DNA of 32,268 nucleotides from Candidatus Woesearchaeota archaeon. GTDB lineage: Archaea; Nanobdellota; Nanobdellia; Woesearchaeales; GW2011-AR9. Positions 1 through 32,268 of the stretch are shown here, one piece after another (positions within the stretch are counted from its first letter, which is position 1; every line of letters begins with the position of its first letter). Where the stretch lies: positions 1 to 32,268 of the forward strand of contig JAGVYN010000001.1 in the NCBI GenBank assembly GCA_018303265.1. Direction: 5' to 3'. The notes beneath the pieces were generated by a model. The model did not search any database, was not told the origin of the DNA, and saw nothing but the letters and a program-made list of their open reading frames with translations. The translations under genes and the position numbers were made by a program.

Positions 1-1
1 C

Positions 2-1252
2 GTGTACTATTTCCCGCTCAAGGATGTTTCCCCGCCGGCGCAATTTGAATGTAAAGCAGACCTCGCCTCAGGACGGTATTTATGTCCTGAATTAAGCGGG
101 ATGTTTGGTTTTGGCGGCGCATATCTGGAATCGCCCTATGTCACCTGCTGGAATAAGCAGACAGAAACATGGACTGATTGCACGACGCCCAATCTTTTTG
201 TGGCCGGTGATGAGATCCGCGTGCGTGCTCATATCAACAATGATGAAAAAGGAAAATGCCTGAAGAGAACAGTGCAGCCACCAGTTGCTGAGATTGGTGA
301 AGAGCTGATACTTTCCATTCCTGAGAATGTTCCCGGTCCGTACTTCAGGCAGGAGACCTTAGGCATTGTATCAGAGGCGATGTTTGGCGGGGTGGCGAAT
401 GTTCTGAGAAAAATTTCTGCAGAAAGCAACCTCGGATGTAAAGAACCAGCATATACTGGATCTCCGGCAGATGTTTCTGCGGGGAAATATATTTTTAAAT
501 TCATTAAAGTAACAGATACCACGGTTCGTCTTATTCTGCCGTCGGGAGTTGAACCTCTTGGGCAATATTCACGCGACGGCACGAAACTAGTGTTAGGAAC
601 TAAAGATACTTTTACGATCGAGGAAATCAACGATGTCGAGTTTGATATCCAGGATTTCAAAGTGAAAGCTGTTTTAGGCAGTGTTTCTCCTTCCGACGAA
701 AAAAATCAATGCGTGTTTGAAGTTGGTGAACGAAGCCTTTATGCGCAGAGCGCCAATGCCCGCAATATTCAGGTAAGCTACGAATTGTTGGAGCGTGATG
801 AGGCTGGGCTCTGCACGTTTGCCAAAATTCCGGTGAAAGCGGCGCAGGGTAAATCTAAACATACCCAGTCTATCCGTATCCAGCGGGCGCAGGTGACGCT
901 TGAAGAAGTAGGGGGATTGCACGACAGTTTCATGAAAGGGAATTACGATCAGGTGCAAACGCTTGCTGTCGCCGTTATCAATAAACTGCAGGGTGATCTG
1001 GACAATGCTCTCGCCATTTATTATTATATTGCAAGCATGATCATGAAAGGAAAAAGTGAAGGGGACGAGACCAAATATGCAACCGTGATAAGTAACCTGT
1101 TAAAAGCCTTCTTTAGCCGTGATTGGGGCGGGCAAGATGCTGCTGATTATGGTTCCAGCGTTGTAGAAAGCGGGGAATATCAGAAAATAAAAACGTATTT
1201 ATGCGAAGTGGATACGAAGTATGGCTCTTCCTATCAACAATATTGTGCATGA
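2..1252 (+). CDS. Hypothetical, probably secreted/envelope protein (5' end cut by window)
   Basis: Long ORF open to the window edge; several Cys; stop TGA overlaps next ATG (ATGA), so translationally coupled to the next gene. Confidence 0.75.
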   Translation: MYYFPLKDVSPPAQFECKADLASGRYLCPELSGMFGFGGAYLESPYVTCWNKQTETWTDCTTPNLFVAGDEIRVRAHINNDEKGKCLKRTVQPPVAEIGEELILSIPENVPGPYFRQETLGIVSEAMFGGVANVLRKISAESNLGCKEPAYTGSPADVSAGKYIFKFIKVTDTTVRLILPSGVEPLGQYSRDGTKLVLGTKDTFTIEEINDVEFDIQDFKVKAVLGSVSPSDEKNQCVFEVGERSLYAQSANARNIQVSYELLERDEAGLCTFAKIPVKAAQGKSKHTQSIRIQRAQVTLEEVGGLHDSFMKGNYDQVQTLAVAVINKLQGDLDNALAIYYYIASMIMKGKSEGDETKYATVISNLLKAFFSRDWGGQDAADYGSSVVESGEYQKIKTYLCEVDTKYGSSYQQYCA

Positions 1253-1857
1253 TCAAGACAAGAACGTTTCAAAATGAGAGTACCAGGGGAGGAATTATCA
1301 CTCAGCTGTTAGTCTTGCTTATCGTAATAGTTTTTACAAGTGCTGTGCTTCTTCTTTTAGTGAAGACTGGTATTTTGCGGGTAAGCGCGGAGACGCCGCA
1401 AGAGCCGATATTAAACATGGAATTCATCCCTATTCAACGAAGCGGATTTTTGGCAGTGAAAGAATTTGAGTTTTGCACTGTTATTTACGATGATTATAAC
1501 TGTATTTTTCCCAAAGAATTTTTTTCGCCAGGGGATGAAGTTCATTTCCGTTTTGTTGTGGAAACAAGTACGTATAACGGAGATGTTTTGTTGATTGAAA
1601 ATTACCGCATAAAAAGTCCAACCGGCGAAGTTATGTTAGAAATAGATGAGAAAGATAATTTCCATTTTGATCTTACCAGTAAAGGAGAGAAAGAATTAAT
1701 AACTTTTAAAGATTATTTTACTCTTGGTGAAGGGTCTGACACAGGAGAATATACGTTGGAATTAGTGTTAGAGAATCCGTTGCTGCAAAAGAAAATGACG
1801 GCAACAAAGAAGTTTATGGTGGAAGAAGAGTTTGTCGGGCCTGTAGGGGTGGAATGA
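1249..1857 (+). CDS. Hypothetical membrane-anchored protein, one N-terminal TM segment
   Basis: ATG at 1249 overlapping the upstream TGA; N-terminus MIKTRTFQNESTRGGIITQLLVLLIVIVFTSAVLLLLVKTG; the listed start at 1201 would overlap the upstream gene by 52 nt. Confidence 0.75.
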   Translation: MIKTRTFQNESTRGGIITQLLVLLIVIVFTSAVLLLLVKTGILRVSAETPQEPILNMEFIPIQRSGFLAVKEFEFCTVIYDDYNCIFPKEFFSPGDEVHFRFVVETSTYNGDVLLIENYRIKSPTGEVMLEIDEKDNFHFDLTSKGEKELITFKDYFTLGEGSDTGEYTLELVLENPLLQKKMTATKKFMVEEEFVGPVGVE

Positions 1858-1858
1858 G

Positions 1859-3337
1859 ATGAAGAGTTATTATACAATGAGAAGAACTGTCTTTTTGCTT
1901 TTGTTATTGAGCATAATTCTTATTTTGTCAGGTACTGTGTATGCTGACCCCTGTTCTGATTTTTTTGGAAGGAGTGGTGTTACAATCGGGATAATTGGCG
2001 CTTCAAATGATGTATCTCAAAGTTATGACGCATTTTTGAAACAACTTTGTCCAGAAACAACATTTGTTAATAAAGCAGTAGGAAGCGCATCTCCACAAAA
2101 ACAGCTTGCAGAACAACTTCCCCACTTTCTTACGAATCCTGTCGATCTGTTAATCATCAATCCTTCAGGCAATGGAGTCTGTGACGCTACAGGAGGGTAT
2201 AAAGAAGCTGTAAAAGATATTTTATTCAGGGTAAAAGATCAGAGCCCTGACACCAAAACCGTTCTTCTCACCGTGAGTCCCAGAGCTGGAGCTGCTGGTC
2301 AAAATAATGATTGCGTGAAGAAATTTAACACCGAAGTGTTAACAACTACAAATGAGTACAATGCTGATTTTATCGTTGATATTTATCCTATTCTTGAAGA
2401 TCCTCTAGGTTCAGGCTATTGTGGCTACTGTGGAGCTGACAGGCTTCATTGGACGCGTTTTGGTGATAAACGCGTGGCCTTAACTATTTTTTATAATGTC
2501 TTTAAAGGGGTGTCTCCGCCAGCAGAGGAGATGTCCACACCTCCGGCAGGAGGAGCAACCAAAGGCACGCCGTCAGCGACAACAGAACCGACCGCACCGC
2601 CAGCAACAACCCCTCTCATCTCTCAAAACTGCAACAATCAACAACGATGTAAAGAGATTGATGAAGCATGGCTTAAGTTGGGATTTAAAGGGGATCAAGT
2701 GTGGGTGCCTGGCAAAGGATGGTATGATAAGTCACAGGTGTATGGGGGTACAATTATCCCTTCATCGTCTCCTATTCAAGATGTTAAACTTGGAACTGTC
2801 ACAATTAATTCCATTGCTGATGAGCAAATGAAGATAGACATCCAAAAAGGAAAATATGATCTTCCATTCCTTGTGAAAGTTGAAAACGTGGCACGCGAGT
2901 TAGGTATTAATCCAATTCATCTTATGGCGGTTATGCGATTTGAATCAGCTGGAACATTTGATCCTGCAAAACAGAATCCAACTACAAAAGCTACAGGGCT
3001 TATTCAATTTCTGGATAAAAGTGCAGCTGCAGTTGGAACGACAAAAGATGAACTGAAACAAATGACTCAAGTCCAACAAATGGATTTTGTACAAAAATAT
3101 TTCCAACAATTCACACTTCGACCAAATAACTTAGGGGATGTTGCAATGGCTGTAATTTGGCCTAAAGCAATAGGTAAAAGTGATTCTTATGTTCTTTTTT
3201 CAGAAGGATCTGGTGCTTATAGCGCGAATAAGAAACTTGACAGAGATGATGATGGTGACGTTGAGAGAAGCGAGTATGTTGAATTTGTGCAAAAAAATGC
3301 AAACTATAATTATAATCTTCAAAGCATCTTTAAGTAG
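1859..3337 (+). CDS. Secreted multidomain protein: SGNH-hydrolase-like + lytic transglycosylase/lysozyme-like domain + C-terminal EF-hand-like motif
   Basis: Signal peptide; VTIGIIGASND, NPSGNG and DRLHW blocks resemble SGNH motifs; MRFESAGTFDP...ATGLIQF resembles SLT motifs; DRDDDGDVERSEYVEF resembles an EF-hand loop. Confidence 0.7.
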   Translation: MKSYYTMRRTVFLLLLLSIILILSGTVYADPCSDFFGRSGVTIGIIGASNDVSQSYDAFLKQLCPETTFVNKAVGSASPQKQLAEQLPHFLTNPVDLLIINPSGNGVCDATGGYKEAVKDILFRVKDQSPDTKTVLLTVSPRAGAAGQNNDCVKKFNTEVLTTTNEYNADFIVDIYPILEDPLGSGYCGYCGADRLHWTRFGDKRVALTIFYNVFKGVSPPAEEMSTPPAGGATKGTPSATTEPTAPPATTPLISQNCNNQQRCKEIDEAWLKLGFKGDQVWVPGKGWYDKSQVYGGTIIPSSSPIQDVKLGTVTINSIADEQMKIDIQKGKYDLPFLVKVENVARELGINPIHLMAVMRFESAGTFDPAKQNPTTKATGLIQFLDKSAAAVGTTKDELKQMTQVQQMDFVQKYFQQFTLRPNNLGDVAMAVIWPKAIGKSDSYVLFSEGSGAYSANKKLDRDDDGDVERSEYVEFVQKNANYNYNLQSIFK

Positions 3338-3379
3338 GGTCTCACGTTCTCTTATTCTGTTTAAGGTAAAGTAGAAATC

Positions 3380-3841
3380 TTACAACTCTTTTTTATTCTT
3401 TTCAATTAACTCTTCAATCAATTCCATTATGTTCTGCGGATTATCCACATCTTTAATTGCGAAGCTGTCCTCAGAACCACTTCTGATATAGACAGTTCCA
3501 AAATTGAGAAAGCGTTGCCAGGCGCTCTGGTCGATATTAAGATCTGGGACGAATGATAGAGAATAAAAATAAATATTTTTTGTTGATTGTTTGACGAATC
3601 CATCGATGATCATTAACTTTTCTTCTTTTATCTTGTACCTTTTTCGCAACCTCGTCACTTCTGCAGACATAAATGAAAGCAATGCTAGGCCTATAATTAT
3701 ACGGCTTGTTGCGGAAGGAGCCTCAAAATGCCTCACCTCTGCGATGAGCAAGAGGCTCAGAAGAAATGCGCCGCAAAGATATTCTGGTAAAAATGCTTTT
3801 CTCGTCTTTCGTAACGTCACAATTACATTATCTTCTGGCAT
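3380..3841 (-). CDS. Small membrane protein with bacterial-PH-like domain
   Basis: Two hydrophobic N-terminal segments followed by RYKIKEEKLMIIDGFVKQSTKNIYFYSLSFVPDLNIDQSAWQRFLNFGTVYIRSG, the bPH2 pattern. Confidence 0.6.
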   Translation of the reverse strand: MPEDNVIVTLRKTRKAFLPEYLCGAFLLSLLLIAEVRHFEAPSATSRIIIGLALLSFMSAEVTRLRKRYKIKEEKLMIIDGFVKQSTKNIYFYSLSFVPDLNIDQSAWQRFLNFGTVYIRSGSEDSFAIKDVDNPQNIMELIEELIEKNKKEL

Positions 3842-3892
3842 TATTCTACTTAGTCTACATAACTTTATATATTTTATGCCGCTTCTGAGTTC

Positions 3893-4697
3893 ATGCCTGA
3901 ATTGCCAGAAGTCGAGACCGTTGTGAGACAGTTACAAAGAAAAATTCTGGGAAGAAAGATTGTCAAGATTGATATCAACGATGCAAAAGTTATTGACAAG
4001 AACGTAAAACAGTTTCTACGACAGCCAATTAAGAGTATAGAAAGAAGGGGAAAAGCGATTATTATCTCTTCTGATGAAAAGTATCTCGTGGCTCATTTAC
4101 GGATGACGGGGCATTTTTATCATGTTGAGAGGGAAGAAGAAAATAAAGGAAAGGAAAAAATAAAGAAAATAAAGAAAATAAAAGAAGGTGATTATCGAAA
4201 ATATCTGTGTGGAATATTTTACTTAGATGATGGTTCTTTTTTTACGTTTAATGAAATACGAAGGTTCGGCGGCATGAGATATATGAACAAACGACAATTG
4301 CAGTTGTTTCTTCAATCTCTTGGAAAAGAACCATTGAACATAAAGAAAGAAGAATTTGTGGAAAAACAAGCTTATGGATCAAAGAATAATTGCCGGGATT
4401 GGTAATATTTATGCCCAGGAAGCGTTGTATCACGCAAAGATTAATCCACAACGAAAGATACAAGAGATTTCAAAAGAAAAGTTAGCCCTGCTTCATACCA
4501 AATTACAGAAAATTCTTACATTGGCAATAAGAAAGAATGGAACAACAGTCAGCAATTACAACCATCTTGATGGAAAAGGTGATTTTCAGGACTTTTTAGC
4601 AGTGTATCAGAAAGTATTTTGTCCGCAAAAGCATTCTCTTAAGAGAATCATTGTTGGCGGAAGGGGAACATATTATTGTCCGCGGTGCCAGCGATAG
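3893..4697 (+). pseudogene. mutM: Formamidopyrimidine-DNA glycosylase (Fpg/MutM), frameshifted
   Basis: MPELPEVETVVRQL... start in frame 2; LMDQRIIAGIGNIYAQEAL...IIVGGRGTYYCPRCQR in frame 3 from ~4360; the frames join near 4350-4375. Confidence 0.85.
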
Positions 4698-4715
4698 CGA
4701 TGTGCTAACGCTTAC

Positions 4716-4773
4716 TATTTTGTTCTTAATCTTATTGTTATTTTGTTCTTGTTTTTTTTCTTATTTTGCTCTT
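4716..4773 (+). terminator. T-rich tandem repeat, likely intrinsic archaeal terminator region
   Basis: Three copies of TATTTTGYTCTT at 4716, 4739 and 4762 (exact 23-nt period) between convergent genes, plus oligo-T runs. Confidence 0.4.
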
Positions 4774-5471
4774 TTTTGAAGATCTTTCACCTTCCCAAAA
4801 TCAAACACTTCTCCTTTGTTTACAATATACACTTTAAAAGTGGCGATATCTTCCAGAAAAGGGCTTAATACTTCTTCTTTCAGAATATCTGTTCCTTCCA
4901 ATAAAGGATTGAAACTGGGCACGGCAATCAACTCTTTCCGTTGCCATTTCCCTTTGAGAAAGCATTTATACTTTTCCCATTTGCTTCCTTCCCTCATTGT
5001 TATGGCCGGATGCTCGTGCCCGATAATAATTCTTGTAGCCTTTGTTTCCATAAGCTCATCGCCGTGAACAATAAGCGTATCATCAACACTGTATTCTGTT
5101 ACAACGGCAACCCTTCTTTTTTCCGCAATGGGGGCAATGATAGGATCATGATTTCCTTTGATAATAATTACTGTTTTGCATTTTTGCAAGACAACATCAA
5201 GGAATTGTAAAACTTCTTTCCATTCCTGTTTCAATACTGTGCCAAATTCATGTTTCAGATCGCCGTTGATAATCACTTTTTCTGGCTTTGTTTTTTCTAA
5301 AATATGTTCTAGTTTTGTTATAATTTCTTTTAGTTGAAATTTTGGTACGAGAATCCCCTTTCGCTGCAATACTTCTTCATATCCAATATGGAGATCGTTG
5401 ATGATAAGAATATTTTGTTTCTTGAGCCATAATGCCGTTTCGATAATTTCTATGCCTTTTGCTATCTCCAT
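4761..5471 (-). CDS. Metallophosphoesterase, SbcD-related archaeal type
   Basis: INDLHIGYEE, INGDLKHEFG, KGNHD and GHEHP motifs in order. Confidence 0.88.
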   Translation of the reverse strand: MEIAKGIEIIETALWLKKQNILIINDLHIGYEEVLQRKGILVPKFQLKEIITKLEHILEKTKPEKVIINGDLKHEFGTVLKQEWKEVLQFLDVVLQKCKTVIIIKGNHDPIIAPIAEKRRVAVVTEYSVDDTLIVHGDELMETKATRIIIGHEHPAITMREGSKWEKYKCFLKGKWQRKELIAVPSFNPLLEGTDILKEEVLSPFLEDIATFKVYIVNKGEVFDFGKVKDLQKRAK

Positions 5472-5527
5472 TTTCGTTCTTGGTGAAAGAAATCTTTATA
5501 AATCAATTGTTTTAATTACTTTGACAT

Positions 5528-5638
5528 GCCCCCGTGGCTCAGCGGTTAGAGCGGACGGCTGTTATCTTTATAGAAAGATACCGTCAGGTCACCAGAGGTC
5601 TTGCAAGAGACCGGTGAATTCAAATCTGGTCGGGGGCG
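5528..5638 (+). tRNA. tRNA-Asn(GTT) with two introns (5565-5579 and 5596-5618)
   Basis: Acceptor GCCCCCG/CGGGGGC; D-arm GCTC/GAGC; anticodon stem GACGG/CCGTC with loop CTGTTA^A; T-stem ACCAG/CTGGT and loop TTCAAAT after removal of the 23-nt insert; TTTATAAA upstream near 5492. Confidence 0.85.
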
Positions 5639-5702
5639 CATTTTTTGATTTTATGTATTATTCTTGATTTAATGTATTTATGTGATTCATATTATGTGGT
5701 TC

Positions 5703-5963
5703 TTATCTGATCCCCAAATAGTAAATCTGCTGTGCCACTTTTTCCATGAATGCTACATTGTCACAATTCTTAAACATTATTTCTCCATAGCGATGGACAA
5801 TGATCTCCACCCCTTGTTCTTTAAGTACAAGCAAAATAGGGGTTTCTAGAATGACCATATACTTTTGGGCGATGTTTTTCAAATCTAAAGTTTGTTGTTG
5901 TTTTAATTTTGCCGAATAGGCGGCTTTTGTTTTACATTTGGCAAGGGAAAAAGGAATGGGCAT
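5703..5963 (-). CDS. Conserved small hypothetical protein
   Basis: 86-aa ORF; ATG preceded (on the minus strand) by a TTATAAAAAA-type AT-rich promoter region. Confidence 0.6.
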   Translation of the reverse strand: MPIPFSLAKCKTKAAYSAKLKQQQTLDLKNIAQKYMVILETPILLVLKEQGVEIIVHRYGEIMFKNCDNVAFMEKVAQQIYYLGIR

Positions 5964-6116
5964 ACTATTTTTTTATACTCCTTTTTTATAAATGTTTATA
6001 ACTGTTTTTTTATAACTGTTTTTGATAATCTATCTTCTCTAAGATAATGTTCAAAAGCGAAGCATTTATATATTAAAATTGTTTTACTGGAATATACTTA
6101 AGAGGTGATAGTTATA

Positions 6117-6476
6117 ATGGTAAAAAAGAGGAAAACTCCGCTTGAACTTCATAGATTAGCTCATTATACTTTTTTTGTAGGTTTGTTAGTGGCAATTGTT
6201 GCCGGTTTATTTCGCAATATTTTCCGACCAGAAGTGCTAGTAACAACGCTCGTTATTTTAGGATTTATCGTAGGGTTATTTAATCTTACCGCAAAGGAAA
6301 CAATGCCTTTTTTAGTTGCTGCCATCGCTTTGATGCTCGCGGGGATTGTTAATTTAGGGTTGATTCCAGGTGTTGGATTATACGTCCGTTCTATTTTAAG
6401 CAATATTGTCGTGTTTGTTGTTCCTGGCGCAATCTTGGTTGGTTTAAAAACAGTCTGGAAACTAGCTTCTGATTAA
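6117..6476 (+). CDS. Small polytopic membrane protein
   Basis: Start MVKKRKTPLELHRL (ATG 6117), then several hydrophobic segments. Confidence 0.7.
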   Translation: MVKKRKTPLELHRLAHYTFFVGLLVAIVAGLFRNIFRPEVLVTTLVILGFIVGLFNLTAKETMPFLVAAIALMLAGIVNLGLIPGVGLYVRSILSNIVVFVVPGAILVGLKTVWKLASD

Positions 6477-6574
6477 ACTTTAAACTGGTTTCAGACTTTT
6501 CATAACCTTTTTATACTTTTAATTTTCTTCATAGGTTTCCTAAATCCTCGTAGGATTTCAAGTTTTGCAAGGGG

Positions 6575-6697
6575 TTGGTTTATATTCACAAGAAGAGTTC
6601 GGAATGTCCGCATTGTAAGCATGCTTTTGTTTCTTTTATGTTCTCTGGGCTAAAAAGTATTTATTGCCCGTTCTGCCACAACCGCATAAAAGTTTAA
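6575..6697 (+). CDS. Putative 40-aa zinc-ribbon microprotein (TTG start), not in the ORF track
   Basis: Translation (M)VYIHKKSSECPHCKHAFVSFMFSGLKSIYCPFCHNRIKV*; two CPxC knuckles; in-frame TAG upstream leaves TTG at 6575 as the plausible start. Confidence 0.55.
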   Translation: MVYIHKKSSECPHCKHAFVSFMFSGLKSIYCPFCHNRIKV

Positions 6698-6722
6698 AAA
6701 GATCGGTATTTCTTTTCACTGC

Positions 6723-6917
6723 GGCCCCATAGCTTAGTCTGGTTGAGCGCTGGTCTTATATGATCACTGATGGAACAGAAATAGCAAGCCATTAGCTGCC
6801 TGGAAAGCCAGAGGTCCTGAGTTCAAACACAGATCTCCCAGATCTGGTAGGGGGATTCGCGGTCACTGCGTTCCCGCTCATAAGGTTTGGGTGTCTTTGA
6901 AAGTCTCGGTGGGGCCA
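6723..6917 (+). tRNA. tRNA with two introns; anticodon not certain (Ile(TAT) if the anticodon-loop intron is at 37/38)
   Basis: Acceptor GGCCCCA/TGGGGCC + A73; D-arm GCTT-AGTCTGGTT-GAGC; anticodon stem CTGGT/GCCAG; variable AGGTC; T-stem CTGAG/CTCGG interrupted by ~76 nt at about 6828-6903. Confidence 0.72.
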
Positions 6918-6927
6918 CTTTTACTTT

Positions 6928-7569
6928 CTAGAAATTAAGCAAAGCTAATTCTTTCTTTTTTTTATTATGAAATTCTAACGCCTTTTCATTTTTGTGATAA
7001 TTCAATGTAACAGTAAGTAACTTATCAAATGAAGGAAATGTTGTAATGATATAAGTCGCATCAAACATTCTAATTGGCTCAGTATGCTGATATTTCATAA
7101 TGCCAATATCATTAAAAAAGCATAGATTTTCTTCAATTGTTTCATCATAATTTTTGGTCATAGCGTTTTGAGGTGTTCCAATCATACCAAATCCTATCGA
7201 AAAACCGTCTTCAATGCCGTAACTTTCAACTCTTCCTAGATGAGGTAAATGAACCAAAGGATACACATTTCCAATGTGCGCAGTAATCACCCATTGGTAT
7301 TCTTCTACTAGTTTTTGTATTGATTGCGAACCTGTGTCAAATTCATTGTCGGGCCAATTATGATAGTTACATATAGTACTATGAACCTCTTCAAAATAAC
7401 GAAGTTCTTGTTCAATGCTCTTGTTCTGAGAAACGAGCTTATCTAATGGAATATAATCAAAATCCTCTTTTATTTTTTCTCTTCTAGAGAGAATTAATTT
7501 ACATTTTTCTTTCGCGTCAAAGAAATACTTAAGATTATATCCTAATGCAGTGTTAGTTACAGTATACAT
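6928..7569 (-). CDS. Hypothetical protein
   Basis: 213-aa ORF with no strong competing ORF; no recognised domain. Confidence 0.6.
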   Translation of the reverse strand: MYTVTNTALGYNLKYFFDAKEKCKLILSRREKIKEDFDYIPLDKLVSQNKSIEQELRYFEEVHSTICNYHNWPDNEFDTGSQSIQKLVEEYQWVITAHIGNVYPLVHLPHLGRVESYGIEDGFSIGFGMIGTPQNAMTKNYDETIEENLCFFNDIGIMKYQHTEPIRMFDATYIITTFPSFDKLLTVTLNYHKNEKALEFHNKKKKELALLNF

Positions 7570-7631
7570 TTATGTTCTAGAATGAGCCTGATTTATAAAT
7601 ATTTTCATTAATAACTACTTCTAGGGAGTAA

Positions 7632-8417
7632 TCAGTCTTTCCCTTGTTTCCCAACCGTAAAATCAATCATCAGTGGCAGATGGTCCGAGAAATGAAAATT
7701 AAGAACGGAATATTTTTTGACTTTAATTTGTGGTGATGTTAAGATGTAATCAAGTCTTCTGGTGGGATGCCAGGCCGGTTCTGTCAAGGGAAGCGATTCT
7801 TTATCCAACCCGATTTTGTCTTTGAGATGTGTTTTTTTAAGCAGGTCTTTAATCTCTTCTTCGCCATGGAAGGTATTAAAGTCGCCCATAAGAATAACGG
7901 GATTTTTAATTGCCTTTACCATTTTTATCAATTCCTGAATCTGTTTCTTTCTTGTTTCTCCGCCGAGAGCAAGATGGGCAACGAGGAGAGTTATTTTTTT
8001 TGGGACATGCAGGGTCGCTTCAATGACCATTCTTTTTGTCCCTTCATGAAAGACATGATATTTTACGTGTGAAATCTTGAATTTGGAAATAACGGCATTT
8101 GCCTGTTTGTCAAGAATAGGAACGTGATGAAACAATTTGAGCCAGCCGTGGAGAGGATATTTGATCTTCTCGACGAAAGAGCGCATACCTAACGCTTTCT
8201 CAATAAAACGCACTTCATCTTTCCCTCGGCTGCGTAATGAGCCAATATCAACTTCAATTAACGTGAGAATATCCGGCTTCAGCCTTTGTAAAGCGTCTAC
8301 TAATTGTTGGTCAAGTTTTTTCGGCGGGAAAAAGATTTTCCAGAACTTGAGGTACTGATACCAGATCCCTTCCATCCCTTCGCAGTATTCGATGTTATAA
8401 GTTATAAGTTTTACCAA
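7632..8417 (-). CDS. Endonuclease/exonuclease/phosphatase (EEP) family protein
   Basis: LITYNIEY, LTLIEVD, MGDFNTFHGEEE, RLDYILTS and FSDHLPLMIDF motifs. Confidence 0.88.
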   Translation of the reverse strand: MVKLITYNIEYCEGMEGIWYQYLKFWKIFFPPKKLDQQLVDALQRLKPDILTLIEVDIGSLRSRGKDEVRFIEKALGMRSFVEKIKYPLHGWLKLFHHVPILDKQANAVISKFKISHVKYHVFHEGTKRMVIEATLHVPKKITLLVAHLALGGETRKKQIQELIKMVKAIKNPVILMGDFNTFHGEEEIKDLLKKTHLKDKIGLDKESLPLTEPAWHPTRRLDYILTSPQIKVKKYSVLNFHFSDHLPLMIDFTVGKQGKD

Positions 8418-8437
8418 AGTGATATGCCTCTGTTTTA

Positions 8438-8911
8438 TTATTTAGGTGGTATTTCTTTTGTAAACAGACCAGTTATACGTGGGAAAAAAGATAATGCGCT
8501 AAATTTAATTTTTTTTGCAATCCCTACACCTGCGTAGCGAATTTCTTTTTGCTGAAGCGCCTGTTGAAATCGAATGAGGGGATTCTCTGCAGCCATTATG
8601 TTTTCTATAACTTCTGTTGTTGCATACACATTTAAAGTTGGATCATCTGCCAGTTTTTCTGATATTGTTGTGATCATTCCTTTGTCTGTTATTATTCCAA
8701 TAACTATTGCTTCCTCTCCTGTAATGTGAATGTTAATTCGTTCGTGGTAAAATAATCTTTTTGCAAACTCGGGGAGTTCCTGTCCCTGAAATTGCGTCAT
8801 GAACTCAGTCATGAAAATATCTTTCTTTTCCTCCGCTTCTTCGGAAATTGCACTAGATACGAGAAAAAGACACGAGAGAATTATACAAAAAAAACCTACT
8901 CCTTTTTTCAT
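8438..8911 (-). CDS. Hypothetical secreted protein
   Basis: N-terminal signal sequence MKKGVGFFCIILSCLFLVSSAISEE. Confidence 0.65.
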   Translation of the reverse strand: MKKGVGFFCIILSCLFLVSSAISEEAEEKKDIFMTEFMTQFQGQELPEFAKRLFYHERINIHITGEEAIVIGIITDKGMITTISEKLADDPTLNVYATTEVIENIMAAENPLIRFQQALQQKEIRYAGVGIAKKIKFSALSFFPRITGLFTKEIPPK

Positions 8912-8983
8912 GATTTTAGAATATTTTCTGTCTTTATATTATTTTCCATCTCTTGGCAGAATTAAGAGAAAAAGTGATTCTTC

Positions 8984-10333
8984 CTATTTTGTTTCTTTCA
9001 AAATGCCGTAGCCGATTAACCTGAAACGATCCCCGACTCTTCGAGAGATGGTGATCCTATCGCCTGGATTAGCACAAATTGGTTTTTTCAGCAGACAGGT
9101 CGTATTTTTCTTTGATGGATCAACGACCACGCCTACTGTTGCTGCTGAATTCACATTTAGCATGAGGGTCTCACTTTTTGCTAACGGTTTTACATCGACT
9201 TCTTCTTTTGTTCCTACAACTCGTTCCAGGAGATGGGTTTCCAGGCTAATTTGATAATGGACCGGAGGTAGTTTACCAGGAAGGCCAACAATAGAGCCAG
9301 TCAAAGCATCAGATCTAATTATCGCCGGGTCTAACGTTGTGCCTAGGGCCATGCTACCTCCAGGAAAAATTTCTTGTACAGACTCTCCGCCGGAAAAAAT
9401 ATTTATAATCTTTGTCGTGAGTGGTTTCCATATTTTTTTGTTTTTCTCTTCAACCATGTAACCAGGACAGATTTCTACTTCCTGTCCAATTCCAAATTTC
9501 CCTTGCTTTACTGTTCCTCCAAGAACACCCCCCTGCAAATTGGCAGGTATTGTGCCTGGTTTATTGATATCAAAAGAACGGGCAACTAACATCAACGGCT
9601 CTTTTGTTACATCTCGTGATGGCGTTGGAATATGTTCCTGAATAGTTTTTAAAAGCATGTCAATATTCACATTTGCGCGAGCAGAAATAGGTATAATTGG
9701 CGCGTCTTTATATTCCGTAGGAGCCAGGAATTGTTTAATTTGTTGATAATTTTGCAGGGCTTCTTCATGTGAAACTAGATCGATTTTATTTTGCACGATA
9801 ATCACTTTCTTGATTCCAGAAATGTGTAATGCGACAAGATGTTCTTTTGTCTGCGGCTGCGGGCACTTTTCGTTTGCCGCCACTAACAATAACGCGCCAT
9901 CAACAATAGCTGCGCCAGATAACATCGTGGCCATTAATGATTCGTGCCCAGGAGCATCAACAAGGGAAATTTTTCGGAGAACTGTTGCCGGTTTGTTTGA
10001 TTTAATACTTTTTTCTTTTGTTGTGTAAAAATCATTTTCTTCATCGTGATAAATAGAAAAATCAGCATACCCCAAGCGAATGGTAATTCCCCTCTTTAAT
10101 TCTTCAGAGTGCGTATCCGTCCATTTCCCGCTGAGTCGTTCCGTCAGCGTGGTTTTGCCGTGGTCAACATGGCCTACGAGAGCGATATTCAGTTCCGGCT
10201 GGGTGAACTCATGTTGTGTTTTCGCCGCAATCTCTGTTTTTTCTGTTTTCGTTGCAGTTTCTGCTTTCATTGTTGTTTTCTTTGTACTTTTCTTCTTTGG
10301 TTCGTTCTCAGATGTTTTTTTCTTTGCAACCAT
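8984..10333 (-). CDS. eif2g: Translation initiation factor 2 subunit gamma (aIF2-gamma)
   Basis: GHVDHGKTTLTERLSGKWTDTHSEELKRGITIRLGYAD, DAPGHESLMATMLSGA, VQNKIDLV, SAR; gamma-subunit C-terminal domains. Confidence 0.95.
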   Translation of the reverse strand: MVAKKKTSENEPKKKSTKKTTMKAETATKTEKTEIAAKTQHEFTQPELNIALVGHVDHGKTTLTERLSGKWTDTHSEELKRGITIRLGYADFSIYHDEENDFYTTKEKSIKSNKPATVLRKISLVDAPGHESLMATMLSGAAIVDGALLLVAANEKCPQPQTKEHLVALHISGIKKVIIVQNKIDLVSHEEALQNYQQIKQFLAPTEYKDAPIIPISARANVNIDMLLKTIQEHIPTPSRDVTKEPLMLVARSFDINKPGTIPANLQGGVLGGTVKQGKFGIGQEVEICPGYMVEEKNKKIWKPLTTKIINIFSGGESVQEIFPGGSMALGTTLDPAIIRSDALTGSIVGLPGKLPPVHYQISLETHLLERVVGTKEEVDVKPLAKSETLMLNVNSAATVGVVVDPSKKNTTCLLKKPICANPGDRITISRRVGDRFRLIGYGILKETK

Positions 10334-10381
10334 ATTCCTTTCTCAGAAAAGGTGCATATTTATAAAAGTTTAGGGTTAATA

Positions 10382-10483
10382 GGTTCTGTAGAAAATCTCT
10401 CTTCATTTGGGTAGTGTCAGACTTCGCACTTGATTTTTTTAATTGAATTGCTGATGCAAGAAGGGATCGTTGTCCCTAGAGCC
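10382..10483 (+). repeat. Shortened copy of the MITE-like element at 24081-24298
   Basis: GGTTCTGTAGAAAATCTCTCTTC...GATCGTTGTCCCT matches the 5' ~96 nt of the 24081 copy with about 6 mismatches, then AGAGCC. Confidence 0.8.
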
Positions 10484-10528
10484 CTCAGAAACAAAATGTT
10501 TTTAAATCATTCTTCTCTTTAGCAGGAT

Positions 10529-11041
10529 ATGTCTGAACTAAAAGATCAACTCTGTCCTTTCTGCGGAGAAAACAAAGCAGCCTTGCGGGAAGAAGAAATT
10601 GAAATCCCTTATTTTGGCCGGGTCTATCTGTTTTCCATGGATTGCAGCGCTTGCGGAACGCGAAAAGCGGACGTAGAACCGGCAGAAAAGAAAGAACCCT
10701 GCAGATACACGTTGGAAGTTGCATCGGAAGATGACCTCAACATTAAAGTTGTTAAATCCGGTGAAGCTACGGTCAAGATTCCTCACATTATAACCATCGA
10801 ACCTGGTCCTGCATCAGAAGGGTACGTCACAAATGTTGAAGGATTACTTGAACGCGTAAAAGCAATGATTCAGTCTGCGGCTGAAGGCGAGGATGATCCT
10901 GCAGCAAAGAAAAAAGCCAAGAACATCCTGAAAAAATTAGGCAAAGTTCTGGTGGGACGAGAAAAACTGAAAATAATCATCGAAGATGAAACAGGACACA
11001 GTGCGATTATTTCTGATAAAGCGCAGAAAAGTAAACTTTAA
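10529..11041 (+). CDS. ZPR1-type zinc finger protein
   Basis: CPFCGENKA...FSMDCSACGTRKADVEPAE; single ZPR1 module followed by the EDDLNIKVVKSGEATVKIPHIITIEPG block. Confidence 0.88.
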   Translation: MSELKDQLCPFCGENKAALREEEIEIPYFGRVYLFSMDCSACGTRKADVEPAEKKEPCRYTLEVASEDDLNIKVVKSGEATVKIPHIITIEPGPASEGYVTNVEGLLERVKAMIQSAAEGEDDPAAKKKAKNILKKLGKVLVGREKLKIIIEDETGHSAIISDKAQKSKL

Positions 11042-11072
11042 TCTCTTTATTAGAGCAGTTCTACGAAAATTG

Positions 11073-11504
11073 TTAACGGAAAGGTAAGGAAAGTTGTTTT
11101 GATGTTTCAACGTAAGCTTGGGCTGTTACGGAAAATTGCTTTAAATAATACCCTATATCCCCTTCAAACGCTAATGTTCTTGAAATCCACTGATCAGATA
11201 CTATTAGAGGATAAATGTTTACATGTGTTGCTCCAATTAATCCCGCTTCTGTTTGTGCTTCCGTGACAAGATTTTCCAAGCTCTCAGCAATATTCTTTAT
11301 TGAGAAATCACAATCCCGAAGTTCTGTTCTTAACGAAAATTGTGGTCCAAATGAGTGAAGATCATCAGCAGTGTGACAGGATTTTAAAATCTCCAACGGA
11401 AATTGCCCTTCTTTTAATGCTGTACTTAAAGCAGATAAAGAGGGGTATGGCCTTACTTCTCGATACACTCCTCTAAGGGGTACGATTAAGATTGGTTTAG
11501 TCAC
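11073..11504 (-). CDS. Hypothetical protein
   Basis: 143-aa ORF, no recognised domain. Confidence 0.5.
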   Translation of the reverse strand: MTKPILIVPLRGVYREVRPYPSLSALSTALKEGQFPLEILKSCHTADDLHSFGPQFSLRTELRDCDFSIKNIAESLENLVTEAQTEAGLIGATHVNIYPLIVSDQWISRTLAFEGDIGYYLKQFSVTAQAYVETSKQLSLPFR

Positions 11505-11542
11505 AAAAACATTTAGAAATAGACCTTTTTAAGTTTTATGAT

Positions 11543-11917
11543 TTACTCTTTTTTCTTCTTAAACGCCTGCCCCAGGTCAATCATATATTTCCCTTCTTCC
11601 AATTTTATAATCAACGGATCTTTCTTAAACAAATGAACTAAATCCAATTCAAATTTCCCGGGCTTAAGAACCCTGATGGCTTCTATGTCCAGAATGACGG
11701 GGGCATCAGGCTCCTGCTTAATATGCAGAATCTCCGCGACATCCTCTTCAATATGTACTTTATCTTCTTCAGATAAATTACTGATAAGTTCCTTCCCTTC
11801 TTCAATATGTTTCTTTTTTATATAGAAAAAAAGCCGCGCACCGCATGTGCAGCCTCTCAGAATTTCTTGTGCGCCATCTGGATACAAAGTATTACAGCGA
11901 ACACATTGGTGAGGCAT
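11543..11917 (-). CDS. Zn-ribbon protein of the archaeal GTPase/DUF2073/Zn-ribbon cluster
   Basis: MPHQCVRCNTLYPDGAQEILRGCTCGARLFFYI; position next to the DUF2073-like gene. Confidence 0.8.
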   Translation of the reverse strand: MPHQCVRCNTLYPDGAQEILRGCTCGARLFFYIKKKHIEEGKELISNLSEEDKVHIEEDVAEILHIKQEPDAPVILDIEAIRVLKPGKFELDLVHLFKKDPLIIKLEEGKYMIDLGQAFKKKKE

Positions 11918-11920
11918 AGT

Positions 11921-12319
11921 TTATCGTTTCTTTTTTCTGGCCAGGCTCCGGCCGTTTTCTTTTGTGAATAATTCAATCTTATCTGGATTTTTTTCAATTT
12001 TTTTGACAATGGATGCTGGACCGATGATTGTCAGCCCTTGACGATCACCTAACAAAAGATGAGCGAACGCTCCCTTTAACCATCGCGTTGCTGATTGCTT
12101 GTCTTTATCAGGATAGATCACGCTTAACTCGATTCCTTTAAATCTCGAGTCAATTCCTTCCATGGTACACTCAATAAGATCAGCTTCTTCTTCTTTTGTC
12201 AACCGCCCTTCCATAATGACGATACAGTCATCTTTGACAATGTTAAGAAGCTTGTTTATCCTCTTGGCAGAAGATAAATCTTCCACATCATTATACGGAA
12301 CAAATTGAAATGTAACCAT
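11921..12319 (-). CDS. DUF2073-family protein
   Basis: VTFQFVPYNDVEDLSSAKRINKLLNIVKDDCIVIMEGRLTKEEEADLIECTMEGID pattern. Confidence 0.8.
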   Translation of the reverse strand: MVTFQFVPYNDVEDLSSAKRINKLLNIVKDDCIVIMEGRLTKEEEADLIECTMEGIDSRFKGIELSVIYPDKDKQSATRWLKGAFAHLLLGDRQGLTIIGPASIVKKIEKNPDKIELFTKENGRSLARKKKR

Positions 12320-12388
12320 TTTACCTCTTTTTTGTTTCTTGGGAAAATTTATGTGTTTTTAAATGTTTATTTTTTAATATCGATCTCT

Positions 12389-13021
12389 TCATACAAGCTT
12401 AAACAACTGCTCGTAAAAGCCTTCAATATTCTTTCCATATTTTGCGGAAATGCCCACCACTTCATATTGCGGAAAAGCGGCTTTGACAACATCCATGTTT
12501 GCTTTCTTAAGATCAACTTTGTTCGCTGCAATAAGCACAGGAATGTCCCTTGCTTGCAAATTCCCAATGATAGTAATGTTCACTTGCGAGTATGGGTCCT
12601 GCGTAGCATCTAAGACAACGACCACTGAATCCATGTCATCAAGCCATTTGATGGCATCTACCACTCCTTTGGTAGCTTCCTTCGCACGTTTTTTTGCGTC
12701 CAGTTTCTTCATGCCTCTTCTAATAAAATCTTCATAATCAATCTTGGTGGCAATACCCGGAGTATCAACCAAAGAGAAAGTTAATTCTTTTCCTTTCTTG
12801 TTTTTTATTGTAACCTGCTCTTTAATGGTAATTTCGCGCGTTTCATGCGCAATGTGAGAAATCGTAGACATCTCTTCACCTAACCAATCCTGGCAAATAC
12901 GATTGGCGAGGGTGGACTTGCCGCCATTTGGCGGACCATATAATCCTAATTTGATAGTATTCTTTCGATTAAATGGATTAAAACCGAGCTTTTTAAACAG
13001 TTTCTTAAAAAATCCTCCCAC
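12389..13021 (-). CDS. Era-like GTPase
   Basis: GPPNGGKSTLANRI, VDTPGIATKI, ANKVDL; GTG start at 13021 (MGGFFKKLFKKLGFNPF) is preferred over the listed start at 13153, which would overlap the divergent gene. Confidence 0.88.
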   Translation of the reverse strand: MGGFFKKLFKKLGFNPFNRKNTIKLGLYGPPNGGKSTLANRICQDWLGEEMSTISHIAHETREITIKEQVTIKNKKGKELTFSLVDTPGIATKIDYEDFIRRGMKKLDAKKRAKEATKGVVDAIKWLDDMDSVVVVLDATQDPYSQVNITIIGNLQARDIPVLIAANKVDLKKANMDVVKAAFPQYEVVGISAKYGKNIEGFYEQLFKLV

Positions 13022-13139
13022 GTGGACACCCCTCTTCGCAGAGGATTGGGTACACCCCTTGTTATTAAAGTTTTTGGTTGTGCAGTGGGTAGTATAGATA
13101 GAATAATTTATAAGTAAAAATAACCCTACTCTTCCGCAG

Positions 13140-13652
13140 ATGACAGAACGCACACTGGTGATTGATCATTTAAAATTCGGTTACGAAGGGCTCTTTAATG
13201 CCTCTGAATTGTATGCTCTTATCTCTTCGTGGTTTTTTGAAAAAGGCTGGGATTGGTATGAAAAGATAAACCAGGAACAGGTCACGAAAAGTGGTAAGCA
13301 GATTCAAATTATTCTTGAACCTTGGAAAAGTGCCAGCGATTATTATCAGTTGGGCATACGCATTAAGCTGCATATGCTTGATGTGAAAGAAGTAGAAGTT
13401 GAACATCAGAATGAAACCTTGCACTTAAACCATGGTGTTGTGCGGATTACTTTTGATGGTTTTGTTGTAAGTGATCGGAAGGAAAAATGGAGCAAATCTC
13501 CTTTTTTATGGTTTTTAAGTTACTTGTTGGAACATTATTTCTTCCAGCATCATTATGGAAAAATGGAGCGATGGATCAAAAGCGACATTGATGATTTATA
13601 TGGAAAAATAAAAAATTATCTCAATGTATTCAAATATACGTATCAAACCTAA
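13140..13652 (+). CDS. Hypothetical protein, paralog of the next gene
   Basis: 170-aa ORF; shares the ELxxxI..., GK, I.L.P.K, V.I.FD and K/S/KPxxxFL pattern with the downstream ORF. Confidence 0.75.
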   Translation: MTERTLVIDHLKFGYEGLFNASELYALISSWFFEKGWDWYEKINQEQVTKSGKQIQIILEPWKSASDYYQLGIRIKLHMLDVKEVEVEHQNETLHLNHGVVRITFDGFVVSDRKEKWSKSPFLWFLSYLLEHYFFQHHYGKMERWIKSDIDDLYGKIKNYLNVFKYTYQT

Positions 13653-13653
13653 A

Positions 13654-14253
13654 ATGGTCATAGAACACATGTATGAGAGGGACCTGGTCATCAATAACCG
13701 GGAATTACACTACAAAGGAATTTTTATCACGAATGAACTCTTTTCAATAATTAACCGCGCGTTGGAAGAGAAAGGGTACGAGAAACGAGAAAAAAAGACG
13801 GAGGAAATCGTTGCCCAGACAGGAAAAAGAACATTCATCGAATTACGGCCGTACAAAGTTAAAACAAATTACGCCGTTCTCATGATTAAAATGAAAATAA
13901 CATTGGATAATATCACAGAGACAGTGGAAACGATACGAGAGGAGAAAAGAAAATTCCAGCAGGGAGATGTTTCTATTATCTTTGATTCCTGGATGTTGAC
14001 CTCATACGAAGGAAAATGGGTTATGAAACCGTGGGTTTACTTTCTAAAGGGAATAATTAACAAATATGTTTATACCTTCCCCCTAGAGAAAAGTTTCCGT
14101 AGGGAATTAGTTGCTGACACCGCGTATATTTATGCGCAAATTAAGAGATTGTTGAACACGTATAAAGTTGAAACAGGAAAAGTTGTCAGGGAAGAAGACG
14201 TGAGAAGGAAGATTGAAGAAGAGATGAGGAAGGAGATAGAAGAAAGAGAGTAA
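13654..14253 (+). CDS. Hypothetical protein, paralog of the upstream gene
   Basis: ATG 13654 (MVIEHMYERDLVINN) one base after the upstream TAA; charged C-terminal tail. Confidence 0.75.
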   Translation: MVIEHMYERDLVINNRELHYKGIFITNELFSIINRALEEKGYEKREKKTEEIVAQTGKRTFIELRPYKVKTNYAVLMIKMKITLDNITETVETIREEKRKFQQGDVSIIFDSWMLTSYEGKWVMKPWVYFLKGIINKYVYTFPLEKSFRRELVADTAYIYAQIKRLLNTYKVETGKVVREEDVRRKIEEEMRKEIEERE

Positions 14254-14270
14254 AGAGGAGAAAGTTTTTC

Positions 14271-14951
14271 TTATCTATGTGGCTTCTCTTTTAGTTTCTT
14301 TTTAGCTTCGGGGGTTAAATAAACAGTGCTTCCCCATCCTCCTTCACTTGGAGACGCAGATGTTAGATGGCCCAAATCCTCTAATGTAACATCAGCACCA
14401 TGTTTGCTCTTGTGAAGATCAAGAAGATTAGCAGCATGTTCTATTCTGATCCTATCTTTCATAATGTAGTCTTGGACACCAACGTATTTTAGAATATCAT
14501 CGATATGTTTATCCTCAAAATGATTGTGCCGCAGGGGGATAAGTTTTTGTCTTTGATTTTGAATAAGACTTTCACGAAGTTCTTCATGTTTTTTCAGAGT
14601 ATACTTACTTTCATTCTCTCGCAAAATCTTTCGTAACTCTCCTTTTGTTATTCCAATATAGTGTTGTAAAAGCATCTCTTGTTCAAGTTCATCTTTCGGC
14701 TTATTTTTTAACCCCAAGCTTTGTACAGCTGACGTGATATAGTGGCCAATCATCTTGTCTAAAAATTGGTCTTGAACTTTCACTTCTTCTAATTTAGTAT
14801 AATCTATCTCCCCTTTTTCATTCTTTAGCTCACTAAGACCTCTCTGATATGCTTCAGAATGAACAGCTTGAGTAGTAGCAAGAAGTGTATCGATCTTCTC
14901 TCCACGCACATAGAATTCTTTAATATGCTTTGGCATCTTCTCTTTTCCCAT
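14271..14951 (-). CDS. Hypothetical protein
   Basis: 226-aa ORF, no recognised domain. Confidence 0.65.
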   Translation of the reverse strand: MGKEKMPKHIKEFYVRGEKIDTLLATTQAVHSEAYQRGLSELKNEKGEIDYTKLEEVKVQDQFLDKMIGHYITSAVQSLGLKNKPKDELEQEMLLQHYIGITKGELRKILRENESKYTLKKHEELRESLIQNQRQKLIPLRHNHFEDKHIDDILKYVGVQDYIMKDRIRIEHAANLLDLHKSKHGADVTLEDLGHLTSASPSEGGWGSTVYLTPEAKKKLKEKPHR

Positions 14952-15177
14952 AAAAATTGAGAACTATTCAACATGGTATAACAACTTCGAATGACGCGAC
15001 CGAGTCTATACGCCATCGCCGTTAAGATCGGTGCGGACTCTGGGCTGTATCACTCACAAAAAGAATTGTGCCTTTCATTTGCTGTACTGACCAAAACGTC
15101 CCAGCAGCAAAAGAAATAAATATAAGTATAGATAACATATATATTACATCGTATACGAAAATGTCCCAGGTGATGTC

Positions 15178-17058
15178 ATGATCAATAAAAAAGCAAAAAA
15201 TCTCAATCCTAAATCAATTAAGAAAGTTACAAAAGAAAGAAAAGAACTTCTTTCTGCTGTTCCACCACTCCCGCCTGAACTGGAAGAAAAACTGAAGAAT
15301 CTGAAAACAAAACTGGATTCATTTAAAGCAAAAGTTCTCGAAAAATTTGGAGATTACATCATTGGCATCACCCTTCTGCCTCCAGAGAAAGCCGCGGAAA
15401 AAAGAGAAGAAAAAGAAGAAAAGAAAGATGACAAGACAGACGAGAAGAAGATTTCTGTTCTCGTTCTCGTGGATGACACTACTTCCACAAAAATGTCCAA
15501 GGATGAACTGCATCAGAAATTCTCTACTATTATCAGCAAATTCGCAGAAGAGATTGACAAGAACATTGTCCCGCAAAGCGTCTTGTTGACCGATGTATGG
15601 CAAAATTGTTATGATGGCAAATATGATCTTAACAAGTTAATTTCACTTAGCGCGCCACTTCATGATACAGGAATGCTTGCTGCCATCAAGATTGCGGAAA
15701 TTCACAAGACCATGGTCCTCAAAAAGTTTGAGAAGTATATCTTAAGTTATGTTCTTGCCGGTTCCTTAACGCAAGGAAAAGCAACGCCAACCAGCGATAT
15801 TGATGTATGGATCGTTATTGATGACACTGATGTAAAAAAAATGACTCGGGTGGAATTAAAAGACAAGCTGCGGGCGATCATCATCGGCATGGGCATTGAA
15901 GCAGGAGAAATTACCGGTATCAAAAACAAATTAAATATCCAAGTGTATATCCTAACCGATTTCTGGGATTCATTGAAAGAAGCTAATCCAATCATTTTTA
16001 CGTTGTTACGAGATGGAGTTCCGTTCTATGATAGGGGTATTTTCATGCCTTGGAAACAGTTATTGCGCATGGGAAGGATCAAGCCCAGCAGGGAAGCGAT
16101 CGACTTATTTATGAGCACGGGCGAGCAGAGTATTAAACGCATCCAGCATCGATTGAAAGAAATGGGAATGGAAGATACTTATTATGCCATTCTTACCCCA
16201 AGCCAGGCGGCAATTATGTTATACGGTCTGCCACCCCCTACACCAAGAGAAACACCTGATGTGCTGGAAGAGATTTTTGTCAAGAAAGAAAAAATGCTGG
16301 AACCGGAATATGTTAAAATCCTGCGAGCCAATGTGGAATTACGTAAAAAAATCGAGCATGGCGAGAAGAAAGAGCTAAGCGGGACGGAACTGGATGAGTA
16401 CGTCACCAATGCTGAGAAGTATCTGAAACGGATCCGTGAACTGTTTAAGACAATTGAAGAAAAATATGACGAGCGCAGCGTGCTGTTCCTCTATGATGAA
16501 ATCGTGACCATTATCAGGGACGTCCTCCGATTGGAAGGCATTGAGAAAGCACAGGATGCGGAATTAATTAAACTCTTTGAAGATGAATTGATTTCGACAG
16601 GAAAAGTTCCTGCTCGATATCTACGTGATTTGAACGAGATTGTCGAAGCAAAGCGTAAACATGATCAGAAAAAACTGACGAAGAATGATATCGAGAAAGC
16701 ACGTAAGGGAAGCGGCGGTCTGGTGCGCTTCCTTGTCGAATACATGCAGCGCAAACGGGGAAAGGAATTAGAACGCGCCAGAATCAGGGTCAAGCATGGT
16801 GAAAAGTATGGGGAAGTCATATTGTTAGACGAAGTTGCTTTTGTCATTCATGATATTGACGCCAAAGACCAGCGGATTGAGAAAGCAAAACTAAATTCTG
16901 ATGGAAGTTTAGGATCGTTGGAGGAAAGCAATTTGGAAGAGTTGGAGAAAGAACTTGCCAAGATGAAGTTTCCCAAACGTGTGTTCATTAAAGAACCAAT
17001 CTTTGAAGATTTAAAGAACATTTTTGGCCGTGATGTGGAAGTGCTGCTGCATTACTGA
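15178..17058 (+). CDS. Nucleotidyltransferase-fold protein with degenerate N-terminal and intact second NTase domain
   Basis: VLAGSLTQGKATPTSDIDVWIVID = GS(x)nDxD NTase motif; the upstream segment shows the same strand/helix pattern without the catalytic motif. Confidence 0.8.
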   Translation: MINKKAKNLNPKSIKKVTKERKELLSAVPPLPPELEEKLKNLKTKLDSFKAKVLEKFGDYIIGITLLPPEKAAEKREEKEEKKDDKTDEKKISVLVLVDDTTSTKMSKDELHQKFSTIISKFAEEIDKNIVPQSVLLTDVWQNCYDGKYDLNKLISLSAPLHDTGMLAAIKIAEIHKTMVLKKFEKYILSYVLAGSLTQGKATPTSDIDVWIVIDDTDVKKMTRVELKDKLRAIIIGMGIEAGEITGIKNKLNIQVYILTDFWDSLKEANPIIFTLLRDGVPFYDRGIFMPWKQLLRMGRIKPSREAIDLFMSTGEQSIKRIQHRLKEMGMEDTYYAILTPSQAAIMLYGLPPPTPRETPDVLEEIFVKKEKMLEPEYVKILRANVELRKKIEHGEKKELSGTELDEYVTNAEKYLKRIRELFKTIEEKYDERSVLFLYDEIVTIIRDVLRLEGIEKAQDAELIKLFEDELISTGKVPARYLRDLNEIVEAKRKHDQKKLTKNDIEKARKGSGGLVRFLVEYMQRKRGKELERARIRVKHGEKYGEVILLDEVAFVIHDIDAKDQRIEKAKLNSDGSLGSLEESNLEELEKELAKMKFPKRVFIKEPIFEDLKNIFGRDVEVLLHY

Positions 17059-17420
17059 TCAGTATTTTCTTTCCAAATTGTGTTGTAATATTTGTCAATA
17101 ACTTTCCGGCTCGCTGCTTTTTCCTTGTCGGGAATGATTTTAACAGATGTTTTCTGGAAAGGTTCAACGCGAAAGAAAACATCGTTCAACGAGCCGTTAT
17201 GGACAATCACGCTTCCATTTGAGCAATGTGGAGTTGCATCTAGGCCTTCCTTCTGTAAAAGAGAAACAAGGTCCTGAGCAACTCGAGCACAGGCTTGAGG
17301 GTCTGGTTCTGAAAAAGAGAGGTAGAGATTTTTTTTCTTATGAAGACGGTATTCATTCCAATACTCTTCTTCCGCAAAAAGGGCATATGCAGGTGTACAA
17401 AATTTGTTTATTCTTTTCAT
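17052..17420 (-). CDS. Hypothetical protein
   Basis: 122-aa ORF, converging 7-nt overlap with the NTase gene. Confidence 0.55.
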   Translation of the reverse strand: MKRINKFCTPAYALFAEEEYWNEYRLHKKKNLYLSFSEPDPQACARVAQDLVSLLQKEGLDATPHCSNGSVIVHNGSLNDVFFRVEPFQKTSVKIIPDKEKAASRKVIDKYYNTIWKENTDQ

Positions 17421-17683
17421 CAGCCATTTCGTTCGTATCTTCTTTATAAAATTTTATGAGAAAATGGCATCTAGACACACAGAAAAAGTAGAAAAAACAA
17501 ATTTGTTTCTCTATTTTGTATTTAAACAAAAAAAATCAATTTTTCCACAAAATAACCAAAAAATCAAGCTTTGTTAAGTTTTAAAACCTCAAAATTAACC
17601 CTTTTATAAGATATCTTGCAAGCATGTTTAAAAAGTTATTTCTTCTACCTCATGGCATGAAAAACAAATTGGAGGTGACCGAA

Positions 17684-18868
17684 ATGGCACTATTAAAGAA
17701 ATGTGCTTCCCTCGCCGTGCTGGTGATTTTTATGTTAAGTATTGTCCCACTGGCATTAGCGGAAGAAGCAGCGACGGAAGAAACAACGTCAGAAGATACA
17801 TCAGCAACTGATGTAGAAGAAACTGATGTAGAAGATAAAGAGGTAGATAAAGAGAAAGATGCGCAGCCACGGAAAGTCCGGGAAGCGCAAAAGAAAATAG
17901 CAAACGCCCGGAATCGTATTGCCGGAGCACAGCAAGAAGTTAAAAGAGATATGAAAGAAGTACAAGAACGTCTCCGCGAAGTTCGTGAGAAATATCAAGA
18001 AGTGCGAGCCGCGCATCGGGAAAACAAGGATAAATTGCTTGAAATGAACCGTGTCGTGAAAGCATGTAAAGGGGACGATTCTGAGGATTGTGAAGCAAAA
18101 CGGAAAGAATTGCGGGCCGGCGTTATCCGCCATCTGAGCAAGACGACTGATGTCATTGAGCGATCTCTGGAACGATTGACAGAACGTGTTGAAACGTCTG
18201 AAGTGCTGACAGATGAAGAACGCAGTGATGCCTTGGCAAGATTAGACAATCTTACTGCAGATCTTACCGCCACGCGTGAAAAAGTGGATGGATTGACAAA
18301 AAATTCAACTGTGGAAGAAATCCGGACGGTCATCAAAGAAGTAAAGGAGACCTGGAAGGAAATCCGCAAGGAAGAACGACGTATCGTTGCGTTGTTAGCT
18401 CATGCGAAACTGGGAGAAGTTGTAGAGAAGCATGAAGGTTTAGTTCAGAGCATGCAAGCACGCATCGATAACCTTGCCAAGCAGGGTGCAGACACTACTG
18501 AATTGGAAACAATAAAAGCAGAATTTGAAACTCTTCTCGCTAAAATCAGAGAAGACTACAATACCGCAAAAGAAGAATGGCAGGCTGCAGAAGATAAAAA
18601 AGCAGCGCTTGACGCCTGGAAAGATGTCCAGCAGAACGTTCGTGACGGCATGAAAGAAGCGCGGGAATTGTTGCGTGACTTTACCAGGAAATTTGTGGAA
18701 TTGAAACAAGGCCTGGCTGAAGAGAAGAAGGACGCAAAAGAAGCAGAAGAGGAAGAGGACGAAGAAGAATCTGAAAACGAAACTTCTGATAGTGAAAACG
18801 AAACAGAAGAGAATGAAACCGAAGAAAACGAGTCAGATTCTGAGGAAAACACTACCTCTGAGGAATAA
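17684..18868 (+). CDS. Secreted coiled-coil protein with acidic Ser/Glu/Asn C-terminal tail
   Basis: SD-like GGAGGTGACC before ATG 17684; signal peptide MALLKKCASLAVLVIFMLSIVPLALAEE; long charged helices; NET/NES/NTT-rich tail. Confidence 0.85.
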   Translation: MALLKKCASLAVLVIFMLSIVPLALAEEAATEETTSEDTSATDVEETDVEDKEVDKEKDAQPRKVREAQKKIANARNRIAGAQQEVKRDMKEVQERLREVREKYQEVRAAHRENKDKLLEMNRVVKACKGDDSEDCEAKRKELRAGVIRHLSKTTDVIERSLERLTERVETSEVLTDEERSDALARLDNLTADLTATREKVDGLTKNSTVEEIRTVIKEVKETWKEIRKEERRIVALLAHAKLGEVVEKHEGLVQSMQARIDNLAKQGADTTELETIKAEFETLLAKIREDYNTAKEEWQAAEDKKAALDAWKDVQQNVRDGMKEARELLRDFTRKFVELKQGLAEEKKDAKEAEEEEDEEESENETSDSENETEENETEENESDSEENTTSEE

Positions 18869-18944
18869 AGAAGTTTTTTAAACTTCTTTATTTTTTTCTT
18901 TTTTTAATTTGTATTTAGAACTATATTTAGATAAGAGGTGACTT

Positions 18945-19196
18945 ATGAGAAAAAGCATTTTTGTTTTAGTCGTACTTGGTTTGATTGGTTCTCTTCTGAT
19001 GCTGGGTTGCCAGCCAAAACCATCGGAGATTAAAAAAGAGGTCTCTCCTTCAGTCGTCGAACAAGAAATCGTAGAAATTGGAGAAGAAACATCTGTTGAT
19101 AAAGGATTAGGAGAACTTGAAGATCTTGATACTTTGACAGACGAGACAGAAGAAGACCTGACCTTTGAAGAATTAGATAATTTAAATTTAGAATAA
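18945..19196 (+). CDS. Small acidic lipoprotein
   Basis: Signal with lipobox LLMLGC; GAGGTGA upstream; acidic mature part. Confidence 0.75.
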   Translation: MRKSIFVLVVLGLIGSLLMLGCQPKPSEIKKEVSPSVVEQEIVEIGEETSVDKGLGELEDLDTLTDETEEDLTFEELDNLNLE

Positions 19197-19270
19197 ATGT
19201 ATTTTTTTCTATTTTTCTTCTTAAGTTCTTATATTTTTAAATTTTGACAGCCTCCTCTGGGATAGCGAAA

Positions 19271-19549
19271 TCACAGTTTTGGCATAAGTGCAAAGATAAT
19301 TTTTGCACTCACACTCTTTAGTTTCATTATCGCATATATTGGTGCTACCTTCAAAGGTATTTCTGCAATGATATGCAAATGTTCTGGTTCAACTTCTCTT
19401 TCAAGAAGCACCACATTTGCTTTTTTCGCAGCTTCTTCAAGAGCAATTACACAAATCTTTTTAGAGTAATCGCTATTGAAGATCTTGTAGCGATATTTTG
19501 TGCACCACTCAATATGCCAAGTACTCTTGCCTTCAGCATGGTGGAGTGG
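19271..19549 (-). pseudogene. tnpA: IS200/IS605-type TnpA (Y1 HUH transposase) relic
   Basis: Minus-strand translation ...HAEGKSTWHIEWCTKYRYKIFNSDYSKKICVIALEEAAKKANVVLLEREVEPEHLHIIAEIPLKVAPIYAIMKLKSVSAKIIFALMPKL*; HLH = HUH motif; stop TGA at 19271-19273, no in-frame ATG. Confidence 0.8.
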
Positions 19550-19758
19550 CTATTTGAGCAAGACAGTTTGAGGCAACATACAAACTGCCGAGAGAACGAA
19601 AGAACGAGAAGTAAAATTCTTAATTTTCAATCAATTCTGCGATAGCATACATCAGTTTAGGGGGTTTCCGTATCAAAGCCGAAGGCTATTTTAGTAATCA
19701 ATCTGGGCGTTTTTACGAAAATTTAGCGAAAGATTTATAGGTGTGTAACCACATCTAT

Positions 19759-19771
19759 TCACATAATGTGA
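19759..19771. promoter_or_regulatory. Perfect inverted repeat TCACAT-A-ATGTGA, candidate VapB/antitoxin operator
   Basis: 13-nt palindrome 6 nt upstream of the antitoxin ATG (19778), about 25 nt downstream of TTTATA near 19733. Confidence 0.5.
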
Positions 19772-19777
19772 TAAAAT

Positions 19778-20005
19778 ATGCCAAATATAACTTTAGCAAT
19801 ATCAGAAGATTTGCACGCAAGGATGCGACAACACTCTGAAATTAGATGGAGTGAAGTAGTTAGAAAAACAATAACGCAGAAGATAGAAGATTTAGACGTT
19901 ATGGATAAATTAACTGCAAAAAGTAAATTAACACAAAGAGATGTAGATGAAATTGCTAGTAAAGTTGATCGTGCAGTTGCAAGAAAACTCAGTCTAAGAA
20001 GATGA
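19778..20005 (+). CDS. VapB-like antitoxin
   Basis: MPNITLAISEDLHARMRQHSEIRWSEVVRKTI = ribbon-helix-helix-type N-terminus; overlaps the PIN gene by 4 nt. Confidence 0.8.
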   Translation: MPNITLAISEDLHARMRQHSEIRWSEVVRKTITQKIEDLDVMDKLTAKSKLTQRDVDEIASKVDRAVARKLSLRR

Positions 20006-20427
20006 TTCTCGTTATTGACACAAATATTCTTCTTGCTGGACTTATTAAAGATTCTACAGTAAGAAAAATAATTGTTGAGTCTGGATGGGAATTTTATTAT
20101 CCTGAGATCTCTTTCCATGAAGTGCGAAAGTACAAAGATTTAGTTCTTGAAAAGTCTGGGATGAATGAAGAAGAATATACAGAATTGTTAAATTATCTGT
20201 TAAAACATATAACCTTAGTTCCAGAAGAACAGATTAAACCTAAAATAGAAGAAGCGGATAAACTTCTTGGAAAAGTTGATCCTGACGATGTTGTTTTCTT
20301 AGCAACTGCTTTTAGCATAGAAAATTCTAAGATATGGTCAGATGATCCTCATCTTGAAAAGCAAGTTAAGGTAAGAGTGTTTAAAACGAAACATATTGTA
20401 AAGCTGTTTTTTCCTGAAGAAGAATAA
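20002..20427 (+). CDS. PIN-domain toxin (VapC-like)
   Basis: VIDTNILLAGLI ... EVRKY ... VDPDDVVFLATA ... IWSDDPHL acidic PIN motifs. Confidence 0.88.
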   Translation: MILVIDTNILLAGLIKDSTVRKIIVESGWEFYYPEISFHEVRKYKDLVLEKSGMNEEEYTELLNYLLKHITLVPEEQIKPKIEEADKLLGKVDPDDVVFLATAFSIENSKIWSDDPHLEKQVKVRVFKTKHIVKLFFPEEE

Positions 20428-20513
20428 ATAATTGCGAAAGCAAGAATTATCAGGTTATTTTAGGCGCTCGCTGGATTTCTGGCTAGAAATATTAGTATAT
20501 AGTGGCGAACATA

Positions 20514-20531
20514 AATAATTGAGCAATTATT
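20514..20531 (+). other. Hairpin AATAATT-GAGC-AATTATT
   Basis: Perfect 7-bp inverted repeat. Confidence 0.5.
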
Positions 20532-20548
20532 ATCCGACATTATATAAC

Positions 20549-20581
20549 GAAGGCACTACATAATCGTATTAATGTGCCTTC
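20549..20581 (+). other. Hairpin GAAGGCAC-N17-GTGCCTTC
   Basis: Perfect 8-bp inverted repeat with inner TAAT/ATTA. Confidence 0.55.
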
Positions 20582-20805
20582 AGTATATTTTGGATTGATG
20601 AAAAAATATCACAAGAAAAGCAAAACTATTTTGATCTTATTTTATTGATATTGTATCGGGCATGGCTCAGTAAAAGCCTATTCTTCGTATTAAATCAAAA
20701 AAATGCGGAACAGAGAAAATTGTTTTTTTGACTTATTATTTTTTATAGTACAAACACCCTTAATAAGTAGTAACATTTATAAATAAACTATTTTTTACCA
20801 TTACA

Positions 20806-21702
20806 ATGCGTGATACCAATCCTTTCGAACAACTTGGACTGAATAGAGATGTAGTAGCTTTTTTAGCGGAAAGAGGACAACTGGAAGATTACGTAAGAGA
20901 TGTTTATCGCGCAACTATAACTCGAGTTCATCCTGATAAAGGAGGAAATGATGAATTAGCTAAGCTCGTTAATGAGGCATTTGGTGCAATTCGTGATAAA
21001 CCAGAAAATATCCCTTCTTGGCTTGCCGGTATGAATGGGAGTCCTAAAGCAACCTCGGGATACTCCTCTAAACCGGAAGTAAGAACACCTCCACGACCAG
21101 AATCTGGATCAGAAACGGAATCAATAGGGAAATACACTTTAATTAAATCTCCTACCTACGCTTTAGGAATGGAAGAATTACGTAACGCAGGAAAAACCCC
21201 CTTCAGTTTTGCGGATAATTTACGCGCCCGCCTGGAACAGCCAGATTTATTTGATACTTGGCTGGATTCTGATACTGGCATTGTCTACAAAGCAGGAAGT
21301 TCTAAGATTAAAATTATCCCTGCTTGCGATTATCTACGACATATTCCTGCTGATTTTATTTCAGCATTTATTCCAGTTGATTATAGTAAGCTGAAAGGAA
21401 CAGAGCTTGATACAAAAAAGATGAAAGTAAATAAATCTTTGACAAAATCAGAGATTCTATCACATCCGGGATGGCTTGCTCTTGTAGGCGGCGATGCTGA
21501 TTTATTGAGAAGATATACTCATGATGCTTTTGCTCGTTATGCTAAAAAATATAGAGAAAGTGATAGAATGATGGGGTTTAATGTCGTTGAAAATCATACA
21601 CAAAACCAATTAAGGGCGGCCGGTGTCAATATTCTTAACAGCAACTCTTACGCCTATGGCATCAATAACCTTAGCAATAGCGGCCGTTTCCTGTCACGGT
21701 AG
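20806..21702 (+). CDS. J-domain protein (DnaJ-like N-terminus, unknown C-terminus)
   Basis: NPFEQLGLNRD...YRATITRVHPDKGGNDELAKLVNEAFGAI; HPD tripeptide; TTTATAAATA about 27 nt upstream of ATG. Confidence 0.8.
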   Translation: MRDTNPFEQLGLNRDVVAFLAERGQLEDYVRDVYRATITRVHPDKGGNDELAKLVNEAFGAIRDKPENIPSWLAGMNGSPKATSGYSSKPEVRTPPRPESGSETESIGKYTLIKSPTYALGMEELRNAGKTPFSFADNLRARLEQPDLFDTWLDSDTGIVYKAGSSKIKIIPACDYLRHIPADFISAFIPVDYSKLKGTELDTKKMKVNKSLTKSEILSHPGWLALVGGDADLLRRYTHDAFARYAKKYRESDRMMGFNVVENHTQNQLRAAGVNILNSNSYAYGINNLSNSGRFLSR

Positions 21703-21763
21703 CCCCTCGTCCGCCCCGCAGGGCGCGTGAAAAATTTATATTCTTCAAACAGTTCCGTTAAAA

Positions 21764-22174
21764 TTATAATTTTTCAAATATTTCTTCTGCTCTGTCAACA
21801 AATTTTCGTGCATCAGATTTTGTTTTCTCTGCAATGTCTTTGGTTGTTTTTTTGGTTACAGAATACTGGGCAATTTCTCTTCTATCTCTGACATCACGTA
21901 GCATCTCAATCTCTTCTTTTTGTATTCTAAGATTTTCAAAATTTTCAAAATGACTTTTATCAAGTAATTTTCTTTTGACAAAAAGTTCTTCCAAAACTAC
22001 TGCTGTCGCCGTATGGGATTTGCTTCTCAATCCTAATTTTGCAAGGAGGCTCAGAGCAGACATATACATTGCATAGTAAGCAGTGATGACAACCCATTCG
22101 TCAGCGGTATGATCTTTTGGAAGTGCAAGAACATCTTTGAATTTTTCAGCTTTACTCAATAATTCCATAGTCAC
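21764..22174 (-). CDS. HEPN-domain protein
   Basis: AEKFKDVLALPKDHTADEWVVITAYYAMYMSALSLLAKLGLRSKSHTATAVVLEELF, the HEPN helical pattern; adjacent to an MNT gene. Confidence 0.75.
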   Translation of the reverse strand: MTMELLSKAEKFKDVLALPKDHTADEWVVITAYYAMYMSALSLLAKLGLRSKSHTATAVVLEELFVKRKLLDKSHFENFENLRIQKEEIEMLRDVRDRREIAQYSVTKKTTKDIAEKTKSDARKFVDRAEEIFEKL

Positions 22175-22262
22175 AAGATTTGACCGTGATTTTTTGAGGT
22201 AAGGCTCAGCCAGATTTTTAACAGTGTGATCTTTTACGAGCTGTTCTCTTTTTATGAAAGTC

Positions 22263-22850
22263 TCAATAATGTTTATACACCTCTTTGAAATAATAATCTA
22301 AGCCATCTAAAACAAGCCCATATTCTATTAAATCATTCCAAAAGACAGGATTGTCTTTCTTTATATTCTTAAAATCAGATGGCTTTACTGTTAGAACTTG
22401 AATATTTAAATCATATTTAGTCTTGAATTCTTGAGCCAATTTCCCAACATTCTTTTTTGTTGTTACACATAATAAGTCAATGTCACTTTTTTTCGTTTCC
22501 GTATTTTTAGCGTAAGAACCAAAAATAATCACCGGTCCATCTGGACGAACTTCATTAATGAATTCAGTTAATCTCTTGTAGATTAAAAGATGTTTCTCTT
22601 TGAAAGCTAGTTTTTTTTTAGTAACGTGGTGAACAAATAGTTGGTAAGTCAAATCGCCTTTCACGAATTCGTAAACATTAGTCTTGCCTATTTTTTTTCC
22701 TTTGAGGTGTTTTTCTTGTACTACCTTTTTAAGAAGCCGAAAAGTTGTCTCATGAGAGAGACCGGTTTTTGTTTCTATCTCTTTTGCCGTAAGATCAGCT
22801 AATTTTGGAAAAAAGCTGGATAAGATTTCAATTTCGTTTTGAGTTAACAA
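22263..22850 (-). CDS. Minimal nucleotidyltransferase (MNT) with N-terminal winged-HTH
   Basis: VIIFGSYAKNTETKKSDIDLLCVT catalytic motif; N-terminal HTH-like ETKTGLSHETTFRLLKKVVQEKHLKGKKIGKTNVYEF. Confidence 0.85.
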   Translation of the reverse strand: MLTQNEIEILSSFFPKLADLTAKEIETKTGLSHETTFRLLKKVVQEKHLKGKKIGKTNVYEFVKGDLTYQLFVHHVTKKKLAFKEKHLLIYKRLTEFINEVRPDGPVIIFGSYAKNTETKKSDIDLLCVTTKKNVGKLAQEFKTKYDLNIQVLTVKPSDFKNIKKDNPVFWNDLIEYGLVLDGLDYYFKEVYKHY

Positions 22851-22967
22851 GTTGTTTCACCAATTACATAGTTGGAATGACAACTATATAAAGCTTTGCC
22901 CAATTGACTGCTTTTAATCTTTCAGAATATCCCGTGAATAGCCGCAATCATTTAGTTTAATTAAAGT

Positions 22968-23242
22968 TTAAGGGCACGCCCGCAGTCGAAACACTGAAGC
23001 TTCGTTAGTATACCCCGACAGCTTCTCAGGCTTGCGACCCTCTGAACATCACAACCTCCGCTTAGGGCTGCTCCATTCCTGGCCTGACCCGGTTCACGCA
23101 AGCGCAATCCCAGAGGACAAACCGTCGGCAAAGACAGCCAGGACCAACAAAACAACAATGGTCCTTCCTTGGGCTTCGGCTCCGTGTAAAGTCCATTCAC
23201 GGTAACAACGCAGGACTAGCGCGCCAGCCTAGCTTACCTTCA
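22968..23242 (-). ncRNA. Signal recognition particle (7S) RNA, ends approximate
   Basis: Minus strand GCGTGAACCGGGTCAGGCCAGGAATGGAGCAGCCCTAAGCG matches the SRP helix 8 domain (GGAA tetraloop, AGCAG asymmetric loop); GC-rich in an AT-rich region. Confidence 0.9.
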
Positions 23243-23318
23243 AGGAAAAGAGAACGTGCTGATTTTTTAAATGTTTGTGGATAGTTTACACATTTTCCGT
23301 CACACATCTACTTTTCCA

Positions 23319-23660
23319 TTACAAATCCAGACGAAATTCTATCCCGTGATTCTTAAAACCAAATCCATTATAGAATGCATGAACTTCGTTCTTTGCATGC
23401 CGGCTCGTGCAAATCAATTTGTAGCACCCTTGTTTTCTTGCTTCTTCAATAACAGCACGGACAATACGCTCTCCATTTCCCTGGCGACGGAAAGGCTCCT
23501 GAACAAAGACGTCTTCCAGCAAACCAAAAGGTTCTTTATGAAGATCATTAGTGAGAATGTACAGGAAAGCCCGCGCTATTTCCTTATGATCCTGTTGCAA
23601 AGAAAAACGAATCCCTTTCCCTAGACATTCCTGAGATTGTATTCTCGCTTTTGGTTCCAT
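23319..23660 (-). CDS. GNAT-family N-acetyltransferase
   Basis: LLEDVFVQEPFRRQGNGERIVRAVIEEARKQGCYKLICTSRHAKNEVHAFYNGFGFKNHGIEFRLDL. Confidence 0.88.
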   Translation of the reverse strand: MEPKARIQSQECLGKGIRFSLQQDHKEIARAFLYILTNDLHKEPFGLLEDVFVQEPFRRQGNGERIVRAVIEEARKQGCYKLICTSRHAKNEVHAFYNGFGFKNHGIEFRLDL

Positions 23661-23808
23661 CTTCCATGATGTTGCGAATGGAGGTTTATATTTTTTTATG
23701 TTTTTTATTGGAGAGGAAATTTCTCAGGATCAATTCTAGAAAAAAGGAAAGGCAATTCGACATATTTATAAATAAAAGTAACTTCGTCCCTAGCAGGAGG
23801 CAATATAG

Positions 23809-24060
23809 ATGAATAAACACAAATATTCAATCATCACTTTTCTACTCATTGTGAGCGTATTTTTGGCAAGCTGTTCAACACGTTCAATTACAGGCTCAGC
23901 GGTGGGAATTGTTTCCGAAGGAAAAGATTGCGTGGAACAATGTGTTGACTCTTGTTCCAATAATCAGACTTGCCTTAAAGATTGTTTAGAAGGTTGCCGC
24001 ACGGATGATATTTCGGGCAAAAATGGCCTTACTTCTTCTTTTGGAGTAATTTCTCCATAA
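23809..24060 (+). CDS. Small Cys-rich lipoprotein
   Basis: Lipobox FLASC; RSITGSAVG; C-X3-C-X3-C-X5-C-X3-C-X3-C; AGGAGGC upstream. Confidence 0.75.
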   Translation: MNKHKYSIITFLLIVSVFLASCSTRSITGSAVGIVSEGKDCVEQCVDSCSNNQTCLKDCLEGCRTDDISGKNGLTSSFGVISP

Positions 24061-24080
24061 CTTTTCTCTCTCCCTTAACC

Positions 24081-24298
24081 GGCTCTGTAGAAAATCTCTC
24101 TTCGTTCAGGTAGTGTCAGACTTCGCACTTGATTTATTTAATTGAATTGCCGATGCAAGAAGGGATCGTTGTCCCTTCTGCACCGAAGGGAAGAATATCC
24201 CTTCGTGTGTTCCCCGGATGGGACTTCCCCCTTCTCGGCTTGAAGTATGACAAAATGGTGCTACGTGAGTTGACACTACCTACATTTTCTACAGAGCC
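24081..24298. mobile_element. MITE-like non-autonomous element, 218 bp
   Basis: TIR GGCTCTGTAGAAAAT...GGTAGTGTCA vs TGACACTACC...ATTTTCTACAGAGCC; 9-bp direct repeats CCCTTAACC at 24072-24080 and 24299-24307. Confidence 0.88.
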
Positions 24299-24352
24299 CC
24301 CTTAACCAGAACATTTTTAAAAGAATTCTTGATCCTGTAAAGTGGTGGAACA

Positions 24353-26707
24353 TTGACAGAACTAATAATCACAGAAAAGCCAAGCAGCGCAAAGAAAGTA
24401 GCGGAAGCGTTAGCAGACACGAAACCTGTCCAGAAAAAACGGAAACAAACTTCGTATTTTGAACTTACGCATAATAAAAAGAAAGTCCTGGTTACGTCTG
24501 CGGTAGGACATTTGTACGGCTTGGTGGAAGCAAAGAAAGACGGTTGGACGTATCCTGTCTTTGACATCAAATGGGAGCCAACCTACCTTTCTTCCAAAGA
24601 GTTGAAATTTGTTAAAGAATATATTGATACCATCTCTGACTTATGCGCGAAAGCGGATGAATTTACGATCGCCTGCGATTACGATGTAGAAGGGGAAGTT
24701 ATCGGCTGGAATGTTATTCGTTTTGCATGTAAGAAAAAAGATGCCAACAGAATGAAGTTTTCTACACTTACCAAACCAGATTTGGTAGATGCCTATGAAC
24801 ATAAGACACCTCATCTGGATTGGGGCCAGGCCTTGGCGGGAGAAACAAGGCACAAGTTAGATTGGTTTTATGGCATCAATGTTTCCCGAGCGTTGATGGC
24901 AGCGGTCAAAGCAGCTGGTTCTTTTAAAGTGATGTCCGCTGGAAGAGTGCAAGGGCCAGCCTTAAAACTTCTTGTTGACCGGGAGAAGGAAATTCAGGCT
25001 TTCAAGCCGGAACCGTACTGGATGATCCGCCTGGAGGGGAAATACGAAAAAAATACGATTGAAGCCTGGCATGATAAAGACAAAATCTTTGACAAAACTG
25101 TTGCCGACAAGATTATGCAGATAGTCAAAGGGCAAAAAGAAGCGGCAGTTAAAGATGTAAAACGAACAAAACGCACGCAAGCTCCGCCGCATCCGTTTGA
25201 TCTAACAACATTGCAGTCGGAAGCGTATCGCGTCTTCAAGATAACACCAAAAGAAACGTTAGCGTTGGCACAGACTTTGTACTTAGCAGGGGTTACATCC
25301 TATCCCCGAACATCCTCACAAAAATTGGATCCTAAATTAGGGTTTCAGAAAATTCTTGCCCAGCTGCAAAAACAGTCTGCTTACCAAGAGCTGTGCAGCC
25401 AACTGCTTAAGAAAAAACAGCTTGTTCCGAATGACGGACAGAAAACTGACCCTGCCCATCCCGCAATTTATCCTACCGGTTTAACTCCTAAAGCATTAAA
25501 ACCAAAAGAGCAGAAAGTATATGATCTCATCGTGAAGCGGTTCTTAGCAACGTTCGCTGATCCTGCCGTAAGAGAAACCATGGAAGTATCGCTGGATGTC
25601 AACAAAGAATCGTTTACGGCAAAAGGAACAAGAACCATTGAAGAGAACTGGCACGTTTTCTATGCTCCGTACGTTACGCTGGAAGAAGTGACCTTGCCGG
25701 ATATCAAAAAAGATGATCGGGTGGCGATCACGAAAATAGATAAACTCGACAAGGAAACCCAGCCGCCAAACCGGTTCAATCAGTCGTCTATAATTAAAGA
25801 ATTGGAAAAACGAAACCTTGGAACGAAAGCAACCAGAGCGGACATTCTGGACCGCTTATTCCAGCGGGGCTACATTGAGGGGATCCAAATCCAAGTAACG
25901 GAATTGGGAATAGAAACAACGCGAATTCTGGCGAAATTTACACCGGCAATTATTGATGAAAAATTAACCGCCGATTTCGAAGAAGAGATGGAAAAAATCA
26001 GGGAAGGAAAACAGAAACAAGAGAAAATATTGGAACAAGCGCAGAAGCATCTTGTTACTCTTCTTACCGATTTTAAGAAAAAGGAAAAGGAAATTGGCAA
26101 GGAAATTCTCCAGTCGCTGCGTGAGACGCAGGAAGCGCAGAACACCATCGGTTCCTGTCCAACTTGCGGAAAAGGGGTGCTGATGATGAAGCGGGGAAAG
26201 TTCGGCCGATTTATTGCCTGCGAGCGCTATCCTGAATGTACGACCACTTTTAAAATTCCCCAGACAGGGCTGATAAAGCGCTCGGATAATCTCTGTGAAC
26301 ATGACGGTCATCCAAAGATACAGGTGATCATGAAAGGGAAACGGCCCAGAGAAATTTGCATCAAGCCTGATTGCAAAAGTAAGGTTCCTGAAGATGAGGC
26401 CAAAGAGATTAAGGAGATCAAACAGCACAAAGTGGAAAAGAAATGCCCAAAATGCGGGAAAGATTTAGTCGTGCGCAAGTCTTTTTACGGCGAATTTCTG
26501 GCCTGCTCCGGCTTCCCAAAATGCCGATATACGGAAAGTTTTGACAGAAAAACGCACCATTTTGAAAATCACCCAAAATCAACGCCAGAGAAAGCAGAAC
26601 CGGCTACAGCCGTCCAAAAATCAGAGGACCATACTTTAACTAAAAAGAAAGCTCCGAAGAAATTAGCGAAAATAATGTCCTCAACGAAAAAGAAGGAAAA
26701 TTTATAA
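24353..26707 (+). CDS. topA: DNA topoisomerase IA with C-terminal zinc fingers (TTG start)
   Basis: IITEKPSSAKKVAEAL; CDYDVEGE; SAGRVQGPALKLLVDRE; YPRTSSQKL; CPTCGKGVLMMKRGKFGRFIACERYPEC. Confidence 0.95.
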   Translation: MTELIITEKPSSAKKVAEALADTKPVQKKRKQTSYFELTHNKKKVLVTSAVGHLYGLVEAKKDGWTYPVFDIKWEPTYLSSKELKFVKEYIDTISDLCAKADEFTIACDYDVEGEVIGWNVIRFACKKKDANRMKFSTLTKPDLVDAYEHKTPHLDWGQALAGETRHKLDWFYGINVSRALMAAVKAAGSFKVMSAGRVQGPALKLLVDREKEIQAFKPEPYWMIRLEGKYEKNTIEAWHDKDKIFDKTVADKIMQIVKGQKEAAVKDVKRTKRTQAPPHPFDLTTLQSEAYRVFKITPKETLALAQTLYLAGVTSYPRTSSQKLDPKLGFQKILAQLQKQSAYQELCSQLLKKKQLVPNDGQKTDPAHPAIYPTGLTPKALKPKEQKVYDLIVKRFLATFADPAVRETMEVSLDVNKESFTAKGTRTIEENWHVFYAPYVTLEEVTLPDIKKDDRVAITKIDKLDKETQPPNRFNQSSIIKELEKRNLGTKATRADILDRLFQRGYIEGIQIQVTELGIETTRILAKFTPAIIDEKLTADFEEEMEKIREGKQKQEKILEQAQKHLVTLLTDFKKKEKEIGKEILQSLRETQEAQNTIGSCPTCGKGVLMMKRGKFGRFIACERYPECTTTFKIPQTGLIKRSDNLCEHDGHPKIQVIMKGKRPREICIKPDCKSKVPEDEAKEIKEIKQHKVEKKCPKCGKDLVVRKSFYGEFLACSGFPKCRYTESFDRKTHHFENHPKSTPEKAEPATAVQKSEDHTLTKKKAPKKLAKIMSSTKKKENL

Positions 26708-26763
26708 AGAAGAAACTGGTTGAGTTAAGAATAGTTTGATTATAAGAGAAAAAGGTGGTTATC

Positions 26764-27231
26764 ATGACAATTGTAAAAATAAATTTGCATAAATTGAATG
26801 CAGAGCGGAATCTGGACGCCAAGGGCGGTCAAATTAAGATTAACAATAATGTTTCCATAAAAGATGTGCAGCAGTTAGATTTCTCTGTAGAAGGAAGAAA
26901 AGGGTTAAAGTTCACGTTTTCTTTCAACTGCAATTATGAGCCAGAGTTGGGAAAAATTGAAGTTGAAGGGCAAGTTCTCTTTGTGGAAACAGAAGAGAGA
27001 GTACGGGAAATAAAAGAGAGCTGGGACAAAGACAAAAAGATTCCTCTTGATGTCATGGAACAGATTGTCAATGCAGCTTTGCATAAAGGGAATATTCAAG
27101 CAATAAAAATTAGCGAAGACGTCAGCCTGCCTAGTCCGTTGCCGCTGCCTAAAGTAAAGCCTTCCATGGAGTCAGCAGTGCCGCAGGGAAAACCACTGCC
27201 TTCATCAGTAAAAGGAGCAGGGAAAAAGTAA
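26764..27231 (+). CDS. Hypothetical conserved protein
   Basis: 156-aa ORF; AGGTGG upstream of ATG 26764. Confidence 0.7.
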   Translation: MTIVKINLHKLNAERNLDAKGGQIKINNNVSIKDVQQLDFSVEGRKGLKFTFSFNCNYEPELGKIEVEGQVLFVETEERVREIKESWDKDKKIPLDVMEQIVNAALHKGNIQAIKISEDVSLPSPLPLPKVKPSMESAVPQGKPLPSSVKGAGKK

Positions 27232-27345
27232 GCTTTTGTACCCGGTGTAATACTGTACTACTCCCCATTACCACTTTTTAGTTATTAACTACAAAATATT
27301 TATAAATAGAATATTTATAGAAAGATGAGAATCTCTTATGGATTG

Positions 27346-27376
27346 TATAAGCCATATCTGGATAGGATAGGCTATA
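27346..27376 (+). promoter_or_regulatory. Imperfect inverted repeat TATA(A)GCC...GGCTATA upstream of the CDC48 gene
   Basis: 7-bp arms with one bulged A, ending 17 nt before ATG 27394. Confidence 0.3.
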
Positions 27377-27393
27377 ATTAATCTCTATTAACT

Positions 27394-29691
27394 ATGGAAA
27401 TCGCTGAGATTAAATTAAAAGTAATGGAAGCTGTACAGGACGATGTCAATAAAGGGATCGTTAAAGTAGATTCTACGTTCATGCGTAAACTGGATGTCAA
27501 TCCCGGAGATGTCGTGGAAATTAAAGGCGAGCGGACAAGTGCCGCGATTGTCGACAGGGCCTATCCTGGAGATATTGGATTAAACATTATCCGCATGGAC
27601 GGGAATATCCGAAGAAATGCGCGCACTTCCATCGGAGAGATGGTCACCGTGCGCAAGGCGGCAGTGAAACCGGCAAAGAAAATCATCATCGCCCCGGCTC
27701 AGAAGGGTGTTCTTATCAAAGCATCGCCGCAGTTGTTCGCACAGGGGCTTTTAGGGAAAGCCTTAGTGAAAGGAGATATTGTTTCGTTAGGAAGAGCGCG
27801 GCGAAGCAGGGCGCCGCAGGCATACGGGTCAGATATCGGCGATATTTTTTCCATGATGGAAAGCCAGTTTGCGGGCTTTGGTTTTAGCGATATCCGTTTT
27901 TTGGTCGTTGATACGCAGCCGCGGAAAGAAGTCGTCATTGTGACAGAACAGACAGAAGTGGAGTTTAATCCTCAAGCCGTAGAGTTGAAAGAGGAAGAAG
28001 GGATCGGATTAGGGATTAACTATGAGGATGTCGGCGGATTGGGAGATGAGATAAAAAAGGTTCGCGAGATGGTGGAATTACCCCTTAAACACCCGGAAAT
28101 TTTTGAAAAACTGGGCATTGAACCGCCAAAGGGAGTGTTATTGCATGGTGCTCCTGGTACAGGAAAAACACTGCTTGCTAAGGCCGTGGCTTCAGAAACA
28201 AATTCACATTTCATTATCATTAACGGGCCAGAAATTATTAGCAAATTTTACGGGGAATCGGAAAATAATTTAAGAAAAAAATTCGAAGACGCGGAGAAAA
28301 ATGCGCCTTCAATTATTTTCTTTGATGAGATTGATGCCATTGCCACGAAACGTGAAGAAACCAGGGGCGATGTGGAAAAAAGAGTCGTCGCGCAGTTGCT
28401 GAGTTTGATGGATGGCATGAAAAGCCGCGGGAAAGTGATTGTGATTGCCGCCACCAACATGCCTAATTTGCTTGATATGGCGCTGCGACGGCCGGGACGG
28501 TTTGACCGTGAAATTGAGATTGGCGTGCCGGATAAAAAAGGAAGGCATGACATTTTGAAAATTCATACTCGAAACATGCCCTTGGCGAAAAACGTTAACT
28601 TAAAGGATATTGCGCAAATCACGCATGGGTTTGTTGGCGCAGATTTGAATTCCCTTTCCAAGGAAGCGGCAATGACCGTTCTCAGGCGCATTCTTCCGGA
28701 GTTGAAAGTGGAAGGAATTGAAGAAGGCGAACCGATTCCTACGGAAATTCTGGAAAAGCTGCAAGTGACACAGAAAGATTTCATGGAAGCGTTGAAACTG
28801 GTCCGCCCCAGCGCGATGCGGGAAGTTCTCGTGGAAACGCCGGATGTCAGTTGGTCAGACATTGGTGGATTGGAAAATGTTAAAGATAATTTAAAAGAAG
28901 CCGTGGAATGGCCTTTAAAGAAGCCGGAAGTGTTTAAGCGCATGGGCATACGGCCGCCGCGAGGGATTTTACTCTATGGACCTCCGGGAGCGGGAAAAAC
29001 ACTGTTAGCCAAAGCTGTGGCTAAGGAAAGCGAAGCAAACTTTATCCTTGTGAACGGGCCTTCCTTGCTCAGCAAATGGGTAGGTGAAAGCGAAAAAGCA
29101 GTCCGTGAAATCTTCCGCAAAGCGCGGCAGACGGCTCCTACCATTTTGTTCTTTGATGAGATTGATGCTCTTGTTCCCCGACGGGGAAGTGGAGATAATT
29201 CTCATGCTCAGGAGCGGGTTGTCAATCAAATGCTAACCGAGATGGACGGTCTGGAAAGCTTGAATGACGTCGTCGTGATAGGGGCTACCAACAGGCCGGA
29301 CATTGTCGACCCCGCTTTATTGCGACAAGGCAGGTTTGACCGGGTTATTTTCACTCCCATCCCTGATGGAGAAGGACGAAAACGCATCTTTGAGATTTAC
29401 CTCAAAAAAATGCCCCTTGCCAGCGATGTTGAGATCGATACATTAACTGCCGAAACCGAAGGTTATGTCGGAGCAGATATCGATGGAGTCTGTCGGGAAG
29501 CAGCGATGATGGCATTGCGGGAAGATATTAAATCCAAAGATGTGAGAATGGAACATTTTGTACAAGCCTTAGAAATCGTGAAACCGTCCGTTGACAAAGA
29601 AATCGAAGAAGCGTATGAGAAATTGAAGGAGTATTTCAGTACCGCCCGTGCCAAAGAAATCAAAGAAGAAAAAAGCGGGTATTTTGGGTAA
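27394..29691 (+). CDS. CDC48/VCP-type AAA+ ATPase, two AAA domains
   Basis: N-domain [29 protein letters not shown] and GPPGAGKT Walker [17 protein letters not shown] Walker B; SRH motifs. Confidence 0.96.
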
Positions 29692-29748
29692 GTAAAGTTT
29701 TCAAGAAATTAGAACAGTATCGTTTCTTTTTTTTATGATTTTTATAAA

Positions 29749-32268
29749 TTATTTTTTACTTATTTTTTGAATGATCTTCATCACTATTTTATACACTATC
29801 AGCAAGACAATACTCGCAACAATGAGCATACCCCAATCAACAAGAGATAAAGGAGCTGTCTTAAACCATGTTGTCAGCGGCGTATAGAGCGTTCCAAGAT
29901 GCAGGATGAGGGAAAAGAACACTGCGCCTGCAAGCAGCTTATTGCTAAATAAAGATAATTTATACTCGGCACGGATGGTCTGCAGCCGGACAATTTCAAA
30001 CACAACCAATGAAGTAAAAGCCATAGTCTGCGCTTTGACTACTCCCGAACCTAAATATAGCCAGAAAAGAATCAGGGAGATAGTCCCAATTAAGATACCG
30101 GATGTTACAATGTGCGCTAATGATCCTCTAGAGAGAATATTTTCTCGTCGCGGCCGGGGCGGGCGCTGCATGATCCCTTTAGAATGAGGATCGAAGCTTA
30201 AGGCGGTTGCCGGAAGCCCGTCGGTGATGAGATTTATCCAGAGAATTTGAATAGCCGTTAATGGCAAGGGGAGGCCGAACAAGGAAGCGAAGAGAATCAG
30301 CGCAATTTCCCCAAGGTTGCTTGATAATAAATAGTTTACAAATTTACGGATGTTGTCAAAAATACCCCTTCCTTCTTCAACGGCATTGACGATGGACGTG
30401 AAATTATCATCTGTTAAAATCATGTCCGCAGCTTCTTTTGCCACGTCGGTTCCGGTAATCCCCATGGCTATGCCAATATCCGCTTTTTTTAACGCTGGCG
30501 CATCATTGACACCATCGCCCGTCATGGCCACAACATAGCCTTTCTTCTTGAGCGCTTCGACGATCCGTAATTTATGTTCAGGATTCACCCGAGCAAAGAT
30601 GCCGAAACGTTTTATTTCCTTAGCTAAATCTGGAATTGCTTCTAATTCTTGGCCGGTAACAGCCTCGCCAGAAATGCCAAGTTCTGTGGCGATCGCCTGC
30701 GCTGTAGATACTTGATCCCCCGTGATCATGATCACTCGAATGCCGGCGTCCTGGCATTTTTGGATGGATTCTTTCACTTCTTCCCGGGGAGGGTCAATCA
30801 TCGCCTGCAAACCGACAAAGATCATGTTTTTTTCAGCATCGTTCTTCGCGGCATTTTCTTTGTAGGCCATGCCCAGAACACGCAGCGCCTGTGTGGCAAA
30901 TTCTTCATTCTGCTTCAGGATCTCTTTCTTTATGTCTCTATTCAGCCTTATAACTTTTCCATTGATAAGAATTTTATCACATAATTCAATGATGACATCA
31001 GGAGCGCCTTTGGTGTAGGAGACAGTAATTTTTTTTGTTTTGTGAATCGTGGTCATCATTTTCCGTTCGGAGGAGAACGGAATTTCATCAACCCGTGGTT
31101 CTGATCTATTCAGTTCTTCCGGGAAGTGTCCAGCTTTTTCAGCCGATATAATCAACGCTGCTTCCGTGGGATCGCCGAGAACGTCCCGTTGTTTGTTTTC
31201 AAACTTGGCATTATTACACAGCGCGCCAATTTTCAGAAGCGGATAGAGCGGTTCAGGGTTGGCAAGCTTCTTGTTTATTTCAAATGTTCCTTGTGGATCA
31301 TAGCCTGATCCGGTGACATTGTAGATGGTACCATTCACCCACATTTTGGTGACGGTCATTTGGTTATGGGTTAATGTTCCTGTCTTATCCGTGCAAATGA
31401 CATTGACAGAGCCTAACGTTTCAACAGAAGGAAGTTTTCGGATAAGAGCATTACGGGTAATCATCCGCTGCACGCCAATGGCCAAGGAGATAGTGATAAC
31501 GGCGGGCAGTCCTTCCGGAATGGCGGCCACGGCCAGGGCAATCGCCGTGAGGAGCATGACGGAAGCATTTTTTCCCGTGAAAATTCCTGCAAGAAAGACA
31601 ATAACAGCGACAATGATAACCGCAATCGTGAGATATTTTCCCAACTCGCGCAGTTTTTTTTGCAGCGGGGTGGTGGTTGCCTGCGCTTCATGGATAAGCT
31701 TCGCTATTTTGCCTACTTCTGTCCTCATGCCGGTATGGGTGACGACGGCTTTCCCCCTCCCCGTGGTTATTATAGTGGATGAGTAGACCATGTTTTTGCG
31801 GTCTGCGAGAGGCGTATCTTCTGCGAGTTTGTCAGTTATCTTTGGAACTGGCTGGGATTCTCCCGTTAATGGACCTTCCTGTGTATGGAGGATATGAGCT
31901 TCTACTACTCGAGCGTCTGCGGGGATTTTATCCCCTGTTTCGAGAATAAGAATGTCTCCCGGAACAATATACTTGCTGTCGATTTTTACTTCTTTTCCAT
32001 TGCGGAGAACTTTAGCTTTAATGGACACCAGGCGTTTCAAGGCTTCTATTGCTTTCTCGGCTTTGTATTCCTGGATGAAGCCAAGGATGGCGTTCATAAT
32101 CACAATAATACCGATGACAATGGCATCAGCTGTTTCTCCCAAGAAAATGGAGATTATCAACGCTGCCAAAAGAATCCCTACTAAGGGGCTGGAAAACTGC
32201 TGCAATAACAGTTTGAGGGGATTGATTCCGTTCTCAACCTGCAGTTCATTTAATCCATACGTATGAAT
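29749..32268 (-). CDS. P-type cation-transporting ATPase (P2A-like), N-terminus beyond window
   Basis: [16 protein letters not shown] (TGES), [38 protein letters not shown]; reading frame stays open to 32268 ([25 protein letters not shown]). Confidence 0.95.

What the first reader, a model, noticed from the sequence alone, without database searches (positions are those of the whole stretch)
5596..5618. tRNA-Asn carries a second, 23-nt intron in the T arm with a near-textbook bulge-helix-bulge
Read straight through, the T arm does not fold. Removing 5596-5618 leaves a perfect T-stem ACCAG/CTGGT with loop TTCAAAT. The flanks form central helix CACC (5590-5593)/GGTG (5613-5616), bulge AG^A (5594-5596), intron helix GGTCT/AGACC, and bulge AA^T (5617-5619). 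This predicts splicing at 53/54. A separate 15-nt insert (5565-5579, TCTTTATAGAAAGAT) sits at the canonical 37/38 site, so one short tRNA gene would have two introns. Multiple non-canonical tRNA introns are best known from Thermoproteales; here the neighbourhood looks DPANN-like.
Basis: partly seen in the sequence, partly recalled or inferred. Interest (0 to 1): 0.8.

Follow-up and report, generated by a model that had tools for sequence, protein, structure and literature searches.

The report
Two-intron tRNA-Asn in a Woesearchaeote
A transfer-RNA gene in an uncultured DPANN archaeon is interrupted twice, and relatives lacking exactly these pieces show both are real introns; the type is known, but this lineage carries many such introns with only the simplest form of the enzyme that removes them.

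Summary
tRNA-Asn(GTT), 5528-5640 (+), carries two inserts: 5565-5579 (37/38, 15 nt) and 5596-5618 (53/54, 23 nt). Relatives G002 and G021 lack the 23 nt to the base, G005 lacks both inserts, G199 has only the 53/54 insert and G022 has both, several at the same syntenic locus. In three genomes the 53/54 intron differs in sequence but keeps the same register: invariant bulges AG^A and AA^U, a 4-bp central helix with compensatory changes, and a different but complementary intron helix. An intron of the same design sits at 53/54 of a CAT tRNA in G016.

One correction: the motif is relaxed, not textbook. The outer helix is missing (HBh'/bulge-helix-loop).

53/54 is an already described position, so the intron is a new member of a known kind. 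What is less expected is the setting. The genome is a Woesearchaeote whose tRNAs are full of introns, including non-canonical ones. Its family encodes one Methanocaldococcus-like (alpha4-type) EndA without the Crenarchaea- or ARMAN-specific loop that published work ties to relaxed-motif cleavage. The next tRNA in the window carries a 76-nt T-loop intron that is multicopy and probably mobile. Splicing itself has not been shown: no RNA data were available.

The parts
5495..5502 (+). TATA box TTTATAAA, about 30 nt upstream of the tRNA
   Evidence: Sequence; TTTA(T/A)A at about the same distance upstream of tRNA-Asn in most relatives
5528..5640 (+). Precursor tRNA-Asn(GTT) gene with two introns (G5528 = base 1; discriminator about 5640)
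   Evidence: Rfam RF00005 37 bits; cloverleaf after removal of both inserts
5565..5579 (+). Canonical intron, 37/38, 15 nt (TCTTTATAGAAAGAT); central helix 3/4 pairs, outer helix = anticodon stem
   Evidence: absent from G005, G013 and G199 tRNA-Asn, present with other sequence in many relatives
5596..5618 (+). Non-canonical intron, 53/54, 23 nt (AGGTCTTGCAAGAGACCGGTGAA)
   Evidence: Exact empty site in G002 and G021; same site with covarying helices in G022 and G199
5590..5593 (+). Exon strand (CACC) of the BHB central helix; part of T stem and variable loop
   Evidence: Pairs with 5613-5616; compensatory CGTC/GACG in G022 and G199
5594..5596 (+). 5' bulge AG^A, cleavage between 5595 and 5596
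   Evidence: AG^A in all four 53/54 introns found
5597..5612 (+). Intron helix GGTCTT/GAGACC with loop GCAA
   Evidence: Folded; different but complementary helices at the same site in G022 and G199
5613..5616 (+). Intron strand (GGTG) of the central helix
5617..5619 (+). 3' bulge AA^T, cleavage between 5618 and 5619
   Evidence: AA^T in all four 53/54 introns found

Best explanation
5596-5618 is a genuine archaeal tRNA intron at position 53/54. In the precursor, exon bases 5590-5593 pair with intron bases 5613-5616. The two bulges flanking that helix are cut after their second base by the tRNA-splicing endonuclease EndA, and RtcB joins the exons, which restores T stem ACCAG/CTGGT and loop TTCAAAT. 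The 37/38 intron is removed the same way. It follows from the sequence that the unspliced T arm competes with the BHB fold (exon bases CACC are held by the intron), so the intron must leave before the T arm can form. Shown by comparison: the insert, its exact boundaries, and conservation of the pairing. Inferred: cleavage by EndA, ligation by RtcB, order of events. The intron belongs to a lineage-wide proliferation of canonical and non-canonical tRNA introns in this Woesearchaeota family. That proliferation is served by one alpha4-type EndA, which would therefore have to accept relaxed motifs lacking the outer helix.
For: Exact empty sites: G002 and G021 match query bases 1-68 and 92-112 on adjacent bases, and G005 lacks both inserts. 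Independent presence or absence: neither in G004, G005, G013, G037; 37/38 only in nine genomes; 53/54 only in G199; both in G000 and G022. Compensatory changes at the same site: central helix CACC/GGTG versus CGTC/GACG, plus unrelated but complementary intron helices; shuffles reach the register in 1-5 of 200,000. Same architecture at 53/54 of a CAT tRNA in G016. Conserved synteny: the metallophosphoesterase gene is adjacent in 14 of 22 relatives and the small downstream ORF in 13. Conserved TATA box. RtcB present. EndA gene present once in 58 of 60 relatives. Only one tRNA-Asn found in the assembly.
Against: No RNA data. The motif is relaxed (outer helix 0 bp), and published alpha4 enzymes are reported not to cut such motifs efficiently (PMC6379350). 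The EndA gene of this very assembly is frameshifted by a perfect 61-nt tandem duplication, which is unresolved. The genome is 83% complete, so an intact second tRNA-Asn cannot be excluded.
Confidence: 0.93

Rival explanations
1. The gene is a decaying pseudogene that picked up an insertion in its T arm; another tRNA-Asn does the work.
For: The genome is only 83% complete; there are no expression data.
Against: Everything outside the inserts forms a perfect cloverleaf with a conserved TATA box and synteny. No other tRNA-Asn was found. The insert carries an in-register BHB, and the same design is at the same site in two other genera.
Confidence: 0.03
2. The 23 nt stay in the mature tRNA as an enlarged T arm.
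For: The unspliced T arm folds into a stable hairpin of its own.
Against: Retention would destroy the T stem-loop and elbow. Relatives without the insert have the ordinary T arm at the identical boundary. Bulge sequences and the central helix are conserved, whereas hairpin sequence and length (20-29 nt) are not.
Confidence: 0.02
3. The insert is an assembly or sequencing artefact.
For: This assembly has a suspicious perfect 61-nt duplication in EndA.
Against: The insert is not a duplication of flanking DNA, and comparable inserts occur at the same position in independently assembled genomes G022, G199 and G016.
Confidence: 0.01
4. The intron is spliced, but by an EndA unlike alpha4: a hidden second subunit (an alpha-beta-type enzyme) or the lysine-rich N-terminal extension gives the broad specificity.
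For: Relaxed motifs are thought to need (alpha-beta)2 or epsilon2 enzymes (PMC6379350, PMC12397907). The family's EndA carries a variable, often Lys/Glu-rich N-terminal extension absent from M. jannaschii EndA.
Against: A profile search of seven nearly complete genomes at E up to 10 found only one gene each. Searches with both Pfam domains found one gene per genome, bar a few weak PF02778 partial hits.
Confidence: 0.25

Closest known systems
Non-canonical archaeal tRNA introns of Thermoproteales and other Crenarchaeota (Sugahara 2007/2008, reviewed in PMC4090602)
   Same: BHB-type introns outside 37/38, including the listed position 53/54; two or three introns in one gene; related intron sequences in different tRNAs
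   Different: Host is a Woesearchaeote; EndA is a single alpha4-like gene without the Crenarchaea-specific loop, instead of (alpha-beta)2 with it
Nanoarchaeum equitans and ARMAN-1/2 intron-bearing and split tRNAs (PMC4033280, PMC12397907)
   Same: DPANN hosts, non-canonical introns with relaxed motifs
   Different: N. equitans has a two-gene (alpha-beta)2 enzyme and ARMAN a three-unit epsilon2 enzyme with the ASL; this family has neither in the searches run
EndA of Methanocaldococcus jannaschii (alpha4, 1A79)
   Same: Best solved-structure match of the family's EndA, E 6e-35, aligned over 28-199 to 2-171 with about the same loop length; catalytic Tyr/His/Lys motifs conserved
   Different: Family EndA has an N-terminal extension; alpha4 enzymes are described as restricted mostly to strict BHB, yet the tRNAs here carry many relaxed motifs

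Membership tests
Archaeal BHB tRNA intron | Removal restores a complete tRNA | tested here: met
   full cloverleaf, anticodon GTT
Archaeal BHB tRNA intron | Orthologous genes lack the insert exactly | tested here: met
   G002, G021, G005 and others
Archaeal BHB tRNA intron | 4-bp central helix with two 3-nt bulges cut after the second base | tested here: met
   with compensatory changes across genera
Archaeal BHB tRNA intron | Strict hBHBh' motif (both flanking helices) | tested here: not met
   Outer helix 0 bp; relaxed HBh' type, which is an accepted subtype for non-canonical introns (PMC6379350)
Archaeal BHB tRNA intron | EndA and RtcB encoded in the genome | tested here: inconclusive
   RtcB intact. 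EndA present, but frameshifted by a 61-nt tandem duplication in this assembly; intact in nearly all relatives
Archaeal BHB tRNA intron | Excision seen in RNA | not testable with these tools
   No transcriptome held
alpha4-type EndA | Single EndA gene per genome, one N and one C domain | tested here: met
   PF02778 and PF01974 in one ORF of about 175-275 aa
alpha4-type EndA | No CSL or ASL insertion | tested here: met
   About 8 residues between FG and ELSL; about 6 in 1A79. In the same segment 3ajv/3p1z have about 9 and 2zyz about 12 residues more (alignment coordinates)
alpha4-type EndA | Homotetramer | not testable with these tools
   Inferred from gene number and size only
Thermoproteales-type intron-rich tRNA set | Host lineage Thermoproteales with (alpha-beta)2 EndA carrying CSL | tested here: not met
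   Window protein matches Candidatus Woesearchaeota; EndA as above

The most novel reading that the evidence does not exclude
A Woesearchaeota family has independently reached a tRNA-intron load of the Thermoproteales kind, including relaxed-motif introns in D, anticodon and T arms and mobile T-loop introns. It would process them with a single-gene alpha4 EndA that lacks the specificity-broadening loops, an exception to the accepted EndA/intron coevolution rule.
Probability: 0.55. Interest if true: 0.7.

Novelty: new member of a known kind. Interest (0 to 1): 0.52.

Why it matters
The intron adds a lineage, not a new kind of intron. It matters because it turns an accepted rule (only EndAs with the CSL or ASL loop handle relaxed introns) into something testable: here are single-subunit, loop-free enzymes with natural relaxed substrates, near neighbours that lack each intron, and a mobile intron family. 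It also warns that tRNA finders miss such genes. ARAGORN found no tRNA in the window and the first-look filter of the genome search missed this tRNA-Asn, so tRNA sets and completeness scores of Woesearchaeota are probably underestimated.

Tried and rejected
A paper search for DPANN tRNA introns plus splicing endonuclease gave nothing relevant, and a paper search for '53 54' gave no hit although PMC4090602 lists the position. The 23-nt intron core is not repeated elsewhere in the genome: only matches with 3 mismatches, and the reversed control gave more. An eIF2-gamma tree does not group the 53/54 carriers, but single-gene resolution is weak, so repeated gain and repeated loss cannot be told apart. 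My intron solver failed on several of the most disrupted genes, so intron counts are incomplete. Pattern hits in other genomes that I read (L091, L094, L095) were not tRNAs; the rest were not inspected. The core of the T-loop intron had no exact match in viral contigs.

Full report
What is there. The + strand at 5528-5640 encodes tRNA-Asn(GTT) with two inserts. Rfam's tRNA model covers it with both inserts as insertions (37 bits); ARAGORN finds nothing in the window. Removing 5565-5579 and 5596-5618 gives a complete cloverleaf. A TATA box (TTTATAAA, 5495-5502) lies about 30 nt upstream and is conserved in most relatives.

Is the 53/54 insert an intron? The strongest evidence is comparative. 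Against the precursor, G002 and G021 match bases 1-68 and 92-112 on adjacent genome bases, so precisely 5596-5618 is missing there. G005 lacks both inserts exactly. I read tRNA-Asn in 23 genomes of the order, G000 included. Neither insert: G004, G005, G013, G037. 37/38 only: nine genomes. 53/54 only: G199. Both: G000 and G022. Others carry introns at 59/60 (G014, G016, G017, G047), at 30/31 (G003, G033), or in the D loop with 37/38 (G023). One gene thus shows introns at five positions across the order. The flanking genes are the same in many of these genomes, including G022, G199, G002, G005, G013 and G021.

The motif. Central helix 5590-5593/5613-5616, bulges AG^A and AA^U, intron helix 5597-5602/5607-5612. 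G022 (26 nt) and G199 (29 nt) have other intron sequences at the same site, with central helix CGTC/GACG and fully complementary intron helices; the bulges are identical. Shuffled introns reach this register in 3, 1 and 5 of 200,000 trials. Substituting the intron strands of G022 or G199 for that of G000 leaves 2 of 4 central pairs. The exon-side outer helix is absent in the 53/54 introns, so the motif is the relaxed HBh' or bulge-helix-loop type rather than a textbook BHB.

A 53/54 intron of the same design also sits in a CAT tRNA of G016. Its intron helix (GGTCT/AGACC) is the same as that of the window's intron, while its central-helix strand matches its own host tRNA. This hints at transfer between tRNAs, but one short match does not prove it.

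Host. The window's eIF2-gamma is 74-84% identical to Candidatus Woesearchaeota proteins. The genome (G000) is 866 kb in 50 contigs and 83% complete.

Intron load. In the 15 G000 tRNA genes for which my script found a full cloverleaf, 14 have introns: 20 in all, 11 at 37/38 and 9 elsewhere (D loop, 30/31, 53/54, 59/60); tRNA-Ser(CGA) has three. This sample is biased, because two of the genes were fetched through their introns, and incomplete, because the most disrupted genes were not solved. For comparison, 0.84 introns per tRNA gene is reported for Thermoproteales and 0.21 overall (PMC8450103).

Enzyme. 58 of 60 relatives have PF01974 matches, one EndA gene each; the two without are 82-89% complete. 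A profile search at E up to 10 in seven nearly complete genomes finds no paralogue. The protein aligns end to end with M. jannaschii EndA (1A79, E 6e-35) and has an extra N-terminal extension. The loop where ARMAN's ASL and the crenarchaeal CSL lie is about 8 residues, and the catalytic motifs are conserved. Reviews state that only (alpha-beta)2 and epsilon2 enzymes cut relaxed motifs efficiently and tie this to the CSL or ASL (PMC6379350; PMC12397907). The rule is not absolute: Methanothermobacter is listed among archaea with multi-intron tRNAs (PMC4033280). RtcB is present. G000's own EndA contains a perfect 61-nt tandem duplication that breaks the frame. I cannot say whether that is real, but its tRNA genes need an EndA, so an assembly error is the simpler reading.

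Known or new. Position 53/54, multiple introns per gene and relaxed motifs are all described for Crenarchaeota and Nanoarchaeota (PMC4090602). I found no account of Woesearchaeota tRNA introns in the held library, which is open-access papers only. So: a new member of a known kind, in a setting that challenges the EndA rule.

Beyond the coordinates. The tRNA at about 6723-6916 (anticodon probably UAU) has a 76-nt intron at 59/60 (6828-6903). It is 83-98% identical to copies in the T loops of different tRNAs: six in G000, three or four in G014, two in G032, one each in G005, G008 and G195, and one weak in G011. All 12 copies I read lie in T loops. Its 3' end (TGAA/CGAA-AG) pairs with the T-loop bases TTCA/TTCG, so the T stem supplies the outer helix in any tRNA, which makes a near-universal landing site. 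It has no Rfam match, a conserved two-hairpin fold, and occurs in 7 of 353 genomes of the order, all in one family. Patchy spread with high identity suggests recent mobility, like the intron transposition reported in Thermoproteales (Fujishima 2010, cited in PMC4033280).

Verdict. Splicing remains inferred.

Noticed in passing
window 6828-6903 (+), in the tRNA at about 6723-6916: 76-nt T-loop (59/60) intron with a conserved two-hairpin core, multicopy: 6 copies in G000 and copies in at least 5 other genera of the family (83-98% identical), each read copy in a T loop; probably a mobile tRNA intron with a near-universal landing site; no Rfam family.
   Followed up: partly
window about 6723-6916 (+): Second disrupted tRNA of the window, probably tRNA-Ile(UAU), with a further insert of about 45 nt in the anticodon arm; its exact splice sites were not resolved.
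   Followed up: partly
G000:C13:12325-12446 (locus L069): Perfect 61-nt tandem duplication inside the EndA gene shifts the frame; real or assembly error unknown.
   Followed up: partly
G016 tRNA with anticodon CAT, C2:438811-438957 (L158): Another 53/54 intron, with the same inner helix GGTCT/AGACC as the window's but a central helix fitted to its own tRNA: possible intron transfer between tRNAs and genera.
   Followed up: partly
G000:C47 about 5300-5540 (L114): tRNA-Ser(CGA) with three predicted introns (D loop 27 nt, 37/38 74 nt, 59/60 76 nt).
   Followed up: no
window 3893-4697 (+): A protein starting MPELPEVETVV (looks like formamidopyrimidine-DNA glycosylase) is split over two overlapping frames, so it is frameshifted or carries a sequencing error.
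   Followed up: no
window 22971-23239 (-): Archaeal SRP RNA, 110.5 bits.
   Followed up: no

What the first reader, a model, noticed from the sequence alone, without database searches (positions are those of the whole stretch)
6723..6917. Second doubly interrupted tRNA: ~45-nt anticodon-loop intron plus ~76-nt T-loop intron
Acceptor, D, anticodon and T stems all pair, but only if ~76 nt (about 6828-6903) is removed from inside the T-loop (TTCAAA^...^T, near 59/60) and another insert is removed from the anticodon loop. TTCA/TGAA at the T-loop boundary can form a relaxed BHB central helix. The T-loop intron has its own strong hairpin CAGATCT-CCC-AGATCTG. With the Asn gene, both tRNAs in this window have a T-arm intron, which suggests genome-wide non-canonical intron spread.
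Basis: partly seen in the sequence, partly recalled or inferred. Interest (0 to 1): 0.78.

Follow-up and report, generated by a model that had tools for sequence, protein, structure and literature searches.

The report
tRNA-Ile with repeated T-loop intron
A tRNA gene of an uncultured Woesearchaeota-type archaeon is broken by two introns, and the one in its T-loop is a copy of a small RNA element that has spread into the same loop of many different tRNA genes in this and related genera, making it a case of tRNA introns multiplying in a group where this had not been described in the papers I could search.

Summary
Window 6723-6917 is a tRNA-Ile(UAU) gene in three exons: 6723-6760, 6806-6827 and 6904-6917. 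It has a 45-nt intron at 37/38 and a 76-nt intron at 59/60 in the T-loop; the spliced 74-mer is a perfect tRNA-Ile(tat) to ARAGORN. Orthologues support this: all 23 I parsed keep the anticodon intron, 14 also have a T-loop intron, and 9 show the uninterrupted T-loop that splicing here should give. No second copy was found in this 83%-complete genome. TiaS is absent from 40 of 40 genomes, so this gene should be the AUA decoder.

Six copies sit in T-loops of different tRNAs here (Ile, four Ser, Leu), and eight more strong copies in five other genera. Some cores are 56/56 identical although TopA is only 69-78% identical. Each copy carries a 3' end complementary to the universal TTCR of the T-loop and a head-tail helix, so it makes a bulge-helix-bulge wherever it lands. 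A sister family occupies both T-loop and anticodon loop. The precedent is tRNA intron transposition in Thermoproteales; this is a T-loop-centred variant in DPANN. Splicing and the mobility mechanism are inferred.

The parts
6694..6701 (+). Putative archaeal TATA box (TTTAAAAA), about 22-29 nt upstream of the tRNA
   Evidence: Read; a CCTTTTAAA box lies at a similar distance in orthologous loci L078, L084, L085, L087. Inference, no transcription data.
6723..6760 (+). Exon 1 of tRNA-Ile(UAU): acceptor 5', D-arm, anticodon stem 5', loop CTTATA (32-37, anticodon TAT)
6761..6805 (+). Intron 1, 45 nt, at 37/38; i2-i5 can pair with exon 29-32; central helix of the BHB weak in this genome
   Evidence: an intron at the same place in all 23 orthologues
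6806..6827 (+). Exon 2: A38, anticodon stem 3', variable loop, T-stem 5' CTGAG, T-loop TTCAAA (54-59)
6828..6903 (+). Intron 2, 76 nt, at 59/60 in the T-loop; member of repeated intron family A
6830..6884 (+). Conserved core of family A (CAGATCTCCC...CATAAG, 55 nt here)
   Evidence: Alignment A1; 6 copies in own genome, 14 strong copies in 6 genera
6898..6901 (+). TGAA of the intron 3' end (-6..-3), pairs with TTCA (54-57) of the exon to give the BHB central helix
6904..6917 (+). Exon 3: T60, T-stem 3' CTCGG, acceptor 3' TGGGGCC, discriminator A73
   Evidence: identical T-arm CTGAGTTCAAATCTCGG uninterrupted in orthologue L088
5528..5638 (+). Neighbouring tRNA-Asn(GUU): 15-nt intron 5565-5579 at 37/38 and 23-nt intron 5596-5618 at 53/54 with a 4/4 central helix (CACC:GGTG)
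   Evidence: junction read by hand

Best explanation
The locus is a functional, single-copy tRNA-Ile(UAU) gene that decodes AUA in an archaeon lacking the TiaS/agmatidine route. Its transcript carries two bulge-helix-bulge introns that the splicing endonuclease EndA cuts out and an RNA ligase seals. The T-loop intron belongs to a repeated family (A) that has been copied between tRNA genes. It is portable because its 3' end (NGAA) pairs with the universally conserved T-loop bases T54-T55-C56-R57 and its head pairs with its own tail, so any copy landing in a T-loop is at once a splice-competent hBHBh' intron. Shown by sequence: exon/intron anatomy, orthologous empty sites, the repeated family, covariation at the junction, head-tail complementarity. 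Inferred: transcription, splicing, single-copy status (genome 83% complete), and copying between loci by some DNA- or RNA-level event whose enzyme is unknown.
For: Spliced sequence is a complete tRNA-Ile(tat). Nine orthologues have an intact T-loop, one (G007) with exactly the predicted spliced T-arm. T-loop introns across 40 tRNAs: R57=A goes with intron -6=T in 27 and R57=G with C in 8, with no crossed T/C case (5 others do not pair; rows are not independent and were chosen for at least 3 of 4 pairs). All 6 family-A hits in this genome and 14 strong hits in 6 genera lie in tRNA T-loops, sense strand. Carriers span Ile, Ser, Leu, Asn, Arg, Gly and Gln-like tRNAs, while the same Ile site in relatives holds family B, unrelated introns or none. 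Core identity is 92% between genera and 91% within genomes, up to 100%, against 65-78% TopA protein identity. 18 of 18 family A/B copies tested have a tail complementary to their own head, each P<0.03. Family B sits in T-loops of Ile, Ser, Glu-like, Arg, Gly tRNAs and in the anticodon loop of Ser(CGA). TiaS absent in 40/40 with controls positive; EndA present in 46/48.
Against: No RNA data. Own EndA gene carries a 68-nt tandem duplication that breaks its frame, perhaps an assembly error. Central helix of the anticodon intron is only 2/4 here. High core identity could reflect constraint on a functional intron RNA instead of recent copying. No mobility enzyme is linked: no reverse transcriptase in the own genome, and Y1 transposases do not track the introns. 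The genome is an incomplete MAG, so an intronless copy cannot be excluded.
Confidence: 0.82

Rival explanations
1. The T-loop introns are old and vertically inherited; the near-identical cores are kept by strong selection on an intron-encoded RNA with its own function, not by recent copying.
For: Cores are identical across genera while the tails vary; part of the distribution is vertical (Ser-GCU of G032 and G014 share a 56/56 core); 14 of 23 tRNA-Ile(UAU) genes across several families have some T-loop intron.
Against: The same site in orthologues holds family A, family B, unrelated introns or nothing; family A is found in only 8 of 353 genomes of the order; no Rfam family matches the intron; family B occupies two different intron positions within G014.
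Confidence: 0.2
2. Copies spread by gene conversion or recombination between tRNA genes through their similar T-arms (GGTTCRAA ... T-stem), with no element-specific mobility.
For: All flanks share GTTCRAA; own Ser(UGA), Ser(GGA) and Ser(CGA) share the same tail GTCTTGGAGACTGTTGAAAG; L077 joins a Gly 5' half to a Gln-type 3' half across the intron, as recombination at the repeat, or a misassembly, would give.
Against: Family B is also in an anticodon loop and antisense upstream of topA, and a family-A-like copy lies by gatE, where there is no T-arm flank; tRNA bodies of different isotypes are not otherwise homogenised.
Confidence: 0.3
3. A DNA transposition event, for example a non-autonomous element of the Y1 (IS200/IS605, HUH) type, which has subterminal hairpins and a fixed short target, inserts 3' of RAA, and the inserts are then tolerated because they can be spliced.
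For: Insertion nearly always follows RAA directly, in T-loops and in Ser anticodon loops; a palindrome lies at the left end; a broken Y1 transposase lies in this window.
Against: G014, G032 and G065 are 90-100% complete, carry copies and have no Y1 transposase; very few copies lie outside tRNAs; no match in plasmids, phages or viral contigs.
Confidence: 0.12
4. The locus is a decayed tRNA pseudogene with random insertions.
For: Standard tRNA finders do not report it.
Against: All stems pair perfectly, orthologues have introns at the same positions, and no other tRNA-Ile(UAU) was found in the genome while TiaS is absent.
Confidence: 0.03

Closest known systems
[quoted passage not shown] 2010, as described in PMC4090602; Sugahara et al. 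2008)
   [quoted passage not shown] mechanism unknown.
   Different: Here a Woesearchaeota-type (DPANN) lineage, spread centred on one position (59/60) whose central helix uses the universal TTCR; a few copies outside tRNAs.
Non-canonical tRNA introns at 53/54 and 59/60 in Crenarchaeota and Nanoarchaeota (review PMC4090602)
   Same: Same positions and same hBHBh' splice motif.
   Different: The passages read name positions and phyla, not a repeated T-loop family; Woesearchaeota are not treated in the papers I could search.
Multi-intron tRNAs of Asgard Atabeyarchaeia and Freyarchaeia (PMC11291895)
   Same: Most tRNA genes interrupted, often at non-canonical positions, over half with several introns.
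   Different: That paper does not describe a repeated intron family in the passages read.
tRNA-Ile(UAU) of Nanoarchaeum equitans and Korarchaeum cryptofilum (PMC6000648)
   Same: UAU anticodon instead of the usual agmatidine-modified CAU; the Korarchaeum gene also has an intron.
   Different: Found there in only 2 of 167 genomes; here in 23 Woesearchaeales genomes, always with an anticodon intron.
[quoted passage not shown]
   Same: Same isoacceptor with anticodon-loop and T-arm introns; intron-dependent pseudouridylation studied.
   Different: A eukaryote; no sign of common descent of the introns.

Membership tests
Archaeal BHB tRNA intron (EndA substrate) | 4-bp central helix between two 3-nt bulges at the exon-intron junctions | tested here: met
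   T-loop intron: TTCA:TGAA 4/4 with AA^C and AG^T bulges. Anticodon intron only 2/4 in this genome but TAAG complement in 10 of 23 orthologues and 87% of cells paired.
Archaeal BHB tRNA intron (EndA substrate) | Removal restores a standard tRNA | tested here: met
   ARAGORN tRNA-Ile(tat), 74 nt; uninterrupted orthologues.
Archaeal BHB tRNA intron (EndA substrate) | Splicing endonuclease encoded by the organism | tested here: inconclusive
   PF01974 in 46 of 48 family genomes, own copy at G000:C13, but the own copy has a frame-breaking tandem duplication.
Archaeal BHB tRNA intron (EndA substrate) | Cleavage and ligation observed | not testable with these tools
   No RNA data.
Transposed tRNA introns (Thermoproteales type) | Near-identical introns in tRNAs of different identity in one genome | tested here: met
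   Six copies in Ile, Ser x4, Leu.
Transposed tRNA introns (Thermoproteales type) | Intron history differs from tRNA history | tested here: met
   Same Ile site holds A, B, unrelated or none in relatives; no tree was built.
Transposed tRNA introns (Thermoproteales type) | Descent from the Thermoproteales introns | not tested
   R1 was searched only in the order of the window.
Group I intron | Conserved catalytic core (P3-P9), usually >200 nt | tested here: not met
   76 nt; no Rfam match to any intron family.
IS200/IS605-type (Y1) element | Y1 transposase in carrier genomes | tested here: not met
   None in G014, G032, G065, which carry copies.
AUA-decoding tRNA-Ile(UAU) replacing the agmatidine route | UAU anticodon present and TiaS absent | tested here: met
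   TiaS PF08489 in 0 of 40, controls positive in 4 archaea.

The most novel reading that the evidence does not exclude
A mobile BHB intron that targets the tRNA T-loop: the excised intron, probably circular, is reinserted after RAA in tRNA loops because its ends pair with the universal TTCR sequence, so the tRNA splicing machinery itself acts as the host of a minimal selfish RNA that moves between tRNA genes, between intron positions, across genera and now and then outside tRNAs.
Probability: 0.25. Interest if true: 0.85.

Novelty: new variant of a known kind. Interest (0 to 1): 0.62.

Why it matters
How archaeal tRNA introns multiply is an open question, known mainly from one hyperthermophilic order. 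This family offers near-identical copies, empty sites and replaced introns at one defined position in a second, unrelated group, so gain events can be caught by strain comparison. It also shows that the standard tRNA tools used here miss a large part of the tRNA set of a Woesearchaeota-type genome, including the AUA decoder, which affects completeness and codon-usage analyses. The T-loop offers a mechanistic reason for spread: the intron brings a splice motif that fits nearly every tRNA.

Tried and rejected
Rfam for the intron: no family. Viral contigs, plasmids and phages: no match. Y1 transposase and reverse transcriptase as drivers: presence does not track the introns. Ser or Leu identity from other junction choices (GGA, UGA, UAA anticodons): rejected because the variable loop is 5 nt and orthologues fix CTTATA|...|A. 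An H-type pseudoknot in the intron head (CAGAT:ATCTG crossing YYCC:GGRR) has some compensatory changes, but the same bases form the head-tail helix, so I do not claim it.

Full report
What was checked. The stretch 6723-6917 was spliced in silico at the proposed junctions. Exons 6723-6760, 6806-6827 and 6904-6917 join to a 74-nt sequence that ARAGORN identifies as tRNA-Ile(tat). The raw gene is missed by ARAGORN and gets only a sub-threshold partial Rfam tRNA score, 17.3 bits. Acceptor, D-, anticodon and T-stems pair fully. In 1181 shuffled copies of the window only one contained a comparably perfect T-loop-interrupted frame. A search of the genome with the mature sequence found no second copy; the genome is 83% complete.

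Organism. The window is G000:C2, an 866-kb assembly in 50 contigs, with an archaeal SRP RNA. The nearest named relatives of its aIF2-gamma are mostly records titled Candidatus Woesearchaeota, so it is a Woesearchaeota-type DPANN archaeon.

The isoacceptor. Among archaea the anticodon UAU was found in only 2 of 167 genomes, Nanoarchaeum equitans and Korarchaeum cryptofilum (PMC6000648); others use CAU modified to agmatidine by TiaS. TiaS (PF08489) is absent from this genome and 39 relatives while the archaeal controls are positive. So this interrupted gene is expected to be the AUA decoder and essential. That is an inference from absence, strong because it is uniform.

Orthologues. I parsed 23 tRNA-Ile(UAU) genes from 23 genomes of the order. 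All 23 have an intron of 19-47 nt at 37/38. Fourteen also have a T-loop intron at 59/60 of 19-149 nt; nine have an intact T-loop. The intact T-arm of G007 (CTGAGTTCAAATCTCGG, L088) is exactly what splicing should give here. For the anticodon intron, exon CTTA (32-35) pairs with intron -6..-3 in 87% of cells, at most 57% when slid; in the window itself only 2 of 4 pairs remain.

The T-loop intron is a repeated family. A DNA search with the locus returned, beside itself, five more places in the own genome and several in other genera, all matching the intron and not the tRNA body. The five own copies are T-loop introns at 59/60 of four Ser tRNAs and a Leu tRNA. A covariance model of the family (A1, R1) finds 14 strong copies in 6 genera of the family and nothing outside that family among 353 genomes of the order. 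Carriers include Ile, Ser, Leu, Asn, Arg, Gly and a Gln-like tRNA. Core identity between genera averages 92%, as high as within genomes (91%), and three copies in three genera are identical over 56 nt; TopA of the same genera is 65-78% identical.

A second family (B) has the same layout, with head CAGATGTCACGYC. It lies in T-loops of Ile, Ser(CGA), Glu-like, Arg and Gly tRNAs, in the anticodon loop of Ser(CGA) of G014, and once outside tRNAs, antisense just upstream of topA in G065. In G064 and G065 a weaker family-A-like copy lies next to a partial duplicate of the start of gatE. So the elements are not confined to a single site class.

How a copy works. In 40 T-loop introns the base at -6 follows the exon base 57: A57 with T in 27, G57 with C in 8, never crossed (selection required at least three of four pairs, and rows are related). 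In 18 of 18 family A and B copies the tail is complementary to the head of the same copy, P<0.03 each, although tails differ between tRNAs. Each copy therefore carries the whole h' side and needs only TTCR from its host. Nearly every tRNA has TTCR in the T-loop (established knowledge), which explains why a copy that lands there can be spliced at once.

Genome-wide spread. At least eleven tRNA genes located in this genome have a 59/60 intron: six of family A, and five short unrelated ones of 17-30 nt, in probable Asp, Gly(GCC), Ala, Val(UAC) and one unassigned tRNA. Ser(CGA) has three introns (D-loop, anticodon, T-loop), as does its orthologue in G014. The Asn gene in the window (5528-5638) has introns at 37/38 and 53/54. 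The inventory is partial, and was partly found through family A, so no percentage is claimed.

Mechanism of spread. Three routes fit in part: copying through RNA (reverse splicing of an excised intron, then conversion of the gene), gene conversion between T-arms, and DNA transposition. Sense orientation and exact placement after RAA favour a process tied to splicing sites or to a short target. Copies in an anticodon loop and outside tRNAs argue against T-arm conversion alone. Reverse transcriptase is absent from the own genome, and Y1 transposases are absent from three well-covered carriers. I commit to copying between loci, not to a route.

Literature. Positions 53/54 and 59/60, multi-intron tRNAs and large-scale intron transposition are known from Thermoproteales (PMC4090602; PMC8450103), and Asgard genomes with most tRNAs interrupted were reported in 2024 (PMC11291895). 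A search for Woesearchaeota together with tRNA, intron and splicing endonuclease returned only a paper on group I introns in rRNA (PMC6125680). Papers outside the open library could not be searched.

A side result. In the 23 tRNA-Ile(UAU) precursors, intron bases i2-i5 pair with exon 29-32 in 96% of cells, with compensatory changes in three genomes. This would put the anticodon into a hairpin loop UUAUAU before splicing. Eukaryotic tRNA-Ile(UAU) needs its intron for pseudouridylation of the anticodon (established for yeast Pus1, from my own knowledge; related work in PMC9602550), so an intron-dependent modification here is a testable idea; it would explain why this intron is never lost.

Noticed in passing
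tRNA-Ile(UAU) intron 1, window 6761-6805, and 22 orthologues: Intron i2-i5 pairs with exon 29-32 in 96% of cells with compensatory changes, giving a precursor-only anticodon hairpin; the intron is present in 23 of 23 genes. Possible intron-dependent anticodon modification.
   Followed up: partly
L153 (G000:C13, about 12297-12618): The only EndA gene of this genome has a 68-nt tandem duplication that breaks the frame inside the catalytic domain: assembly error, strain variant or real.
   Followed up: partly
L137 (G065:C25) and L138 (G064:C15): A family-A-like element lies upstream of gatE after a second copy of the gatE start; in G064 the differences between the two copies that I looked at are synonymous.
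   Followed up: partly
G065:C31:3524-3556 (L169): A family-B element outside any tRNA, antisense just upstream of topA.
   Followed up: no
L077 (G005:C45, about 885-981): Gly-type 5' tRNA half, family-A intron, then a Gln-type 3' half: recombination at the intron, a split-tRNA arrangement, or misassembly at the repeat.
   Followed up: no
L062 (G000:C47, about 5287-5543) and L083 (G014:C1): tRNA-Ser(CGA) with three introns: D-loop, anticodon and T-loop.
   Followed up: partly
window 19268-19522 (-): Remnant of a Y1 (IS200/IS605-type) transposase with an internal stop.
   Followed up: no
40 Woesearchaeales genomes: TiaS is absent throughout, with tRNA-Ile(UAU) as the apparent replacement; the standard tRNA tools used here on the raw window missed the gene because of its introns.
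   Followed up: yes
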